A program made the position numbers and the translations under genes. The notes beneath the pieces were generated by a model. The model was not told where the DNA came from and ran no database searches. It was given only the letters and a program-made list of their open reading frames with translations. From Alistipes senegalensis (GTDB taxonomy: Bacteria; Bacteroidota; Bacteroidia; Bacteroidales; Rikenellaceae): DNA of 64,000 bases. Position 1 is the first letter of the stretch, and each line of letters starts with the position of its first letter. Shown here one piece after another: positions 1 through 64,000 of this stretch. The DNA lies in contig JAMPGH010000001.1 in NCBI GenBank assembly GCA_023664045.1, positions 1,353,079 through 1,417,078 of the forward strand, read 5' to 3'.

Positions 1-857
1 CGGTGCTGGCCGCCCTGACCGTTCTGGCCGCCGCCCTGCGAACCGCCGCGGCTGCCGGAAGCGCTCTGTCCGCCGCCCTTCTGGGCTTTGCTGACGTCGA
101 CCTTCTCTTTGGAGAGGCGCTTGCGCTTATGCTTGCCGCCGGGCACGAATCCCGAGACGTCCATCGTGCCGAGGACCTGCGGACCCGTGAGGGTGGCGAT
201 CTCCGGCCGGAAGATGTTGTCTTTGGGAGCCTCGGGCTTGGGTTCCTCGGCTTTGGGTTCGGCCTTTTCGGGCGCAGGGGCTGCAGGCTCGCTCTTTTCG
301 GCATTCGCGGCCGCTGCGGGCTTTTCCGCCTTTTCGGGTGCCGGCTTCGCGGCTTCGGCTTTCGCTTCGGCCCGAGGTTCGGCGGGCTGGGGCTCGGCCT
401 TAGCAGGCGCCTGCGGCGCGGCTTCGGCGACGCTTCTTTCGGCCTTTTCGGGTGCCGGCGCGGCTTCGGGTGCGGGTTTGGGCTCGGCCTTAGGCTTGGG
501 CGAGAGGTCGATCTTGCCGAGGAATTTCGGCTGCTGGATTTCGTCGCGCACGTTGATGACGTTGCTCTTGATGACGACCTCCTTCTCCTCCTCGCGTTCC
601 TGCTTTTTTTGCCCCTCGATGGTGATGGTGGCCTGTTTCTGCGCGATGCGCTCGCGGATCGAATCGCGCGCTCCGGCAGCCGAGCGGTTGGCGCCGAACT
701 CCTTTTCGAGTACGGCGTAGGTTTCCGCGTCGACCTGCGTGTTGGGCGATCCGTCGCTCTTGATGCCCTTCTTGTGCAGGAAGTCCGTGATGGTGTTGAT
801 GCCCACGTTGAACTCCTTAGCAACCTGAATGAGCCTTAGTTTTCTTTCATTCCCCAT
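1..857 (-). CDS. infB: Translation initiation factor IF-2, N-terminal part (cut by window edge)
   Basis: The frame opens at an ATG at 857 and runs off the window. It is preceded by a good ribosome binding site (AAAGGAG, about 10 nt upstream). The first ~55 residues (MGNERKLRLIQVAKEF, then VGINTITDFLHKKGIKSDG) match the IF2 N-terminal helical domain. Then comes a charged region (SIRERIAQKQ) and a long Ala/Pro/Glu/Lys low-complexity linker, as in IF-2 of Bacteroidetes, ending in a basic Gly/Gln/Ser-rich stretch. The GTPase domain that places fMet-tRNA on the 30S subunit lies outside the window. It follows nusA by 36 nt in the rimP-nusA-infB operon, a gene order widely conserved in bacteria. Confidence 0.95.
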   Translation of the reverse strand, partial: MGNERKLRLIQVAKEFNVGINTITDFLHKKGIKSDGSPNTQVDAETYAVLEKEFGANRSAAGARDSIRERIAQKQATITIEGQKKQEREEEKEVVIKSNVINVRDEIQQPKFLGKIDLSPKPKAEPKPAPEAAPAPEKAERSVAEAAPQAPAKAEPQPAEPRAEAKAEAAKPAPEKAEKPAAAANAEKSEPAAPAPEKAEPKAEEPKPEAPKDNIFRPEIATLTGPQVLGTMDVSGFVPGGKHKRKRLSKEKVDVSKAQKGGGQSASGSRGGSQGGGQNGQGGQH

Positions 858-893
858 ATCGTGTGTTCTCCTTTCTTTGCGGTGGTAAGTGCT

Positions 894-2123
<1,230 letters not shown>

Positions 2124-2409
2124 TGCGATTTTATCTTTGTTTTACTTTCGTATATTTTTTTCGGTTTCGGTCGCCGGGGCTTTTCTTCCGATATTTTCTC
2201 GGCGGGCTTTTTTCGATTTTTCGCTTCCCGGGCTTTTGCCGCTTCCGGTTCCTCTTTCGCGGCGGCTCCGGTTCTCTTCTTCGGTTCTCTTTTTCCCGGC
2301 CCTCTTTCCGGGCTTCTTTGCTTCGGCCCTCTTTGCTTCGGCTCTCTCGCTCCAGGCCTCTCGCTCCGGGCCTCTTTTCGCTCGGCCCCCCCCCTCTGGC
2401 CCCCGCGGT
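2124..2409 (-). other. Purine-rich low-complexity spacer between rimP and nusA
   Basis: On the mRNA strand this gap is almost wholly A/G with scattered CC pairs. It is built from degenerate short units such as GGAGCGAGAGGCC and GCCGAAGCAAAGAGGGCC. It has no convincing start or stop context, no terminator and no recognisable RNA family. The last ~40 nt before nusA are A-rich and may serve translation initiation. Similar tracts occur after other stop codons in this window. Confidence 0.6.
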
Positions 2410-2877
2410 TTACTTGAAGTCCAGAAATTCGCGCGTGGACTTGATTTCGGCGAAGGGGTAGGTGCGGGTAACGGTAACGAGCTGCTTGCGTTTCTTGCCC
2501 TCGACGGCCTGTTTCTCCTCGTAGGAGAGGGTCAGGGATTCCTCGTCCGCCGCGTCGAGCCGCGCCGTGATCTTGATGCCGCTTGCGAGCAGCACCTCCA
2601 CGGATTTGCCGACCAGCTTGCGGTATTGGCGCAGGCAGCGGAGCTCCGAGCCGATGCCCGCCGATGCGACCGTGAGGGAGAAATCTTCGGCGTCGCGGTC
2701 GAACTCCGCTTCGATGGCGCGGCTCAGCTCCGCGCAGGCGTCGATCGAGACCGACGCGTCGCTGTCGATCAAAAGCTCGATTTCGTTGCCGGGCGAGCAG
2801 GTGCAGCCCACCACGAACATCTCCGTTCCCTCCAGTTTCCGCGCTGCGGTTTCGATTATCTTCTGCGTGTCGATCAT
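2410..2877 (-). CDS. rimP: Ribosome maturation factor RimP
   Basis: A 155-residue protein needed for maturation of the 30S subunit. The N-terminal alpha/beta domain contains the family signature region (CSPGNEIELLIDSDASVSID) followed by LSRAIEAEFDRD and the glycine-containing stretch (SLTVASAGIGSEL). The C-terminal SH3-like domain spans about residues 85-155 and ends in ITARLDAADEESLTLSYEEK. Length is typical. It is the first gene of the rimP-nusA-infB operon. A Bacteroidetes promoter box lies at 2965-2973 and a hairpin in the leader at 2920-2941. Confidence 0.95.
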   Translation of the reverse strand: MIDTQKIIETAARKLEGTEMFVVGCTCSPGNEIELLIDSDASVSIDACAELSRAIEAEFDRDAEDFSLTVASAGIGSELRCLRQYRKLVGKSVEVLLASGIKITARLDAADEESLTLSYEEKQAVEGKKRKQLVTVTRTYPFAEIKSTREFLDFK

Positions 2878-2919
2878 CTGCGTATGGATTTTAGCAAGAG
2901 TCGCGTACCACTATGAAAT

Positions 2920-2941
2920 AAGGGGACTCAAGCGTCCCCTT
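2920..2941 (-). promoter_or_regulatory. Leader hairpin upstream of rimP
   Basis: A perfect 8-bp stem (AAGGGGAC paired with GTCCCCTT) with a 6-nt loop lies between the rimP promoter and the rimP start codon. On the minus strand it is followed by a weakly U-rich stretch. It could be a weak terminator for lpxA read-through or a control element in the rimP-nusA-infB leader. The sequence does not decide between these. Confidence 0.4.
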
Positions 2942-2964
2942 ACTCCGGCATGTCTTACGACATG

Positions 2965-2973
2965 GCAAATATA
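2965..2973 (-). promoter_or_regulatory. Predicted promoter -7 box for rimP operon
   Basis: On the minus strand this reads TATATTTGC, a full match to the Bacteroidetes -7 consensus TAnnTTTGC. It lies about 90 nt upstream of rimP and just downstream of the lpxA stop. Confidence 0.6.
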
Positions 2974-3011
2974 CGAAAAAAATCCGATATGCAAATAATC
3001 ATCGCTATTTT

Positions 3012-3806
3012 TTACTCCTCTTTCGTTTTCGCGGCGTAGGGTTTGATGATGCCGCGCTTCGAGGTGCGGATGAACTCCACGAGGCGGTCGCGCTCGGGGC
3101 TTCGGGGTACCGTGCGCTCCACTTCGTCGCAGCCGTTCAGGTAGTTCATGCCGCTCTGGAAGAGGATGCGGCAGGCTTCGTGGATCTCGGCGATGCGCTC
3201 GGGCGTGAAGCCGCGGCGCGAAAGCCCCACCTTGTTGATGCCGGCGAAGCGCAGCGTGTCGTTGCGGATGATGATGTAGGGCGGCAGGTCCTGACCCAAG
3301 AGCGCCCCGCCCTGAATCATCGAGTGGTCGCCGATGCGGGTCCACTGGTGGATGGCGGCATGGCCGCCGATGACTACCCAGTCGCCCACATGCACCTCGC
3401 CCGCGAGCGAGACGCGGTTGGCGATGACGCAGTGGCTGCCTACCACGCAGTCGTGGCCGACGTGGACGTAGGCCATCAGCAGGTTGCCGTCGCCGATGAC
3501 GGTCGTGCCCGTGGACTGGGTGCCGCGGCTGATGGTTACGTATTCGCGGATGTCGTTGTCGTCGCCGATTTGGCAGGTCGTAACTTCGCCCGCGAACTTG
3601 AGGTCCTGCGGCAGGCACGACACCGAGGCGGCGGTGTGGATTTTGCATCGCTTGCCGATGCGGGCTCCGTCGTGGATCACGGCTCCGGGGCCGATCCAGC
3701 AGCCGTCGCCGATGACCACGTCGCCGGCGACGTAGGCGAACGGCTCGACGGTAACCCCCTCGCCCAGCCGGGCGTCGGGGTGGATGTATGCGAGTTCGCT
3801 TATCAT
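3012..3806 (-). CDS. lpxA: Acyl-ACP--UDP-N-acetylglucosamine O-acyltransferase LpxA
   Basis: A 264-residue left-handed beta-helix acyltransferase that catalyses the first step of lipid A synthesis in the cytoplasm. The hexapeptide repeat region (I/V-G-x-x motifs) covers about residues 1-190. The catalytic histidine is expected at H118 in VHVGHDC, by analogy with E. coli H125. A C-terminal helical domain follows (from about residue 195, RRGFTPERIAEIHEACR). The start lies 1 nt after the lpxC-fabZ stop, so the two are co-transcribed and supply consecutive or neighbouring steps of lipid A and fatty acid metabolism. Confidence 0.96.
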   Translation of the reverse strand: MISELAYIHPDARLGEGVTVEPFAYVAGDVVIGDGCWIGPGAVIHDGARIGKRCKIHTAASVSCLPQDLKFAGEVTTCQIGDDNDIREYVTISRGTQSTGTTVIGDGNLLMAYVHVGHDCVVGSHCVIANRVSLAGEVHVGDWVVIGGHAAIHQWTRIGDHSMIQGGALLGQDLPPYIIIRNDTLRFAGINKVGLSRRGFTPERIAEIHEACRILFQSGMNYLNGCDEVERTVPRSPERDRLVEFIRTSKRGIIKPYAAKTKEE

Positions 3807-3807
3807 C

Positions 3808-5199
3808 TTACTGTCTGTTTTTTACGACCTGCGCCATGAGCACGGCCTCGCAGGCGAGGGTTTCGCCGACGAAGGCTTTGGCCTCGACGAGCGCGACGCC
3901 GCGGCGGATGGGCTCCAGCAGGTGGATTTCGAACTGAAGCGTGTCGCCCGGCACGACCTTGCGCTTGAATTTCACGCCGTCGATCTTCATGAAGTAGGTC
4001 GAGTAGTTCTCGGGATCCTCGACGGTGTTGAGCACCATGATGCCGCTGCACTGGGCCATCGCCTCGACGATCAGCACGCCCGGCATGACGGGCTCCTCGG
4101 GGAAGTGGCCCACGAAGAACGGCTCGTTCATCGTAACGTTCTTGATGCCGGCCACCGACGTGGCGTCGCAGTGGAAGATGCGGTCGACCAGAAGGAACGG
4201 CGGACGGTGGGGCAGCATGCGGCGGATGTCGTTGATGTCGTAGAGCGCCGGCTTGCGGCAGTCGTAGGCGTAGCGGGGTTTCTCGCCCGCCTTGCGGATC
4301 GAACGCTTGAGTTGCTTCATGAACTCCGTGTTGGCGAAGTGTCCGGGGCGCGTGGCCCACACGCGGCCCTTGATGCGCACGCCCAAGAGGGCGAAGTCGC
4401 CCAGAAGGTCGAGCAGCTTGTGGCGCGCGAGCTCGTTGTTGTAGCGCAGTTCGAGGTTGTTCAGGTAGCCCGGCCGGATCTCGATGCCCGACTTGTTGAA
4501 GATCTTCTTGAGGTTCTCCTGCTCCTCGGCCGGCACGGGGTTTTCGACCACGACGATGGCGTTGTCCAGATCGCCGCCCTTGATGAGGTTCATCTTGATG
4601 AGGGGCTCGAGCTCGTGCAGGAAGACGAAGGTGCGGCAGGGCGCGATTTTCGCCGTGTAGTCGTCGCTCGGGTCGAAGGTGGCATACTGGTTGCCGATGA
4701 TCTTGGAGTTGTAGTCGACATGCAGCGAGACGGAGAACTCGTCGTCGGGGTAGAGGATGATGGCCACGCCCTTTTCGGGGATCGTGTAGACCATCTTTTC
4801 GGTTACGTGGTAGAATTTGCGCTCGGCCTCCTGCTCGACGACGCCCGTGCGGACGATGGCCTCGGCATATTCGCGCGCCGAGCCGTCCATGATGGGGGTC
4901 TCGGGAGCGTCGATGTCGATCAGGGCGTTGTCCACGCCTAAGGTCCAGAGCGCCGAGACGATGTGTTCGATGGTGCTGACGCGGTGGCCGCCCGCTTCGA
5001 CGGTCGTGCCGCGCGAGGTGTCGACCACGTTGTCGCACAGGGCGGGAATCGTGGGCTGGCCCTCCACGTCGATGCGGCGGAAGACGATGCCCGTATCGGC
5101 GTCGGCGGGATGGACGGTCATCGTTACCCGCACGCCCGTATGCAGGCCCTTGCCCGAAAACGAGACGGGGGCTTTGAGCGTTTGCTGTTTGGTTGACAT
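3808..5199 (-). CDS. lpxC-fabZ: Bifunctional UDP-3-O-acyl-GlcNAc deacetylase / 3-hydroxyacyl-ACP dehydratase
   Basis: A 463-residue natural fusion typical of Bacteroidetes. Residues ~1-305 are LpxC, the zinc deacetylase committing UDP-GlcNAc to lipid A. The expected zinc ligands are present at H79 (STIEH), H260 and D264 (ELARHKLLD). Residues ~320-463 are FabZ, a hot-dog dehydratase, with catalytic H365 in [11 protein letters not shown] and E379 in VEAMAQ. Linking the two couples 3-hydroxyacyl supply to lipid A and phospholipid synthesis. A promoter -7 box lies at 5289-5297. The leader carries a GC hairpin (CCCGCTG/CAGCGGG) near 5248-5265 that could influence expression. Confidence 0.97.
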
Positions 5200-5571
5200 A
5201 AGCGTAGTTCTATATTTTTGCAGTTATATCCTTGTGCCGGAACGGCCCGCTGCCCGGCAGCGGGAGCGGACGGTCGCATTATTTTGCCCCAAAGATATAA
5301 AAAATCGCTTAAAAAAAACTAATTTTGCTGCGATTATGTAAGAACCGAGTTGTCGAATAAGGCACTTGCATACGATTTCATACGTCCGTTCTTTTCAAAC
5401 TTCGTTACCTTGCGGGTTCCGCCCGAAGCCCTGTCTGAGGCGGGGAATTCGGGGGCGGGCCGAAATCCATGAGCGCGGCGGAGCCGCGAGCGACGGGACC
5501 GGCAGCAGCAAGAAACGGAGCTTGGAATCGATCCGGTGCGTATAGTTACCTGAAAACACGAATTGTCCGAG
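5200..5571. other. Divergent intergenic region, lpxC-fabZ / TonB-like gene
   Basis: The left half holds the lpxC-fabZ leader with its hairpin and promoter. An A/T-rich block lies at about 5290-5340. The right half is GC-rich with no gene evident. A weak plus-strand -7-like box (TACCTTGCG) near 5405-5413 may serve the gene starting at 5572. No repeats or RNA genes were recognised. Confidence 0.4.
5289..5297 (-). promoter_or_regulatory. Predicted promoter -7 box for lpxC-fabZ
   Basis: The minus strand reads TATCTTTGG, close to the consensus TAnnTTTGC. It gives a leader of roughly 85 nt. Confidence 0.5.
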
Positions 5572-6387
5572 ATGACCCGCCGCACCCCCGATCCCGATTC
5601 CGCCGCACCGCGACCCCTCCGAAGGCCGCGGCTCGACCTGCCGTTCGACGGCCGGCGCGAGGATGCCGGCACGTGGGCCTACGACCATCGCATCGGCCTG
5701 TGCATCACGCTGATCGCCTATCTGGTGCTGATGATCGTGCTCGTGTCGTCGAAGATCGTCGTGGGACGGCGGCCCTCCGCGCAAGGCATCTACATCGACC
5801 TGCATTCACTGGCCGAGCTGGAGCGCGAGCGCAACCGGCTCGAAGAGGAGGTGCGCCGCCGGCAGGAGCAGCAGGAGCCGATCGACTGGCGGAGCATCCG
5901 CAATGCGGCGTCGAACGAAAACGCCCTGAACGAAGAACTCAAGGACGACCGCGGCACGAACGCCGCGGCGATCAACGAGGCGGCGGCCGAGGCGGCCGAC
6001 CGCATGCGCGCCAACCGCGAAGCCTACGAACAGGGGTTGGCCGAGGAGGCTGCGATCCGCCAGCGCACGGGTTCCGAAGAGGGTGCGGAGCGGCAGGACC
6101 GCAAGCTGAAAGGACGCGTAACGGTGTCGTTCTCGCTGGTCGATCCGGTGCGGACGTCGCGCAAACTGGTGGTGCCGGCCTATCGGTGCGAAGGGGGCGG
6201 CGACGTGGAGGTGGAGATCGCCGTCGACCGCACGGGCGAGGTAACGGCCGCACGCGTGATCTCGGGCGGCGACGCCTGCATGCGCGAAACGGCGCTCCGC
6301 GCAGCCCGGGCCTCGCGTTTCAACATCGACCGCACGGCACCGGCCCGCCAACAAGGCACGATCACCTATATATTCATTCCGCAATAG
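5572..6387 (+). CDS. TonB-like membrane-anchored protein with TonB C-terminal domain
   Basis: Start chosen at ATG 5572; a TTG three codons upstream is also possible. The cytoplasmic N-terminus (about 40 residues, Arg/Pro-rich) is followed by one membrane helix (LCITLIAYLVLMIVLVSS). Next comes a long charged Glu/Arg/Gln helical linker (ERERNRLEEEVRRRQEQQE) and a C-terminal TonB-type fold (about residues 185-271: VSFSLVDP, VPAYRCEGGG, ISGGDACMRETAL, GTITYIFIPQ). TonB proteins pass proton-motive energy to outer-membrane receptors. The usual Pro-rich linker is replaced by a predicted coiled coil, so a direct TonB role is uncertain. It lies 2 nt before the antiporter gene and is probably co-transcribed with it. 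Confidence 0.75.
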   Translation: MTRRTPDPDSAAPRPLRRPRLDLPFDGRREDAGTWAYDHRIGLCITLIAYLVLMIVLVSSKIVVGRRPSAQGIYIDLHSLAELERERNRLEEEVRRRQEQQEPIDWRSIRNAASNENALNEELKDDRGTNAAAINEAAAEAADRMRANREAYEQGLAEEAAIRQRTGSEEGAERQDRKLKGRVTVSFSLVDPVRTSRKLVVPAYRCEGGGDVEVEIAVDRTGEVTAARVISGGDACMRETALRAARASRFNIDRTAPARQQGTITYIFIPQ

Positions 6388-6389
6388 AT

Positions 6390-7886
6390 ATGATGTCCGA
6401 CTTCACCAATGAAAATATCGTTCTGGTCTTCGCGCTGCTGCTCTTCGTGTCGGTGATCGCCGGCAAGGCCGCCTATCGTTTCGGTACTCCGGCCCTGCTG
6501 CTCTTCTTGGGCGTGGGCATGCTCTTCGGGCTGGAGATCATCTCGTTCCGCTCGATCGAGATGACCCACTTTCTGGGCGTGGTGTCGCTGAGCATCATCC
6601 TCTTCACGGGCGGCATGGACACCAAATTCTCGCAGATACGCCGCGTCATCGGCCCGGGTGTGGTGCTGGCGACCGCGGGCGTCGTCCTCACGGCGCTGAT
6701 TCTGGGAACCTTCGTCTGGCTGGTGGCTCCGGCCGTCGGCGTGGAGCTCTCCTTCACGCTGGCGCTGCTGCTGGCCGCGACCATGTCGTCGACCGACTCG
6801 GCGTCGGTCTTCTCGATCCTGCGAAGCAAGAAACGCGGCCTGCGGGAGAATCTGAGGCCCCTGCTGGAGCTGGAGAGCGGTTCGAACGACCCGATGGCCT
6901 ACATGCTCACCGTGCTGCTGGTAGGCACGCTTTCCCATTCGTCGAGCGACATGGGGCTGGGCATGGGCATCCTCCTCTTCATCGTGCAGATGGTCGTCGG
7001 CGCCCTGTCGGGCTACCTGATCGGCCGGCTGGCCGTGTGGACGATCAACCGCATCAATCTGGCCAACAAGTCGCTCTATTCCGTATTGCTGCTGGCTTTC
7101 ATCTTCTTTTCGTTCGCCTTTACCGATCTGATCCACGGCAACGGCTATCTGGCCGTCTACATAGCCGGACTCGTCGTCGGCAACTACAAACTGACGCAGA
7201 AGCAGCCCATGACGATCTTTTTCGACGGTTTCACGTGGCTCATGCAGATCATCATGTTCCTCAAACTGGGCCTTTTCGTGGAGATCGACGCGCTGCTGGA
7301 ACCCGACGTGCTGGTGCTGGGGCTGCTGGTCGGCGTCTTCATGATGACGGTCGCGCGTCCCGTTTCGGTGCTTCTCTGTCTGGCGCCGTTCCGGAAGTTC
7401 TCGACCAAAGCGCGCCTCTACGTCTCGTGGGTCGGACTGCGCGGTGCCGTGCCCATTCTTTTCGCGCTCTACCCGATGATGTCGGGAATCGAACATGCCG
7501 ACCTGCTGTTCCATGTGGTCTTCCTCTCGACGATCCTCTCGCTGTCGGTGCAGGGTACGACGGTGAGTGCGCTGGCCAACATGATGGGGCTCTCCTACGA
7601 GGAACGCGAATCGGCCTTCAATGTCAACATGCACGAGGACATCAAGTCGGTACTGACGGAGGTCGCGGTCAACGAAAGCATGCTGGCGAAAGGACGGACG
7701 CTGCGGGACATCGCCCTGCCCGAGAATACGCTGGTGATGATGATCTGCCGCGACGGCGACTACTTCGTGCCGAAAGGCAATGCCCGGCTGTCGCTGGGCG
7801 ACAAGCTGCTGGTGATCTCCGACCGCGACGAGGAACTCGCCGCCTCCTACCGCCACATGGGCATCGACGAGGTGATGAAGCTCTGA
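6390..7886 (+). CDS. Potassium/proton antiporter, NhaP2/CvrA type
   Basis: A 498-residue membrane protein starting at the second of two in-phase possibilities near the previous stop (ATGATG at 6390). It has about 12 hydrophobic helices of the CPA1 Na+(K+)/H+ exchanger fold, with TMSSTDSASVFSIL and LELESGSNDPMAYML marking the ion-binding core. A cytoplasmic TrkA-C (RCK-C) domain follows at about residues 405-490 (RTLRDIALPENTLVMMICRDGD). It likely exports K+ or Na+ in exchange for H+ and is gated by a ligand bound to the RCK-C domain (family knowledge). Its 3' end converges on the btuB-like gene with only a 13-nt gap. Confidence 0.9.
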   Translation: MMSDFTNENIVLVFALLLFVSVIAGKAAYRFGTPALLLFLGVGMLFGLEIISFRSIEMTHFLGVVSLSIILFTGGMDTKFSQIRRVIGPGVVLATAGVVLTALILGTFVWLVAPAVGVELSFTLALLLAATMSSTDSASVFSILRSKKRGLRENLRPLLELESGSNDPMAYMLTVLLVGTLSHSSSDMGLGMGILLFIVQMVVGALSGYLIGRLAVWTINRINLANKSLYSVLLLAFIFFSFAFTDLIHGNGYLAVYIAGLVVGNYKLTQKQPMTIFFDGFTWLMQIIMFLKLGLFVEIDALLEPDVLVLGLLVGVFMMTVARPVSVLLCLAPFRKFSTKARLYVSWVGLRGAVPILFALYPMMSGIEHADLLFHVVFLSTILSLSVQGTTVSALANMMGLSYEERESAFNVNMHEDIKSVLTEVAVNESMLAKGRTLRDIALPENTLVMMICRDGDYFVPKGNARLSLGDKLLVISDRDEELAASYRHMGIDEVMKL

Positions 7887-7899
7887 GGGGCCCTCGATC

Positions 7900-10035
7900 C
7901 TATCTGCTTTTTCTCCACTTGGGGCGGATGTCGAGGAAGAGCTCGAAGTTCATGCGCGGCATGGGACGCGAGAGCACCGATTCGTACTCCTCGTCGAGGA
8001 GGTTTCGGACGGCGAGCTTGACCGAGAGGTCGGACCACCCGAAAGAGAACGTCTTCTCGATCGATACGTCGCTCATGTAGTAGGGATTCACGCGCGAGAT
8101 CTTGCTCTTCATGTCGTTGTCCGAGGTGGTGAAGCGCTCGCTGTAATAACACCACTTGTAGAGCAGCCGCCACGAGCGGTAGGAGAGGCGCCCCGTCGCC
8201 GAAGCCGAAAATTCCGGCACGTAGACCAGCTGCTTGCCGATCGCCCGATCGGCCCAGTCCACGGGGTCGCCGCGGTTGATCGAGGGCGTCCACGAAAACG
8301 AGGCGTCCGCGCCCAACTGCCACTCCTTCGCTATCTGCACCGTGGCGTCGGCTTTCAGCTCGACGCCGTAGGCGTGCACCTCCCGGACGTTCTTCGGGGT
8401 CCAGAACCCCTTGAAAGTCGGCAGCCAGACGATCCAGTCGTCGATGTAGGAGTCGAACCATGTAGCCGAGCCGTTCAACTTGTATTTTCCAGCCTTGCCG
8501 ACGGCGAACGAGATTCCGGCGTCGTAGGTTAGGCCGCGCTCCTTCCGGAGATCGGGATTGCCGCCCGGCAGGAAGTAGAGGTCGTTGAGGGTCGGGAAGC
8601 GGTAGTTGCGCGAGACGGAGGCTTTGGCCACGACCCGGCCCCGCTTCGAGAGCAGGCAGTCGGCGAAAAAGGCCGGAATCGGGGGCGACCACTCCGTGCC
8701 GTACATCTCCTCGCGCAAAGCCAGCGAGAACCCGAGCCGCTGGGTGGGCATCCACTTGGCCGACATGTAGGCCGAGAGCTCGGTGCGGCTTCGGTCGTAG
8801 CCCACGATCACTTTTTTATTATTGCCCTGTGCCAGCGACTGCGAGTTGAACTCCGCCACGTTCTTGTCGCGGCTCTCCACGAAGTGCTGATGCAAGGCGA
8901 CGTGGGCCGTGAAGAGCCAGCGGCGGCCGATGCAGTATTCGCCCTCGACCTGTCCGTAGAAGGTGTTTATCTTGCTGCGCGAGCGGATCATTTCGACCAT
9001 CGTGCCGTTGCCCTTGTCTTTGGAGAAGTCGTAGCCCTGTGCCGTGCGGATGTAGCCTGCACGGACGCCGACCTTGCAGTCGCCGCGCAGCCGGTCCCAC
9101 GAGAGGAGGCCGCGGAAAGTCCGCTCGCGCTGCTCGTTGAGGTAGTCGTGGTCCGAACGGTGGTCGACCGAGAGCATCGGCACGCCGCGCTTCGAATCGA
9201 GGTACCATGCCTGCAGGCCGAAGCGGTCGCCGCGGCCGGTGTTGCAGTAGGCCTCCTGCAGGATGTGGAAGTCGCGGAAAGCTCCGCCGCGGTTGCGCTC
9301 GGTGGGGTAGTAGGTCGCGACGATGCGATGGGCGTCGTCGTAGACGTTCATCTTCTTGTTGTAGTTCGTGTACTTGAAGTCGTTGTCCGACGACGAATGG
9401 ACGGCGCGCGTGGAGAGCTGCCAGCGCTCGTTGCCGTAGGTCAGGCGCAAAAACTCGTCGAAGGTGCGGAACGACCCGACCCCCTGCACGTATTGCAGAC
9501 CGAATCCGCGGGATTCGGCCGGCCGCGTCGAGAGCTTCACCGCGCCGCCCAGACCGCCGCCCGTCTCGCCCACCGACGAGGTGCCGTGCAAGAGCGAGGC
9601 GTCGTCGACGAAGTAGGAGGGGATCATCGAAAAGTCGGTCATGCCCAGCATCGGCGAGTTGATGCGCATGCCGTTCCACGTAACCTGCGTATGCGAGGGC
9701 GAGGTGCCGCGGAACGCCACGGTGGAGAGGGTCGCGCGGCCGTACTGCTTGACGAAGATCGAGGAGTTGAACGTCAGCACGTCGGCCATCGAGAGGGCGA
9801 CGTTCTCCTTGAGCACCGCCGAGTCGAGCCGGGTACGCTGCACGCCGATCTCCTTCATCGGACGGTGCGCCGAGACGCGGATTTCGCCGATCGGTACGGC
9901 GTAGGAGGAGTCGGCGTTCCACCACCCCCGGTCCGATTGCGGACGGTTCCGCTCCTCCTGCGCCCGAAGCTCCTGCGCCGGGGCGGAGAGCAGGGAGAGG
10001 AGACCGAGGAGGGTCGATGCGATGCGTCTGCGCAT
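7900..10035 (-). CDS. btuB: TonB-dependent outer-membrane receptor, BtuB-like (cobalamin)
   Basis: A 711-residue protein with a signal peptide, a plug domain (about residues 48-165: IGEIRVSAHRPMKEIG, ALSMADVLTF, VAFRGTSPSHTQVTWNGMRI, GLGGAVKLSTRP) and a 22-strand-type beta barrel to the end (NLLDEEYESVLSRPMPRMN). It is the last gene of a three-gene operon headed by a B12 riboswitch and encoding a BtuG-like lipoprotein. That context is the main reason for calling cobalamin as the substrate. Transport across the outer membrane needs ExbBD-TonB, and a set is encoded at 31-33 kb. Substrate assignment rests on context, not on barrel residues. Confidence 0.85.
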   Translation of the reverse strand: MRRRIASTLLGLLSLLSAPAQELRAQEERNRPQSDRGWWNADSSYAVPIGEIRVSAHRPMKEIGVQRTRLDSAVLKENVALSMADVLTFNSSIFVKQYGRATLSTVAFRGTSPSHTQVTWNGMRINSPMLGMTDFSMIPSYFVDDASLLHGTSSVGETGGGLGGAVKLSTRPAESRGFGLQYVQGVGSFRTFDEFLRLTYGNERWQLSTRAVHSSSDNDFKYTNYNKKMNVYDDAHRIVATYYPTERNRGGAFRDFHILQEAYCNTGRGDRFGLQAWYLDSKRGVPMLSVDHRSDHDYLNEQRERTFRGLLSWDRLRGDCKVGVRAGYIRTAQGYDFSKDKGNGTMVEMIRSRSKINTFYGQVEGEYCIGRRWLFTAHVALHQHFVESRDKNVAEFNSQSLAQGNNKKVIVGYDRSRTELSAYMSAKWMPTQRLGFSLALREEMYGTEWSPPIPAFFADCLLSKRGRVVAKASVSRNYRFPTLNDLYFLPGGNPDLRKERGLTYDAGISFAVGKAGKYKLNGSATWFDSYIDDWIVWLPTFKGFWTPKNVREVHAYGVELKADATVQIAKEWQLGADASFSWTPSINRGDPVDWADRAIGKQLVYVPEFSASATGRLSYRSWRLLYKWCYYSERFTTSDNDMKSKISRVNPYYMSDVSIEKTFSFGWSDLSVKLAVRNLLDEEYESVLSRPMPRMNFELFLDIRPKWRKSR

Positions 10036-10049
10036 GGAAAACTACGTGG

Positions 10050-11870
10050 TCAGTTTCCGGCCAGCGAGGCGTCCTCGAACGAGACGACCTCCGTGGAGTT
10101 CTCGCCGAGCCAGCCGCTCTGGGCGTTGACGCCGGTCTGCACCTTGATGAAATCGACGTACTGCAGGTCGACGGGCGTGCCGTCGGCATACATGGCGTTG
10201 GCGATGCGGAAGCCGTTGGTCTGCTCCGAGCCGTCCCACGACTCGGAGCGGAGGTTGTCCGCACCCATGTTGTCGGCATAGCCCCAGCCGTAGGCGCCGT
10301 TGGTCCAGAGGCCCGTCGCCGGGTCCGTCGTGTTGTTGGAGGCCAGGCAGGTGCCGTAGAGCGTATAGCTGTCGGCGGCGATCCATGCCGGATAGTAGTA
10401 GTCCTGCCGGTGGTAGGCCGGGAGGTAGTCCACCCGGCCGCTCTTGCCCTCGGAGTCGGTCCACGGGGTATTCATCCGCGGGGCGGCGGGGCGATAGTAG
10501 GTTACGAACCAGTGCTGCCGGGTTTCCTCCTTGCCCGTCTCGGAGCCGCGCAGCTCGTACCACTCGTCGTCGGGTTCGCCGTTGCCGTTGATGTCCTGCA
10601 TCACCCACACGATGCCCGGTTCGTTGGAGCCGCCCTGCGGGGAGTCGGAGACGTTGGACCGGATCGTGAAGTCGTACTCCCCGTCGGCTGCGGCGCGCCG
10701 GGGAATGCTGTGGTCGAAGCCTACGACGAGGTAGCCGCCCCAGCCGCCGAGCGATACCCACGTGTTCCGGCCGAGCCGCTTTTCGGCGTAGGCGACGGCC
10801 GCTTCGCAGGTGGTCTCCGTGCCGTCGAAACCGCCCGTCTGCTGCTCGCCGACGAACTGCCCCGGTGCAGGCGTGAACTCCCAGACCTTGTTCCAGCGCG
10901 CGGAGCTGCCGGCCGTGGCCGCCCGGTAGCGCGTTTCGGGCCGGGCATCCACGCACGTAACCTTGACCTCGGCGGTTACGGAGGTCGCCGAGCGGGTTAT
11001 GTTGCGCGAGAGGCGGACGGGCTGTGCGTTTTCCTCCGTAACGGTAACTGCGACGATATGTTCGCCGGGGGTCGTGGGCGTATAGCGGAAGAGCTGCTGT
11101 GCGGCATCCTCGACGGGCACGCCGTCCACCGACCAGCGGAAGATCGGCCGGTCGAAGCAGCCGATGTGGGGCCGCAGGCAGATGGGCGTGCCGACGAATG
11201 CGTAGCGGTCGGTCGAGCGGCGCACGCAGGACTGCGGCTCGAACCAAGCCTCGCCGGGCATCCGGTCGACCACCTCGATCCCGATTTCGCGCGGCACCGC
11301 CTCGCCGTCGATATTCGAGGCGCGGACGGTAACGACGTAAATGCCCGGCTGCGATTCGCGGAAGGTGTAGCTCTTCTGCGTGCCGACGACCTGGCCGTCG
11401 CGCAGCCACTCGATGCGGAACTCCTCGGCATCGTCGTTCAGGAAGTCGGGGGCGAAGAGGCAGTCGGTATTCTGCAGGATGCGCAGCCCTTGCGGGGGCA
11501 GGGCGAGCGAGATCACGGGCGGCGCCAGCGCCAGCACGTCGATGCGCAGCTCCTCCTCGGCCGCACCGTTGGCCGTGGCGACCCGGAAGCGTACGAAGTA
11601 CTCGCCCGGCTCCTCCCACGTGTAGGAGAGCGTCGGCGAGGCGGCGAGCAGCTTGCCGTCGCACGTCCACGAGAAGCGGGCGCCGTCGGCATATCGGACC
11701 GTCGGGGCGATCGTCAGCGTGCGGCCGGCCTTGACGGTGTAGATGCCCTCCTCGCTGTCGAGGAGGATTTCGGGCGCTGCGGGCATCTCCTCCTCGATGA
11801 TGCCGTCGCGGTTGCAACCCGTCAGGAGGAGCAGCAGCGCAGAGAGCAGAAACAGGTATTTTCCGTTCAT
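10050..11870 (-). CDS. Surface lipoprotein with PKD-like domains, cobalamin operon
   Basis: A 606-residue lipoprotein with signal peptide and lipobox LLLLTGCN (Cys at about residue 19). Several PKD/Ig-like segments follow (YADGARFSWTCDGKLL, LSYTWEEPGEYFVRF, YTFRESQPGIYVVTVRASN, FRWSVDGVPVEDAAQQL). The C-terminal ~270 residues form a separate domain (WVMQDINGNGEPDDEWYELRGSE, GYADNMGADNL, VDFIKVQTGVNAQSG) common in Bacteroidetes surface proteins. It lies between the BtuG-like and BtuB-like genes with 12- and 14-nt gaps, under the same riboswitch. It is therefore probably an accessory surface protein for capture of corrinoids. The exact function is unknown. Confidence 0.8.
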   Translation of the reverse strand: MNGKYLFLLSALLLLLTGCNRDGIIEEEMPAAPEILLDSEEGIYTVKAGRTLTIAPTVRYADGARFSWTCDGKLLAASPTLSYTWEEPGEYFVRFRVATANGAAEEELRIDVLALAPPVISLALPPQGLRILQNTDCLFAPDFLNDDAEEFRIEWLRDGQVVGTQKSYTFRESQPGIYVVTVRASNIDGEAVPREIGIEVVDRMPGEAWFEPQSCVRRSTDRYAFVGTPICLRPHIGCFDRPIFRWSVDGVPVEDAAQQLFRYTPTTPGEHIVAVTVTEENAQPVRLSRNITRSATSVTAEVKVTCVDARPETRYRAATAGSSARWNKVWEFTPAPGQFVGEQQTGGFDGTETTCEAAVAYAEKRLGRNTWVSLGGWGGYLVVGFDHSIPRRAAADGEYDFTIRSNVSDSPQGGSNEPGIVWVMQDINGNGEPDDEWYELRGSETGKEETRQHWFVTYYRPAAPRMNTPWTDSEGKSGRVDYLPAYHRQDYYYPAWIAADSYTLYGTCLASNNTTDPATGLWTNGAYGWGYADNMGADNLRSESWDGSEQTNGFRIANAMYADGTPVDLQYVDFIKVQTGVNAQSGWLGENSTEVVSFEDASLAGN

Positions 11871-11882
11871 GTTTTCGATGTG

Positions 11883-12974
11883 TTATCTCCAGCAGAAAGC
11901 CCCCGGAGCGATTCCCGTGCGGAAGCGGTCGAGCAGTTCGCCCGCGGCCGAGTAGCGGAGGACGACGCCGCTCTGCACGTAGTCGATGGCGTCGGCGACG
12001 TAGACGTCGCCGTTGACGGGGTTGACCGTCAGTCCGTAGTAGAGCGTATGGTCGTACGGCAGGAAGGGTTTGACCGGAAGCCGGTCTGCCGTAACGTCCA
12101 TGCACCACACCGAGTCGTCGAGCCAGTAGATTTTGTCGCGCGCACCGTTGAGCTGCATCTCCGAAGGGCGGTCGCCGAGCCGGAATGCGAATCGCTTCTC
12201 GACGGCGAACGTCGCGGCGTCGATGCGGCAGAGCGAGGGGGCTTCGTAGCCGTAGGGCGAACCCTCGTAGCCGCCGTCGGTGATGACCCACAGCTTGTCG
12301 TTGCAGTCCAGCACCAGCGATGCGGGCTGGATGCCGACGACCAGCTCGTCGACCACCGTGTCCGTCTCGGTGTCGATCTTCAGAATGCGGTTCTGGTAGG
12401 ACCAGCAGTTGGTGAAGACGTATTTGCCGTACTGCACCATCTGCTCCGTCGAGCCCGATTCGTAGTCCATGCCGGTCTCGATGTAGCCGGAGATCCGGTA
12501 GGTCCGGGGATCGACGATGCAGATGCGCGGATCCCAGATCTGGGTAACGTAGGCCTTTTCGTCGCTCACGAAGTGGATGTAGCGCGGCGAGGTGAAACCC
12601 GTGATGCGGCCCGCCTCGCGGAACGTGTCGGGATCGAGGGCGAAGACGACGCCCGAATTGTTCACCACCGTCCAGCCCAGTCCGCCGTGCAGGGTCATCG
12701 ACTGGGCCACGTCGCCCAGTTTCTGGGCGTTGGCGCGGGCGAATACCTCGTTTTCCGCATGTTTGGTTTCGGGATCGTAGTACGAAAGCGACGCATTGCC
12801 GTACATGAAGTTGCCCTCGTTGACGATGAACAGGCCGCGGCCCGTCGGAGCGCTGCCGTCGCCGAAATCGCCGCTTACGTCGAAACGCTCCTCGGTCATC
12901 GGACCGTACTCCATGCACGAGACGAACAGGAGGGAAGTCAGGAAGAAGAATATGCGTGAAAGCCGTCTGGTCAT
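11883..12974 (-). CDS. btuG: YncE/BtuG-like beta-propeller surface lipoprotein
   Basis: Start set at ATG 12974, giving a 363-residue lipoprotein (signal peptide RIFFFLTSLLFVSC, lipid Cys near residue 20). Longer upstream frames would read through the riboswitch. The mature part contains repeating beta-propeller blades (GLFIVNEGNF, SYYDPETKHAENEV, YVTQIWDPRICIVDPRTY, VFTNCWSYQNRILKIDTET, LYYGLTVNPVNGDVYVAD), matching the YncE/DUF5074 family. In gut Bacteroides the related BtuG binds cobalamin at very high affinity and caps BtuB (established knowledge). It is the first gene behind the B12 riboswitch, in line with that role. Confidence 0.8.
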   Translation of the reverse strand: MTRRLSRIFFFLTSLLFVSCMEYGPMTEERFDVSGDFGDGSAPTGRGLFIVNEGNFMYGNASLSYYDPETKHAENEVFARANAQKLGDVAQSMTLHGGLGWTVVNNSGVVFALDPDTFREAGRITGFTSPRYIHFVSDEKAYVTQIWDPRICIVDPRTYRISGYIETGMDYESGSTEQMVQYGKYVFTNCWSYQNRILKIDTETDTVVDELVVGIQPASLVLDCNDKLWVITDGGYEGSPYGYEAPSLCRIDAATFAVEKRFAFRLGDRPSEMQLNGARDKIYWLDDSVWCMDVTADRLPVKPFLPYDHTLYYGLTVNPVNGDVYVADAIDYVQSGVVLRYSAAGELLDRFRTGIAPGAFCWR

Positions 12975-13016
12975 TTTGCTCGAACGCCAATTACCCGTGG
13001 TCGCTGCATTCAGGTT

Positions 13017-13163
13017 TTGTCGGGCAGGTCTTCTGGCTCGTCCCGTCCGCCGCGCCTTCCCGGTTTCGGACCAGTGGCAAAGAGTACGGCGGACACGCAC
13101 GGGACTTACAGCTGCAGGTACAGCTCCGGATTCGCACCGGATTCCCTTTTCATTCCGGGTCGG
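13017..13163 (-). ncRNA. Cobalamin (B12) riboswitch
   Basis: On the minus strand the order of conserved blocks fits the cobalamin riboswitch: AAAGGGAATCCGGTGCGAAT, then GCTGTACCTGCAGCTGTAAG, then the GCCACTG block (13072-13078), GGGAAGGC, and the 3' end AGCCAGAAGACCTGCC. It lies between a predicted promoter at 13193-13201 and the btuG-like start at 12974, so adenosylcobalamin would be expected to switch off the uptake operon. Boundaries are approximate. Confidence 0.93.
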
Positions 13164-13192
13164 CGCAGAGCGACGCCGGAAAACTCGACGAC

Positions 13193-13201
13193 GCAAATGT
13201 A
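13193..13201 (-). promoter_or_regulatory. Predicted promoter -7 box for the B12 operon
   Basis: The minus strand reads TACATTTGC, a full match to TAnnTTTGC. It sits ~25 nt upstream of the riboswitch. Confidence 0.6.
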
Positions 13202-13346
13202 GCGTTTTTTTTCGAGATTGCGCGCACTCCCCGTTTTTTTATTCGACGGGGCGGGCCCGCCCGCAAGAACCGGCGGAATGCCGAGAATCCGTAAAAAAGG
13301 TAACGGAGACCGTAATTCGGTTATTTCCCGTCGGACGGAACGGATT

Positions 13347-13355
13347 TATCTTTGC
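13347..13355 (+). promoter_or_regulatory. Predicted promoter -7 box for the hydrolase operon
   Basis: Reads TATCTTTGC, a full consensus match, 30 nt before the ATG at 13385. Confidence 0.55.
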
Positions 13356-13384
13356 ATCGTGAAATCGAACCGAACGACCGAATC

Positions 13385-14455
13385 ATGAAAAAACGAATGT
13401 TGCTGCTCGCAGCCCTGTTTGCGGTTGCGAATGCCGGAGCACAAGAATCGAAACCGAATCGAAACGTTATGGAAACATTGAATCTGACGCAGGAGTGGGA
13501 CAAGACCTTCCCCCAAAGCGACGAGGTGGAACACGCCAAGATCACCTTCCGCAACCGCTACGGCATCGTGCTGGCGGCCGATCTCTACAAACCGAAGAAC
13601 TCCGAGGGGCGTTTGGCCGCCATCGCCGTGAGCGGCCCCTATGGAGCCGTCAAGGAGCAGGTCTCGGGGCTCTATGCCCAGACTTTGGCCGAGCGCGGAT
13701 TCCTCACCATCGCTTTCGACCCCTCCTTCACGGGCGAGAGCGGCGGGGAACCCCGCTATCTGACCTCGCCCGAGATCAGCACCGAGGATTTCTCGGCGGC
13801 GGTCGACTATCTGCTCACGCGCGACGACGTGGATGCGGAGCGGATCGGCATCTGCGGGATCTGCGGCTGGGGCGGCTTCGCCCTGAACGCCGCGGCCAAC
13901 GACCCGCGCATCCGGGCTACCGTCGCCTCCACGATGTACGACATGAGCCGCGTGAGCGCCAACGGCTATTTCGACGCCGAGGATAGCGCCGATGCGCGCT
14001 ACGCGAAACGGGTCGCGCTCAACGCCCAGCGCACGGCGGATTATCGGGCCGGTACCTACGAACGCGACGGCGGGGTGGTGGATACCGTAACCGACGACAT
14101 GCCGGAGTTCGTGCGCCGCTACCATGCCTATTACAAGAACCCGCAGCGCGGCTACCACCATCGCTCGCCCAACTCCAACGGAGGCAAGAACAAGACGGCC
14201 GTGCTGGCGTTCATCAACATGCCGATCAACGCCTACATCGACGAAATCCGCACGCCGGTGCTGCTCGTCCACGGCGAGAAAGCCCACTCGCGCTACTTCA
14301 GCGAGGACGCCTACAAGAAGATGACGTCGGGCCGGTTCGCGGCTAATAAGGAGCTGCTGATCGTTCCCGCGGCCGACCACACCGACCTCTACGACAATCT
14401 CGACGCAATCCCGTTCGGGCGGATCGCCGAATTTTTCAACGATCATCTGAAATGA
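13385..14455 (+). CDS. Secreted alpha/beta hydrolase (YcjY/dienelactone-hydrolase-like)
   Basis: A 356-residue protein with signal peptide (KKRMLLLAALFAVANAGAQ) and an alpha/beta-hydrolase fold. Strand beta3 and the oxyanion region are at LAAIAVSGPYGAVKEQ. The nucleophile-elbow region reads RIGICGICGWGG, with cysteines at about 157 and 160 in place of the usual serine. An acid-bearing loop follows in TPVLLVHGEKAHS and the catalytic His in VPAADHTDLYD. Cysteine at the elbow recalls dienelactone hydrolase, although the spacing is not the classic GxCxG. The substrate is unknown. The stop overlaps the start of the downstream CMD-cupin gene (ATGA), so the two are translationally coupled. Confidence 0.8.
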   Translation: MKKRMLLLAALFAVANAGAQESKPNRNVMETLNLTQEWDKTFPQSDEVEHAKITFRNRYGIVLAADLYKPKNSEGRLAAIAVSGPYGAVKEQVSGLYAQTLAERGFLTIAFDPSFTGESGGEPRYLTSPEISTEDFSAAVDYLLTRDDVDAERIGICGICGWGGFALNAAANDPRIRATVASTMYDMSRVSANGYFDAEDSADARYAKRVALNAQRTADYRAGTYERDGGVVDTVTDDMPEFVRRYHAYYKNPQRGYHHRSPNSNGGKNKTAVLAFINMPINAYIDEIRTPVLLVHGEKAHSRYFSEDAYKKMTSGRFAANKELLIVPAADHTDLYDNLDAIPFGRIAEFFNDHLK

Positions 14456-15279
14456 AAACCGCTATGAAACGAATCCTTTTGATTTCCGTATTCAGCATTT
14501 TGACCCTCCACGTTATGGCACAGGAAAAAATAGTTCAGACGGCCGGGCGCACGCAGCTCGGCGAGTTCGCGCCGGAGTTCGCCCGGCTCAACGACGACGT
14601 GCTCTTCGGCGAGGGCGTATGGAACGATCCGACGCTCTCGCTGCACGACCGCAGCATGATTACGATCTCCATGCTGCTCGGCAAGGGGATCGTCGACTCC
14701 TCGTTCCGCTCGCATCTGGAGCTGGGCAAGAAGCACGGTATCACGCGTGCGGAGATCGCGGCCCTGCTGACGCAGGCGGCCTTTTATGCCGGCTGGCCCA
14801 ATGCCTGGGCGGGCTTCCGTATGGCCAAAGAGGTGTGGGCCGACGATACGGCGGCCGACGACGCCCAAACCGCTTTCCAGCGCGAAATGATCTTCCCTGT
14901 CGGCGAACCCAACACGGCCTATGCGCAGTATTTTATCGGCAACAGCTACCTTGCGCCGATTTCGAGGGAACAAGTCAAGGTCTCCAACGTTACGTTCGAG
15001 CCCCGCTGCCGCAACAACTGGCACATCCACCGCGCTGAGAAAGGCGGCGGTCAGATGCTCGTGGGCGTGGCCGGCCGCGGCTGGTATCAGGAGGAGGGCA
15101 AGCCTGCGCAGGAGATTCTGCCCGGCACGGTGATCCATATCCCGGCGGGCGTGAAGCACTGGCACGGCGCCGCAGCCGACAGCTGGTTCGCGCATCTGGC
15201 GTTCGAGGTTCCCGGCGAGAACGCCTCCAACGAGTGGCTCGAACCCGTAACCGACGAGCAATACGACGCACTCCGGTAG
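14452..15279 (+). CDS. Secreted carboxymuconolactone decarboxylase-like / cupin fusion protein
   Basis: A 275-residue protein with an N-terminal signal peptide (RILLISVFSILTLHVMA). A CMD-like helical domain covers about residues 35-135 (LSLHDRSMITISMLLGKG, FRSHLELGKKHGITRAEIAALLTQ) and lacks the CxxC of AhpD peroxidases. A cupin domain covers about 160-265, with metal-binding histidines in NWHIHRAEKGGGQ and HIPAGVKHWHG. ATG 14452 overlaps the preceding stop; ATG 14464 is an alternative start. Similar CMD-cupin fusions are often next to hydrolases or oxidoreductases, but the reaction is not known. A strong terminator follows at 15359. Confidence 0.85.
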   Translation: MKTAMKRILLISVFSILTLHVMAQEKIVQTAGRTQLGEFAPEFARLNDDVLFGEGVWNDPTLSLHDRSMITISMLLGKGIVDSSFRSHLELGKKHGITRAEIAALLTQAAFYAGWPNAWAGFRMAKEVWADDTAADDAQTAFQREMIFPVGEPNTAYAQYFIGNSYLAPISREQVKVSNVTFEPRCRNNWHIHRAEKGGGQMLVGVAGRGWYQEEGKPAQEILPGTVIHIPAGVKHWHGAAADSWFAHLAFEVPGENASNEWLEPVTDEQYDALR

Positions 15280-15358
15280 CCGATCTTCTATCGATGCGTT
15301 GCATTCGGCCCGGTTACCGGATGCCGGGGATTATTCCCCATTCGTTTCCGGGGTTCCG

Positions 15359-15388
15359 ATCGCCCGCGCCTGAGCGCGGGCGATTTTT
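15359..15388 (+). terminator. Intrinsic terminator of the hydrolase/CMD-cupin operon
   Basis: GC-rich stem ATCGCCCGCGC paired with GCGCGGGCGAT around a 4-nt loop, followed by TTTTTG. Confidence 0.85.
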
Positions 15389-15415
15389 GTGAGAATGGCG
15401 TTTTTCAGCACCGAC

Positions 15416-15446
15416 AAAAAAAACGGCAGAACATTTGTTCTGCCGT
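15416..15446 (-). terminator. Intrinsic terminator of tRNA-Ala
   Basis: On the minus strand ACGGCAGAACA pairs with TGTTCTGCCGT and is followed by seven or more T. It lies just downstream of the tRNA 3' end. Confidence 0.85.
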
Positions 15447-15464
15447 CGCTTTTGCACTCTTTGT

Positions 15465-15538
<74 letters not shown>

Positions 15539-15546
15539 TCGACGGT

Positions 15547-15555
15547 GCAAAGGTA
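15547..15555 (-). promoter_or_regulatory. Predicted promoter -7 box for tRNA-Ala
   Basis: The minus strand reads TACCTTTGC, a full consensus match 10 nt before the tRNA 5' end. Confidence 0.6.
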
Positions 15556-15628
15556 AGAGGATTTTTTGAAAATCCAAACAAAGCCCCGAAACTTTGAGCC
15601 CCGAAGACCGAAAAAAAGAAAAATTCTG

Positions 15629-15700
15629 TATATTTGTCTCGCAGTCTGAGGGGCTGCATATTTCGAATGTAAAAGCGCATCGGCTTTTTTCTTACGACCG
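15629..15700 (+). ncRNA. Possible small RNA or leader with promoter box
   Basis: TATATTTGT at 15629-15637 is a full -7 match. About 8 nt further on a short transcript could begin that folds GCAG...CTGC and then AAAAGC...GCTTTTTT, which resembles a terminator, near 15672-15692. This would give a ~50-nt RNA. It could equally be the 5' leader of the HTH gene at 15850. No known family was recognised. The rest of 15701-15849 shows no feature. Confidence 0.25.
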
Positions 15701-15849
15701 AAATCTGGAAAATTTCAACGAAGTAGGGAATAAAGGTTGATGCTCTCGCTGTTTCCCGGCGTGGGCATATTCCGTTATCTTACTTTGTGGGCATTCCAGA
15801 GCCTCGGTCGTGGATGCGGGGTCGGTCCGCGCCTTTGTTTGGAGACGGC

Positions 15850-16089
15850 ATGATACATATCGGCAAATTGATCGAGGCGGAATTCCGACGTCAGGAGCGC
15901 ACGGTGAGCTGGTTCGCCCGGAACCTCTATTGCGAGCGCACCAACATCTACGATATTTTCAAGCGCCGCAGCATCGATACCGAGATGTTGCTGCGGATTT
16001 CGCTGGTCCTGCGCCACAATTTTTTTCTTTATTACCTCTCCGAATTGGAATCCGAAGGCGGATCGTCCGGTTGTCGGTCGTTCCCATGA
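15850..16089 (+). CDS. Small HTH-like DNA-binding protein
   Basis: A 79-residue protein; ATG 15850 was chosen because GGAGA lies just upstream. It has an XRE-like helix-turn-helix: HIGKLIEAEFRRQERTVSWF, then CERTNIYDIFKRRSIDTEML, then LLRISLVLRHNFFLYYLSE. Similar short solo HTH proteins are common in Bacteroidetes chromosomes. No target or partner is evident. It is convergent with korB. Confidence 0.7.
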   Translation: MIHIGKLIEAEFRRQERTVSWFARNLYCERTNIYDIFKRRSIDTEMLLRISLVLRHNFFLYYLSELESEGGSSGCRSFP

Positions 16090-16169
16090 TGGTCTCCTGC
16101 CGTGGATCGTGCGTGATCGTCGGAGATCGTTGCGGAATTCCGGGGGAGGATCCCGTCATGTTTTTGCAA

Positions 16170-16199
16170 ATTCGGCCCGCCTTGCAAGGCGGGCCGAAT
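16170..16199 (-). terminator. Intrinsic terminator of korAB
   Basis: Long GC-rich stem ATTCGGCCCGCC/GGCGGGCCGAAT, followed on the minus strand by TTTGCAAAAA. It lies 31 nt after the korB stop. Confidence 0.7.
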
Positions 16200-16229
16200 C
16201 GCATCCGGGAGCGAGGCTCCGGGGGGGGA

Positions 16230-17261
16230 CTACTCGATTTCCCACGTGGCGCCGGAGCGCAGCAGGTCGTCGACGCAGCGGATTTTGGAGGAGGACTTGA
16301 CCTCCTCGACCTGCCGTTCGACGGCGAGGTCGTAGACCGCATCGTCCTCGACGCAGCGGATCACGCCCACGGCGACCGGATAGTCGGGGTATTTCATCGC
16401 TGCGAGCATCGAGTGCAGCGTGGTGTCGCGCTCGTGGGCGTCGTGCGTAAGCACGTCGTCGAGCGTATAGCCCTCCTCGCCCACGGTTACGACCTTGAGT
16501 TTCATGTTCTCGAAGACCAGACCCTTTTCGTTCCGGGCGCCGAAGAGCATCTTCTCGCCGTGGCGCAGCGTGATCGTATGCTCGGCGCGCGTGGCTTTGT
16601 CGGCGGCGAAAGCGGCGTGGGTCTTGTCGTTGAAGATCACGCAGTTCTGCAACACTTCGATCACCGACATGCCCCGGTGGAGCGCGGCGGCGACCATGCA
16701 CTCTTTGGAGAGATTGACCTCCATGTCGATCGAGCGGGCGAAGAACGTGCCTTTGGCGCCGATGACCAGCTCGCCCGGGTTGAACGGCTTCTCGACCGTG
16801 CCGTAGGGCGAGGTTTTGGTGATCTTGCCCAGTTTCGAGGTGGGCGAGTACTGGCCTTTGGTCAGTCCGTAGATTTCGTTGTTGAAGAGGATGACGTTGA
16901 GGTCGACGTTGCGGCGGATGGCGTGGATGAAGTGGTTGCCGCCGATGGCCAGCGAGTCGCCGTCGCCCGTCGTTACCCACACGTTGAGGCGCGGATTGGC
17001 CACCTTGACGCCCGTGGCCACGGCGTTGGCGCGACCGTGGACGGAGTGGAATCCGAAGGTCTTCATGTAGTAGATGAAGCGCGACGAGCAGCCGATGCCC
17101 GAGACGAAGGTGAAGAGGTTGTGGGGCGTGTCGGTGCGGTCGGCCACTTCGGGCAGGGCGCGCTGCACGGCGTTGAGGATGGCATGGTCGCCGCAGCCGG
17201 GGCACCAGCGCACCTCCTGATCGCTCTTGAAGTCGGCGGGAGTGTATTTGTAGTCTGCCAT
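16230..17261 (-). CDS. korB: 2-oxoacid:ferredoxin oxidoreductase, beta subunit (2-oxoglutarate type)
   Basis: A 343-residue thiamine-diphosphate subunit. It carries the family motif WCPGCGDHAILN near the N-terminus, the TPP/Mg site GDGDSLAIGGNHF, and NNEIYGLTKGQYSPTS. With KorA it oxidatively decarboxylates a 2-oxoacid (probably 2-oxoglutarate) to the acyl-CoA and reduces ferredoxin, or runs in reverse in anaerobes. It starts 6 nt after the korA stop. There is no separate ferredoxin-type delta subunit nearby, as usual for the two-subunit Kor form. Confidence 0.93.
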   Translation of the reverse strand: MADYKYTPADFKSDQEVRWCPGCGDHAILNAVQRALPEVADRTDTPHNLFTFVSGIGCSSRFIYYMKTFGFHSVHGRANAVATGVKVANPRLNVWVTTGDGDSLAIGGNHFIHAIRRNVDLNVILFNNEIYGLTKGQYSPTSKLGKITKTSPYGTVEKPFNPGELVIGAKGTFFARSIDMEVNLSKECMVAAALHRGMSVIEVLQNCVIFNDKTHAAFAADKATRAEHTITLRHGEKMLFGARNEKGLVFENMKLKVVTVGEEGYTLDDVLTHDAHERDTTLHSMLAAMKYPDYPVAVGVIRCVEDDAVYDLAVERQVEEVKSSSKIRCVDDLLRSGATWEIE

Positions 17262-17267
17262 GATCGT

Positions 17268-19112
17268 TTACTGCAATAAGGATTCGAATTTCTGTTTGAG
17301 CTCGACCGTCGTGAACGGCTGGCCCTCGCATTTGTTGAACTGCTCGTAGCGGAACTGCTGGAACTGCTGCCGCAGGTAGGCGGCGAACTGCCCTTCGTTG
17401 AGTTCGCAGACCACGATGCGGCGGAACTTCGAGAAGATCGCCTCGACGCCGCGGGGCAGCGGGTTGATGTAGTTGAAGTGGCAGAGCGAGACGCGTTTGC
17501 CCTCGCGGCGCATTTCGTCGACGGCGTTCTGCAGGTGGCCCCGCGTGCCGCCCCAGCCGACGACCAGCAGGTCGCCCTCCGTATCGCCGTAGACCCTCTG
17601 TTCGGGGATGAAGTCGGCGACTTTGGCGACTTTGGCCGCCCGGGTATGCACCATCTTCTGGTGGTTGGCCGCATCGTGGGAGATGGAGCCTTTCACGCAG
17701 TCTTTCTCCAGACCGCCGACGCGGTGCTCCAGACCCGGTTTGCCGGGGAATGCCCAGCCGCGGGCCAGCTTCTCGTTGCGGACGTAGGGCATGAATCCGC
17801 CCTCGGGAGCGCGGTCGACGATCGGCGGGCAGATCGCGGGGTACTCCTTCATCTGCGGAATGCGCCACGGCTCGGAGCCGTTGGCGATGAATCCGTCGGA
17901 GAGCAGCACCACGGGCGTCATGTGCTCCATAGCCAGACGTCCTGCCTCGAAAGCGTAGTGGAAGCAGTCGCTGGGCGAAGAAGCTGCGACCACGATTACG
18001 GGGCACTCGCCGTTGCGGCCGTACAAGGCCTGCTGGAGGTCGCTCTGCTCGGTCTTGGTCGGCAGACCCGTCGAGGGACCGCCGCGCTGCACGTCGACGA
18101 CGACCAGCGGCAGCTCGGTCATGACGGCCAGACCCAGCGCTTCGCTCTTGAGCGAGAGACCGGGTCCCGAGGTGGTGGTTACGGCGAAGTTGCCGGCGAA
18201 TGCCGCACCGATGGCGGTGCAGATGCCGGCGATTTCGTCCTCGGCCTGCACGGTCTTGACACCTAAGTCTTTGCGCTTGGCCAGCTCCTCGAGGATCACC
18301 GTGGCCGGGGTGATGGGGTAGGAACCGCAGAAGAGCGGCAGTCCCGCCTTCTCGGCCGCGGCGCACAAGCCCCATGCCGTGGCGACGTTGCCGTTGATGG
18401 AGCGGTAGGTGCCCTTTTCGAGGCGTGCGGGCGCCACGCGGTAGTTGTTGGCGAACTGGTGCGTGTTGGCGGCGTAGTCGTAACCCGCCTTGATGGCCAG
18501 CTTGTTGGCCTGGGCGACGGCGGGATTCTTCTTGGCGAACTTGCCGTCGAGGTATTTATGGGCGTGTTCTTCGGGCCGGTCGAAGAGCCAGAAGCAGATG
18601 CCCAGTGCGAACATGTTCTTGCACTTGACGACGGCCTTGTTGTCGAGGCCCGTATCCTTGAGCGCTTCGCGCGTCATCGTCGTGATGTCGGGAATCACGA
18701 CGTTGTAGTCGTCCAGCTGCAGCTCCGCCAGCGGATCGAGCGTCGCGAAGCCGGCCTTGCGGATGTGTTCCTCGGTGAGCGAATCGCCGTCGAGGATCAC
18801 CGTAGCGCCGGGCTTGAGCCACTTGCGGTTGGCCTTGAGGGCCGCGGGGTTCATGGCTACCAGAACGTCGCAGTAGTCGCCCGGATTGAGCTCGCGGCTG
18901 CTGCCGAAGCGGACCTGAAAGCCCGAGACGCCGGCGACGGTGCCTTGCGGGGCGCGGATTTCGGCGGGGTAGTCGGGGAAGGTCGAGATGCCGTTGCCCA
19001 TCAGCGCCGAGGTGTCGGAGAAGAGCGTGCCCGTCAGCTGCATGCCGTCGCCCGAGTCGCCCGAGAAGCGGATGACGACGTCCTGCAGTTCCTGCACAGA
19101 GTGCTGTTCCAT
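17268..19112 (-). CDS. korA: 2-oxoacid:ferredoxin oxidoreductase, fused gamma-alpha subunit
   Basis: A 614-residue protein in which the gamma domain (about residues 1-190: VIRFSGDSGDGMQLTGTLF, ALKANRKWLKPGATVILD) is fused to the alpha pyrimidine-binding domain (from about 215: NGNVATAWGLCAAAEKAGLP, SYPITPATVILEELAKR, TTSGPGLSLKSEALGLAV, RGGPSTGLPTKTEQSDL). This is the organisation of 2-oxoglutarate:ferredoxin oxidoreductases. It is first in the operon with korB. A consensus -7 box lies ~35 nt upstream at 19147-19155. Confidence 0.94.
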   Translation of the reverse strand: MEQHSVQELQDVVIRFSGDSGDGMQLTGTLFSDTSALMGNGISTFPDYPAEIRAPQGTVAGVSGFQVRFGSSRELNPGDYCDVLVAMNPAALKANRKWLKPGATVILDGDSLTEEHIRKAGFATLDPLAELQLDDYNVVIPDITTMTREALKDTGLDNKAVVKCKNMFALGICFWLFDRPEEHAHKYLDGKFAKKNPAVAQANKLAIKAGYDYAANTHQFANNYRVAPARLEKGTYRSINGNVATAWGLCAAAEKAGLPLFCGSYPITPATVILEELAKRKDLGVKTVQAEDEIAGICTAIGAAFAGNFAVTTTSGPGLSLKSEALGLAVMTELPLVVVDVQRGGPSTGLPTKTEQSDLQQALYGRNGECPVIVVAASSPSDCFHYAFEAGRLAMEHMTPVVLLSDGFIANGSEPWRIPQMKEYPAICPPIVDRAPEGGFMPYVRNEKLARGWAFPGKPGLEHRVGGLEKDCVKGSISHDAANHQKMVHTRAAKVAKVADFIPEQRVYGDTEGDLLVVGWGGTRGHLQNAVDEMRREGKRVSLCHFNYINPLPRGVEAIFSKFRRIVVCELNEGQFAAYLRQQFQQFRYEQFNKCEGQPFTTVELKQKFESLLQ

Positions 19113-19146
19113 GTCGTTTAAAAAGGTAAGGTTAGATTTCTATTAT

Positions 19147-19155
19147 ACAAATATA
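19147..19155 (-). promoter_or_regulatory. Predicted promoter -7 box for korAB
   Basis: The minus strand reads TATATTTGT, a full consensus match. The rest of the gap 19156-19372 holds no recognisable gene or RNA. Confidence 0.55.
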
Positions 19156-19372
19156 CAAAAAAGCCGCGCGGAAAAACAAATTTTTTTGCATTTTGCCGGA
19201 GGACCCGGCCCGTAGTCGGGATGTGTGAGTGGCGGAGCGTAGAAGCCGGGTCGTCGATGCTTGCCGGATTATTCCCGATTCGCGAAAAATTTCAATTATG
19301 GCGGAGCTTTGCGCGGCGGCCGGATGATTCCAGAAGGGGAAGAGTGTCCTGTTTGGTTGCATTTATAAAATA

Positions 19373-19401
19373 CGCAACCCGGGATATTTTCCCGGGTTGC
19401 G
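19373..19401 (-). terminator. Intrinsic terminator of kduI-kduD
   Basis: Perfect stem CGCAACCCGGGA/TCCCGGGTTGCG with a 5-nt loop, followed on the minus strand by TATTTTATAAA. It lies 20 nt after the kduD stop. Confidence 0.75.
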
Positions 19402-19421
19402 CGTTCATGGAGCGACGGAGC

Positions 19422-20216
19422 CTATTTCGGCTGCTTGCCGATGTAGGCGAGGATGCCGCCGTCGACGTAGAGGACGTGGCCGTTGACGAAGTTCGAGGCG
19501 TCGGAGGCGAGGAACACGGCGGGGCCCATCAGATCCTCGGGCGTGCCCCAGCGTGCGGCGGGCGTCTTGGCGACGATGAACGCGTCGAAGGGATGGCGCG
19601 AGCCGTCGGCCTGCTTTTCGCGCAGGGGCGCCGTCTGCGGCGTGGCGATGTAGCCGGGGCCGATGCCGTTGCACTGGATGTTGTACTCGCCGTACTCGGA
19701 AGCGATGTTGCGGGTGAGCATCTTCAGACCGCCCTTTGCGGCGGCGTAGGCCGAGACGGTCTCGCGGCCCAGCTCCGACATCATCGAGCAGATGTTGATG
19801 ATCTTGCCGTGGCCCTTCTTGATCATGGAGGGGATCACGGCTTTCGAGACGATGAACGGGGCGTTGAGGTCGACGTCGATCACCTGCCGGAATTCGGCGG
19901 CCGTCATCTCCGTCATGGGGATGCGCTTGATGATGCCGGCGTTGTTCACGAGGATGTCGATCACGCCGACTTCCTTTTCGATCTGCGCCACGAGGGCGTT
20001 GACCTGCTCTTCGTCGGTTACGTTGCAGACATAGCCGCGGGCGTCGATCCCCTCGGCCTTATAGGCGGCCATGCCTTTGTCGACCAACTCCTGTTTGATG
20101 TCGTTGAAGACGATCTTGGCGCCCTGACGCGCGAATGCCGTGGCCAGCGCGAAGCCGATGCCGTAGGAAGCGCCCGTTACGAGTGCCACCTTGCCTTCCA
20201 AAGAAAAGTTTACCAT
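19422..20216 (-). CDS. kduD: Short-chain dehydrogenase, KduD/gluconate 5-dehydrogenase type
   Basis: A 264-residue classical SDR. It has the nucleotide-binding motif TGASYGIG near residues 14-21, NNAG near 90, and the catalytic Tyr/Lys in SAYAAAKGG. The family includes gluconate 5-dehydrogenase and 2-dehydro-3-deoxygluconate 5-dehydrogenase (KduD). Because it follows kduI by 51 nt, the likely reaction is reduction of the 2,5-diketo acid made by KduI, in breakdown of unsaturated uronates from pectin or glycosaminoglycans. The assignment rests on context. Confidence 0.85.
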   Translation of the reverse strand: MVNFSLEGKVALVTGASYGIGFALATAFARQGAKIVFNDIKQELVDKGMAAYKAEGIDARGYVCNVTDEEQVNALVAQIEKEVGVIDILVNNAGIIKRIPMTEMTAAEFRQVIDVDLNAPFIVSKAVIPSMIKKGHGKIINICSMMSELGRETVSAYAAAKGGLKMLTRNIASEYGEYNIQCNGIGPGYIATPQTAPLREKQADGSRHPFDAFIVAKTPAARWGTPEDLMGPAVFLASDASNFVNGHVLYVDGGILAYIGKQPK

Positions 20217-20267
20217 TTTATCGAAGTGAAAAGTTAAAAGTTGAATGTTGGAAGTAACGTTTCCCGC

Positions 20268-21110
20268 CTACTTCAGGTCGGTGATCTTCGAGAAGTCCTG
20301 ATCCCCGTAGTCGAGGTTTTCGCCGCCCATGCCCCAGATGAAGGTGTAGTTGTGCGTGGCGGCGGCGCTGTGGATCGACCACTCGGGCGAGAGGACGGCC
20401 TGATCGCCCTTCATCCAGATGTGGCGCGTCTCCTCGACCTCGCCCATCAGGTGGCAGACGGCGTGCTCCTCGGGCACTTCGAAGTAGAAGTAGGCTTCCA
20501 TGCGGCGCGAGTGCACGTGCGCCGGCATGGTGTTCCACACGCTGCCGGGCAGCAGCTCGGTCATGCCCATCTGCAGCTGGCAGGTGGGCAGCACCTGATT
20601 GACGAGCATCTTGTTGATGTTGCGGTCGTTCGAACCTTCGAGCGACCCCATGTGCGCCACCACGGCGTCGGCTTTCGTTACCTTGCGGTCGGGGTAGGAG
20701 CAGTGGGCCGTCGTGGAGTTGAAGTAGAACTTGGCGGGGTGCTGCGGGTCGAGACTCTCGAAGAGGATTTCGCGGTCGCCGGCGCCCAAGTAGAGGGCTT
20801 CCTTGTAGTCGAGGTCGAACGCGGTGTCGCCCGACTTCACGCGGCCCTTGCCGCCGACATTGAAGATGCCCATCTCGCGGCGGGTGAGGAAGTGCGGAGC
20901 CTTCAGCGGATCGATCGCTTCCAGACGCAGGGTTTCGGCCACGGGCATGGCGCCGCCCACGATCATGCGGTCGTACATCGAGTAGACCATGTTGACCTCG
21001 TCGGCCGCGAAGACTTTCTCGATCAGGAAGTCGCGGCGCAGACGCGCCGTGTCGTAGTGCTTGGCATCTTCGGGATGCGCGGCATAGCGGATTTCGTAGT
21101 TGGTTTTCAT
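20268..21110 (-). CDS. kduI: 5-dehydro-4-deoxy-D-glucuronate isomerase
   Basis: A 280-residue two-domain cupin isomerase. Zinc ligands are expected in MPAHVHSRRMEAYFYFEVPE (two His and a Glu), plus a later His in VCHLMGE. Other family-typical stretches are TREMGIFNVGGKG and EWSIHSAAATHNYTFIWGMG. It interconverts the unsaturated-uronate product 4-deoxy-5-ketouronate and its 2,5-diketo isomer in the cytoplasm. It is first in the kduI-kduD operon, with a palindromic operator at 21145-21168 just after the predicted transcription start. Confidence 0.94.
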   Translation of the reverse strand: MKTNYEIRYAAHPEDAKHYDTARLRRDFLIEKVFAADEVNMVYSMYDRMIVGGAMPVAETLRLEAIDPLKAPHFLTRREMGIFNVGGKGRVKSGDTAFDLDYKEALYLGAGDREILFESLDPQHPAKFYFNSTTAHCSYPDRKVTKADAVVAHMGSLEGSNDRNINKMLVNQVLPTCQLQMGMTELLPGSVWNTMPAHVHSRRMEAYFYFEVPEEHAVCHLMGEVEETRHIWMKGDQAVLSPEWSIHSAAATHNYTFIWGMGGENLDYGDQDFSKITDLK

Positions 21111-21144
21111 AAAGGATATATATTATATATGTTTGTCGGTTCGG

Positions 21145-21168
21145 CGATAATTGGTCGACCAATTATCG
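21145..21168 (-). promoter_or_regulatory. 24-bp perfect palindromic operator upstream of kduI
   Basis: Half-site CGATAATTGGTC is followed by its exact reverse complement. The core TTGGTCGACCAA fits the FadR/UxuR-subfamily GntR operator pattern (TGGTnnACCA; E. coli UxuR/ExuR sites are close to AAATTGGTATACCAATTT). It starts about 7 nt downstream of the -7 box at 21175-21183, so a bound repressor would block initiation or early elongation. The regulator is not in the window. Confidence 0.8.
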
Positions 21169-21174
21169 GCTCAC

Positions 21175-21183
21175 GCAAAGGTA
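21175..21183 (-). promoter_or_regulatory. Predicted promoter -7 box for kduI-kduD
   Basis: The minus strand reads TACCTTTGC, a full consensus match directly upstream of the palindrome. Confidence 0.6.
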
Positions 21184-21304
21184 GGAAAAGCCGCAGGCAA
21201 AAGCAAATTTTTACGAAAGGAAATCCGCCGCCCGGCTCCTTTCCGTTCGCCCTTTTCGTTCGCTGCGCCGGTTGCCGCAGGAGTTTCCGCCGCCCGGCTC
21301 CGAC

Positions 21305-21976
21305 TTACCGGATCGAATTCATGCGGATCGACGCCTTGACGAGCGCCAGCGCGCGGATCCGGCCGACGGCGACCTCCTTGTCGGCGTGGTGGGGATTCTG
21401 GCTCACGAGCTTCACGTAGCCTTCGCGTTCGGATTTCTGGATATACTTGACCGTAACGTACTCTTCGCCGTCGATGTCGATCGAGAGCAGGTACATGTCG
21501 CCCCAGAAGATGTCGTTGAGGTCGCGCAGCTGCTTGTAGAGCACGATGTCGCCGCTCTTGAGCAGCGGGTACATGGAGTCGCCCACGATGTAGATCGCGC
21601 CGTCGCACTTGGGCAGGTTGGGGATGTGGATGAAGTTGACCGGCTTGGTCTGCGGCTGGTCGGCGAAGAGCGGCACCAGACCCGCCGTGCCCTCGATCGA
21701 GTAGAGGGGCACGCTCTGCAGCGGCAGCGAGTTGTCGGTGCGGTGCATGTAGGCCGTCAGATCGGGTTCGGCGTTGAACATCGCGCCGCGGCCCGTTTCG
21801 AGCCAGTCGGGGTTGACGTTCAAATCTTGAATCAGGATGTTGCGGTTGCGCGACGAGAGTTTCGCCTTGCCCGTCTCGATCATCGAAAGGGCCGCCTTGC
21901 CGATTCCAAGTCGCTGTGCAAGTTGCTCTTGCGTCATTTCGAGTTGCTTGCGTATCAATTTTACCCGCTCGTTCAT
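21305..21976 (-). CDS. XRE-family repressor with S24 (LexA/CI-like) peptidase domain
   Basis: Start set at ATG 21976 (223 residues); upstream codons have no similarity to a DNA-binding domain. The N-terminal XRE helix-turn-helix is at about residues 1-60 (RVKLIRKQLEMTQEQLAQRL, GIGKAALSMIETGKAKLSSR). The C-terminal S24 domain has GDSMYPLLKSGD with nucleophile Ser at about 134, and the general-base Lys in YVTVKYIQ at about 177. An Ala-Gly pair near 98-99 is a candidate self-cleavage site. This is the design of phage CI-like or stress-responsive repressors that self-cleave upon DNA damage (family knowledge). It is divergent from the 22120 ORF and close to a lone terminase gene. Confidence 0.88.
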   Translation of the reverse strand: MNERVKLIRKQLEMTQEQLAQRLGIGKAALSMIETGKAKLSSRNRNILIQDLNVNPDWLETGRGAMFNAEPDLTAYMHRTDNSLPLQSVPLYSIEGTAGLVPLFADQPQTKPVNFIHIPNLPKCDGAIYIVGDSMYPLLKSGDIVLYKQLRDLNDIFWGDMYLLSIDIDGEEYVTVKYIQKSEREGYVKLVSQNPHHADKEVAVGRIRALALVKASIRMNSIR

Positions 21977-22030
21977 AGCTCGACTATCGAAAAAATTTAT
22001 AATAAAAAATTGTATTTCGGAGGATAAAAT

Positions 22031-22097
22031 CAAATATTTGAACTTATCTTTGTCCTGCAAAGTTAAGCAATTTATTTATTCGGGGCAAATATTTCCC
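22031..22097. promoter_or_regulatory. Divergent promoters with two AAATATTT palindromes
   Basis: A plus-strand -7 box TATCTTTGT lies at 22045-22053. A minus-strand box, AATATTTGC, overlaps 22085-22093. Palindromes CAAATATTTG (22031-22040) and GGGCAAATATTTCCC (22083-22097) flank the plus-strand box. These could be operators for the S24-type repressor next door (inference). Confidence 0.4.
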
Positions 22098-22119
22098 GAA
22101 AAAACGTTAATTATCAATT

Positions 22120-22404
22120 ATGTATTCGGTTTCATCTGAACTTTATCGGCAGGTAGCGGCGCAGCTGACGGAGGCGATCGGCGCGAGGGGTTATTTCTCC
22201 GGATCGATCGAGGGCGAGACGTCGGACGCCGAGTGGCGGCTGACGGTCTCGGCGATCGTCTATCGGGAGCATGTTTCGGCTCCCGACGGCGAGTACGACG
22301 CGATTTCCGACCTCGTGCCCGTGTGGTGGGAATTCCATACCTTCGCGCCCGACGGCGAAACGCTCAACGATTTTTCGTTCTCCGAGCTGCGCACCTTCGT
22401 CTGA
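22120..22404 (+). CDS. Hypothetical 94-residue protein
   Basis: ATG 22120 lies ~65 nt downstream of a good promoter box. The protein is acidic, with an N-terminal helix (SSELYRQVAAQLTEAIGARG) followed by predicted beta strands (WRLTVSAIVYREH, VPVWWEFHTFAPDGETLND). There is no signal peptide or membrane segment. The family is not recognised. It is divergent from the S24 repressor and upstream of the terminase, and could be part of the same phage-derived cluster or a separate housekeeping orphan. Confidence 0.65.
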   Translation: MYSVSSELYRQVAAQLTEAIGARGYFSGSIEGETSDAEWRLTVSAIVYREHVSAPDGEYDAISDLVPVWWEFHTFAPDGETLNDFSFSELRTFV

Positions 22405-22567
22405 TCCGGCCTGTCGGGATTCCGCTCCTTTCCCGCCTTCGGGGCGCGGCGCCGTCCGCCGGAATCCTCCTTTTCGAACCCGCCCGCCGTGGCGCCGCAC
22501 ACCGGGTTCAAAAATCGAACCTTTTCGATGAGCCGAGGGCAGAGACTCCGGCGGAGTATGCCGAGGC

Positions 22568-24073
22568 ATGAAAAGGTGCATGAACAGTTATTCAGTCATG
22601 GATTTCAAAACCGATTCGTCCTCTGCGGGAACCGCTCCCGCAGAGGTTTTCGTTCCCGCTCCGGAGGCGCTGCCGTTCGCCGATTTCGCGCTCGAAGTCT
22701 ATCCCTTTCTGGAGCTGCAGCCCTTCCACCGTGCTTATTATCGGGTGCTGGAGGCTTTCGCCCGCGGGCGGGTGCGCCGCCTGATCGTTACCATGCCGCC
22801 CCAGCACGGCAAGAGCGTCGGGGCCACCACGTTGCTGCCCGCCTACGTCTTGGGCCTCGATCCCGACTGCCGCGTGGCGATCGCCTCCTATTCGGGGGCG
22901 CTGGCCTCGAAGTTCAACCGCCGCGTGCAGCGCATCCTCGAATCGCGCGAGTACGGCGCACTTTTCCCCGAGACGACGATCAAGTGCGGCGCCAAGCCGC
23001 CCAACTACATCCGCACGGCCGACGAGGCGGAGATCATCGGCCGGCGGGGCGGCCTGCTGTCGGTCGGCCGCGAGGGCTCGCTCACGGGCAACCGCGTCGA
23101 CTGCTTCATCCTCGACGACCTCTACAAGGATGCTCTGGAAGCCAATTCGCCGCTCGTGCGGGCCAACTGCTGGGAGTGGTACACCTCCGTGGTGCGGACG
23201 CGCATGCACAACACCTCGCGCGAACTGATCGTCTTCACGCGCTGGCACGAGGAGGATCTCATCGGCACGATCATGGCCCGCGAGCCGGTGCGGGAGCTCG
23301 TCCGCTGGTCGCAGCTGGACGCCCTGCGGCCCGACGAGTGGCTGCATCTGAATTTCGAAGCCCTCAAAGTCTCGCCGCCCACCGAGATCGATCCCCGCCG
23401 GCCGGGCGAAGCGCTCTGGGAGGCGCAGCACGGGGCGGCGCTGCTGACGGCCAAACGGCAGCTCGACCCGCTGCAGTTCGAGGCGATGTATCAGGGACGG
23501 CCCTCGGCGCGCGAGGGGCTGTTGTACGGAACCAACTTCGCCGAGTACGATGCGCTGCCCCGCGAAATCGTCCGCTACGGCAACTACACCGATACGGCCG
23601 ACACGGGCGACGACTACCTCTGCTCGCTTTCGTATGCCGTCGACGCTGACGGCCTGATCTACATCACCGACGCCGTCTACTCGCGCGAACCGATGGAGAC
23701 GACCGAGATCCTTGTGGCCGAGATGCTCGTCCGCTCCGGGACGCGGCAGGCGGCCGTCGAGAGCAACAACGGCGGCCGCGGATTCGCGCGGGCCGTGCAG
23801 CGGCTGGCGCCCGACGTGCGCGTGGAGTGGTTCCACCAGCACGGCAACAAGGAGGCGCGCATCCTTTCCAACGCCGCGACGGTGATGCACCTGCTGCGCT
23901 TTCCGCGAGACTGGAGGTTGCGGTGGCCCGAGCTGTACGGCCATCTGACCACCTACCGCCGCCAGTTCCGGGCCAACCGCTGGCACGATGCCGCCGATGT
24001 GGCGACGGGTATCGTCGAGCGCGAGACGGCCGACGCGAACCGCTGTCGGATGCGGGGCGTGCGGTTTCTGTAA
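22568..24073 (+). CDS. Phage terminase large subunit (lone copy)
   Basis: A 501-residue TerL protein. The ATPase has Walker A PPQHGKS at about residues 77-83, the adenine/coupling region RVAIASYSGALASKFNRRVQ, Walker B CFILDDLYKD at about 179-188, and the coupling motif LIVFTRWHEEDLIG. The C-terminal RNase H-like nuclease has acidic residues in TADTGDDYLCSLSYA, AVESNNGGRGFA and HDAADVATGIV. In phages it cuts and pumps DNA into the prohead. Here no portal, capsid, small terminase or tail gene is adjacent, yet all motifs look intact and no frameshift is seen. It is either a prophage remnant or a retained solo gene. ATG 22580 and 22598 are alternative starts. Confidence 0.92.
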   Translation: MKRCMNSYSVMDFKTDSSSAGTAPAEVFVPAPEALPFADFALEVYPFLELQPFHRAYYRVLEAFARGRVRRLIVTMPPQHGKSVGATTLLPAYVLGLDPDCRVAIASYSGALASKFNRRVQRILESREYGALFPETTIKCGAKPPNYIRTADEAEIIGRRGGLLSVGREGSLTGNRVDCFILDDLYKDALEANSPLVRANCWEWYTSVVRTRMHNTSRELIVFTRWHEEDLIGTIMAREPVRELVRWSQLDALRPDEWLHLNFEALKVSPPTEIDPRRPGEALWEAQHGAALLTAKRQLDPLQFEAMYQGRPSAREGLLYGTNFAEYDALPREIVRYGNYTDTADTGDDYLCSLSYAVDADGLIYITDAVYSREPMETTEILVAEMLVRSGTRQAAVESNNGGRGFARAVQRLAPDVRVEWFHQHGNKEARILSNAATVMHLLRFPRDWRLRWPELYGHLTTYRRQFRANRWHDAADVATGIVERETADANRCRMRGVRFL

Positions 24074-24112
24074 AATTATCCTGTTTTTCCGAATTTTTCG
24101 TCCGAAAATACC

Positions 24113-24121
24113 TATCTTTGA
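24113..24121 (+). promoter_or_regulatory. Predicted promoter -7 box for nitronate monooxygenase
   Basis: Reads TATCTTTGA, 26 nt before ATG 24148. Confidence 0.5.
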
Positions 24122-24147
24122 CACGGCTATCAATCAAACGAAATCGA

Positions 24148-25239
24148 ATGAAGACACTGAAAATCGGAAATCTGTGCGCCTCCGTCCCCATCGTGCAGGG
24201 CGGCATGGGCGTCGGCATATCCCTCTCGGGCCTCGCTTCGGCGGTGGCGTCGGAGGGCGGCATCGGCGTGATCTCCTCGGCGGGACTGGGGGCGATCTAC
24301 AACGACTATTCGAAAGACTACCGCGAGGCTTCGATCTGGGGCCTGAAGCAGGAGCTGCGCAAGGCCCGCGAGGCGACGCGCGGCATCATCGGCGTGAACG
24401 TCATGGTCGCCATGTCGAACTTCGCCGACATGGTCCGCACGGCCGTCGCCGAGCGGGCCGACATCATCTTCTCGGGCGCCGGGCTGCCGCTCAACCTGCC
24501 CTCGCTGCTGACCGAGGGCGCCCGCACGAAGCTGGCGCCGATCGTCTCGTCGGCCCGGGCCGCCGTGCTGCTGTGCCGCAAATGGTTTTCGGAGTACCGC
24601 TACATCCCCGACGCGATCGTGGTCGAGGGTCCCAAAGCGGGCGGGCATCTGGGCTACAAACCCGAGCAGTTGGACGACGCGCATTATGCGCTGGAGACGC
24701 TCGTGCCCGAGATCGTCGCCGAGGTCTCGAAGTTCGGCGCCGAGCACGGCCGCCGCATTCCGGTCATCGCCGGCGGCGGCATCTACACGGGCGAAGACAT
24801 CTACCGCATCATGGAGTTAGGCGCCGAGGGGGTGCAGATGGGTACGCGCTTCGTAACGACCGACGAGTGCGACGCCGATCCGGCTTTCAAGCAGAGCTAC
24901 ATCGACGCGCGGCCGCAGGACATCGAGATCATCGAAAGTCCCGTGGGCATGCCCGGGCGGGCGATCCGCAGCTCGTTTCTGGACCGCGTGAAGGAGGGGC
25001 TGAAGCGTCCGAAAGCCTGCCCCTTCGACTGCATCAAGACCTGCGACGTTACGCACAGCCCCTATTGCATCATGCTGGCGCTCTACAACGCTTTCCGAGG
25101 CAAGCTGCAGAACGGCTACGCTTTCTGCGGCGCCAATGCCTGGCGGGCCGAGAAGATCCAGTCGGTGCGCGAGCTGATCGCCTCGCTGAGCGAGGAGTAC
25201 GACCGCTTCGCGCAGCGGGTCCGGGCACTGGCGAAATGA
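24148..25239 (+). CDS. Nitronate monooxygenase / FabK-like flavoprotein
   Basis: A 363-residue TIM-barrel flavoprotein. N-terminal PIVQGGMGVGISLSGLASAV and GGIGVISSAG bind FMN. VVEGPKAGGHLGYKPEQLDD and IAGGGIYTGEDI with QMGTRFVTTDE complete the phosphate-binding part. These are the signatures of 2-nitropropane dioxygenase/nitronate monooxygenase, which oxidises alkyl nitronates. Related proteins act as enoyl-ACP reductase (FabK), and the two cannot be separated by eye. A Cys-rich C-terminal segment (CPFDCIKTCDVTHSPYC) is a feature of this subgroup and could bind metal or an iron-sulfur cluster. It has its own promoter and terminator. Confidence 0.85.
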   Translation: MKTLKIGNLCASVPIVQGGMGVGISLSGLASAVASEGGIGVISSAGLGAIYNDYSKDYREASIWGLKQELRKAREATRGIIGVNVMVAMSNFADMVRTAVAERADIIFSGAGLPLNLPSLLTEGARTKLAPIVSSARAAVLLCRKWFSEYRYIPDAIVVEGPKAGGHLGYKPEQLDDAHYALETLVPEIVAEVSKFGAEHGRRIPVIAGGGIYTGEDIYRIMELGAEGVQMGTRFVTTDECDADPAFKQSYIDARPQDIEIIESPVGMPGRAIRSSFLDRVKEGLKRPKACPFDCIKTCDVTHSPYCIMLALYNAFRGKLQNGYAFCGANAWRAEKIQSVRELIASLSEEYDRFAQRVRALAK

Positions 25240-25260
25240 TCCGGCATAGGCTGCCGATAG

Positions 25261-25292
25261 AAAATCCGCTCCTTTTCGGGGAGCGGATTTTT
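25261..25292 (+). terminator. Intrinsic terminator
   Basis: Stem AAAATCCGCTCC/GGAGCGGATTTT with a short loop, ending in a T-run. It lies 21 nt after the nitronate monooxygenase stop. Confidence 0.85.
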
Positions 25293-25298
25293 TATGGA

Positions 25299-25331
25299 GA
25301 TTCTTAATTTTTAATTTTTCATTTTTAATTT
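25299..25331. repeat. AT-rich dispersed repeat copy
   Basis: A run of TTCTTAATTTTTAATTTTTC followed by ATTTTTAATTT. It matches similar blocks at 35003-35056, 46516-46547, 46672-46705 and 62266-62298. It lies between a terminator and the tsaD stop codon. Confidence 0.6.
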
Positions 25332-26356
25332 CCGGTGAGCTCTTCCAGCCGTGCTTCGGGGGCGACGTCGAGCGTCGAGAAGTCGCCGTTGCGGTAGCGG
25401 TAGTAGCCCGTCATGGCGATCATGGCGGCGTTGTCGGTCGTGAACTTGAACTCGGGCAGGAAGGTGCGCCAGCCCCGCTTGCGACCCTCGGCCACGATGC
25501 CGTCGCGCAGTCCCGAGTTGGCCGAGACGCCGCCGGCGATGGCGATGTCGCGGATGCCCGTCTGCTTGGAGGCCCGCACGAGCTTGTCCAGAAGGATCGA
25601 GACGATCGTATGCTGCAGCGAGGCGCAGAGGTCGGCTTTGTGCCGCTCGATGAAGTCGGGGTCGTCGGCCACGCGGTCGCGCAGCGTGTAGAGGAACGAG
25701 GTCTTCAGCCCCGAGAAGGAGTAGTCGTAGCCCTCGACGCGCGGGCGCGCGAAGCGGAACGCCTCGGGATCGCCCTCTTTGGCCAGCCGGTCGATCACCG
25801 GACCGCCCGGGTAGGGGAGCCCCATCACTTTGGCACACTTATCGAAGGCTTCGCCCGCAGCGTCGTCGATCGTCGTGCCGATGATCTTCATTTCGAGGGG
25901 CGAGTCGACGCGCACGATCTGCGTGTGCCCGCCGCTGACCAGAAGACACAGAAACGGAAAGTCGGGGTGGGGCAGCTGCCGCTCCGGCAGGTCGATGAAG
26001 TGCGAGAGGATGTGGCCCTGCAGGTGGTTGACCTCCACCAGCGGGATGTTGCGGGCGATGGAGAGCCCTTTGGCGAAGGAGACCCCCACCAAGAGCGACC
26101 CCACCAGTCCGGGACCGCGCGTGAAAGCGACGGCGTCGACCTCCGAGGCTGCGACGCCCGCTTCGCGGAGCGCCGTGTCGACCACCGGCACGATGTTCTG
26201 CTGATGGGCGCGCGAGGCCAGTTCGGGAATCACGCCCCCGTACTTCACGTGCACCGCCTGCGAGGCGATGACGTTCGACAGCAGGACGTTGTTGCGCAGC
26301 ACGGCGGCCGAGGTGTCGTCGCACGAGGATTCGATGCCGAGTATGGTAATATCCAT
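25325..26356 (-). CDS. tsaD: tRNA N6-adenosine threonylcarbamoyltransferase TsaD
   Basis: A 343-residue ASKHA-fold enzyme that, with TsaB/TsaE, transfers threonylcarbamoyl to A37 of ANN-decoding tRNAs. Motifs: ILGIESSCDDTSAAVL at the N-terminus, metal-binding His pair in ASRAHQQNIVPV (HxxxH type), TRGPGLVGSLLVG, LLVSGGHTQIV, GLPYPGGPVIDRLA and AIAGGVSANSGLRDG. Length is typical. It is divergent from tamB. The 57-nt gap contains an AT-rich stretch and the tamB promoter box. Confidence 0.96.
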   Translation of the reverse strand: MDITILGIESSCDDTSAAVLRNNVLLSNVIASQAVHVKYGGVIPELASRAHQQNIVPVVDTALREAGVAASEVDAVAFTRGPGLVGSLLVGVSFAKGLSIARNIPLVEVNHLQGHILSHFIDLPERQLPHPDFPFLCLLVSGGHTQIVRVDSPLEMKIIGTTIDDAAGEAFDKCAKVMGLPYPGGPVIDRLAKEGDPEAFRFARPRVEGYDYSFSGLKTSFLYTLRDRVADDPDFIERHKADLCASLQHTIVSILLDKLVRASKQTGIRDIAIAGGVSANSGLRDGIVAEGRKRGWRTFLPEFKFTTDNAAMIAMTGYYRYRNGDFSTLDVAPEARLEELTGN

Positions 26357-26386
26357 CGGAAGTTTCGTTTTTTAACTATAAATAGT

Positions 26387-26395
26387 TAACTTTGC
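26387..26395 (+). promoter_or_regulatory. Predicted promoter -7 box for tamB
   Basis: Reads TAACTTTGC, a full consensus match 19 nt before the GTG start. Confidence 0.5.
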
Positions 26396-26413
26396 AAGTT
26401 ATTACGGCTTTTC

Positions 26414-29400
26414 GTGCACAAAGGTATAAAAATATCGGGAAAGGTGTTCGCGGCGATCGTTTTATCGGTCGTCGTGCTGCCGCTCGCGGCGTCGCTGCTG
26501 CTGCGTATTCCCGCCGTGCAGAATTTCGCCGTGCAGAAAGCCGTGCGTGCGATTTCCGACCGGTTGGAGACCACGGTGGCCATCCGCCGCGTGGACGTGG
26601 GATTTCTGGGCAAAGTCTTCGTCGAGGGTTTCTACGTCGAGGACTACCAGCGCGATACGCTGCTCTATGTCGACCGGCTCGATGCCTACATCACCGGACT
26701 GGGGCTCTTCGGCGGCGGCCTGACCTTCAGCCGCGGCGAGATCGTCGGGGCGAAGCTCTGCCTGCGGGAGACCCCCGAGGGCGAGATGAATATCAAGCAG
26801 GTCGTGGGCCGCATCTCCGATCCCGACCGGCCGCGCAAAGGCAACTTCCGCCTCTCGCTGCACCGGGCCTCGATCGCCGGCATGGAGCTCTGCATCGAAC
26901 GCACGAAGCGGCGCAATCCTCCCTACGGCATCGATTTCGGCCACCTGCATCTCTACGACATGCAGGCTTCGGTCAACGACTTCACCATCGACGGGCAGGC
27001 GATCTACACCACGATCGACACCTTCTCGGCGCGCGAGCGCAGCGGCTTCGTCCTCGACCGGCTGTCGGGGCGGTTCTATCTGGTCAACGGCTGTCTGGGC
27101 TTCGAGCAGGCTTCGATCCGCACGCCCCGCTCCGAAGTCTCGATCCCCTACATCTCGCTGGTCGGCAATTCGTGGGCCGACTACAAGGATTTCGTCGGCG
27201 AGGTGCGTATCGACGGGGCGCTGCGCAACACCTCGCTCTCGACCGACGACATCGCCTACTTCTCGCCCAAGCTGCGCGAGTGGCATGTCCTCTTCAGCGA
27301 GATCAACGTCGACATTGCCGGAGCCGTCGCCGACTTCGAAACTTCGGTCCGGAGCATGCGCATCGGCGAGCAAAGCTACCTTGCGGCCACGGCCACGGTG
27401 CGGGGGCTGCCCGACATCCGGCATACGGTGTTCGATCTGAACCTTTCGCGCCTGACCACCTCGGCCGCCGATCTGGAGACGCTGGCCCGCAACATCGCGC
27501 GGCGGGAGCTTCCGGAGAATCTCTCCGCCCTGCTCGCGCGGGCCGGACGCATCGGGTCGACCGCCCGGTTCCGGGGTTCGCTCTCGTCGTTCGACCTGCG
27601 GGCCGGCATTACGACCGCTGCGGGCAACCTCCGCGCCGGTGCGGTGATGAAACCCCTCGGTGAAGGAATCGGCAGCCTGCGGGGCGACCTGACGACCTCC
27701 CGCTTCCGGCTGGGACGGCTGCTCGGACGTACGGATCTGCTGGGCGACGCCACGCTGTCGGTTTCGATCGACGGGGTCGTCGGCCGGGGCACGACCGACG
27801 CCCGCGTCGTGGGCGAGGTCTCGCAGCTCGAGTTCCGGGGTTACTCCTACGACTCGCTGCGTCTCGACGGACGGCTGCGCAACCGCGGTTTCGACGGCAC
27901 GGTCGTCTCGCGCGATGCGGCCCTCGACTTCGACTTCGCCGGAGCCGTCGACTTCAACGAGCCGGTTCCGCATTACGACTTCACGCTCGATCTGCGGCGC
28001 GCCGATCTGGCCGCCCTGCATATCAACCCCCGCGACTCGATTTCGGTGCTCGCGGGGCATGTCGACGCCAATGTCGGGGGACGTTCGCTCGACGACCTGA
28101 ACGGCGTGATCCGCGTTTCGGACGCTTCGTACCGCTACAACGACAAGACCATCGAGACCCGCAGCGCCGTAGTTACGGGCGAGAACTCGGCCCACAGCAA
28201 GTATGTCGAGCTGCGCTCCGACTTCGCCGACGTTACGTTCCGCTCGAAGACCAGCTACAAGACCGTCTTCCGCTATCTGCGCGAGAGCGCATGGAAGTAT
28301 CTGCCGCTGCTGGGCAAGGGGGGCCGCGACAGACCGCAGGAGGAATCCCGCACGGCCGTGGCCGACGACTATTCGCTGCTCTCGGTGCATATCCGCGACT
28401 TCAACCCCGTGGCCGACGCCGTGTCGTCGGGGCTGCAGATCGCCGACGGTTCGTCGCTGCAGCTGCTCTTCAATCCGGCCAGCGACAAACTTTCGCTGAA
28501 AGCCGATGCGGAGTATATCGAGCGCAAGCGCCTGCTGGCCACGCGTCTGAATATCAACGCCTCGAACCGCGGCGACTCGCTCGCCGTCTACGCTTCGGCC
28601 GAGGATCTGTACGCCGGGGCGCTGCATCTGCCGCACTTCTCCGTAACGGGCGGCGCCCGCAAGAACCGCATGCAGCTCTCCGCCGGATTCGAGGATACGG
28701 TGCGCCGCTTTTCGGGGCTGCTGAGCCTGCAGGCCGAGGCCGACGACAGCACCTCGCGTAGCCGCGTCGTCGATCTGCGGATCCTCCCCTCCCATATCAC
28801 GCGCGGCGAGATGCGGTGGCAGATCTTCGCCAACCGCATCCGCATCGACACTTCGCGCATCCTCATCGACCGCTTCTTCGTGAAGAACCGCGATCAGGAC
28901 CTGCTGCTCGACGGCATCGCCTCGCGCAGCCTCGACGATTCGGTAACCCTGCGGCTGCGCAACTTCGATCTGGCGCCCTTCTCGCAGATCGCCGAACGCA
29001 TGGGCTATCTGGTCGAGGGGCGGACCAACGGCGGGGCGACCATGAAGTCGGTGCTGCGCGGCGGCGAGTTCCGGGCCGACATCCTCTTCGATTCGCTGGA
29101 AGTCAACGACATTCCGGCACCTCCGCTGCGGCTCTTCTCGCGCTGGGACTTCGCCCGCAACCGGGCCGGGGTTACGGTCTTCAACCGCGAGAAGAACGAC
29201 ACCCTCGTGAGGGGGTATTTCGCGCCCGACCGCATGCGCTACTATGCCCGCCTGAATGTCGACAGCCTCGACATGGGGCTCCTCGATCCCGTGCTTTCGG
29301 GCGTCATCTCCTCCACGGGCGGTCTGGCTTCCGCCGAGCTGATCCTGCAGGGCGAGCACCGCAATGCGGACCTCACGGGGCAGATCCGCGTGAGGGATCT

Positions 29401-30955
29401 CTCCACCACGGTCGACTTCACGCAGGTAACCTATACGGTGCCCGAGGCGGTGCTGGACGTCCGGGGCAACCGCTTCCGGAGCTCCAACGTGCCGATCTTC
29501 GACCCGGAGGGCAACCGCGGACGGCTCGACATCGACCTGAACCTGCAGCACCTCTCGAACATCGCCTACGACCTGCGCGTGGCGCCCGACAACATGCTGG
29601 TGCTCGACACTTCGGACGACGACAACGACTTCTTCTACGGCCGCGTCTACGCCTCGGGCATGGCCCGCATCTCGGGCGACAAGGGGCAGGTCGAGATGGA
29701 CATCGCGGCCCAGACCGAGGACGGCTCCTCGTTCTCGATGCCGCTCTCCAACAAGGCGAATATCTCCTATGCCGATTTCGTGGTCTTCGAGAAGCCGGCG
29801 CCGACCGATACGCTCGACAAGGTGATGCGCAAGAAACTCTCGTTCGAACGCCGGCGGCGGCGCGAGACGACGGGCGGCAACCGCATGAACATCGCGCTGG
29901 CGCTCGACGTGCGGCCCAACGTCGAGGTCGAGCTGGCCGTGTCGGGCAATACGGTGAAGGCGCGCGGCGAGGGTTCGCTCAACCTGCAGATCGATCCCCG
30001 CTCCAATGTCTTCGAGATGTACGGCGACTACGCGATCCGCGAAGGTACCTACCAGCTCTCGCTGCAGAACATCATCAACAAGCGTTTCACCATCGAAAGC
30101 GGCTCGACGATCCAGTGGACCGGGGCTCCGATGGACGCCCTGCTCGACATCGATGCCGTATACAAAGTCAAGGCGTCGCTGCAGCCCCTGCTGCAGGGAA
30201 CCACCGACAAGCACTCGTCCGACCGTTCGGTGCCGGTGGAGTGCGTCATCCGTCTGGGGGACCGGCTCTCCAATCCCTCCGTTACGTTCGAGGTGCATGT
30301 TCCCGCATCGGACCCCGAGACGCAGATCGTCGTGGCCAACGCCCTCAGCACCCCCGAGTCGGTGAACATGCAGTTCCTCTACCTGCTGCTCTTCAACAGC
30401 TTCTTGGCCGAGAACAATGCCGCGTCGAGTTCCAACATCGGGGAGTCGCTCTCGGCCGCCACGGGACTGGAGTTCCTCTCCAACCAGCTGAGCAACTGGC
30501 TCTCGACGAGCGACTACAATCTGGTGATCCGCTACCGCCCCAAGTCGGAGCTCACGGGCGACGAGGTCGACTTCGGCCTCTCGAAGAGCCTGATCGACGA
30601 CCGGCTGCTCGTCGAGATCGAGGGCAACTACCTGATCGACAACAAACAGGCGGTGGACAACAACGCCTTGTCGAACTTCATGGGCGAGGCCTACGTTACC
30701 TACCTGATCGACCGGGCCGGGACGCTCAAGCTGAAGGCTTTCACGCAGACCATCGACCGTTTCGACGAGAACCAGGGTCTGCAGGAGACCGGCATCGGCG
30801 TCTACTACAAGGAGGACTTCAACAACTTCCGCGACTTCCGACAGCGGGTCCGGGAGCGCTTCACCAACAAGAAGCGGCAGGCCCGCCGTGCCGCCCGCCG
30901 CGCCGCGAAGGAGCAGGAAAAGGCTGCCGGGGGAGAAGCGGAAACGGAAAACTGA
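26414..30955 (+). CDS. tamB: Translocation/assembly module protein TamB (AsmA-like)
   Basis: A 1513-residue protein opened by GTG 26414. One N-terminal membrane anchor (VFAAIVLSVVVLPLAASLLL) precedes a very long beta-rich periplasmic region of AsmA-like repeats (AVRAISDRLETTVAIRRVDV is the first unit). The C-terminal DUF490/TamB domain (about residues 1130-1450: FEMYGDYAIREGTYQLSLQN, IESGSTIQWTGAPMDALLDI) ends in a basic Arg/Lys tail. TamB-like proteins form a hydrophobic groove between inner and outer membrane, used in phospholipid transfer or outer-membrane assembly. No tamA is adjacent. It lies upstream of exbB-exbD-tonB, another envelope-spanning system. Confidence 0.93.
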   Translation: MHKGIKISGKVFAAIVLSVVVLPLAASLLLRIPAVQNFAVQKAVRAISDRLETTVAIRRVDVGFLGKVFVEGFYVEDYQRDTLLYVDRLDAYITGLGLFGGGLTFSRGEIVGAKLCLRETPEGEMNIKQVVGRISDPDRPRKGNFRLSLHRASIAGMELCIERTKRRNPPYGIDFGHLHLYDMQASVNDFTIDGQAIYTTIDTFSARERSGFVLDRLSGRFYLVNGCLGFEQASIRTPRSEVSIPYISLVGNSWADYKDFVGEVRIDGALRNTSLSTDDIAYFSPKLREWHVLFSEINVDIAGAVADFETSVRSMRIGEQSYLAATATVRGLPDIRHTVFDLNLSRLTTSAADLETLARNIARRELPENLSALLARAGRIGSTARFRGSLSSFDLRAGITTAAGNLRAGAVMKPLGEGIGSLRGDLTTSRFRLGRLLGRTDLLGDATLSVSIDGVVGRGTTDARVVGEVSQLEFRGYSYDSLRLDGRLRNRGFDGTVVSRDAALDFDFAGAVDFNEPVPHYDFTLDLRRADLAALHINPRDSISVLAGHVDANVGGRSLDDLNGVIRVSDASYRYNDKTIETRSAVVTGENSAHSKYVELRSDFADVTFRSKTSYKTVFRYLRESAWKYLPLLGKGGRDRPQEESRTAVADDYSLLSVHIRDFNPVADAVSSGLQIADGSSLQLLFNPASDKLSLKADAEYIERKRLLATRLNINASNRGDSLAVYASAEDLYAGALHLPHFSVTGGARKNRMQLSAGFEDTVRRFSGLLSLQAEADDSTSRSRVVDLRILPSHITRGEMRWQIFANRIRIDTSRILIDRFFVKNRDQDLLLDGIASRSLDDSVTLRLRNFDLAPFSQIAERMGYLVEGRTNGGATMKSVLRGGEFRADILFDSLEVNDIPAPPLRLFSRWDFARNRAGVTVFNREKNDTLVRGYFAPDRMRYYARLNVDSLDMGLLDPVLSGVISSTGGLASAELILQGEHRNADLTGQIRVRDLSTTVDFTQVTYTVPEAVLDVRGNRFRSSNVPIFDPEGNRGRLDIDLNLQHLSNIAYDLRVAPDNMLVLDTSDDDNDFFYGRVYASGMARISGDKGQVEMDIAAQTEDGSSFSMPLSNKANISYADFVVFEKPAPTDTLDKVMRKKLSFERRRRRETTGGNRMNIALALDVRPNVEVELAVSGNTVKARGEGSLNLQIDPRSNVFEMYGDYAIREGTYQLSLQNIINKRFTIESGSTIQWTGAPMDALLDIDAVYKVKASLQPLLQGTTDKHSSDRSVPVECVIRLGDRLSNPSVTFEVHVPASDPETQIVVANALSTPESVNMQFLYLLLFNSFLAENNAASSSNIGESLSAATGLEFLSNQLSNWLSTSDYNLVIRYRPKSELTGDEVDFGLSKSLIDDRLLVEIEGNYLIDNKQAVDNNALSNFMGEAYVTYLIDRAGTLKLKAFTQTIDRFDENQGLQETGIGVYYKEDFNNFRDFRQRVRERFTNKKRQARRAARRAAKEQEKAAGGEAETEN

Positions 30956-31052
30956 GAATCGGCGGGGCTGTGGGCCGTGGGCCGGCGGAGAACATCGAGG
31001 ATGAAATTCGAAAAAAAGACAAATTCAAGAAAAACTCAAATAAAACGGACTT

Positions 31053-31727
31053 ATGATTACTTTTTTGCAGGCTGCCGGCGAGGCGGCCATGAGTGAGGAG
31101 ACCCGCATGGGACTGTGGAGCCTGTTTACCAAAGGCGGCTGGCTGATGTGGCCGCTGCTGGCGCTGGGCGGCGTTACGATCTTCATCTTCGTCGAGCGAT
31201 TCATCGCCATCCGCCGCGCGTCGGTGCTGGACATGAACTTCATGAACCGCATCCGCGACTACATCTCCGACGGCAAGATCGGCGTGGCCGTGAACCTCTG
31301 CAAGAAAACCGACACGCCCATCGCCCGCATGATCGAGAAGGGCATCGGCCGCATCGGCCGTCCGATGGGCGACGTGCAGACCGCCATCGAGAACGTCGCC
31401 AATCTGGAGGTCTCGCGTCTGGAAAACGGACTGCCGTTTCTGGCCACGATCGCCGGCGGTGCGCCGATGATCGGCTTCTTGGGCACGGTGCTCGGCATGG
31501 TCGAGACCTTCATGGACATGTCCGCCGCGGGGGGGACGGTCGATCTGGCGCTGCTCTCCAGCGGTATGTACGTGGCGATGGTTACCACGGTGATGGGTCT
31601 GCTGGTGGGCATCCCCGCCTATTTCGGCTACAACTACCTCGTGGCGCGCATCGAAAAGCTCGTCTTCCAGATGGAGGCCAACTCGATCGCCTTCATGGAC
31701 ATTCTCAACCAACCCGTTCAAATGTAG
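31053..31727 (+). CDS. exbB: MotA/TolQ/ExbB proton channel family protein
   Basis: A 224-residue inner-membrane protein with three hydrophobic helices (GGWLMWPLLALGGVTIFIFVE; LPFLATIAGGAPMIGFLGTV; MYVAMVTTVMGLLVGIPAYFG) and the conserved cytoplasmic loop. The APMIGFLGTVLGM motif is diagnostic of the family. With ExbD it makes the proton channel that energises TonB. The start at 31053 precedes a second in-frame ATG at 31089. It is first in the exbB-exbD-tonB-like operon and is followed by exbD after 6 nt. Confidence 0.93.
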   Translation: MITFLQAAGEAAMSEETRMGLWSLFTKGGWLMWPLLALGGVTIFIFVERFIAIRRASVLDMNFMNRIRDYISDGKIGVAVNLCKKTDTPIARMIEKGIGRIGRPMGDVQTAIENVANLEVSRLENGLPFLATIAGGAPMIGFLGTVLGMVETFMDMSAAGGTVDLALLSSGMYVAMVTTVMGLLVGIPAYFGYNYLVARIEKLVFQMEANSIAFMDILNQPVQM

Positions 31728-31733
31728 TGCGTC

Positions 31734-32138
31734 ATGGCTATCAAACGCGGTTCCAAAGTCGATAAGTCGTTCTCGGCCTCGTCGATGACCGACCTGATGT
31801 TCCTGCTGTTGCTCTTTCTGCTGATCGCCACCACGCTCATCAACCCCAATGCCCTGAAGCTGATGCTGCCCAAAAGCTCCAACCAGCTCAAGGACAAGGC
31901 CATGACCACGGTCTCGATCCGCAACGACAAGGGCACCTACCGCTATTACGTCGAATTGCAGGAGGTGGGGTCGCTCGACGGGGTCGAGCGGGCGCTCCGC
32001 ACGCGTCTCGACGGGCAGTCGGAGCCCACCGTCTCGCTGCATGCCGACAAGTCGGTCGTCTGGGACGAGGTGGTCAAGGTGATGAACGTCGCCAAGCGCA
32101 ACGGCTATAAACTGCAGGCTGCCACGCAGCCCGAATAA
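31734..32138 (+). CDS. exbD: Biopolymer transport protein ExbD
   Basis: A 134-residue protein with a short cytoplasmic N-terminus (KRGSKVDKSFSASSMTDLM), one membrane helix (FLLLLFLLIATTL) bearing the family aspartate just before it, and a periplasmic domain (TVSIRNDKGTYRYYVELQEV, SLHADKSVVWDEVVKVMNVA). It partners with ExbB as proton channel/stator. It lies tightly between exbB and the TonB-like gene. Confidence 0.93.
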   Translation: MAIKRGSKVDKSFSASSMTDLMFLLLLFLLIATTLINPNALKLMLPKSSNQLKDKAMTTVSIRNDKGTYRYYVELQEVGSLDGVERALRTRLDGQSEPTVSLHADKSVVWDEVVKVMNVAKRNGYKLQAATQPE

Positions 32139-32139
32139 G

Positions 32140-32826
32140 ATGCGTTATTACGATCCGAACGAGCGGGGCCCGCGGCGGTGGGCGGTATGTGCGGCGACGG
32201 CCTATGCCTTGTTGCTGGCCGCCGCGTTCGCATTCGTCTCGTTCGACTTCCGCCGCATGGCCGCCAAGCCGGGCGATATGATCGAGATCGAGTTCGTCGA
32301 GCCTCCCGTTCCCGAACCTCCGCCGCCCGCGAAGAGCTCGCCCCGGCCCCGGGTGCACGAGGCGCCCGCTCCTGAGGAACGTACGGCGCAGACCGAGGGG
32401 CGCGACGAGACGACCCGCACGCCCAATCCCCGGGCGCTCTTCAACATGAACAAGAGCGGCGCCGACGAACCCGCCGATGCCGGCAATACGCATGCCCGCG
32501 AGGGCGAGGAGCGGTCGGCGGGCTCGGGTCCCGGTCTGAACCCCGACGGGCTGGACCGGATCGACAAGGGGCTGCAGGGCCGCGGGCTGGTGGGTTCGCT
32601 GCCGCGGCCCGACTATCCCGGCAACCGGAGCGGCAAGATCGTGGTGCGGGTTACCGTGGGCCCGAAGGGCGATGTTACGAGCGCCGCATTCGAACCCAAA
32701 GGATCGACGGTGAGCGATCCGCAGCTGGTCGAGGCTGCGTTGGCCGCCGCGCGCAAGGCCCGCTTCACGGAGAGCCGCGCCGCCGTGCAGGGCGGAACGA
32801 TCACCTACGTGTTCCGCATGAATTGA
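32140..32826 (+). CDS. tonB: TonB-family energy transducer
   Basis: A 228-residue protein with an N-terminal membrane helix (WAVCAATAYALLLAAAFAFV), a Pro/Glu-rich linker (EFVEPPVPEPPPPAKSSP) and a TonB C-terminal-like domain (PRPDYPGNRSGKIVVRVTVG, GTITYVFRMN). It starts 1 nt after exbD, so the three genes form a complete TonB energising set able to power receptors such as the BtuB-like protein. The glycine-rich segment (GPGLNPDGLDRIDKGLQGRG) before the C-terminal domain is usual in Bacteroidetes versions. Confidence 0.88.
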   Translation: MRYYDPNERGPRRWAVCAATAYALLLAAAFAFVSFDFRRMAAKPGDMIEIEFVEPPVPEPPPPAKSSPRPRVHEAPAPEERTAQTEGRDETTRTPNPRALFNMNKSGADEPADAGNTHAREGEERSAGSGPGLNPDGLDRIDKGLQGRGLVGSLPRPDYPGNRSGKIVVRVTVGPKGDVTSAAFEPKGSTVSDPQLVEAALAAARKARFTESRAAVQGGTITYVFRMN

Positions 32827-32892
32827 ATGATATGCGTTGCCATGCCGCGACGATCCGTTCGCAGCATGGCAGCCCGATAAACAAGTTTGGTT

Positions 32893-33339
32893 ATGAAATT
32901 TTTCCGTTTGATGTTCGTCTGCTGGCTCGCGGCGGGGACCGCACTGCCGGCCTGCCGGGCGCAGGAGACTTCGGCCGGGGCGGCGCACGCTTCCTCCTCC
33001 CGGCCGCAGGAGACGCCGCAGGGCGCTTTGCTGGTGCTGCCGGTGGCTGCGCACGACTTCGGCGACGTGGCCCGCAAGGGCGGCGAGCTGGTGCAGGATT
33101 TCCTCTTCCGCAACGAAGGCACGGCGCCGCTGGTCATCGTGCGGGTGCTCACTTCGTGCTCGTGTTTCAAAGCCGCGTTTCCCAAGCGGCCCGTGGAACC
33201 GGGCGGCGAGGGGGTGATCCGCGTAACGTACGAACCCCTCAAGAGCGAGCCGGGGGCTTTCAACAAGGTGCTCCAGATCTACTCCAACTCCGTTACGGGA
33301 CGTCAGGTGATTACCGTGCAGGGAAATTCGATCGAATAA
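32893..33339 (+). CDS. DUF1573 domain protein, exported
   Basis: A 148-residue exported protein with signal peptide (FFRLMFVCWLAAGTALPACRA) and one DUF1573 Ig-like domain at about residues 45-145. This contains the family signature HDFGDVARKGGELVQDFLFRN, a CSCF motif and YEPLKSEPGAFNKVLQIYSN. ATG 32893 was chosen over a TTG two codons upstream. A cysteine in the signal region (PACRAQ) could serve as a lipobox, though it is not classic. The role of DUF1573 proteins is not established; they are common in Bacteroidetes envelopes. It follows the TonB operon. Confidence 0.8.
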   Translation: MKFFRLMFVCWLAAGTALPACRAQETSAGAAHASSSRPQETPQGALLVLPVAAHDFGDVARKGGELVQDFLFRNEGTAPLVIVRVLTSCSCFKAAFPKRPVEPGGEGVIRVTYEPLKSEPGAFNKVLQIYSNSVTGRQVITVQGNSIE

Positions 33340-33445
33340 ATAAACCCGATTGCATACTGGATGTACCCAACATTTCTCGACTCGAACTTTCGAATCCGAC
33401 CGTCGGTACATCAAGGTATATGATCGTCTGAATAAATTGAACGAT

Positions 33446-34759
33446 ATGTCAGCACTTCTTTTCCGCAATGCCACCGTTCTGCCGATGACGGCCGTCGGCG
33501 ACGAGGCCTGCACCTACTGCGGCTCCGTGGGTGTCGCCGGCAACCGCATCGCTTTCGCCTCGGCCGATCCGGCCGCCGAAGCGGCGTTCCGTGCCGCCCA
33601 TCCCGATCTCCGCCTCTTCGACTGCCGGGGCAAACTCGTGATGCCGGGATTGATCGACACCCACTGCCATGCGGCCATGACGCTGCAGCGCAGCTATGCC
33701 GACGACATCCCGCTGATGGCATGGCTCAACGACTACATCTGGCCTTTCGAGGCGCGGCAGACGGCCGACGACGTGGTGCTGGGCATGACGCTGGGAGTCG
33801 TCGAACTGCTGTTGGGGGGCGTAACGTCGTTCGTCGACATGTATTATCACGAGGACCGCTGCGTCGAGCCGGTCGACCGGCTGGGTATCCGCGCCGTGCT
33901 CGGCTGCAACTATTTCGACCATAACATCGACGAGGTGCTGCCTCGGATCGAGGAGGCTGCGGCGCTCGCTGCCGGACGCGACCGCATCCGCATCGCCGTG
34001 GCGCCGCACTCGCCCTATACGGTCTCGCCCGAAAATCTGCGGCGCGGCCGGGCGCTCTCCGACCGCCTCGGGCTGACGCTGATGACCCATATCGCCGAGA
34101 CGCAGGAGGAGATGCGCATCGTCCGCGAGCGCTACGGCGTTTCGCCCGTCGAACATCTCGATTCGCTGGGGCTGCTCGACACCCGGACGATCGGCGCGCA
34201 TTGCGTCTGGGTCGACGACCGCGACATCGACATCCTGGCCCGGCGCGGCGTAACCGTGTCGCACAATCCGCAGAGCAACATGAAGATCTCCAGCGGCGTG
34301 GCTCCCGTGCAGCGGATGATCGAGCGGGGCGCTCTGGTAACCGTCGCCACGGACGGCACCTGCTCGAACAACGATCTGGACATGTTCGAGGAGCTGCGGA
34401 CCGCAGCGTTCCTGCAGAAGTCGTCGACGGCCGATCCGCTGGCGCTGCCAGCCTACGAGGCGCTGCGGCTGGCGACCGTCAACGGGGCCCGGGCGATGGG
34501 TCGCGAGGGCGAGTTGGGCATCCTGCGCGAGGGGGCGCTGGCCGACCTGATCGTCGTCGACCTGCAGAAACCCCACCTGCAGCCTATCCACGACGTGGTG
34601 TCGAATCTGGTCTACTGCGGCAAGGCGGCCGATGTCGAGACGGTGGTCGTCGACGGACGCGTCGTCGTCGAGAACCGCACGATCCCCGGCCTCGATCTAC
34701 CGCAGCTCTACCGCGATGTCGATGCCGCCGTAGCAAGAATCAAGGGTGGCAAGAATTAA
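33446..34759 (+). CDS. mtaD: Amidohydrolase, 5-methylthioadenosine/S-adenosylhomocysteine deaminase type
   Basis: A 437-residue cytoplasmic amidohydrolase (TIM barrel with metal centre). Metal ligands: HxH in IDTHCHAAMTL, His in MTHIAETQEE, and Asp in VATDGTCSNNDLDM. Other family stretches are APHSPYTVSPENL, GAHCVWVDDRDID and SHNPQSNMKISSGVAP. This pattern fits the MtaD/TrzN/atzB-type subgroup, whose members deaminate MTA, SAH or related adenosines. Exact substrate is inferred from family. The stop codon lies inside the left terminal repeat of the downstream element (34751-34771). Confidence 0.85.
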   Translation: MSALLFRNATVLPMTAVGDEACTYCGSVGVAGNRIAFASADPAAEAAFRAAHPDLRLFDCRGKLVMPGLIDTHCHAAMTLQRSYADDIPLMAWLNDYIWPFEARQTADDVVLGMTLGVVELLLGGVTSFVDMYYHEDRCVEPVDRLGIRAVLGCNYFDHNIDEVLPRIEEAAALAAGRDRIRIAVAPHSPYTVSPENLRRGRALSDRLGLTLMTHIAETQEEMRIVRERYGVSPVEHLDSLGLLDTRTIGAHCVWVDDRDIDILARRGVTVSHNPQSNMKISSGVAPVQRMIERGALVTVATDGTCSNNDLDMFEELRTAAFLQKSSTADPLALPAYEALRLATVNGARAMGREGELGILREGALADLIVVDLQKPHLQPIHDVVSNLVYCGKAADVETVVVDGRVVVENRTIPGLDLPQLYRDVDAAVARIKGGKN

Positions 34760-35017
34760 AAATTATCGGTTGCACGCCGTTCATTTCGAAAACGTTCGTC
34801 GGTTCGGCTTCGTCTCAGAATAACCAACAAACTGCGATTCTTTGTTGCCCGGCTCGCGCAAAGCGCGACCGCCCCCAGCCGGGCAACAAGAAATTCCTTT
34901 TACACAAAACCCCGCTGCAAGTGGGGTGCGGGCCGCAGCCTCCCGGTGCGGAGGCCCGCAAGCGTGCCCCGCAGGCTGCTCCCTCCCTTCTTGAAAAACC
35001 GATAATTTTTAATTCTT
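34751..35017. repeat. 267-bp element with perfect 21-bp terminal inverted repeats
   Basis: Left end AAGAATTAAAAATTATCGGT(T) at 34751-34771 is the exact reverse complement of 34997-35017. Inside are two strong hairpins: 34842-34889 (13-bp arms TTGTTGCCCGGCT/AGCCGGGCAACAA with an inner CGCGC/GCGCG stem) and one near 34925-34965 (GCGGG/CCCGC with inner CCTCC/GGAGG). There is no open frame of note. It resembles a miniature inverted-repeat element or a structured RNA. The left end overlaps the last codons of the amidohydrolase gene. Confidence 0.7.
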
Positions 35018-35056
35018 AATTTTTCATTTTTCATTTTTCATTTTTAATTTTTAATT
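35003..35056. repeat. AT-rich dispersed repeat block
   Basis: Tandem variants of TTCATTTTTCATTTTTAATT extend from the right end of the 267-bp element to the glgB stop. The same sequence family occurs at other intergenic positions in the window. Confidence 0.6.
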
Positions 35057-35067
35057 ATGAATTGCAT

Positions 35068-37104
35068 CTACTCTTCCCTCCGGTAGACCGTCGCCGTGCG
35101 GGCGGTGTTGTAGATTCGTATGCGGGGGTAGCGCGTGCCGTCGTCGCCGAGGACGTCGAACGAGAAGTGCTCGCCGTCCATCGCCTGCCGCTCCTGCCCG
35201 CCGAAGCGCTTCTCGTCGGTCGAGAGCAGCGGAACGTACTTGCCCGGGCCCTGCACCGGCAGTTCGTAGTCGGGAATCGAGGCCGTGGGGTGCCAGTTGA
35301 AGACGAAGAGCAGGTTTCTGTGCGAGAAAGCCATCGTTTGGTTGCGGTCGTCCATCAGCAGGTTCCACGCATAGCCGTCCGAAAGTACGCCGTACTCCTT
35401 GACGAGCTCGATCATCGCGCGGTCGAAGTCGCCCAGCCACGAGTAGCGCAGAAACCCGTTGTCGGCGAGCGACCATTGCCGCCGCGCATGGGCGTAGCTC
35501 CAGCCGTTGCCCTCGCGCGGAAAGTCGATCCACTCGGGGTGGCCGAACTCGTTGCCCATGAAGTTGAGGTAGGCCTGCCCGCCCGTCGAGATGGTCATCA
35601 GGCGGATCATCTTGTGCAGGGCCATGCCGCGGTCGACGATCAGATTCTCCGACGCGCGGTCCATGTGGAAATACATCTCCTTGTCCATCAGGCGGAATGC
35701 CAGCGTCTTGTCGCCCACCAGAGCCTGGTCGTGCGACTCGGCGTAGGCCACGGTCTTCACCTCGGGCAGGCGGTCGGTCATCACGGACCACATCTCCCGG
35801 ATGTTCCACTCCTCGTCGGGCACCTCCTTGAGATATCGGATCCAGAAGTCGGGAATCGCCATGCCCAGCCGGTAGTCGAAGCCGATGCCGCCGTCGTCCG
35901 CGGGAATGCAGATGCCCGGCATGCCGCTCACGTCCTCGGCGATGGTCAGGGCCGCCGGCCGGAATTCGTGCACCAGCCGGTTGGCCAGCGTCAGGTAGAC
36001 GATGGCGTCCTCGTTGACCCCGGCGTCGAAAAAGCGTTCGCGGCAGTCGAAGTCGACGTAGCCGTGGTGGTGGTAGAGCATCGACGTTACGCCGTCGAAG
36101 CGGTAGCCGTCGAAATGGTATTCGTCGAGCCAGTATTTGACGTTCGAGAGCAGGAAGTGCTGCACCTCGGGTTTGCCGTAGTCGAAGAGTTTCGAGTCCC
36201 AGTAGGGTTGGTCGCCCGCGGCGCCCGGCAGCGAGTAGAGGCGGTCGGTGCCGTCCAGCTCGTTGATTCCCTCGTTGAGATTCTTGACGTAGTGGGCGTG
36301 CACGAGGTCCATGATTACGGCGAGGCCGAGTTCGTGGGCCCGGCGTACGAGCTCCTTGAGCTCCTCGGGCGTGCCGAAGCGCGACGAGGGGGCGAAGAAG
36401 CTCGATACATGGTAGCCGAACGAGCCGTAGTAGGGGTGCTCGGCTATGGCCATCAGCTGCACGGCGTTGTAGCCGTCCTTTTTTATTATAGGTAGGATCC
36501 GCTCCGTGAATTCGCGGTAGGTGCCTACGCCCTCGCTTTCCTGCGCCATGCCCACGTGGGCTTCGTAGATCAGCAGGTCGCCGTTGCTGCGGGCGTCGAA
36601 CGCATCGCCCCGCCAGTCGAACGGCTCGGCCGGGGCCCAGAACTGGGCCGTGTAGTTCTTCGTCCCGTCGTCCTGCACCACACGCCGCGCATAGGCCGGG
36701 ATGCGGTCCCTCCAGCCGTTGGGGCCGTGGACGTGCAGCTTGTAGAGGGAGCCGTGCACGAGGCGGTCGCGGTACATCGCGGCCGGAAAAAAGGCGCTCC
36801 ACACGCCCGCTGCATCCTTGTGCATGCGGATCTCGGTGCGTTGCCAGTTGTTGAAGTCGCCGAAGACGTAGACGTCGTGCGCTCCCGGCAGCCACTCGCG
36901 CAGCCACCAGCCGTCGAGCGCATCGTCCCACTGCCAGCCGTAGTAGCGGTAGCCGTTGGCGTAGTCCGAGAGCGATCCCGCCGTGCGGCGTATGTCGTCG
37001 ATCTTCTGCCGGCAGCGTTCCCAGCGGCGGGAAATCTCTTTTTCGACGGGGCGGAGCCATTCGTCGCGTTCGACGATCGGCAGACGGGTGGAGGTCGGTT
37101 CCAT
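35068..37104 (-). CDS. glgB: 1,4-alpha-glucan branching enzyme
   Basis: Start set at ATG 37104, giving 678 residues. N-terminal CBM48 (about 60-160: WLPGAHDVYVFGDFNNWQRT). The GH13 barrel has motif I in AVIMDLVHAHYVKN, nucleophile D337 in FDGYRFDGVTSM, acid/base E390 in ALTIAEDVSGMPG, and motif IV YAESHDQALVGDK. The C-terminal all-beta domain ends at the stop. It makes alpha-1,6 branches in glycogen, in the cytoplasm. Its length and sequence are of the eukaryote-like GlgB2 class seen in Bacteroidetes. No other glycogen gene is nearby. A promoter box lies 18 nt upstream at 37122-37130. Confidence 0.95.
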   Translation of the reverse strand: MEPTSTRLPIVERDEWLRPVEKEISRRWERCRQKIDDIRRTAGSLSDYANGYRYYGWQWDDALDGWWLREWLPGAHDVYVFGDFNNWQRTEIRMHKDAAGVWSAFFPAAMYRDRLVHGSLYKLHVHGPNGWRDRIPAYARRVVQDDGTKNYTAQFWAPAEPFDWRGDAFDARSNGDLLIYEAHVGMAQESEGVGTYREFTERILPIIKKDGYNAVQLMAIAEHPYYGSFGYHVSSFFAPSSRFGTPEELKELVRRAHELGLAVIMDLVHAHYVKNLNEGINELDGTDRLYSLPGAAGDQPYWDSKLFDYGKPEVQHFLLSNVKYWLDEYHFDGYRFDGVTSMLYHHHGYVDFDCRERFFDAGVNEDAIVYLTLANRLVHEFRPAALTIAEDVSGMPGICIPADDGGIGFDYRLGMAIPDFWIRYLKEVPDEEWNIREMWSVMTDRLPEVKTVAYAESHDQALVGDKTLAFRLMDKEMYFHMDRASENLIVDRGMALHKMIRLMTISTGGQAYLNFMGNEFGHPEWIDFPREGNGWSYAHARRQWSLADNGFLRYSWLGDFDRAMIELVKEYGVLSDGYAWNLLMDDRNQTMAFSHRNLLFVFNWHPTASIPDYELPVQGPGKYVPLLSTDEKRFGGQERQAMDGEHFSFDVLGDDGTRYPRIRIYNTARTATVYRREE

Positions 37105-37121
37105 AGCGAAAAGGTGTTTAT

Positions 37122-37130
37122 ACGAAGATA
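37122..37130 (-). promoter_or_regulatory. Predicted promoter -7 box for glgB
   Basis: The minus strand reads TATCTTCGT (one mismatch to consensus). Confidence 0.45.
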
Positions 37131-37250
37131 CGAAAAATTCGGCGAAAAACGATCCGATTTCCGAGAATATTGTTGCTCGGTCGGATTCCCGCTTGCCGGG
37201 CGAGCTGTTTTCTCCTGCTCCGCAGCGCTGCAAAAACCGCGGTTTTTTCG

Positions 37251-37259
37251 TATCTTCGC
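37251..37259 (+). promoter_or_regulatory. Predicted promoter -7 box for the YitT/YczE-like gene
   Basis: Reads TATCTTCGC, 24 nt before ATG 37283. It is divergent from the glgB promoter. Confidence 0.45.
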
Positions 37260-37282
37260 GCTTCCGATCAAAAGAGAAGAGT

Positions 37283-38005
37283 ATGAAAGAGAAGATCGTT
37301 TCGTTTTGCTGGCAGCATCTGCTGCTGCTTTTTTCCTTGTTCGTCATGACCGTGGGCGTGGCCGTCTGCCTGCGCTCCATGCTGGGTTCGAGCGTCATCA
37401 GCGTGCTGCCCTACGTCTTCGAGACCGCGGGCCGGCAGGGAATGGTTCCGGCGCTGACCATCGGTCAGTATACCTATATCATGAATTTCGTGCTGGTGGC
37501 CGGCCAGATTCTGGTGTTGCGGCGGCGCTTCGAGTGGGTGCAGCTGTTCCAGTTGGCGGTCGGCTTCGTTTTCGGCCTGCTCATCGACGTGAACATGGAG
37601 CTTACGTCGTGGCTCGCGCCCGCGGGGCTGTGGCAGCAGGCGGCGGGCTGTACGATCCTCGGCATCGGCATCGCGCTGGAGGTGTGCTGCGGCAGCGTAA
37701 CCATGCCCGGCGAAGGTTTTCCGGTGGCGGTGAGCCGGGTAACGGGCATCGAGTTCGCGAAGGTGAAGATCGCCGTCGACATTTCGCTCGTGGCGCTGGG
37801 CGTGGCGGCTTGCTATCTCTTTTTCGGCGCGTGGCAGTGGCATATCGTCGGCGTCGGCACGTTGTTCGCCATGTTGTTCGTGGGCGTCGTGGTCCGCATC
37901 GCGGGGCGGCACCTCGGGTGGTTCCGGCGTCTGCTGGCCTATCGTCCCGGTTTCCGCCGCTACGTCTACGGACTGGCCCGTTTCATCTACGACCGCAGAT
38001 CCTGA
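37283..38005 (+). CDS. YitT/YczE-like integral membrane protein
   Basis: A 240-residue protein with about five to six hydrophobic helices (LLLLFSLFVMTVGVAVCLR; YTYIMNFVLVAGQILVL; LFQLAVGFVFGLLIDVNM; LGIGIALEVCCGSVTMPGEG; ISLVALGVAACYLFFGAW; GTLFAMLFVGVVVRIA). The conserved stretches (GFVFGLLIDVNM, MPGEGFPVAVSRVTG) match the YczE/YitT group, whose function is not known. No operon partner. It has its own promoter and is followed 117 nt later by the POT transporter gene. Confidence 0.75.
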   Translation: MKEKIVSFCWQHLLLLFSLFVMTVGVAVCLRSMLGSSVISVLPYVFETAGRQGMVPALTIGQYTYIMNFVLVAGQILVLRRRFEWVQLFQLAVGFVFGLLIDVNMELTSWLAPAGLWQQAAGCTILGIGIALEVCCGSVTMPGEGFPVAVSRVTGIEFAKVKIAVDISLVALGVAACYLFFGAWQWHIVGVGTLFAMLFVGVVVRIAGRHLGWFRRLLAYRPGFRRYVYGLARFIYDRRS

Positions 38006-38083
38006 GCATCCGCATCCGGGGGAGGGCGGCGGACGTCGGCTTTTATTTTGCCGCTTGTTGTCGGTTTTTTGCGATTTTATTCC

Positions 38084-38092
38084 TATCTTCGT
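38084..38092 (+). promoter_or_regulatory. Predicted promoter -7 box for the POT transporter
   Basis: Reads TATCTTCGT, 30 nt before ATG 38123, with TTG-rich sequence at the -33 position. Confidence 0.45.
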
Positions 38093-38122
38093 GCAAACCG
38101 TTAATTTCTTAATACTTCGTTT

Positions 38123-39619
38123 ATGTTCAAGCAACCCAAAGGACTGATCGCCGCGGCTCTCGCCAATACGGGCGAGCGCTTCGGCTTCTACACCATGATG
38201 GCGATCCTGACGCTGTTCCTGATGTCGAAATTCGGCATCGACGGCCAGCAGGCGGGCAAGATCTACTCGTTTTTCTATACCTCGATCTACATTCTGGCGC
38301 TCGTCGGCGGTCTGATCGCCGACCGGCTGCGCAACTACAAGGGGACGATCATCGCCGGCATTCTGGTCATGACGGCCGGGTACGTCGTGCTGATGATGCC
38401 GCAGATCTCGTCGAAGGCGTTGGTCATCGGGGCCCTGATGGTGATCGCCTTCGGCAACGGCCTCTTCAAGGGCAACCTGCAGGCGCTCGTCGGGCAGCTC
38501 TACGACGACGAACGCTACGCCAAGCTGCGCGATACGGGCTTCCAGATCTTCTACATGTTCATCAACATCGGCGCGATGGTCGCTCCGTTCGCCGCCGTGG
38601 GCGTGCGCAACTGGTGGCTCCGCACGCAGGGCTTCCTCTACAACTCCGACCTCTCGGCGCTGTGCCATGCTTTCAACAACGGCACCATGTCTCAGGAGGT
38701 GATCGACGGCCGTTTCTCCGAGCTGGCCGCGGAGGTGAGTCTCGGCGGCGCTCCGGCCGATCTGGCCGTTTTCGCCCGCGACTACCTCGCAGCGTTCAAT
38801 ACGGGCTTCCACTACGCGTTCGGCGTGGCGATCGTGGCCATGCTCTTCTCGCTGGCGATCTTCCTCGTCAGCAAGAAGAACCTGCCCGACCCGAAGGATG
38901 CGGCTTCGGAGAAGCGGATTTCGAAGGAGGAGATCCGGCAGGACGCCCGCGAGATCAAGCAGCGTCTCTACGCCCTGTTCGCCGTCTTCGCCGTGGTGAT
39001 CTTCTTCTGGTTCTCGTTCCACCAGAACGGACTGACGCTGACCCTCTTCGCACAGGACTATACGCGTTTGGAGATCTTCGGCATGCCGATCTCGGCCGAG
39101 ATCTTCCAGTCGGCCAATCCGATCTGCGTCGTGGCGCTCACGCCGCTCGTCATCGCGATCTTCGCATGGTTGCGCAGCCGCGGCAAGGAGCCTTCCACGC
39201 CCATGAAGATCGCCATCGGCATGGGTATCGCCGCCACGGCCTACGTCCTGATGGCCATCGGTTCGCTGGGCCTGCCCGGCCGTACGGAGGTCGAGGCGAT
39301 GGGCGGTCTGAGTCTCGCCGACCGGGTAACGCCGTGGTTGCTGGTGGCTACCTATCTGATTCTGACGGTCGCCGAGCTGTTCATCTCGCCGCTGGGGCTC
39401 TCGTTCGTCTCGAAAGTCGCGCCGCAGAAGCTGCAGGGTCTGATGCAGGGTTGCTGGCTGGGCGCTACGGCGCTGGGCAACGGGCTGCTCTTTCTGGGAC
39501 CGATTCTCTACAACAAAATCTCGATTTCGGCGACGTGGAGCGTCTTCGTGGCCGTCTGCGGCATCTCGATGTTCGTGATGCTCGCGATGGTCAAGTGGCT
39601 CGAGCGCGTAACCGAATAG
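38123..39619 (+). CDS. Peptide MFS transporter (POT/PTR family)
   Basis: A 498-residue proton-coupled oligopeptide transporter. Diagnostic N-terminal motif NTGERFGFYTMMAILTLFL (E1xxERxxYY-like), GGLIADRLRNYKG in the first cytoplasmic loop, and FGNGLFKGNLQALVGQLYDD. About 12-14 membrane helices with a cytoplasmic charged loop between the halves (KNLPDPKDAASEKRISKEEI). It imports di/tripeptides with protons across the inner membrane, fitting a peptide-fermenting gut anaerobe. Single-gene unit with its own promoter and a strong terminator at 39642. Confidence 0.93.
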   Translation: MFKQPKGLIAAALANTGERFGFYTMMAILTLFLMSKFGIDGQQAGKIYSFFYTSIYILALVGGLIADRLRNYKGTIIAGILVMTAGYVVLMMPQISSKALVIGALMVIAFGNGLFKGNLQALVGQLYDDERYAKLRDTGFQIFYMFINIGAMVAPFAAVGVRNWWLRTQGFLYNSDLSALCHAFNNGTMSQEVIDGRFSELAAEVSLGGAPADLAVFARDYLAAFNTGFHYAFGVAIVAMLFSLAIFLVSKKNLPDPKDAASEKRISKEEIRQDAREIKQRLYALFAVFAVVIFFWFSFHQNGLTLTLFAQDYTRLEIFGMPISAEIFQSANPICVVALTPLVIAIFAWLRSRGKEPSTPMKIAIGMGIAATAYVLMAIGSLGLPGRTEVEAMGGLSLADRVTPWLLVATYLILTVAELFISPLGLSFVSKVAPQKLQGLMQGCWLGATALGNGLLFLGPILYNKISISATWSVFVAVCGISMFVMLAMVKWLERVTE

Positions 39620-39641
39620 CGCGTTTTTCCGAAACATCTCG

Positions 39642-39681
39642 ATCCGGATGCCCCCCCCCAAGCAGGGCATCCGGATTTTTC
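39642..39681 (+). terminator. Intrinsic terminator of the POT transporter gene
   Basis: Stem ATCCGGATGCCC/GGGCATCCGGAT with a C-rich loop, followed by TTTT. Confidence 0.8.
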
Positions 39682-39920
39682 GTGCCCGGATTGCGGCAGC
39701 TCCCGTCGCCTTTGCCGAAGTTGCTGCGCCTTGCCCGGATTGCGGTACTTCCGTGAAAATTCGGCGATTCCCTAAAATATTCCGCACTCCGGATCGTCTA
39801 CCTGATTGAAAGCGGTCGGGGACGATGCGTTCATTGTCGAAAAACTCCACATAATTGTATGAATCTGCGGAAAACGGCGAAAAACAAAAAACTTTTATTG
39901 TTTCGGGAGTTTCCGGTGCG
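39682..39920. other. Intergenic region before the tetR-type regulator
   Basis: No gene or RNA recognised. A short phrase, GCCCGGATTGCGG, occurs twice about 50 nt apart. The right part is A/T-rich and leads into the promoter at 39921. Confidence 0.4.
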
Positions 39921-39938
39921 TATATTTGTCCCCCGGAA
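39911..39938 (+). promoter_or_regulatory. Promoter of the efflux operon with inverted repeat
   Basis: The -7 box TATATTTGT (39921-39929) is a full consensus match and a TTG lies ~22 nt upstream. It is bracketed by TTCCGG (39911-39916) and CCGGAA (39933-39938), a possible operator for the TetR-type regulator encoded just downstream (inference). Confidence 0.5.
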
Positions 39939-39977
39939 CGATGGGCGGACCTTTTCGCCGAATCGCCGCTCCGGATC

Positions 39978-40613
39978 ATGAATCAGAAAGAACGAATCAT
40001 CGAACAGACGATGCGGATGTTCGTCATGCAGGGTATCAAGTCGGTACGCATGGACGACATCGCCCGACAGCTGGGCATCTCCAAACGGACGCTCTACGAG
40101 CTGTTCGGCGACAAGGAGAACCTGCTTTATCTGGCCATGCTCTGTTATTTCGAGCAGAACCGCCTGCGTTGGAATTCTCTGAGCAGCGATGCGCCCAACA
40201 TGCTGGTGCGTCTGTTCATGGTGTTGTCCGATGTGATGGAGCATTCCGAGACCACGGCCCGGATGATGGAGAATCTGCGGAAGTTCTATCCTGCGGTCCA
40301 TGCGAAGCTCATGCGCGAGGGTTCCGAGAAAAACCGGCAGGACCTGCGGCGGATGCTCGAACAGGGGATCGCCGACGGGCTCTTCATCGACCGCATCGAC
40401 ATCGAACTGGCGATCACGGTCCTTTATTATACCGCTTCGGCCATCACCGTGCGCAAGGACATGCTGCTTCCCGAGGATCTCTCCGAGCGCAGTGCCTTCG
40501 TGCAGATCGTCAGCACCTTTTTCCGCGGCATCTCCACGGCCGAGGGGTTGAGGATCATCGACGACTTCCTGAACAGCGGCCCGGCCGTTTCCCTCCGACG
40601 AACGAACAGTTGA
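39978..40613 (+). CDS. TetR/AcrR-family transcriptional regulator
   Basis: A 211-residue protein. N-terminal TetR helix-turn-helix at about residues 3-50 (KERIIEQTMRMFVMQGIKSV, RMDDIARQLGISKRTLYELF, DKENLLYLAM) and a variable ligand-binding helical domain after that. It is the first gene of an operon with TolC, adaptor, RND pump and PII-like genes, 7 nt before tolC, so it most likely controls this efflux system and its own promoter. The ligand is unknown. Confidence 0.9.
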   Translation: MNQKERIIEQTMRMFVMQGIKSVRMDDIARQLGISKRTLYELFGDKENLLYLAMLCYFEQNRLRWNSLSSDAPNMLVRLFMVLSDVMEHSETTARMMENLRKFYPAVHAKLMREGSEKNRQDLRRMLEQGIADGLFIDRIDIELAITVLYYTASAITVRKDMLLPEDLSERSAFVQIVSTFFRGISTAEGLRIIDDFLNSGPAVSLRRTNS

Positions 40614-40620
40614 ACAGCAT

Positions 40621-41928
40621 ATGAAAAAAACACTTCTGATTTTCTGCCTCGTGCTGGCAGGCCTTTCCGCCGCGTCGGCCCAGATGCGGCTGACGCTGGC
40701 CGGGGCGATCGACCTCGCCCTGAGCGAGAACCCCACCGTCCGGGTCGCCGAGCTCGAGGTGCAGCGTTACGACTACGTCAAGCGGCAGTCATGGGGCAAC
40801 CTTCTGCCGCAGCTCTCCGCATCGGGCAGCTACCAGCGCTCGATCGTCAAGTCGGAGATGCGGGGTGGCATCTCGTTCGGCGCCGACAACACGTTCGCCG
40901 TGCAGGGCGACCTGACGCTGCCGCTTTTCGCGCCGCAGGTCTACCGGACCATGAAGCTCAACGATGCGCAGATGGCCGCAGCCGTCGAGGCGGCCCGTTC
41001 GTCGCGCATCACGCTGGTCGCCGAGGTCAAGAAGGCGTTCTACAACATCCTGCTGGCCGAACAGTCGCTGGCCGTGCTGCTCGAATCGCAGGCCACGGTG
41101 CAGCGGACGGTCGACGATACCGAGCTCCAGTACCGCCACGGACTGGCCTCGGAGTACGATCTGCTGACGGCGCAGGTGCAGCTGAGCAACCTGCAGCCCA
41201 CGATCATCCAGACCCAGACGTCGATCCGGCTGGCGCGGCTGTTGCTGAAGATGTATCTGTCGATTCCCGAGGAGGTCGACATCGAGGTCGAAGGGCGGCT
41301 GGATGCCCTGCGCGACGAGGTGCTGACCGGCACCGACGGGCTGACGACCGATATTTCGGAAAACTCCGACCTGCGGACCCTCGATCTGCAGAAGGAGCTG
41401 CTGCAGCGCCAGCTGCGGGTCGCCAACGCCGGACGTCTGCCGTCGCTCGGAGCTTTCGGTTCGGCTACCTACACCGGAAACGACATGGAGCCCTTCATGG
41501 GCATCGGCGGCGGCGACGCGTCGAAATTTTTCTGGACCCATCCCATCACGGTGGGGGTGCAGTTGTCGGTGCCCATCTTCGCGGGTCTGACCAAGATGAA
41601 CAAGTCGCGCGAGATCAAGAACCAGATTTCGCAGCTCTCCCTGCAGCGCAGCTATGCCGAGCGGCAGATCGGCGTGCAGGTGCAGTCGGCCTTGAACGAC
41701 CTGCTGACCGCCCGCGAGAAGATGTTCGCGCAGGAGCGTACCGTCGAGCAGGCCCGCAAGGCCTATTCGATCTCCGACACCCGCTACCGGGCCGGTGCCG
41801 GTACGATCCTCGAACTCAACAGCGCCCAGCTTTCGCAGACGCAGGCGCAGCTCAACTTCTCGCAGGCCATCTACGACTACCTCTCCGCCCGGGCCGAGTA
41901 CGACCGCATCGTGGGTCGGGAACGATAG
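40621..41928 (+). CDS. TolC-family outer-membrane efflux protein
   Basis: A 435-residue protein with a signal peptide (KKTLLIFCLVLAGLSAASAQ) and two OEP repeats of long helices (NPTVRVAELEVQRYDYVKRQ, SSRITLVAEVKKAFYNILLA; ERQIGVQVQSALNDLLTARE, KAYSISDTRYRAGAGTILEL). It forms the outer-membrane duct of the tripartite pump encoded by the next two genes. Length is normal for the family. Confidence 0.92.
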   Translation: MKKTLLIFCLVLAGLSAASAQMRLTLAGAIDLALSENPTVRVAELEVQRYDYVKRQSWGNLLPQLSASGSYQRSIVKSEMRGGISFGADNTFAVQGDLTLPLFAPQVYRTMKLNDAQMAAAVEAARSSRITLVAEVKKAFYNILLAEQSLAVLLESQATVQRTVDDTELQYRHGLASEYDLLTAQVQLSNLQPTIIQTQTSIRLARLLLKMYLSIPEEVDIEVEGRLDALRDEVLTGTDGLTTDISENSDLRTLDLQKELLQRQLRVANAGRLPSLGAFGSATYTGNDMEPFMGIGGGDASKFFWTHPITVGVQLSVPIFAGLTKMNKSREIKNQISQLSLQRSYAERQIGVQVQSALNDLLTAREKMFAQERTVEQARKAYSISDTRYRAGAGTILELNSAQLSQTQAQLNFSQAIYDYLSARAEYDRIVGRER

Positions 41929-42052
41929 GACCGCCGCAAAGGAATGGCCGCAAGGGAAGAGTTGAAAATCAGCCTGTCGGGAGCCGGCATGCCGCTTCGC
42001 TGCCGGAGCCGGCGGGCGCACGGAAAAAATAAAATGAACAAATAGCAAGCAT

Positions 42053-43066
42053 ATGAAAAGATCAGCGATCGCACTGTTGGTCCTCTCCGGCCTTTTCGCC
42101 GGATGCACGGGCCGCACAACCGCTCCCGTCCCGGTCGACGAGGGCGTGCTCACCAAGACCGCCGGGGCCGAGGCCGCTACGGTCCGCCTCACCGAGGAGT
42201 TCACCTCCGAGATCGAACCCTACAAGGAGAACGACATCACGCCCGCCGCTTCCGGCGTGCACATCGACCGCATTCTGGTCGACGTGGGCGACCGCGTGCA
42301 GGCGGGGCAGCTGCTGGCGACGCTCGATCCCACGCAGTACACGCAAGCTCTCGTGCAGCTTAAGACCGTGGAGGACGACTACAACCGCCTGCTCCCCGTC
42401 TTCGAGGCCGGCGGCATCTCGGCCCAGCAGATCCAGCAGGCCAAAGCGCAGCTCGACGTGCAGCGCGAGGCCGTCGCCAACCTTCGGAAGAACATCGAGG
42501 TGAAGTCGCCGATTGCGGGCGTCGTTACGGCCCGCAACTACGAGTCGGGCGACCTGTTCGCCGCGCAGCCCATTCTGCACATCATGCAGATCGATCCGCT
42601 GAAGGTCGTCGTCAACATCTCGGAGCAGTATTTCCCCAACGTCCGGGTCGGCATGCCCGTCTCGCTGAAGGTCGACATCTTCCCCGACGAGACTTTCACG
42701 GGTACCGTGTCGCTGATCTATCCCGCGCTCGATCCTGCGACCCGCACCTTCAAGGTCGAGGTCCGCGTGCCCAATGCCGAACGGACGCTGCGCCCCGGCA
42801 TGTTCGCCCGCACGATCTTCGATCTGGGCGAGAAGCAGGGCGTGATGATCCCCGACGTGGCGATCCAGAAGCAGGTGGGCTCGGCCGAGCGTTTCGTCTA
42901 CGTTGTCGAGGGCGATTCGATCGCCGTGCGCCGCACGGTCCGGCCCGGCCGGCAGGTCGGCGACCGCATCGACATCCTTTCGGGCGTCGAGGCGGGCGAG
43001 CGGGTGGCCGTTACGGCTTTCTCGCGTCTCTACGACGGAGCCCGAGTTTCGGTCAAACAGGATTAA
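42053..43066 (+). CDS. RND efflux periplasmic adaptor (membrane fusion protein)
   Basis: A 337-residue lipoprotein (lipobox LSGLFAGCTG, Cys near 18). A lipoyl/biotinyl hairpin domain is split by a short coiled coil (SGVHIDRILVDVGDRVQAGQ; TVEDDYNRLLPVFEAGGISA; KSPIAGVVTARNYESGD). A beta-barrel and membrane-proximal domain follow (VGMPVSLKVDIFPDETFTG, RTFKVEVRVPNAERTLRPGM). It links the inner-membrane RND pump to the TolC duct. A 124-nt gap with a GC hairpin separates it from tolC. Confidence 0.92.
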   Translation: MKRSAIALLVLSGLFAGCTGRTTAPVPVDEGVLTKTAGAEAATVRLTEEFTSEIEPYKENDITPAASGVHIDRILVDVGDRVQAGQLLATLDPTQYTQALVQLKTVEDDYNRLLPVFEAGGISAQQIQQAKAQLDVQREAVANLRKNIEVKSPIAGVVTARNYESGDLFAAQPILHIMQIDPLKVVVNISEQYFPNVRVGMPVSLKVDIFPDETFTGTVSLIYPALDPATRTFKVEVRVPNAERTLRPGMFARTIFDLGEKQGVMIPDVAIQKQVGSAERFVYVVEGDSIAVRRTVRPGRQVGDRIDILSGVEAGERVAVTAFSRLYDGARVSVKQD

Positions 43067-43078
43067 AGCCGCCGAACC

Positions 43079-46000
43079 ATGAAAATCTACGAAAGCGCGG
43101 TTCGCAAACCGATCTCCACGATTCTGCTGTTCGTGGGCGTGATCGTCTTCGGATTGTTCTCGCTCATGAATCTGGCCGTGGACCAGTATCCCGAGATCGA
43201 GATTCCCCAGATTTCGGTCATCACCATGTATCCCGGCGCCAATGCCGCCGACATCGAGACCAACATCACGCGCGTGCTGGAGGACAACCTCAATACGGTC
43301 AACAACCTCAAGAAGCTGACCTCCAAATCGCAGGACAACGTTTCGATGATTACCGTCGAGTTCGAATACGGCTCCGACCTCAACGAGGGAGCCAATGAGA
43401 TCCGCGACGTCGTTTCGCGCGTGCAGTCGATGCTGCCCGACGACGTGGACTACCCGACGATCTTCAAGTTCTCCACGTCGATGATCCCCGTGATGATGCT
43501 CGCCGTTACGGCCGACGAAAGTTATCCGGCGCTCAACAAGATCCTCGACGACAAGCTCGTCAACGTCCTGAACCGTGTCGACGGCGTGGGTGCCGTCTCG
43601 GTCGTCGGGGCTCCCGAGCGCGAGATCCAGATCAACGTCGATCCCTCGAAGCTCGACGCCTACGGGCTCTCGGTCGAGCAACTGGGGCAGATCATCGCCG
43701 CCGAGAACGTCAACATCCCCAGCGGCACGATCGACATCGGCAACAACACCTTCAACATCAAGGCCGACGGCGAGTTCAAGCTCTCGGACGAGCTGCGCAA
43801 GGTCGTCGTCTCGAACCTCGGGGGCCGCACCGTCATGCTCACCGACGTCGCCGAGATCCGCGATACGCTCGAAAAGGCCACGATGGACGAGCGCGTCAAC
43901 GGCAAGCGGGGCGTGCGCGTGATCTTCCAGAAGCAGTCGGGCTCCAACACCGTGAATATCGTCCACGAGATCCAGAGCCGCCTGCCCGAGATCCAGCGGT
44001 CGCTGCCCAAAGACGTGAAGATGGAGCTCATCTACGAGGCTTCGCAGGAGATCACCGATGCCATCGGCTCGCTCTCCGAGACGATCATGTATGCCTTCAT
44101 CTTCGTCGTGCTGGTCGTCATGATCTTCCTCGGACGTTGGCGCGCCACGCTCATCATCTGCATGACGATCCCCGTGTCGCTGATCTGTTCGTTCATCTAC
44201 CTCTTCGCCACGGGCTCGACGCTGAACATCATCTCCCTGTCGTCGCTCTCGATCGCCATCGGCATGGTCGTCGACGACGCCATCGTCGTATTGGAAAACA
44301 TCACCACCCACATCGAGCGGGGCTCGAATCCCAAAGAGGCGGCGATCTACGCTACCAACGAGGTGTGGCTCTCGGTCATCGCCACCACGCTGGTCGTCGT
44401 CGCCGTGTTCCTGCCGCTGACGATGGTTCCGGGCATGGCGGGTATCTTGTTCCGCGAGCTGGGCTGGATCGTTACGATCGTGGTCTGCGTCTCCACGACG
44501 GCGGCCATTTCGCTCACTCCGATGATGTCGGCCTACCTGCTGAAGATCGACGGCGGCGTCCACGACTACAAGGGTCTGGGCGTCGTCTACAAGCCGATCG
44601 ACCGCGCGCTGGCGTGGCTCGACGAAGCCTATGCCCGGGCGTTGCAGTGGGTGGTGGGCCACCGGCGCATCACCTTCGGGTGCATGATGGCTCTGTTCGT
44701 CGCGTCGCTGGGATTGCTTTCGCGGGTGCCCACCGAGTTCTTCCCGCCTTCGGACAACAGCCGCATCTCGGCCGTCGTGAAGCTGGAGCAGAACCTCTCG
44801 ATGGAGTACACCGCCCGCATCGCCCGCCGGATCGACCAGATCATCTACGACAAGTTCCCCGAGATCGAGATCGTCTCGGCGTCGGCCGGCGCCAACTCCT
44901 CGGACAACGCTTTCGCTGCGATGCAGACCACGGGTTCGCATATCATCAACTATAATATGCGTCTGACCGACGTCGCGGAGCGCGAGCGTTCGATCTACGT
45001 CATCTCCGACTTGCTGCGCCGCGAGCTGGACGGCATTCCCGAGGTGCGGCAGTATACCGTAACGCCGGGCGGCATGTCGGGCAGCATGTCGGGCTCGGCG
45101 ACGGCCGACATCAAGGTCTTCGGCTACGACATGGACCAGACGAACGCCGTGGCCAACGACCTCAAGGCCAAGCTGGCCGCACTGGAGGGTACGCGCGACG
45201 TGCAGCTTTCGCGCGACGATCTGCGCCCCGAGTACAACGTGGTCTTCGACCGCGACCGACTTTCCTATTACGGCATGAACAGCGCCGCCGCGGCGACGGC
45301 CGTCCGCAACCGCATCGACGGACTCACGGCTTCGAAATACCGCGAGGACGGCGACGAGTACGACATCATCGTGCGCTATGCCGAGCCGTTCCGCACCCGC
45401 GTGGAGGATGTCGAGAATATCACGCTCTACAACATGCAGGGCCGTCCCGTGAAACTCAAGGAGGTGGGCAAGGTACAGGAGGAGTACGCCGCGCCCGAGA
45501 TCCAGCGCGAGAACCGGCAGCGTATCATCACCGTGCAGTCGACTTTGGGTGCCGGCGTGGCGCTGGGCGACGTCGTCGCCCAGATGCAGGAACTCATCGC
45601 CGACTATCCCCTGCCCGACGGCGTCGATCTGGAGATCGGCGGTACGGTCGAGGATCAGGGCGATGCTTTCCGCGATCTGCTGACGCTCTTCGCCCTGATT
45701 GTCATTCTGGTCTACATCGTCATGGCCACGCAGTTCGAGTCGCTGAAGTTCCCCTTCATCATCATGTTCACCATTCCGTTCGCCTTTACGGGCGTCTTCC
45801 TCGCCTTGTGGATGACCTCCACGCCCTTGTCGCTCATCGCCCTGATCGGCGCCATCATGCTGGTGGGTATCGTAACGAAGAACGGCATCGTGATGGTCGA
45901 CTACATGAACCTCCTGATCGAGCGCGGTTCGGGCGTCTTCGAGGCCGTGATCGCCGGCGGCAAGAGCCGTCTGCGCCCCGTGCTGATGACTTCGTTCACC

Positions 46001-46207
46001 ACCGTGCTGGGTATGTTGCCGCTGGCTATCGGCACGGGTGCCGGTTCGGAGACGTGGCAGCCGATGGGTATCGCCGTGATCGGCGGTCTGACGTTCTCGA
46101 CGATCCTTACGCTCTTCATCGTGCCTGTGCTCTACTCGATCATGGTCAACCGGGCCCAGCGCAAGGAGCGCGAGAAGCAGGCCCGTCTGGCAGAACAGAA
46201 CCTCTAA
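43079..46207 (+). CDS. RND-type multidrug efflux permease (HAE1/AcrB-like)
   Basis: A 1042-residue inner-membrane pump with 12 helices and two large periplasmic loops. Motifs include YPEIEIPQISVITMYPGANA, AIGMVVDDAIVVLENITTHI in the fourth helix (proton-relay Asp pair), FLPLTMVPGMAGILF and the C-terminal LVGIVTKNGIVMVDYMNLL and SRLRPVLMTSFTTVLGMLPL. It exports hydrophobic compounds using proton flow. Loop sequence GMSGSMSGSATADIKVFGYD is met-rich but not a clear metal-export signature, so drugs, bile salts or lipids are likelier substrates. Confidence 0.95.
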   Translation: MKIYESAVRKPISTILLFVGVIVFGLFSLMNLAVDQYPEIEIPQISVITMYPGANAADIETNITRVLEDNLNTVNNLKKLTSKSQDNVSMITVEFEYGSDLNEGANEIRDVVSRVQSMLPDDVDYPTIFKFSTSMIPVMMLAVTADESYPALNKILDDKLVNVLNRVDGVGAVSVVGAPEREIQINVDPSKLDAYGLSVEQLGQIIAAENVNIPSGTIDIGNNTFNIKADGEFKLSDELRKVVVSNLGGRTVMLTDVAEIRDTLEKATMDERVNGKRGVRVIFQKQSGSNTVNIVHEIQSRLPEIQRSLPKDVKMELIYEASQEITDAIGSLSETIMYAFIFVVLVVMIFLGRWRATLIICMTIPVSLICSFIYLFATGSTLNIISLSSLSIAIGMVVDDAIVVLENITTHIERGSNPKEAAIYATNEVWLSVIATTLVVVAVFLPLTMVPGMAGILFRELGWIVTIVVCVSTTAAISLTPMMSAYLLKIDGGVHDYKGLGVVYKPIDRALAWLDEAYARALQWVVGHRRITFGCMMALFVASLGLLSRVPTEFFPPSDNSRISAVVKLEQNLSMEYTARIARRIDQIIYDKFPEIEIVSASAGANSSDNAFAAMQTTGSHIINYNMRLTDVAERERSIYVISDLLRRELDGIPEVRQYTVTPGGMSGSMSGSATADIKVFGYDMDQTNAVANDLKAKLAALEGTRDVQLSRDDLRPEYNVVFDRDRLSYYGMNSAAAATAVRNRIDGLTASKYREDGDEYDIIVRYAEPFRTRVEDVENITLYNMQGRPVKLKEVGKVQEEYAAPEIQRENRQRIITVQSTLGAGVALGDVVAQMQELIADYPLPDGVDLEIGGTVEDQGDAFRDLLTLFALIVILVYIVMATQFESLKFPFIIMFTIPFAFTGVFLALWMTSTPLSLIALIGAIMLVGIVTKNGIVMVDYMNLLIERGSGVFEAVIAGGKSRLRPVLMTSFTTVLGMLPLAIGTGAGSETWQPMGIAVIGGLTFSTILTLFIVPVLYSIMVNRAQRKEREKQARLAEQNL

Positions 46208-46219
46208 AACCGAACAATC

Positions 46220-46513
46220 ATGAAAGCAGTATTCTTGTCATACAATCAGGCGCTCACCGATCGCGTCAACCGCATTCTCGACGAACAGGGCATCCGGGGC
46301 TTCACCCGCTGGGCTCTGACGGAGGGGCGCGGCTCGGTCGACGGCGAGCCCCACTACGGCACGCACGCGTGGCCGTCGATGAACGCTTCGGTGCTGGCGA
46401 TCGTCGAGGATTCGCAGGTCGCACCCCTCATGGAGGCGTTCCGCGCAATGGACGACGCCACGCGCATGCAGGGCTCCCGGGCTTTCTACTGGAATATCGA
46501 GGGCGGGTTCTGA
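46220..46513 (+). CDS. PII-like transporter-associated protein (PG0541 type)
   Basis: A 97-residue cytoplasmic protein with a ferredoxin-like alpha/beta fold of the PII superfamily (KAVFLSYNQALTDRVNRILD, PHYGTHAWPSMNASVLAIVE, APLMEAFRAMDDATRMQG, RAFYWNIEGGF). It starts 12 nt after the RND pump gene and is the last gene of the operon. Family members in Bacteroidetes are found next to RND pumps, so it probably senses a small ligand or touches the pump. This is not established. Confidence 0.8.
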   Translation: MKAVFLSYNQALTDRVNRILDEQGIRGFTRWALTEGRGSVDGEPHYGTHAWPSMNASVLAIVEDSQVAPLMEAFRAMDDATRMQGSRAFYWNIEGGF

Positions 46514-46515
46514 AG

Positions 46516-46547
46516 AGTGAAAAATTAAGAATGAAGAATTAAAAATC
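46516..46547. repeat. AT-rich dispersed repeat, inverted copy
   Basis: Reads AGTGAAAAATTAAGAATGAA then GAATTAAAAAT. This is the reverse complement of the TTCTTAATTTTTCATT family and is opposite in orientation to the copy at 46672-46705. The two flank a terminator and a GC-rich spacer. Confidence 0.55.
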
Positions 46548-46567
46548 TTCGCCCGTTCATCTTTTTG

Positions 46568-46599
46568 AAAAACGCGCTGCTTCGGCAGCGCGTTTTTTT
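46568..46599 (+). terminator. Intrinsic terminator of the RND efflux operon
   Basis: Stem AACGCGCTGC/GCAGCGCGTT with a TTCG tetraloop, followed by T7. Confidence 0.9.
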
Positions 46600-46671
46600 G
46601 TTTCTCAGGATGCACTCGCGGCCGCCGCCCGGATCGCCGGATGCCGGGCTTGTCCGGAAAGCCGCGTGCTC

Positions 46672-46705
46672 GAATTTTTAATTTTTCATTTTTAATTCTT
46701 AATTT
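46672..46705. repeat. AT-rich dispersed repeat copy
   Basis: GAATTTTTAATTTTTCATTT followed by TTAATTCTTAATTTT, immediately before the GTG start of the MBL hydrolase gene. It may also serve as an A/T-rich leader. Confidence 0.55.
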
Positions 46706-46711
46706 TGAAAC

Positions 46712-47500
46712 GTGAAACTCACCTTTCTGGGAACCGGAACTTCGCAGGGCGTGCCCGTCATCGGATGCCGCTGCGAGGTCTGCACGTCGGGCGATCCGCG
46801 CGACCGGCGGCTGCGTACCTCGGCGATGATCGAGGTGCGCGGCGTGCGGCTGGTCGTCGACGCCGGGCCCGACTTCCGCTGCCAGATGCTCCGTACGGGG
46901 GTGCGGCACCTCGATGCCATTCTGCTCACGCACGGACACAAGGACCATACGGGCGGACTGGACGATGTGCGGGCTTTCAACTTCGTCGACTATCCGCAGA
47001 TCCATCGCGTCGACATCTATGCCGCCGCACCGACCGCCGCCGTCGTGCGCAAGGACTTCGACTACGCTTTCGCGCAGGACAAGTACCGCGGCGTTCCCGA
47101 GATCGAGTTGCACGAGATCGACGAGACGCGTCCTTTCGAGGTCCGGGGCGTGGAGATCGTTCCCGTTGCGGGGCACCATTCGGATCGCTTCACCGTTACC
47201 GGCTTCCGCATCGGGCCGCTGGCTTACCTCACCGACTTCAAGACCGTCGAGGATTCGGAGGTCGGGAAGCTGTGCGGGGTCGAGGTGCTCGTCGTCAATG
47301 CCTTGCGGTTCAAGCTCCACGACTCCCATTTCAACGTCGACGAGGCGCTGGCGCTGATCCGGCGCGTCGGGCCGCGTCGGGCTTACCTCACGCACATGTC
47401 CCACGAAATAGGCCTGCACGCCGCCACCGATCCCTCGCTGCCCGAGGGGGTGCGGCTGGCTTACGATACTTTGCAAATCGAAATAAACGATCGAATATGA
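46712..47500 (+). CDS. MBL-fold metallo-hydrolase (PhnP-like)
   Basis: A 262-residue protein opened by GTG 46712. N-terminal FLGTGTSQGVPVIGCRCEVC, then the metal-binding HxHxDH motif in LTHGHKDHTGGLDD, His in AGHHSDRFTVTG, Asp in AYLTDFKTV and a last His in LTHMSHEIG. This resembles the phosphodiesterase PhnP and related lipoate-protein ligase-like MBL proteins. No phosphonate genes are nearby, so the substrate is open. Its stop overlaps the start of the SDR gene. Confidence 0.85.
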   Translation: MKLTFLGTGTSQGVPVIGCRCEVCTSGDPRDRRLRTSAMIEVRGVRLVVDAGPDFRCQMLRTGVRHLDAILLTHGHKDHTGGLDDVRAFNFVDYPQIHRVDIYAAAPTAAVVRKDFDYAFAQDKYRGVPEIELHEIDETRPFEVRGVEIVPVAGHHSDRFTVTGFRIGPLAYLTDFKTVEDSEVGKLCGVEVLVVNALRFKLHDSHFNVDEALALIRRVGPRRAYLTHMSHEIGLHAATDPSLPEGVRLAYDTLQIEINDRI

Positions 47501-48312
47501 AAAATTTCACCGATAAGACGGTCATCGTAACCGGCGCCTCTTCCGGCATCGGCGAGGCTCTCTCCCGCGAGTTCGCGGCGCGGGGCGCCCGGGTCGTTCT
47601 GGGGGCCCGCAACGTGCAGAAACTGCAGCTGCTCGCCGGCGAGATCCGCGAGAAAGGCGGACAGGCGGTCTATTGCGGCGTCGACGTAACGAAACCCGAG
47701 GAGTGCCGCGAGTTGATCGCGACGGCCGTGCGGGAGTTCGGCGGCGTGGACGTGCTCGTCTGCAACGCGGGGCTCTCCATGCGGGCGATCTTCGACGACG
47801 TGGAGCTCGACGTGCTGCACCGCCTGATGGACGTCAACTTCTGGGGCACGGTCAACTGTTGCAAGTATGCGCTGCCTTATCTGCAGGCTTCGAAGGGTTC
47901 GGTCGTGGGCGTTTCGTCGGTGGCCGGTCTGCACGGTCTGCCGGGCCGCACGGGTTACTCGGCATCGAAGTACGCCATGACCGGTTTTTTGGAGACTCTG
48001 CGCATCGAGAACCTCAAAAAAGGATTGCACGTCATGATCGCCTGCCCCGGTTTCACGGCTTCGAACGTCCGCTTCGCGGCCCTCACGGCCGACGGGTCGC
48101 AGCAGGGCGGAACTCCGCGCAACGAGGCCAAGATGATGACCGCCGAAGAGGTCGCCCGGATCATCTCCAAAGGAGTGCTTCGACGCCGGCGTCTCTGTCT
48201 TATGGAGATCGAGGGCCGTGCTACGCATTTCGTCAAGAAGTTCGCGCCCGCTTTCCTCGACCGCATGTTCTATCTGGTCATGGCCCGCGAGCCCGACAGC
48301 CCGCTCAAATAA
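47497..48312 (+). CDS. Short-chain dehydrogenase/reductase
   Basis: A 271-residue SDR with TGASSGIGEALSREFAARGA for cofactor binding, CNAG near residue 88, active-site Ser in VSSVAG, and YSASKYAM for Tyr/Lys. The C-terminus (LEIEGRATHFVKKFAPAFLDRMFY region) is a hydrophobic/basic helix as in DHRS7-like, possibly membrane-associated SDRs. Substrate unknown. ATG 47497 overlaps the preceding stop (ATGA), indicating translational coupling with the MBL hydrolase. Confidence 0.85.
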   Translation: MKNFTDKTVIVTGASSGIGEALSREFAARGARVVLGARNVQKLQLLAGEIREKGGQAVYCGVDVTKPEECRELIATAVREFGGVDVLVCNAGLSMRAIFDDVELDVLHRLMDVNFWGTVNCCKYALPYLQASKGSVVGVSSVAGLHGLPGRTGYSASKYAMTGFLETLRIENLKKGLHVMIACPGFTASNVRFAALTADGSQQGGTPRNEAKMMTAEEVARIISKGVLRRRRLCLMEIEGRATHFVKKFAPAFLDRMFYLVMAREPDSPLK

Positions 48313-48436
48313 AAAGGGGGAGACTACCCATGCCCCCCCCTCTTCGTCGGCTCCTTGTCGGGCCCCTTCGCCGGGGCCCCTTTTCGTCGGCTCCTCTTTG
48401 GCCACTCTTTGCCCCCCCCCTTCGTCGGCCCCCTCT
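48313..48436 (-). other. Purine-rich low-complexity tract after prs stop
   Basis: Read on the prs mRNA strand the gap is purine-rich with degenerate units such as GCCGACGAAGGGG and GGAGCCGACGAAGAGG, including two runs of eight or nine G. It has no gene. It resembles the tract between rimP and nusA. A normal terminator for either convergent gene was not found here. Confidence 0.55.
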
Positions 48437-49378
48437 TTATTTGAAGAAGATCGAGGAGATTTCCTTGTAGTTGTGTACGCGTTCGATCACGTCGGCGATC
48501 ACGTCGGCGACGGTCAGCACCGTAAATTTGTGCAGGTCCTTTTCGGGATTCAGCGGGATCGTGTCGGTTACGATCACCTCCTGCAGGGCGCTGTCGTTGA
48601 TCCGTTCGTAGGCCGGACCCGAGAGCACGGGGTGGGTGATAGCGGCCCGGACGCTCTTCGCACCGCGGGCCATGAGCATGTCGGCGGCCATGCAGATCGT
48701 GCCGGCCGTGTCGATCATGTCGTCGACGATCAGGATGTTGCGGCCTTCGACATCGCCGATGGCGGTCATCTTGCCCACCACGTTGGCTTTCGCCCGTTCC
48801 TTGTGGGAGATGATGATCGGCGTGCCCAAAAGTTTGGCGTAGGTGTTGGCGCGCTTGGCTCCGCCCATGTCAGGCGCCGCGATCGAGAGATCTTCGATCG
48901 CAAGGCTGCGGATGTAGGGTACGAAGATGCCGCTGGCGTAGAGCGCATCCACCGGTACGTCGAAAAATCCTTGTATCTGGTCGGCATGCAGGTCCATCGT
49001 CATGATGCGGTCGGCACCTGCGGCCATCAGCATGTTGGCCACCAGCTTGGCTCCGATCGGCACACGGGGGCGGTCCTTGCGGTCTTGCCGCGCCCACCCG
49101 AAGTAGGGCATCACGGCCACGACCTGATGCGCCGAGGCACGTTTGGCGGCGTCGACCATCATCAGCAGTTCCATCAGATTGTCCGAGGGCGGGAAGGTCG
49201 ACTGGATGATGAAGACCGTGCAGCCGCGGATCGACTCGTTGTAGCAGGGCTGGAATTCGCCGTCGCTGAAGCGCAGTACTTCCGACTGTCCGAGCGTCGT
49301 GCCGAAGCTGGCCGCGATCTTCGTGGCCAGATATTCCGAGCCGCGGCCCGAGAAAATCTTGATTTTGTGGATTGCCAT
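48437..49378 (-). CDS. prs: Ribose-phosphate pyrophosphokinase
   Basis: A 313-residue enzyme making PRPP from ribose-5-phosphate and ATP for nucleotide, His and Trp synthesis. The flexible loop and ATP-binding region are in VMPYFGWARQDRKDRPRVPI, the divalent-metal/PRPP signature is in MTMDLHADQIQGFFDVPVD, and the ribose-5-P loop is LIVDDMIDTAGTI. Length and motifs are those of class I Prs. It has its own promoter box at 49403-49411 and reads towards the SDR gene. Confidence 0.96.
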   Translation of the reverse strand: MAIHKIKIFSGRGSEYLATKIAASFGTTLGQSEVLRFSDGEFQPCYNESIRGCTVFIIQSTFPPSDNLMELLMMVDAAKRASAHQVVAVMPYFGWARQDRKDRPRVPIGAKLVANMLMAAGADRIMTMDLHADQIQGFFDVPVDALYASGIFVPYIRSLAIEDLSIAAPDMGGAKRANTYAKLLGTPIIISHKERAKANVVGKMTAIGDVEGRNILIVDDMIDTAGTICMAADMLMARGAKSVRAAITHPVLSGPAYERINDSALQEVIVTDTIPLNPEKDLHKFTVLTVADVIADVIERVHNYKEISSIFFK

Positions 49379-49402
49379 AACGGAGTTGTTGGGTTTGGTG
49401 TT

Positions 49403-49411
49403 GCAAATATA
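49403..49411 (-). promoter_or_regulatory. Predicted promoter -7 box for prs
   Basis: The minus strand reads TATATTTGC, a full consensus match, 25 nt before the start codon. Confidence 0.6.
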
Positions 49412-49425
49412 GTATAAGGGAACCG

Positions 49426-49454
49426 AAAAACACGCCTTGCAGGGCGTGTTTTTT
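49426..49454 (-). terminator. Intrinsic terminator of the speA-engB operon
   Basis: Stem AAAAACACGCC/GGCGTGTTTTT. On the minus strand it follows the engB stop by 10 nt and ends in a T-run. The symmetry would allow use in both directions. Confidence 0.75.
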
Positions 49455-49464
49455 CAACATTCGG

Positions 49465-50058
49465 TCAACGGTCCAGACATCGGCCGATGAACTCCAGAAT
49501 CTCGTCGCGGCCCGTCGCTTTGGCCGACGAGCTGACCAGCATCGGCGGCAGCTCCTCCCATTGTTCGGAGAGCGCCTCGCCGTAGCGTTCCACGCTGCGC
49601 CGGGCCTGCGTCTGCGAGAGTTTGTCGGCTTTGGTGAAGATGATGCCGAAGGGCACGCCGTTTTCGCCCAGCATCTCGATGAAGCGCAGATCGATCTTCT
49701 GGGGTTCGAGACGGATGTCCACCAGCACGAACAGGTAGTGCAGCTTCTCGCAGCGGAGCACGTAGTCGGTAATCAGTTTCGAGAACTCGCCGCGCTGGCT
49801 CTTGGAGGTCCGGGCGTATCCGTAGCCCGGCAGGTCCACCAGATACCACGCGTCGTCGATGCAGAAATGGTTGATAAGACGCGTCTTGCCGGGCGTGCCC
49901 GAGACTTTGGCCAATCCCGCGCGCCCCGTCAGCATGTTGATGAGCGACGACTTGCCCACGTTGCTGCGGCCGATGAAGGCGATGTCTCGCAGGTCGTCTT
50001 TCGGGACCTGCGAGATCCGCTCCGAGGAGCAGCGGAATTCGGCTTTGGCGATCTGCAT
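49465..50058 (-). CDS. engB: Ribosome biogenesis GTP-binding protein EngB/YsxC
   Basis: Start at ATG 50058 gives 197 residues. GTPase motifs: G1 GRSNVGKSS at about 30-38, G2 Thr in SGTPGKTR, G3 DLPGYG, G4 TKAD, and G5 VSSSAKATG. EngB helps assemble the large ribosomal subunit. It follows the arginine decarboxylase gene by 10 nt in the same transcript, an arrangement with no obvious functional link. Confidence 0.95.
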   Translation of the reverse strand: MQIAKAEFRCSSERISQVPKDDLRDIAFIGRSNVGKSSLINMLTGRAGLAKVSGTPGKTRLINHFCIDDAWYLVDLPGYGYARTSKSQRGEFSKLITDYVLRCEKLHYLFVLVDIRLEPQKIDLRFIEMLGENGVPFGIIFTKADKLSQTQARRSVERYGEALSEQWEELPPMLVSSSAKATGRDEILEFIGRCLDR

Positions 50059-50068
50059 GGTCGTGGTG

Positions 50069-51463
50069 TCAGTACCCCAGTATTCGCAGCATCGAACGGT
50101 AGGACTGTTCTTTGGCGAAGAGGCGCGTGTAGTATTCGTTGTCGGATTTGTCGCGGTCGATGATGACATGCTTGGGTGCCGGAATCAGGCAGTGCTGGAT
50201 GCCGCCGAAGCCGCCCAGCGACTCCTGGTAGGCTCCCGTATGGAAGAAGCCGATGTATTGCGTGTTGCCTTTTTCGAGCTTGGGCAGGAAGATGGCGTTG
50301 GTGTGGCACTCCGAGTTGTAGAAATCTTCGCTGTCGCAGGTCAGGCCGCCGAGGAAGACGCGCTGGTACTCCTTGTCCCAGTTGTTCACCGCCAGCATGA
50401 TGAAGCGTTGGTTGATGCCCCACGTGTCGGGCAGCGTGGTAATGAACGACGAGTCGATCATGTACCAGTTCTCGCGGTCGTTCTGCTGCTTCTGGTTGAC
50501 GATCGAGTAGAGCGATGCGCCGCTCTCGCCCACGGTGAACGAGCCGAACTCGGTGAAGATGTCGGGTTCTTCGACGCCGTTGCGCTGGCAGATGTTCTTG
50601 ATCTGGGCCACGATCTCTTCGGTCAGGTATTCGTAGTCGTACTCGAAGTTGAGCGTGTTCTTGATCGGGAAGCCGCCGCCGATGTTCAGGCTGTCCAGCT
50701 CGGGGCAGATGGCTTTGAGTTCGCAGTAGACGTTCATGCACTTCGACAGCTCGTTCCAGTAGTAGGCCGTGTCCTTGATGCCCGTGTTGATGAAGAAATG
50801 CAGCATTTTGAGCTGGAATTTCTTGCTGTTCTTGATCTTGGCCTTGTAGAAATCCACGATGTCGTTGTAGCGGATTCCCAGACGCGAGGTGTAGAAGTCG
50901 AACTTGGGTTCCTCCTCGCAGGCGATGCGGATGCCGATCTTGCACTTCTTGGTGAAGGCGTCTTCGAAGAGGTCGATCTCCTCCTTGTTGTCGATCACCG
51001 GAATCGTGTTTCCGAATCCGTCGTTGACCAGCTGGGCGATGTTCTCCACATATTGCGGACGCTTGAAACCGTTGCAGATGATGTAGCGGTCCTTGTCCAC
51101 GATACCGCTGTCGTAGAGGGCGTTGATGATGTGTATGTCGTAGGCCGAGGAGGTCTCCAGATGGATGTCGTTCTTCATGGCTTCCTCCAGCACGAACGAG
51201 AAGTGGCTCGATTTGGTGCAGTAACAGTAGTTGTACGAACCCTTGTAGTCGACTTTGGCCATCGCCACGTTGAACATGCGCTTGGCGCGGTTGATCTGCT
51301 GGGAGATCTTCGGCAGGTAGGTGATCTTGAGCGGCGTGCCGTATTGCTTGATCAACTCCATGAGCGGGATGTCGTGGAAGTTGAGTTCGTTGTCTTCGAC
51401 GGAAAACTCGTCCTGCGGGAAGTCGAACGACTGTTCGATCAGATCGATGTACTTGTCTTTCAT
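50069..51463 (-). CDS. speA: Arginine decarboxylase (fold III, Bacteroidetes type)
   Basis: Start at ATG 51463 gives 464 residues, shorter than E. coli SpeA (about 650). PLP-binding TIM-barrel domain with Lys in YCYCTKSSHFSF, the phosphate loop NIGGGFP, and EFGSFTVGESG. A C-terminal beta domain carries the catalytic-type Cys in GLTCDSEDFYN and GAYQESLGGFGGIQHC. It converts arginine to agmatine for polyamine synthesis. A related specificity, for example another basic amino acid or carboxyspermidine, cannot be excluded by eye. Only weak promoter elements (TACTTTGC near 51556) were found upstream. Confidence 0.85.
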   Translation of the reverse strand: MKDKYIDLIEQSFDFPQDEFSVEDNELNFHDIPLMELIKQYGTPLKITYLPKISQQINRAKRMFNVAMAKVDYKGSYNYCYCTKSSHFSFVLEEAMKNDIHLETSSAYDIHIINALYDSGIVDKDRYIICNGFKRPQYVENIAQLVNDGFGNTIPVIDNKEEIDLFEDAFTKKCKIGIRIACEEEPKFDFYTSRLGIRYNDIVDFYKAKIKNSKKFQLKMLHFFINTGIKDTAYYWNELSKCMNVYCELKAICPELDSLNIGGGFPIKNTLNFEYDYEYLTEEIVAQIKNICQRNGVEEPDIFTEFGSFTVGESGASLYSIVNQKQQNDRENWYMIDSSFITTLPDTWGINQRFIMLAVNNWDKEYQRVFLGGLTCDSEDFYNSECHTNAIFLPKLEKGNTQYIGFFHTGAYQESLGGFGGIQHCLIPAPKHVIIDRDKSDNEYYTRLFAKEQSYRSMLRILGY

Positions 51464-51647
51464 GGTCGGGTGGCGGGTTGTCTCGGAATCCGGCTTCGCT
51501 ACATTGCAATTTTCCGGCCGATGTAGCTCGTCCGGATTTTCCGGAATTCCGGGATGCAAAGTAGGCGAATATTTTCCGTTCGGCCAATACTTTTACCGAT
51601 TATTTTGAAAAAGTGCGCCTTATTTTGGTTTTTTCTGCGAAAAAAGG

Positions 51648-51656
51648 TATTTTTGA
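51648..51656 (+). promoter_or_regulatory. Predicted promoter -7 box for the HU-like gene operon
   Basis: Reads TATTTTTGA, with TTTTGG about 21 nt upstream at the -33 position and 17 nt before ATG 51673. Confidence 0.55.
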
Positions 51657-51672
51657 CCCAAATTTGACAGGT

Positions 51673-52632
51673 ATGTTGGTTGGGATCATAGCGCGTTATC
51701 TGGAGTCGCACCGGCGACTGATCATCCCGCAGATGGGAGCGTTCATCGTCAAGGAGCCGGGTCGCGGCGTGCTTTTTTCGGAGTTGCTCAAGCGCGACGA
51801 CGGCGTCCTGCGCGGATTGCTCGTCGAGGCGGGCGTCGGCGAGATCGAGGCCGCGGGTCGGATCGACCGCTTCGTCTTCGAGGTGCGGCACGCCGTGCAG
51901 GAGGGCCGGGAGTACCCGCTTTCCGGTCTGGGCGTGATGAAGCCCGGTCCCAACGGAACCATCTCGTTCGCCTATGATCCGCAGGCCGTCGCTCCGACGG
52001 CTCCCGAGGCCGCGGCCGGTCGCGTGCCGCTGGATTCCGCCGCCGCGCCCATCCTCGAAATTCGGGCGCAGGAGCCTGCTGCCGACGCTCCTCGGAGTGC
52101 GGAGGTCGCCGCCGAGGTCGGATTCGAAGAACCCGCTACCGGAAATGCTCCGGCGAACCGGCAGATGGACAAATTCTCCGAGGCGGTCCGAACGCTCTAC
52201 GGCGAGCCGGCATCTCCGGCATCTCCGGCATCTCCGGCTTTCCCGGCCGCAACGTCTGCGAAGCCCGCAGCACCCGCCATGCCCGCAACGTCAGCAGAGC
52301 CTGCTGCCGAAAATTCCGGAACCCCGGTCTCCGGGGAGCCTGAACGGCCGGCGGCTCTCGTGCAGTCCGGAGCATCGCGGCCGGAGGCTGCTCCGAAGTT
52401 CGCCACCGAAGTCGATTCGCGGCCGCAGTTCTCGCAGCCCAAACGTTCGAAGCGCGACGATTTTTCGGATTCCTATTACGGACGTCTGCCGCGTCGCCCG
52501 GCCATCGAGCAGACCGTGCGCGTGAAGAAACGTTCCGACCACTTCATCTGGATCGCGTTGATCGCCACGCTGATCGCGCTGGCGGCCATCGCTTTCGGTC
52601 AGTGGATCGATTCGCAGACATCGGGTTTTTAA
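51673..52632 (+). CDS. HU/CCDC81-like domain protein with C-terminal membrane helix
   Basis: A 319-residue protein. Residues ~1-100 resemble the bacterial HU-CCDC81 domain (IIARYLESHRRLIIPQMGAF, IDRFVFEVRHAVQEGREYPL, GLGVMKPGPNGTISF). A long Ala/Pro/Glu low-complexity linker includes four Pro-Ala-Ser style repeats (PASPASPASPA). A single membrane helix lies near the C-terminus (HFIWIALIATLIALAAIAFG). Such proteins are widespread in Bacteroidetes but their role is unknown. The layout suggests a DNA- or polymer-binding head tethered to the inner membrane. It is the first gene of a five-gene operon that ends in secG. Confidence 0.75.
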   Translation: MLVGIIARYLESHRRLIIPQMGAFIVKEPGRGVLFSELLKRDDGVLRGLLVEAGVGEIEAAGRIDRFVFEVRHAVQEGREYPLSGLGVMKPGPNGTISFAYDPQAVAPTAPEAAAGRVPLDSAAAPILEIRAQEPAADAPRSAEVAAEVGFEEPATGNAPANRQMDKFSEAVRTLYGEPASPASPASPAFPAATSAKPAAPAMPATSAEPAAENSGTPVSGEPERPAALVQSGASRPEAAPKFATEVDSRPQFSQPKRSKRDDFSDSYYGRLPRRPAIEQTVRVKKRSDHFIWIALIATLIALAAIAFGQWIDSQTSGF

Positions 52633-52642
52633 GCCGCTTTCC

Positions 52643-53878
52643 ATGACCGAGATCACGTCCGTCAAACAACGCTTCGGCATCATCGGCACCTCTCCGCTTC
52701 TGGACCGGGCGCTCGACGTCGCCCTGCGCGTCGCGCCCACCGACCTGACCGTGCTCGTTACGGGCGAGAGCGGCGTGGGCAAGGAGTTCTTCCCGCAGGT
52801 CATCCATGCCTATTCGGCCCGCAAACACAATAAATATATTGCCGTCAACTGCGCCGCCATTCCCGAGGGAACGATCGATTCGGAGTTGTTCGGCCATGAA
52901 AAGGGCGCTTTCACCGGCGCTTTCGAGGCCCGCAAGGGGTATTTCGAGGAGGCCGACGGAGGTACGATTTTCTTGGACGAGGTCGCCGAGTTGCCGCATT
53001 CCACGCAGGCGCGGCTGCTGCGCGTCCTGCAGACGGGCGAGTTCCTGCGCGTCGGCTCGTCGAAGGTTCAGAAAACGGATGTCCGCGTCGTCGCGGCCAC
53101 GAACGTCGACTTGCAGCAGGCGATCCTCTCCGGACGTTTCCGCGAAGACCTCTATTATCGTCTGGGTACGGTGCCCGTCGTCGTGCCGGCGTTGCGCGAA
53201 CGCCCGGAGGATATTCCCCTGTTGTTCCGCAAGTTCGCTTCCGACGTGGCCTTGCAGTACCGCATGCCGGCCGTTACGCTCGACGACGGGGCACGGCAGT
53301 TGCTTTCGGAGTATTATTGGCGGGGCAACATCCGTCAGTTGAAGAACGTCGCCGAGCAGATCTCGGCCATCGAGCAGACGCGCGTCGTTACGGCCGACAT
53401 GTTGCGTCGCTATCTTCCCGAACAGCATGCCGGGGCTCCGATGGCCGCTGCGGGGAGCATGCGGACCGAGGATTCGATGTCTACCGAGCGGGAGTTGCTC
53501 TACAAGGTGCTCTTCGACATGCGGGCCGACATCAACGATCTGAAACGGATGATGGCCGAGCTGATGCAGGGCGCCGGCGTGCACCGGTCCGAGCCGCATG
53601 CCGACATCAAGGCCTTGCTGCCGTCGGCCGCTCAGGGTGGGGTGCTGCCCGTCGCTTCCGATGCGGCCTATGCTGCGGCTCCCGTCTTCGCCGAGAGCGA
53701 GGATGTTACCGACGAGCCGCCGCGCGAGCTGACGAAAGCCGACGTGCAGCGCGAGCAGATCGTGCGGGCGCTCCGCAACAACCGCGGACGTCGCCGCGAG
53801 GCGGCCCGCGAACTCTTCATGTCCGAGCGAACCCTCTACCGCAAGATCAAGGAACTGGGGATCGAGGAGAATTCATGA
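52643..53878 (+). CDS. Sigma-54-dependent transcriptional activator lacking a receiver domain
   Basis: A 411-residue activator. AAA+ domain: Walker A GESGVGKE at 41-48, GAFTGA at 88-93 (contacts sigma-54), Walker B GGTIFLDEV near 106-114, R-finger region in FREDLYYRLGTVPVVVPALR. A linker of ~80 residues carries a helical segment. A C-terminal Fis-type HTH is at about 370-405 (REAARELFMSERTLYRKIKE). There is no N-terminal phosphoacceptor or sensor domain, so activity may be set by another protein or by level. It lies between the HU-like gene and lptE. Its stop overlaps the lptE start. Confidence 0.9.
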   Translation: MTEITSVKQRFGIIGTSPLLDRALDVALRVAPTDLTVLVTGESGVGKEFFPQVIHAYSARKHNKYIAVNCAAIPEGTIDSELFGHEKGAFTGAFEARKGYFEEADGGTIFLDEVAELPHSTQARLLRVLQTGEFLRVGSSKVQKTDVRVVAATNVDLQQAILSGRFREDLYYRLGTVPVVVPALRERPEDIPLLFRKFASDVALQYRMPAVTLDDGARQLLSEYYWRGNIRQLKNVAEQISAIEQTRVVTADMLRRYLPEQHAGAPMAAAGSMRTEDSMSTERELLYKVLFDMRADINDLKRMMAELMQGAGVHRSEPHADIKALLPSAAQGGVLPVASDAAYAAAPVFAESEDVTDEPPRELTKADVQREQIVRALRNNRGRRREAARELFMSERTLYRKIKELGIEENS

Positions 53879-54429
53879 TGCACCTATTCACCATTCATAA
53901 TTCGAAGTTGAAACTTTTCCGAATCATATTCGCCTCGACCGCACTCGTCGCCCTCGCAGCGTTGGGCGGCTGCGGCGTGCAGATCAAATATTCGCTTTCG
54001 GGCGCCTCCATTCCGCCCGATGCGCGGACATTCTCGGTGGCCTACTTTCCCAACAACGCCACGATGGTCTCGCCGATCCTCAGCCCGACGATGACCGACG
54101 CGTTGGTCGACATGTTTTCGCGGCGTACGCGCCTGATGCAGGTCGACGAAGGCGGCGACTTTGCTTTCGAGGGCGAGATCGTCAACTACACCTCCACTAC
54201 GGCCTCGGTGTCGAGCGACGACTATGCGCTGCTCAACCGCCTGACCATCACCGTCAAGGTCCGCTTCACCAACGCCCTCGACGAGTCGCAGTCGTGGAAC
54301 AAGACCTTCACGGCCTACGAGGACTACGACTCGACGTTGCTGCTCACCGAGGTCGAGGGCGATCTGATTCCGCAGATCGTCGACAAACTCGTAACCGACA
54401 TCTTCATGGCTTCGGCCTCCAACTGGTAA
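53875..54429 (+). CDS. lptE: LptE-like LPS-assembly lipoprotein
   Basis: A 184-residue lipoprotein with signal peptide and lipobox VALAALGGCG. The mature domain has the family pattern VQIKYSLSGASIPPDARTFS, AYFPNNATMVSPILSPTMTD, LMQVDEGGDFAFEGEIVNYT and NKTFTAYEDYDS. It pairs with LptD to insert LPS in the outer membrane. ATGATG at 53875 overlaps the preceding TGA, which favours this start. It is in the operon with a sigma-54 activator and secG. Confidence 0.85.
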   Translation: MMHLFTIHNSKLKLFRIIFASTALVALAALGGCGVQIKYSLSGASIPPDARTFSVAYFPNNATMVSPILSPTMTDALVDMFSRRTRLMQVDEGGDFAFEGEIVNYTSTTASVSSDDYALLNRLTITVKVRFTNALDESQSWNKTFTAYEDYDSTLLLTEVEGDLIPQIVDKLVTDIFMASASNW

Positions 54430-54432
54430 TCT

Positions 54433-54921
54433 ATGGATAAGGAGCAGTTCCGCACGCTTTCGTCCGGGGGGACGGAGCCGTTTTCGACCCGCGAGCTGGA
54501 CGAGCTCGTCGCGCGTTACGGCTGGTTCGCACCGCTGCGCATTCTGCGCGAGGCGCGTACGGGGAAAACCGATGCGCAGTTGACCGTTACGGCGCCGTGG
54601 CGGGGCAGAAGTTCGTTGCGCGAAATGCCGGTCGATGCGGCTCTTTTCGCTGCGAGCGCTTCGGAGGAGGCGATCGACCGCTTCCTGCAGCAGACCGATC
54701 TGCGGATCGTGGCCGAGGAGGGCGAGCCCGAGGTCGAGGTGCGCACGGCGCCCTGTCTGACCGATGCCGACGAGGTGGTCTCCGAGCAGCTGGCCGAGAT
54801 CTATCTTGCGCAGGGTTTGCGCGACCGGGCGGCGGCCATTTATCGCAAATTAAGTTTGCTAAATCCCGAAAAAAGTATTTACTTTGCCGAGCTTATCGAA
54901 AAAACGGAAAACAATAATTAA
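54433..54921 (+). CDS. Hypothetical protein with C-terminal TPR-like motif
   Basis: A 162-residue soluble protein. The N-terminal ~100 residues have no recognised domain (LDELVARYGWFAPLRILREA, RSSLREMPVDAALFAASASE). The C-terminus forms a TPR-like helix pair (VVSEQLAEIYLAQGLRDRAA, AIYRKLSLLNPEKSIYFAEL). It begins 3 nt after lptE and ends 12 nt before secG. This lptE-TPR-secG order is repeated in related genomes (general recollection), so a role in envelope export is plausible but unproven. Confidence 0.75.
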   Translation: MDKEQFRTLSSGGTEPFSTRELDELVARYGWFAPLRILREARTGKTDAQLTVTAPWRGRSSLREMPVDAALFAASASEEAIDRFLQQTDLRIVAEEGEPEVEVRTAPCLTDADEVVSEQLAEIYLAQGLRDRAAAIYRKLSLLNPEKSIYFAELIEKTENNN

Positions 54922-54933
54922 AATTTCGACGAT

Positions 54934-55296
54934 ATGTTGTCAACGATTTGCATTATTCTGACCCTCCTTGCGAGCGTGCTGGTGATTCTCGCCGTGCTGG
55001 TTCAGAATCCCAAGAGCGGCATGGCCGCCAACTTCGGCGCTTCGAATCAGGTGATGGGCGTACGCGAGACGACCAACTTTCTGGAGCGTTTCACGTGGAC
55101 GATGGCCATCGCCATCGCAGTGCTGAGTCTCGTCGCTACGCTGGCTATGGGCGGCGGTGCCGTCGCCGGCGATTCCGAGATCTCCAAAGACGCCCGTCTG
55201 CTGCAGGAGCAGGCGATCGAAGGGCAGCTGCCCGCCATGCCGCAGGCCGAGATTCCGGCCGAGGATGCGGCCGCAGTTTCTGCGGACGCCGAGTAA
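54934..55296 (+). CDS. secG: Preprotein translocase subunit SecG
   Basis: A 120-residue protein with two membrane helices (TICIILTLLASVLVILAVLV and FTWTMAIAIAVLSLVATLAM) around the cytoplasmic loop QNPKSGMAANFGASNQVMGV, which matches SecG. An acidic Ala-rich tail after residue ~80 is longer than in E. coli. It assists SecYEG-driven export. It is the last gene of the operon. Confidence 0.93.
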   Translation: MLSTICIILTLLASVLVILAVLVQNPKSGMAANFGASNQVMGVRETTNFLERFTWTMAIAIAVLSLVATLAMGGGAVAGDSEISKDARLLQEQAIEGQLPAMPQAEIPAEDAAAVSADAE

Positions 55297-55420
55297 TTCC
55301 CGGGGTGCCGGGGGCGAGGGGGCGAGGTGCCGGAGTGCTGAGGTAACGCGCTGAGGTATCGGAGTGTCGAGTAAGGCGCTGAAGTACCGGGGAGCCGGAA
55401 TGTTGAGGCGCCGGAAGTAT
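55297..55420 (+). other. Purine-rich degenerate repeat tract after secG
   Basis: Immediately after the secG stop the mRNA strand has repeating units of roughly 15-20 nt: GGTGCCGGAGTGCTGAGGTA, then GCGCTGAGGTATCGGAGTG, GCGCTGAAGTACCGGGGAG, and so on. It is not an open frame of note. It resembles the tracts after other stops in this window. Confidence 0.5.
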
Positions 55421-55534
55421 CGGAGCCGTTGCGGCGATCGCGTGCAGGTCGCGAATCGGTTCGGACCGAATCGGACTTTCGAACGCCCTGAAGAGAGGAA
55501 AGGCAGGAAGTGCCGCCCGAAAGAAACGAATTTC

Positions 55535-55562
55535 AAGCCGTGGCTTCAGCCGCGGCTTTTTT
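55535..55562 (+). terminator. Intrinsic terminator of the secG operon
   Basis: Ten-bp stem AAGCCGTGGC/GCCGCGGCTT with TTCA loop, then T-run. It lies 240 nt downstream of secG, after the purine-rich tract. Confidence 0.8.
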
Positions 55563-55607
55563 GTGCTCCGCTGTTGCTCTGTGCTCTCGGCTTTGCCATT
55601 CTTCTTT

Positions 55608-55889
55608 TTAGCGGGCTCCTGCGTACTTGCAGCTTTGATACGGGACTATTGTAAGAAAAGTGTTGAATAAAAGCAGCTGCAGATGCTGGACGCAGCGCAC
55701 GGGGAGGCTAAAAGCACGTCCCGAGAAACCGTTCATGGGGTTCACGTTGTCCGAGTTGAAGTTCAAACCGCTCGGCGAAGCACTACCGGCAGCGGCGGAC
55801 GAAGAGGACCACGAGTAGCCGTTCGTGCCGACAGCATTCAGGGCTCCCGTCTGTCGGTCGCGGTAACCCGAAGCAGGCGCATGAAGCAA
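55608..55889 (-). pseudogene. FISUMP/lectin-like C-terminal cassette A (5'-truncated)
   Basis: An open frame of up to 93 codons with only a TTG near its 5' end. It encodes LHAPASGYRDRQTGALNAVG, then YSWSSSSAAAG and SLPVRCVQHLQ. This matches only the last ~65 residues of FISUMP/fimbrillin-type domains (typical ending YRxxxTGAL..VG..G.YWSSS...GFSVRCV). The upstream part of the gene, signal peptide and start are missing. It sits inside element A with 38-nt and 34-nt flanks identical to those of cassette B. Whether it is expressed is not evident. Confidence 0.65.
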
Positions 55890-56322
55890 TCGCTGGAATG
55901 AATGACGGAAAGGGAACCTTTCTCAATTAATAGTTAATAATGAATAATTGTCAGAACCACAAAAAAGTTGCTTTTTGAAAAAACACGATCTCGCAACTTA
56001 ATTATTCATTATACATTATTCACTATTCATTAAAGTTGCTTTCCGGCAGACTGGGATATAAAACCCGCCTGAGGATAAGGGGACAGATGAGGCCGGATAG
56101 AAATAGCAGGCTCCATCTCCCCTAAAACCCGCTTCTTAAGCGGGGGTTCGATAGAAAAAACCGGCTCTATCTCCTCCTAAACCCCGCTCTTAGCGGAGCC
56201 CATAAATCCCCGTTCTTAGCGGGGCGGGGGATTGCTGAATCTGCGGCCGCGCTGACGGAAGCCCTGAAAGACATCCCGCCACTCCGGGCCGAAGCTGCTT
56301 TTATCAAGGTGAAAGTTGAAAG
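55669..56322 (-). repeat. Composite repeat element A (inverted partner of element B)
   Basis: Read on the minus strand: leader 56322 to 56038, AT-rich spacer 56037 to 55905, 38-nt conserved flank 55904 to 55867, variable core 55866 to 55703, 34-nt conserved flank 55702 to 55669. The leader contains short hairpins CCGCTCTTAGCGG (56184-56196), CCCCGTTCTTAGCGGGG (56208-56224) and CCCGCTTCTTAAGCGGG (56128-56144). The same order and nearly the same length occur at 61894-62548 on the other strand. It lies downstream of ruvA and in the same orientation. No transposase is present. Confidence 0.8.
55926..56035. repeat. AT-rich inverted repeat inside element A
   Basis: ATAATGAATAATT near 55942 is matched by AATTATTCATTAT near 55999. 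Between them are AGTTGC and GCAACT in inverted order. This spacer has no counterpart of the same sequence in element B, which carries a different AT-rich inverted pair. Confidence 0.6.
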
Positions 56323-56379
56323 GCGAAACATGAAACGGGAAGTTCTTTCCCCTGCTGAAAGGCGAATTGCAAAACGCCA

Positions 56380-56455
56380 TAAAAAATAAATCGGGAAATA
56401 TCTTTCCCCGCATGTCGCGCATTCCGGCAAGGCCCGACGATGCCCGGAATGCGGC
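56380..56455 (-). terminator. Terminator region of ruvA
   Basis: On the minus strand a first stem GCATTCCGG/CCGGAATGC lies right after the ruvA stop. It is followed by GGGGAAA-GATA-TTTCCC and then ATTTATTTTTTAT, a probable intrinsic terminator. Confidence 0.6.
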
Positions 56456-56456
56456 C

Positions 56457-57035
56457 TTACAGCTCTTTCAACGCCATGCGTACCAGCTCCTCGGTCGAGG
56501 CGTCGGGTGTTGCGCGGAGTACGGAGCGAAGCGCCTTTTCGGCTGCCGATTTGTTGAACCCCAGCATTGCGAGAGCCGCCAGCGCTTCGTCGCTCCGCTC
56601 GTCGTTCGGGGCGGCGCCTGCGGCTCCGGTTTCCAGTCCTGTGAGCTTGCCGCTCAGCTCGACGATGATTTTCTGGGCTGTTTTGAGCCCCAGTCCCTTC
56701 ACGTTCTTCAGCAGCACGGCATTGCCCGACGAGATGATGTTCTGCAGCTCGGACGGCGAGTAGGTCGAAAGGATCGTGCGGGCCGTGTTGCCGCCCACGC
56801 CCGAGACGCCGAGCAGCAGCCGGAACAGCTCGCGCTCGGCTTTCGTGGCGAATCCGTAGAGCAGCTGCGCATCTTCGCGCACGACGTAGTGTACGAAGAG
56901 CTTCGTGCGTTCGGCATGTTCGATCGCCGAATAGGTTTCGAGCGATATGTTGAGATAGTAGCCCACGCCCGCCGCGTCGATCACGGCATAGGTCGGACCC
57001 AGTTCGGCCACGGGGCCGCTGATGTATTCGTACAT
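56457..57035 (-). CDS. ruvA: Holliday junction branch migration complex subunit RuvA
   Basis: A 192-residue protein with an N-terminal OB-fold (MYEYISGPVAELGPTYAVID), tandem helix-hairpin-helix motifs (FRLLLGVSGVGGNTARTILS; LLKNVKGLGLKTAQKIIVEL) and a C-terminal UBA-like domain (DEALAALAMLGFNKSAAEKA) that contacts RuvB. It binds four-way junctions in recombination repair. ruvB is not adjacent. A -7 box at 57062-57070 drives it divergently from the OmpH-like gene. Confidence 0.95.
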   Translation of the reverse strand: MYEYISGPVAELGPTYAVIDAAGVGYYLNISLETYSAIEHAERTKLFVHYVVREDAQLLYGFATKAERELFRLLLGVSGVGGNTARTILSTYSPSELQNIISSGNAVLLKNVKGLGLKTAQKIIVELSGKLTGLETGAAGAAPNDERSDEALAALAMLGFNKSAAEKALRSVLRATPDASTEELVRMALKEL

Positions 57036-57061
57036 GTCGTTTAAAAATTACGGGGTGCAGG

Positions 57062-57070
57062 GCAAAAATA
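57062..57070 (-). promoter_or_regulatory. Predicted promoter -7 box for ruvA
   Basis: The minus strand reads TATTTTTGC, a full consensus match 27 nt before the ruvA start. Confidence 0.55.
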
Positions 57071-57082
57071 AAGATTTTTTCT

Positions 57083-57091
57083 TATCTTTGC
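57083..57091 (+). promoter_or_regulatory. Predicted promoter -7 box for the OmpH-like gene
   Basis: Reads TATCTTTGC, a full consensus match, divergent from the ruvA promoter. Confidence 0.6.
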
Positions 57092-57132
57092 ATTTCGAGC
57101 AGAAAATAATTCATCAAACAGCAAAACAGGAT

Positions 57133-57723
57133 ATGAAAAAAATGCTTTTTACGGCATGGATCGTCGCTGCGGCGATGACGGCCTGCGGCCCCAAGAGTTC
57201 GGAGAATCCCGTTGCGGCGGAAGGTGCCGTGCGCGAGATCGGGGTGAGCGACATCGCTTACATTCAGGTCGAAGCCGTGCTGGCGGAGAGCGACCTCTAT
57301 AAGAACGAGGGTGCGGCGCTGCAGGAGAAGACCCAGAAGGCGCAGAACAGCTGGGCGCAGCGCGAGAAGAACCTGCAGGCCGAGGCCGCCAAGCTGCAGG
57401 AGAAGTACCAGAAAGGTCTGATTACCACCAACGATGCACAGGCCCAGCAGGAGAGCATCCAGCGTCGTGTGGCCTCGTACCAGAGTTCGGCGCAGAAGGA
57501 GGCCCAGACCCTCGAGGAGGAGAACTACGTCTTCACCAACCGGGCGCAGGATCTGTTGCAGCGTGCCGTGGAGGAGATCAACGCCGACCGCAAATACAAG
57601 CTCATCATCAACGCTTCGGCTTTGATCGACGCCGATACGACCCTCAACATCACGCCTGCCGTGCTGGCGAAGGTCAACGAACTCTACGCTGCCGATCAGG
57701 CAGAAAAGTCCTCCCGCAAATAA
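57133..57723 (+). CDS. OmpH/Skp-like periplasmic lipoprotein
   Basis: A 196-residue protein with a signal peptide and a probable lipobox (VAAAMTACGP). It starts with the strand DIAYIQVEAVLAESDLYK seen in OmpH/Skp chaperones. A long coiled coil follows (QEKTQKAQNSWAQREKNLQA ... QESIQRRVASYQSSAQKEAQ), then a closing strand and helix (YKLIINASALIDADTTLNIT, PAVLAKVNELY). Skp-type proteins hold unfolded outer-membrane proteins in the periplasm. The lipid anchor is a variant common in Bacteroidetes. Confidence 0.85.
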   Translation: MKKMLFTAWIVAAAMTACGPKSSENPVAAEGAVREIGVSDIAYIQVEAVLAESDLYKNEGAALQEKTQKAQNSWAQREKNLQAEAAKLQEKYQKGLITTNDAQAQQESIQRRVASYQSSAQKEAQTLEEENYVFTNRAQDLLQRAVEEINADRKYKLIINASALIDADTTLNITPAVLAKVNELYAADQAEKSSRK

Positions 57724-57806
57724 CCGGAGGCGGCGACCGGGGGGGGCGAGGAAGCTGGGCGCGTGTTGCCGCCACTCCTGCGATTCCGCCGAGTAAGACC
57801 GATGTG

Positions 57807-57837
57807 AAAAACCGATGATTCGTTCATCGGTTTTTTT
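57807..57837 (+). terminator. Intrinsic terminator of the OmpH-like gene
   Basis: Stem AAACCGATGA/TCATCGGTTT with a short TTCGT loop and a T7 tail. Confidence 0.85.
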
Positions 57838-57872
57838 CTTTGCATTCTCTTGTATGCCCGAAAATCCGCTGC

Positions 57873-58020
57873 TTTTTCGTCCGCTTTGCGTTCCCGATCT
57901 CGAAAACGGCTCTCTCGTCCGCAGGCCGCTTTGAAATCCCGCCGTCTTTTTCGCCCGCTTTGCGTTCCCGGTCTCGAAAACGGCTCTCTCGTCCGCAAGC
58001 CGTTTTGAAATCCCTGCCTG
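57873..58020 (+). repeat. Two tandem 74-bp direct repeats upstream of cdaA
   Basis: Copy 1 is 57873-57946 and copy 2 is 57947-58020. Each contains CCGCTTTGCGTTCCC, TCTCGAAAACGGCTCTCTCG and TTTTGAAATCCC-like parts. They differ at about eight positions. No coding frame or known protein site was recognised. Confidence 0.8.
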
Positions 58021-58069
58021 CGTCGGGCGAATTATGTGCGCCGGATTTTCATTTGTGGATCGTAAATCT

Positions 58070-58078
58070 TATCTTTGC
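58070..58078 (+). promoter_or_regulatory. Predicted promoter -7 box for cdaA
   Basis: Reads TATCTTTGC, with TTTG ~18-20 nt upstream at the -33 position. It lies 21 nt before the ATG. Confidence 0.6.
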
Positions 58079-58098
58079 AAAGAATAACGACCGCATTT

Positions 58099-58899
58099 AT
58101 GGGTTTCATACCGTTCACTTTCGTAGATTTCATCGACATTCTGTTGGTCGCCCTGAGCATGTACTGGATCTATCGCATGACCAAAGGCACCAACGCTCCC
58201 TATATCCTTTCGGGCATCATCGCCATCTATCTGCTGTGGGTCGTGGTCCGGGCCCTCAACATGGAGTTGCTCTCCACCATCCTCGGGCGCTTGATTTCGG
58301 TGGGTGTCATCGCACTGATTATCGTCTTCCAGCCCGAGTTGCGCCACTTCCTCCAGATGATCGGCATGCGGCAGAAGCAGTTCAAGTTCATCACGCGGTT
58401 CTTCTCCACGTTCGAGGAGAAGGCGCAGACCGACGTCGAGCCCATCGTCGCGGCCTGCACGGCGATGGCCGCTGCGAAAACCGGTGCGCTGATCGTCGTC
58501 GCGCTGCGCAGCGACCTCACGCTCATCGCCGAGGGAGGCATCGCCGTCGATGCCAAAGTCTCCGCCGATCTGTTGCAGAACATCTTCTTCAAGAACGCTC
58601 CTCTGCACGACGGTGCCGTGCTGATCCAGAACGACCGCATCATCGCCGCCAAGTGCATCCTGCCCGTTACGCAGAGCGACGTTCCCAAGTCTTACGGTAC
58701 GCGCCATCGTGCCGCCATCGGTCTGAGCGAGATCTCCGACGCCATCATTCTGGTCGTCTCCGAGGAGACCGGCGGTATCTCCGTGGCGCAGGGCGGCGAG
58801 CTGCACCGCGATCTCGATACGCTCCGCCTGCAGCAGACCTTGCGGCGCTACCTTGCGCCGGCTCCGCGCCGGCGTTCCAAAAAAGAGGTCGCCGAGTAA
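58099..58899 (+). CDS. cdaA: Diadenylate cyclase CdaA
   Basis: A 266-residue inner-membrane enzyme making c-di-AMP from two ATP. Three N-terminal helices (FVDFIDILLVALSMYWIY; YILSGIIAIYLLWVVVRA; LISVGVIALIIVFQPE) precede the DAC domain (about 105-255), which has DGA at 171-173 and RHR at 202-204. ATG 58099 was chosen over an upstream TTG because of the MGFIPF start and spacing to the promoter. c-di-AMP controls K+ balance and envelope stress in many bacteria. The usual CdaR partner is not adjacent, as often in Bacteroidetes. Confidence 0.95.
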   Translation: MGFIPFTFVDFIDILLVALSMYWIYRMTKGTNAPYILSGIIAIYLLWVVVRALNMELLSTILGRLISVGVIALIIVFQPELRHFLQMIGMRQKQFKFITRFFSTFEEKAQTDVEPIVAACTAMAAAKTGALIVVALRSDLTLIAEGGIAVDAKVSADLLQNIFFKNAPLHDGAVLIQNDRIIAAKCILPVTQSDVPKSYGTRHRAAIGLSEISDAIILVVSEETGGISVAQGGELHRDLDTLRLQQTLRRYLAPAPRRRSKKEVAE

Positions 58900-58966
58900 G
58901 TTCCGGTCCGGACGACGTTTTTCTTTATTTTTCGCGTCGGTTGCGGATTTGTCGGATTGTTTTTTG

Positions 58967-58975
58967 TAAATTTGC
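58967..58975 (+). promoter_or_regulatory. Predicted promoter -7 box for the lipoprotein pair
   Basis: Reads TAAATTTGC with TTTG at 58948-58951, a full match to the Bacteroidetes promoter. Confidence 0.6.
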
Positions 58976-58989
58976 ACGATTCTTAGCCG

Positions 58990-59634
58990 ATGAAAAAGTT
59001 TTTCCTGTTTCTGTTGTCGCCTGCGCTGCTCCTCGCTGCGGGTTGTTCCGAGGAGGAGGATGTGCTGGGCAAGCAGAAAACCGGCATGGTCTCCTTTCTG
59101 GAGCGGACCCACAATCCGCGGCTCGTTCCCGAGGAGGAGTACGAGGAGGGTAGCCGCTCGGCATTCTATACGACGCTGGGCGACGCCGTTTACCGTTATA
59201 TCGACATCGAGGATTATTTCGACCCCTACCGCGAAAACTGGCCTGAGGTTACCGATACCTCGTGGGTTACCCTGACTTTCACGGCCTACGCCTTCAACAA
59301 CGCCGCCATCGTCGGCCTGCCCGACGGAGGATTGACCGAGAGCAATATTTCGCGGGTTACGATGCCTTTCTACTCCAACGACCCCGCCTTCGAGCTCTAT
59401 TTCCACCTTGCAGGGCTTACGTCCGGGGCCTGGAATTTCGAGCCGCTGACCGTCGACATGCGCAGCCCCGGCATAATAAACGGATTGCGCCTCGCGTTAT
59501 TGGGTTGTCGCGAGGGCGATCGCGTCGAGGCCTACATGACCTACAACATGGCCTACGGGGATAAGAACTACATGTATTTTTTGCCGAAGGAGACCCCCGT
59601 CGCCATCTTCTTCAGCGTGGATAAGGTAGAATAA
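58990..59634 (+). CDS. FKBP-like (DUF4827-type) lipoprotein
   Basis: A 214-residue lipoprotein with lipobox LLLAAGCS. The C-terminal half has an FKBP-like pattern: INGLRLALLGCREGDRVEAY, MTYNMAYGDK and ETPVAIFFSVDKVE. These recall the GxxxAL..M..G......P..LAYG and final strand of FKBP peptidyl-prolyl isomerases. Aromatic active-site residues are not clearly kept, so it may be a binding rather than catalytic fold. It lies 11 nt before a second, larger lipoprotein of the same general type. Confidence 0.65.
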   Translation: MKKFFLFLLSPALLLAAGCSEEEDVLGKQKTGMVSFLERTHNPRLVPEEEYEEGSRSAFYTTLGDAVYRYIDIEDYFDPYRENWPEVTDTSWVTLTFTAYAFNNAAIVGLPDGGLTESNISRVTMPFYSNDPAFELYFHLAGLTSGAWNFEPLTVDMRSPGIINGLRLALLGCREGDRVEAYMTYNMAYGDKNYMYFLPKETPVAIFFSVDKVE

Positions 59635-59645
59635 TATTTTCGAAT

Positions 59646-61226
59646 ATGATACGTCATTTCCGTTCCGCCGTTTTCGCCGTCGTCCTGCTGGCGGTTTCGT
59701 GCGCCGAGGAGCAGACCGAGTCCTACGGCAAGTTCGAGGACCTGTCGCTCGAAGCATGGATCTCTCAGAACCGGCCCGAGTTGCTGGACAATTATCAGGA
59801 CTTCGGCGAGGCAGGTTATTATATCGACGTGCTCGACGCCGGCGATCCGGATGCCGCACCCGTCAGCGATACGGTCTGCTGGGTGAAGTTCGACTTTTCG
59901 GGCCGCGATCTGGCGTCGAATATCGTCCTGACCCGCCGGGCTGCGGAGGCGCGGCTCGCCGGAACGTTCACCAACAAAACCCATTACGTGCCTTTCTACC
60001 GTTATTGCGGCACTTCGAATACCGGTTTGCTGGAGGGTACCTACCTCGCCATGCGCGAGGTGCAGACCCTCGGCGAAAGTTATTTCGAGAAGTATAAGGA
60101 CGATTCCGACCGGCGGCTCCGTTCGCGCGAAGTGCGGTTGCGCGAGGGTTCCCGGGTCGTGTTGTATTGTCCGTCGCGCATCGTCGGCGAGGTCTCGGGC
60201 GACGGCGGTTACGAGGGGCAGTATTCGTTGTCTTCGGGCAAGCCGATCCGCATCGAGCTGGAGATCCTCGACACGATCAAGAATCCCCTCGCGGCCGAGG
60301 GCGGGGCGGTCGACGCCTTCTGTACGGGCAACGGCGGACTGCTGCGTTACACTTCCGAGGAGGAACCTGCGGAGGGCGCCGTGCCCATGCCGACAGATCC
60401 TTCGGACCCCAACCACCCGTATCGCACCGACAAGCGGTGGGTGAGCGTCAGCGACTCCATTCCGCAGCTCTACGCCGACTTCAACTACCGGCCCGGCGAT
60501 CCGCTCGTTTTCGCCGATCCCTATGTCGCCAAGATCGAGCCCTACGTTTCCGAGGCTTCGATGGCCGACATCGACCGCCGCATCGACGAGGCGCTCCGCA
60601 AGCGGTTCCTCGATGACGACGACGCGAACTACCCCGGGGCCGAACAGCTTGCCGCCGATTCGGTCGACATGGAGAAGAAGACCAAGATCTGGTATATCAC
60701 GCGTTTTCTCGACGGCTTCGTCATCGATACCAACATCGACGAGGTGAAGGAGATCGTCTTCGGCGAGGTCAAGACCCCCGGCACGGCCTACGATGTCTCG
60801 CAGACCGGCAACAGCCCCATTGCGGCCTGGCACTACGCGCTGCCCAAACTCAAGTATGGGCAGTGGGCAGCTCTCGCTACCGTTTCGACCCATGCTTACG
60901 GCGCGCAGGGCAGGCAGGGCACGACGACTACGAGCACTTCCTCCTCGTCGAACGGCTATACCCAAAGCTACTACGACTACCTCAATTACATGAGCTACGC
61001 CAACAGCTACTACGGCAGCGGTTACGGCGGTTACTATCCGGGCTATTACGGCGGTTATTACGGCGGCATGTACAACCCCTATTACGGTTACGGATACAAT
61101 TACGACTATGGCTACGGGGGCGACACCTCCGACACCGAGACGACCACCACCACGTCGTCCACCGATACCGAGATCCTGCCCTTCACGCCGCTGCTCTTCC
61201 AGATCTACATCGAGCCGGCGGAGTAG
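59646..61226 (+). CDS. Large FKBP-like lipoprotein with Gly/Tyr-rich tract
   Basis: A 526-residue lipoprotein (lipobox VLLAVSC). Two segments look FKBP-like: residues ~135-225, ending KPIRIELEILDTI, and ~365-526, with ALPKLKYGQWAALATVSTHA then AYGAQG and a final strand LPFTPLLFQIYIEPAE. The second is interrupted at about residues 425-510 by Ser/Thr and a tract very rich in Gly and Tyr (repeats such as GGYYPGYYGGYYGGMYNPYY). The tract lies where FKBPs have a loop before the last strand. Function unknown. Tandem with the preceding gene and followed by a terminator. Confidence 0.65.
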   Translation: MIRHFRSAVFAVVLLAVSCAEEQTESYGKFEDLSLEAWISQNRPELLDNYQDFGEAGYYIDVLDAGDPDAAPVSDTVCWVKFDFSGRDLASNIVLTRRAAEARLAGTFTNKTHYVPFYRYCGTSNTGLLEGTYLAMREVQTLGESYFEKYKDDSDRRLRSREVRLREGSRVVLYCPSRIVGEVSGDGGYEGQYSLSSGKPIRIELEILDTIKNPLAAEGGAVDAFCTGNGGLLRYTSEEEPAEGAVPMPTDPSDPNHPYRTDKRWVSVSDSIPQLYADFNYRPGDPLVFADPYVAKIEPYVSEASMADIDRRIDEALRKRFLDDDDANYPGAEQLAADSVDMEKKTKIWYITRFLDGFVIDTNIDEVKEIVFGEVKTPGTAYDVSQTGNSPIAAWHYALPKLKYGQWAALATVSTHAYGAQGRQGTTTTSTSSSSNGYTQSYYDYLNYMSYANSYYGSGYGGYYPGYYGGYYGGMYNPYYGYGYNYDYGYGGDTSDTETTTTTSSTDTEILPFTPLLFQIYIEPAE

Positions 61227-61270
61227 ACTCCGCAGGACGGCCGCCGGTCGCCGCGTTTTCGCCTCTTATG

Positions 61271-61300
61271 CTCCGTTCCCGCGTCGGGAGCGGAGTTTTT
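61271..61300 (+). terminator. Intrinsic terminator of the lipoprotein pair
   Basis: Stem CTCCGTTCCCG/CGGGAGCGGAG with a short loop and T5, 44 nt after the stop. Confidence 0.85.
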
Positions 61301-61333
61301 CGTACTTTTTTCGGGATATATTTGGCGGTTCCG

Positions 61334-61342
61334 TATTTTTGT
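61334..61342 (+). promoter_or_regulatory. Predicted promoter -7 box for the 80-residue HTH gene
   Basis: Reads TATTTTTGT, with TTTGG ~14 nt upstream and the ATG 44 nt downstream. Confidence 0.5.
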
Positions 61343-61385
61343 CGTAAATTAGTTGTGCGGAATTTCAATTTAAATATCGACGAAT

Positions 61386-61628
61386 ATGATTATTACCTTT
61401 AACGAATTGCGCCGCATCAAGGACAAGTTGCCCAGCGGCAGTTCGCAGCGCATTGCGGATGAATTGGGAATCGACGTGGAGACCGTCCGCAACTACTTCG
61501 GCGGCAAACACGAATCCAAAGAGTGTGTGGGCGTGCATTTCGAACCCGGTCCCGACGGCGGCGTGGTAACGCTCGACGATACGACGATTCTCGATGTCGC
61601 CATGCGCATCCTCGGCGAGCAGAAATAA
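61386..61628 (+). CDS. Small HTH DNA-binding protein
   Basis: An 80-residue protein. Its N-terminal half is a helix-turn-helix (ITFNELRRIKDKLPSGSSQR, IADELGIDVETVRNYFGGKH). The C-terminal part (GVHFEPGPDGGVVTLDDTTI, LDVAMRILGEQK) is typical of a short DNA-binding family found across Bacteroidetes. Targets are unknown. It has its own promoter and a strong terminator. Confidence 0.75.
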   Translation: MIITFNELRRIKDKLPSGSSQRIADELGIDVETVRNYFGGKHESKECVGVHFEPGPDGGVVTLDDTTILDVAMRILGEQK

Positions 61629-61727
61629 GGGGCCGAGAGCGGGGAACGAAACGAGGGGAGCGGGAGAGGTGCTGGAACGAGGCCCGAACTCGGAGCTCTG
61701 AATCGACGACGTTCCGTTTGTAATGCA
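61629..61727 (+). other. Purine-rich tract after the HTH gene
   Basis: The first ~60 nt after the stop are G/A-rich (GGGGAACGAAACGAGGGGAG and similar), like the tracts after secG and prs. Confidence 0.45.
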
Positions 61728-61762
61728 GCGCAGTCCGGAAAATTCCGGGCTGCGCTTTTTTT
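61728..61762 (+). terminator. Intrinsic terminator of the HTH gene
   Basis: Twelve-bp stem GCGCAGTCCGGA/TCCGGGCTGCGC (one G-U pair) with loop AAAT and T7. Confidence 0.9.
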
Positions 61763-61893
61763 CGGATGAAAAGTTTTTCGAGAATCTTCATACTTGGCGG
61801 ATGCGCAGGATAGGCGTTTCCCGATCTGCTTTCTTGCAGTCTCTTATCTTTAGACTTTCTTTAAATAAAGGTAGCTTCATTTTACCTTTTACT

Positions 61894-62548
61894 GTTCAAC
61901 TTTTACCTTGATAAAAGCAGCTTCGGCCCGGAGTGGCGGGATGTCTTTCATGGCTCCCGTCAGCGCGGCCGCAGATTCAGCAATCCCCCGCCCCGCCCGC
62001 TAAGAGCCGGGATTTATGGGCCCCGCTAAGAGCGGAGTTTTAGGAGGAGATAGAGCCTGCTATTTCTATCCGGCCTCATCTGTCCCTGCCTGCTTAAGAA
62101 GCGGGTTTTAGGGGGGGGGAGATAGGGCCGATTAGCTCTGTTCGTCCTTATCTCTTTCTGCACCGTTGGGCGGGTTTTATATTCCAGTCTGCCGGAAAGT
62201 CTGCGATAATTAAGAGTTATAAGTGATAATTTTCGGGGCCGCCCGATATTTCGTGCTCCTCGAATAATTCTTAATTTTTCATTTTTCATTCTTAATTGCA
62301 CTGCTCCCTTTCCGGCATTCATTCCAGCGATTGCTTCATGCGCCTGCTTCGGGCCGCCGCGACGGCACGACGGGAATCCTGTCGAACGTCGGTACGGAAG
62401 GACGTTATTGGTCGTCCGCGCCCCATGCGGCAGACAATACCAATGCAGGCAACATGGGATTCGGCTCCGGATTCGTGTACCCGTGGGGTGTCATAAATCG
62501 ATCTTTCGGCTTCTCCGTGCGCTGCGTCCAGCATCTGCAGCTGCTTTT
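61894..62548 (+). repeat. Composite repeat element B (inverted partner of element A)
   Basis: Order on the plus strand: leader 61894-62199, AT-rich spacer 62200-62315, 38-nt flank 62316-62353, variable core 62354-62514, 34-nt flank 62515-62548. The leader shares long near-identical blocks with element A (ACCTTGATAAAAGCAGCTTC; GGCCCGGAGTGGCGGGATGT; CAGTCTGCCGGAAAG). Both also keep a 33-codon open stretch encoding DKSSFGPEWRDVF and RQRGRRFSNPPPR. The three residue differences there are all replacements, which gives no support for a selected protein. It lies between an HTH gene and dnaK. Confidence 0.8.
62266..62298. repeat. AT-rich dispersed repeat inside element B
   Basis: TTCTTAATTTTTCATTTTTC followed by ATTCTTAATT. 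Same family as the copies at 25299, 35003 and 46672. GATAATTAAGAG near 62202 forms an inverted counterpart. Confidence 0.55.
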
Positions 62549-62591
62549 TTTGAACGCAGGCTTTTTTTGCGTCTCGTTTCTGCCAAAATAG
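62331..62591 (+). pseudogene. FISUMP/lectin-like C-terminal cassette B (5'-truncated)
   Basis: An open frame of 86 codons from a TTG. It encodes LHAPASGRRDGTTGILSNVG, then RYWSSAPHAADNTNAGN and FGFSVRCVQHLQLL. It is the end of a FISUMP-like domain and lacks the N-terminal bulk, as in cassette A. Core residues differ at most positions from cassette A, while the framework (TG-L--VGT-G---WSS, VRCVQHLQLL) is kept. It is the 3' part of element B and ends 151 nt before dnaK. Confidence 0.65.
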
Positions 62592-62638
62592 CACATGGCA
62601 TCGCCGATCCGTGCCGGGGTCTGCCATCCTGCTGACAA

Positions 62639-62672
62639 TTTGGCAGAGTTCGCCGTTTGGTACAACCTTTGA
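62639..62672 (+). promoter_or_regulatory. Possible dnaK promoter
   Basis: TTTGG at 62639-62643 and AACCTTTGA at 62664-62672 have the right spacing for a Bacteroidetes promoter, with one mismatch in the -7 box. TTTGGCAG here mirrors CTGCCAAA at 62580-62587, a loose inverted repeat. No CIRCE element was found. Confidence 0.35.
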
Positions 62673-62742
62673 TCGGTAGGGAGACGTTGCCGGCGATAAT
62701 CCGGTTGAAACAGAACAAGAACAAATTCAAATTATATCGATT

Positions 62743-64000
62743 ATGGCAAAGATCATTGGTATCGACTTGGGCACGACGAACTCCTGCGTGTCCGTCATGG
62801 AGGGTAACGAACCCGTTGTCATTCCCAACTCCGAGGGACATCGTACGACCCCGTCGGTCGTGGCTTTCACCGAGGGCGGCGAGCGCAAGGTGGGCGACCC
62901 CGCCAAGCGTCAGGCTATCACCAATCCCAAGCGTACGGTCTTCTCGATCAAGCGCTTCATGGGCGAGCGTTACGATCAGGTCGCTTCCGACATCGCACGC
63001 GCTCCCTATGCGATCGTCAAGGGCGATAACAACACGCCGCGCGTCGACATCGACGGCCGGCAGTATACGCCGCAGGAGATCTCGGCCATCATCCTCCAGA
63101 AGATGAAGAAGACGGCCGAGGACTATCTGGGTCAGGAGGTCGACGAGGCCGTCATCACCGTACCGGCTTACTTCTCCGATTCGCAGCGTCAGGCTACGAA
63201 GGAAGCGGGCGAGATCGCAGGTCTCAAGGTTCGCCGCATCATCAACGAGCCTACGGCCGCCGCTTTGGCCTACGGTCTGGATAAGAAGGACAGCGACATG
63301 AAGATCGCCGTCTACGACCTCGGCGGCGGTACGTTCGATATCTCGATCCTCGAACTGGGCGACGGCGTCTTCGAGGTGAAGTCCACCAACGGCGATACGC
63401 ACCTCGGCGGCGACGACTTCGACCACGTGCTGATCGACTACATGGCCGAGGCTTTCAAGGCCGAACATCAGATCGACCTGCGTCAGGATCCGATGGCTCT
63501 GCAGCGCCTGAAGGAGGCTGCCGAGAAAGCCAAGATCGAGCTTTCGTCGTCCACCACTACGGAGATCAACCTGCCTTATATCATGCCCGTCAACGGCATT
63601 CCGCAGCATCTGGTCATGTCGCTCACGCGCGCCAAGTTCGAGCAGTTGTGCGACCACCTCATCCGCAAGACCGTCGAGCCTTGCAAGCTGGCTCTGCGCG
63701 ACGCCGGGCTGGAGGCTTCGCAGATCGACGAGGTGATCCTCGTGGGCGGTTCCACGCGTATTCCCGCGATCCAGAAGATCGTCGAGGAGTTCTTCGGCAA
63801 GGCGCCCAACAAGTCGGTCAACCCCGACGAGGTCGTCGCCATCGGCGCGGCCATTCAGGGCGGTGTCCTCACGGGCGAGGTCAAGGACGTGTTGTTGCTC
63901 GACGTTACGCCGCTGTCGCTCGGTATCGAGACGCTGGGCGGCGTGATGACCAAGCTCATCGACGCCAATACCACGATTCCGACCCGCAAGTCGGAGGTCT
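62743..64000 (+). CDS. dnaK: Molecular chaperone DnaK (Hsp70), N-terminal 419 residues, cut by window edge
   Basis: Starts at ATG 62743 with [20 protein letters not shown] and is open to the window end. The whole nucleotide-binding domain is present: phosphate-1 motif [10 protein letters not shown], phosphate-2 [18 protein letters not shown], adenosine motif [20 protein letters not shown], the hydrophobic linker DVLLLDVTP and the start of the substrate-binding domain ([16 protein letters not shown]). It refolds proteins with DnaJ/GrpE in the cytoplasm. dnaJ/grpE are not in view. Element B ends only ~195 nt upstream. Confidence 0.97.

What the first reader, a model, noticed from the sequence alone, without database searches (positions are those of the whole stretch)
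55669..62548. Two inverted ~655-bp composite elements bracket the ruvA-to-HTH segment
Seen directly: 55669-56322 (minus) and 61894-62548 (plus) share the same order of parts and nearly equal length (654 and 655 bp). Each has a leader with near-identical blocks, an AT-rich spacer, a 38-nt identical flank, a diverged coding core, and a 34-nt identical flank. Both sit downstream of a gene and in the same orientation as it. No transposase or known insertion-sequence ends are present. Being inverted, they could recombine and flip the ~5.6 kb between them (ruvA, ompH-like, cdaA, lipoproteins, HTH gene). This could be a non-autonomous mobile element or a family of silent gene cassettes.
Basis: seen in the sequence. 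Interest (0 to 1): 0.8.

Follow-up and report, generated by a model that had tools for sequence, protein, structure and literature searches.

The report
Scattered template genes for targeted hypermutation
The two elements look like members of a genome-wide set of small RNA-template genes that a reverse transcriptase elsewhere in the chromosome can copy, with errors, into one surface-protein gene; in related bacteria a far-away member of such a set matches the present version of that gene as its template.

Summary
The two ~635-nt elements are not an inversion pair or a known transposon: they are 2 of 48 template-type copies in this genome of the template unit of a diversity-generating retroelement (DGR). 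The genome has one reverse-transcriptase match, about 0.93 Mb away, with an Avd-like gene, 11 tandem units between them, and the end of one coding variable region. Units have a leader related to Rfam RT-7 RNA, a ~190-nt template that reads as a lectin-like variable region (0 in-frame stops in 47 units, 2961 codons), an invariant 3' site, and ends that pair and co-vary.

Decisive test: in relatives the coding variable region differs from a scattered unit only at template adenines: G007 22/39 A sites, 0/143 others; G060 6/34, 0/150; another genus, G221, 16/47, 0/138, template 259 kb away; G115 17/37, 4/145. In G085 the donor is an array unit. I found no account of a dispersed, trans-acting DGR template library in the searches possible here. 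Whether the two window units have donated is untested: this genome's variable region lies at an assembly gap.

The parts
55669..56302 (-). Template unit A, whole (5' arm to 3' arm), downstream of ruvA
   Evidence: 1 of 48 template-type copies
56294..56302 (-). Unit A 5' arm AAAAGCAGC
   Evidence: co-varying end pairing tested on 42 units
56150..56288 (-). Unit A leader, weak RT-7 RNA match (21.9 bits, gathering score 116.8)
55886..55891 (-). Unit A GATTGC, 3' side of the RT-7-type closing helix; partner GCAATC at 56230-56235
55686..55877 (-). Unit A template repeat (192 nt, 29 A, 7 AAY codons), reads PASGYRDRQTGALNAVG...VRCVQ
   Evidence: bounds inferred from donor/target alignments in relatives
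55681..55700 (-). Unit A homing site, template type: GTGCGCTGCGTCCAG followed by CATCT
55669..55677 (-). Unit A 3' arm GCTGCTTTT (terminator-like)
61913..62548 (+). Template unit B, whole, between the HTH gene and dnaK
61913..61921 (+). Unit B 5' arm AAAAGCAGC
61927..62067 (+). Unit B leader, weak RT-7 RNA match (24.5 bits, gathering score 116.8)
62329..62334 (+). Unit B GATTGC, 3' side of the RT-7-type closing helix; partner GCAATC at 61980-61985
62343..62531 (+). Unit B template repeat (189 nt, 33 A, 5 AAY codons), reads PASGRRDGTTGILSNVG...VRCVQ
   Evidence: bounds inferred as for A
62517..62536 (+). Unit B homing site, template type: GTGCGCTGCGTCCAG followed by CATCT
62540..62548 (+). Unit B 3' arm GCTGCTTTT with T run (terminator-like)

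Best explanation
The two elements are self-contained template-RNA genes of a DGR, scattered over the chromosome and acting in trans. Inferred steps: a unit is transcribed (own promoter or read-through) into an RNA whose 5' and 3' ends pair and whose leader forms an RT-7-like fold next to the template; the distant reverse transcriptase with Avd copies the template into cDNA with errors at adenines; the cDNA replaces the variable region at the 3' end of one lipoprotein-like gene near fimbrillin-type genes. Shown in relatives: the coding variable region differs from one scattered unit only, or nearly only, at that unit's adenines, and identity starts and stops at the template bounds. Choosing among dozens of pre-diverged templates and then mutating the chosen one would let the cell swap the whole binding face as well as tune it (inference).
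For: Donor test (mismatches at A / at other sites): G007 variable region vs scattered L142 22/39 and 0/143, p=4e-18; G060 vs scattered L170 6/34 and 0/150, p=3e-5; G115 vs scattered L130 17/37 and 4/145, p=2e-10, the 4 lying together at the 5' side as if from a second template; G221 (another genus) vs L219, 259 kb away, 16/47 and 0/138, p=3e-11, with no RT-7 hit in the 16 kb around its DGR; G085 vs an array unit 9/38 and 0/144, p=3e-7. Control: ordered pairs with <=6 non-A mismatches are 1 of 342 in G007 and 1 of 462 in G115, each time the coding region with its scattered donor. Direction: in G007, G060, G085 and G221 every changed site is an A in the unit; in G115 one site is the reverse. Anatomy: 48 of 49 homing sites continue with CATCT, one with AATAAATAG and a stop near Avd; 0 in-frame stops in 47 cores, 2961 codons, against 103 and 42 in the other forward frames; leader motif in three frames relative to the core (25, 17, 5; 2 of 49 without motif); own end pairs beat all 20000 permutations, n=42; a TAnnTTTG box just before the 5' arm in 9 of 33 scattered and 0 of 11 array units against 18 of 2424 background windows; one RVT_1 match, Avd-like protein, target with C-terminal FISUMP-type region in G115.
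Against: No RNA or activity data. The donor test cannot be run in the window's own genome (variable region beside a 100-N gap), so neither window unit is shown to have donated. The window leaders match RT-7 only weakly (24.5 and 21.9 bits against 116.8), and neither has the TAnnTTTG box. Scattered units of G000 have fewer AAY codons than array units, so many could be old or little used. G226: no donor among 16 of 18 units compared, lowest 25 non-A mismatches, with a truncated variable region. G012: the variable region is identical to an array unit in a contig that repeats the array, hence uninformative. Avd scores below the curated cut-offs. The own 3' arm was the best partner in its row in only 5 of 42 units, since many arms are nearly the same. 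Most genomes involved are draft or metagenome assemblies with gaps at the repeats.
Confidence: 0.88

Rival explanations
1. Non-autonomous mobile element, or DNA cassettes that recombine or invert.
For: 48 template-type copies in the genome; short complementary ends; two slots in G000 hold an identical core of about 190 nt with different leaders and flanks, so cores can move between slots; units of opposite orientation in the same slot in different species and an inverted segment with a unit at the junction in G115 and G007.
Against: Target and donor differ at adenines only, or nearly so, which DNA recombination does not give; 17 of 24 scattered units share a slot with G000 by one or both flanks; gene order across the window pair is unchanged in G076 and G009. 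Mobility as a second property of the units is not excluded.
Confidence: 0.05
2. Dead remnants: old coding variable regions or decayed templates scattered by duplication.
For: Scattered units have fewer A at the array's AAY columns (443/864 against 191/264) and silent-site drift.
Against: 0 in-frame stops in 2961 codons against 103 and 42 in the other forward frames; co-varying end pairs among the 33 scattered units alone; scattered donors in four genomes.
Confidence: 0.06
3. Small independent lectin-like protein genes.
For: Open frames of 58 or more codons before the homing site with FISUMP-like residues in 47 of 47 full cores.
Against: The two window frames match the families far below cut-off; the upstream leader stands in different frames from unit to unit; the 48 template-type copies read on past the site, where the one coding copy has its stop.
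Confidence: 0.01

Closest known systems
Classical DGR with a template beside the RT (Bordetella phage BPP-1 type; survey PMC3521204, passages seen)
   Same: RT, Avd, adenine-specific template-to-target change, homing site that differs between template and target, C-terminal lectin-like variable region
   Different: That survey describes cassettes of 2-5 kb; here 48 template-type units per genome, 37 of them away from the RT locus, with their own leaders and terminator-like ends
Trans activity between DGR loci in Thiohalocapsa PB-PSB1 (PMC10907252, passages seen)
   Same: A template at one locus is thought to diversify targets at others
   Different: There several DGR loci with remote targets; here one target end found and many remote templates
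DGRs with several templates (PMC6642488, passages seen: of 271 DGRs with multiple VRs 216 have one template, so others have more; one case has 6 unique templates and 91 TR-VR pairs with few A changes)
   Same: More than one template per system
   Different: Here the templates are RNA units with related leaders, dispersed over the chromosome, with A-only donor/target pairs
Rfam RT-7 RNA (RF03028)
   Same: Leader fold, whose model ends about where the template begins
   Different: Listed in Rfam as an sRNA; here it is seen as the 5' part of DGR template units. The paper thought to have described it (Weinberg et al. 2017, recalled) is not held
Antigenic variation by gene conversion from silent cassettes (recalled)
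   Same: An archive of diverged, unexpressed donors for one expressed site
   Different: Here the transfer leaves an adenine-mutation signature, so it goes through RNA and cDNA

Membership tests
Diversity-generating retroelement (DGR) | Target and template differ at template adenines | tested here: met
   G007, G060, G085, G221: 0 non-A mismatches in 138-150 sites; G115 4/145. Not testable in G000 itself
Diversity-generating retroelement (DGR) | DGR-type reverse transcriptase | tested here: met
   One RVT_1 match in G000, open frame with GRYVDD and IGNLTSQ (that IGxxxSQ marks DGR RTs is recalled); 52-88% identical RTs in the other six genomes searched
Diversity-generating retroelement (DGR) | Avd accessory protein | tested here: met
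   NF033474 Avd E=1.4e-13, 51 bits, below its cut-off of 80; bAvd E=1.2e-8, 35.8 bits, below its cut-off of 40; lies beside the unit array
Diversity-generating retroelement (DGR) | Variable region at the 3' end of a coding gene, followed by a stop, with a homing site that differs from the template's | tested here: met
   G115 773 aa and G221 788 aa targets; G007 and G085 open frames over 760 codons; in G000 only the last 13 codons plus VRCVQNK-stop are visible
Diversity-generating retroelement (DGR) | Template close to the RT (usual, not strictly defining) | tested here: not met
   Donors on other contigs in G007, G060, G115 and 259 kb away in G221; met in G085
Retron (considered because of paired RNA ends) | Branched RNA-DNA product and retron RT motifs | not tested
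   No tool for the product; the RT matches a retron model only below its cut-off
Insertion sequence / MITE | Target-site duplication and transposase-recognised ends | not tested
   Short complementary ends exist but co-vary from unit to unit; duplications were not examined
RT-7 RNA (RF03028) | Score over Rfam's gathering score | tested here: not met
   Window 24.5 and 21.9 bits; G000 array best 90 bits; gathering 116.8. Four of 121 genus genomes pass: G076, G002, G106, G100

The most novel reading that the evidence does not exclude
A two-layer diversity machine: a chromosome-wide archive of separately transcribed, pre-diverged template RNA genes serves one surface-protein gene in trans. The reverse transcriptase picks one, so the whole binding face is exchanged and hypermutated in one event, and the archive itself renews by moving template cores between slots. 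This joins cassette-type antigenic variation with DGR mutagenesis.
Probability: 0.5. Interest if true: 0.93.

Novelty: new variant of a known kind. Interest (0 to 1): 0.86.

Why it matters
DGR searches usually look for a template near the reverse transcriptase (recalled); here it can be hundreds of kilobases away, so templates may be missed (in G221 no RT-7 match lies in the 16 kb around the DGR). It gives Rfam RT-7 RNA a likely role, and it offers a natural system in which the RNA parts needed for trans use of a DGR template can be read from dozens of co-varying copies. A cultured carrier appears to exist (two contigs of G115 have the lengths of Alistipes muris DSM 112343 contigs), so template choice could be tested directly.

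Tried and rejected
Inversion of 56323-61893: gene order compared in fetched stretches of G076, G007, G009, G060, G012, G115, G002, G085 and G100. Where the order differs from the window (for example G060, G012, G085, G100, G002) it is the ruvA-ompH-cdaA block that is turned or moved, also where no homing site lies in the stretch; the interval between the two elements is not the unit that flips.

Phage origin: 0 viral contigs hold the exact 20-mer; more distant copies were not sought.

Rfam other than RT-7: a tRNA and below-threshold matches.

FISUMP family search of the genome found one match, at C1:27249, and none of the units.

Units as targets of one another: in G000, 2 of 2162 ordered pairs have <=6 non-A mismatches, both orders of one identical pair. 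So there is no sign that units diversify each other at adenines.

Rows dropped and corrections. One search left out 2 of 49 copies with N in the core (342669 and the coding copy 490548) and cut each core after its last in-frame stop, so the '0 stops' was partly built in; the uncut recount (47 units, 58 codons before the site plus the site) also gives 0, against 103 and 42. One search found no leader motif in 5 of 49; one search dropped 2 of the remaining 44 whose nearest motif belonged to the next unit. One search demanded equal orientation and counted 15 of 24 shared slots; one search drops that demand and gives 17 of 24 (6 both flanks same orientation, 2 both flanks opposite, 9 one flank, 7 none). 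In one search the printed A/non-A counts for G060 and G085 used a badly trimmed alignment; the ungapped recount replaces them, its 5' bound set where non-A mismatches become dense. One search gave G085 9/37 and 0/146, and one search gave G007 22/38 and 0/145, with slightly different bounds. One search scored at most 19 and about 9 RT-7 candidates a genome, so those copy numbers are floors. For G085 only the 5 array units in L115 were compared, for G221 only 2 remote units, for G226 16 of 18.

Not tested for a donor: G000, G100 and G106 (variable region cut by a gap or stretch end), G009 (no variable region in the fetched contig), G192, G252, G264 (no coding variable region recognised), and the other RT-7 carriers.

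Papers: searches. Passages only (find) were seen of PMC8144416, PMC6642488, PMC10053308, PMC3521204, PMC7517822, PMC8867640, PMC10907252; all others as search listings. Two papers that could already describe multi-template DGRs or RT-7 (Wu 2018 and Weinberg 2017, recalled) are not held, so 'not found' means not in these searches.
Full report
WHAT IS THERE. Searches confirm the two inverted composite elements. The parts are: a 5' arm (AAAAGCAGC), a GC-rich leader, an AT-rich spacer, the block CATTCATTCCAGCGATTGCTTCATGCGCCTGCTTCGGG, a core of about 190 nt, and CCGTGCGCTGCGTCCAGCATCTGCAGCTGCTTTT. The core translates as PASGYRDRQTGALNAVGTNGYSWSSSS...RAFSLPVRCVQ (A) and PASGRRDGTTGILSNVGTEGRYWSSAP...RSFGFSVRCVQ (B), with weak, below-cut-off matches to FISUMP and Lcl_C families.

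HOW MANY. In the window's genome (G000, 1.97 Mb, 5 contigs, 86% complete) the whole element gives 104 matching pieces. The 15-mer GTGCGCTGCGTCCAG occurs 49 times exactly and its reversed control never. Of the 49, 48 continue with CATCT and one, at C1:490548 (-), continues with AATAAATAG, so that the frame VRCVQNK ends in a stop. Eleven of the 48 lie in one array, 37 elsewhere.

THE MACHINE. The genome has one RVT_1 match, at C1:482632-483360 (-). The locus (L035) reads, on the minus strand: end of the coding variable region, Avd-like gene, 11 tandem units, reverse transcriptase. The Avd identity rests on NF033474 (E=1.4e-13) and bAvd (E=1.2e-8), both below the curated cut-offs. The window elements lie about 0.93 Mb from this locus on the same contig (coordinates). 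Upstream of the coding copy there is a 100-N gap, so its gene is not visible. The visible 55 nt that end in the homing-site 15-mer are the same as in the scattered copy at C1:342669, which also sits beside a gap; this is suggestive only.

UNITS, NOT GENES. In 47 cores without gaps there are 0 in-frame stops in 2961 codons, against 103 and 42 in the other two forward frames. The leader motif CCAGCGATTGC stands in all three frames relative to the core (25, 17, 5; 2 of 49 without motif), so leader and core are not read as one protein. Rfam finds RT-7 RNA (RF03028) below its gathering score in the leaders: 9 hits in L035 at E 2.9e-20 to 1.3e-7, and weakly in the two window leaders, E=0.011 and 0.058. 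The RT-7 model ends about where the template begins, and its closing helix joins the GCAATCCGC block to the GCGATTGC block. The 5' arm and 3' arm of a unit pair, and both change together: AAAAAGCGGCTCC/GGAGCCGCTTTTT, AAAACGACTTC/GAAGTCGTTTT, AAAACAGTCCCC/GGGGACTGTTTT, AAGCGGTCTT/GAGACCGCTT. Own pairs score higher on average than any of 20000 permutations for all 42 units, for the 9 array units and for the 33 scattered units separately; the own arm is the best in its row in 5 of 42. A TAnnTTTG box (recalled as the Bacteroidetes -7 element) lies within 32 nt before the 5' arm in 9 of 33 scattered and 0 of 11 array units, against 18 of 2424 background windows; the two window units lack it.

RELATIVES. 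The exact 15-mer is in 8 of 121 genomes of the genus, with 17-49 copies in six of them. RT-7 is in 32 of 268 genomes of the family, in 8 of 22 genera. Tandem arrays of 2 to 14 units are seen in the fetched loci of other genomes. The order target-Avd-array-RT was checked in G000 and G115; in G060 the RT lies beside the array. In G115 the whole target is visible: a 773-aa protein with DUF4906 and a C-terminal FISUMP-type region (E=0.0007, below cut-off), next to a fimbrillin-like (Mfa_like) gene.

THE DONOR TEST. In a DGR the coding variable region differs from its template at template adenines. I compared coding variable regions with units. G007: the best partner is a scattered unit on another contig (L142), 22 of 39 A changed and 0 of 143 other sites (p=4e-18). 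G060: scattered unit on another contig (L170), 6 of 34 and 0 of 150 (p=3e-5). G115: scattered unit on another contig (L130), 17 of 37 and 4 of 145 (p=2e-10); the four others sit together near the 5' end, where the target carries the 'HRET' motif found in array units, so a mosaic is likely. G085: third of five array units, 9 of 38 and 0 of 144 (p=3e-7). G221, another genus, 2 contigs, 98% complete: of two remote units with a recognisable core, L219, 259 kb from the target on the same contig, shows 16 of 47 and 0 of 138 (p=3e-11); the 16-kb stretch around its DGR holds target, an Avd-like frame (by eye) and RT but no RT-7 match, while three remote loci have one each. L142, L170, L130 and L219 carry RT-7 hits. 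Seven genomes were compared in all: five gave a donor, four of them scattered or remote and one in the array; G226 (truncated variable region, 16 of 18 units compared) gave none; and in G012 the variable region is identical to an array unit in a contig that repeats the array. As a control, among all ordered pairs the only ones with <=6 non-A mismatches are target-to-donor in G007 (1 of 342) and G115 (1 of 462); in G000 it is one identical pair, both orders (2 of 2162). In G007, G060, G085 and G221 every changed site is an A in the unit, so the unit is the template; in G115 one of 21 changes is the other way.

THE ARCHIVE. Some slots are old: L130 and L142 flank-match G000's unit at C1:1192979. 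Of 24 scattered units of G115 and G007, 6 match a G000 slot by both flanks in the same orientation, 2 by both flanks in opposite orientation, 9 by one flank, 7 by none. Both window slots carry a unit in G009, with quite different cores. The HTH-dnaK gap also holds a unit in G060 and G012, in the opposite orientation. In G115 and G007 a segment that lies between two G000 units is inverted relative to its neighbour, with a unit at the junction; so units may sit at rearrangement points, though not for the window pair. Cores can move: G000 units 526141 and 997145 share an identical core (188 of 188 compared) while leader, tail and flanks differ. Scattered units of G000 have fewer A at the array's AAY columns (443/864 against 191/264, p=9e-10), so a scattered unit is on average a less mutable template.

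JUDGEMENT. That scattered units act as templates rests on four genomes in two genera and is strong. That the two window units are such units rests on shared anatomy and is likely. That they are used, and that the set works as an archive with switching, is inference. A, B and the other units are best described as belonging to a DGR whose templates are dispersed RNA genes: a new variant of a known kind. I found no account of this in the searches listed, but two obvious papers could not be read.

Noticed in passing
G000 C1:336940(-), 366666(-), 1260175(+), 1539877(+); L119:4866(+): A companion repeat of roughly 200-300 nt follows after a full unit and ends in the same GCTGCGTCCAGCATCTGC tail but shows no lectin frame; role unknown.
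   Followed up: no
L110:12965, L108:10742: Most adenine changes in the G007 and G115 targets are A to G (20 of 22 and 14 of 17), whereas G085 and G060 show more A to T (5 of 9 and 4 of 6).
   Followed up: no
G000 C1:526141(-) and 997145(+): Identical template cores in two slots with different leaders and flanks: recent core transfer, or an assembly effect.
   Followed up: partly
L032:2072-6061 (G000 C1:363.6-367.6 kb); L136; L140: About 1.2 kb between two G000 units is inverted relative to the flank beyond the first unit in G115 and G007, which have a unit at the junction.
   Followed up: partly
L044:2430; L131:1324; L145:1296: Same slot by both flanks, but the unit is in opposite orientation in G115 and G007 compared with G000.
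   Followed up: partly
L222-L225 (G252): In another genus most recognised units end in VRCVAR-stop, so template and target tails may be alike there; no donor pair was worked out.
   Followed up: no
L227 (G192): About ten FISUMP-like units in an 11-kb stretch on the same strand before the DGR-type RT of another genus.
   Followed up: no
window 57872-58014: Two 69-nt direct repeats (94%), start to start 74 nt, between ompH and cdaA.
   Followed up: no
L200, L203, L205, L209, L156, L157: The ruvA-ompH-cdaA block is rearranged relative to its neighbours in several genomes of the genus.
   Followed up: partly
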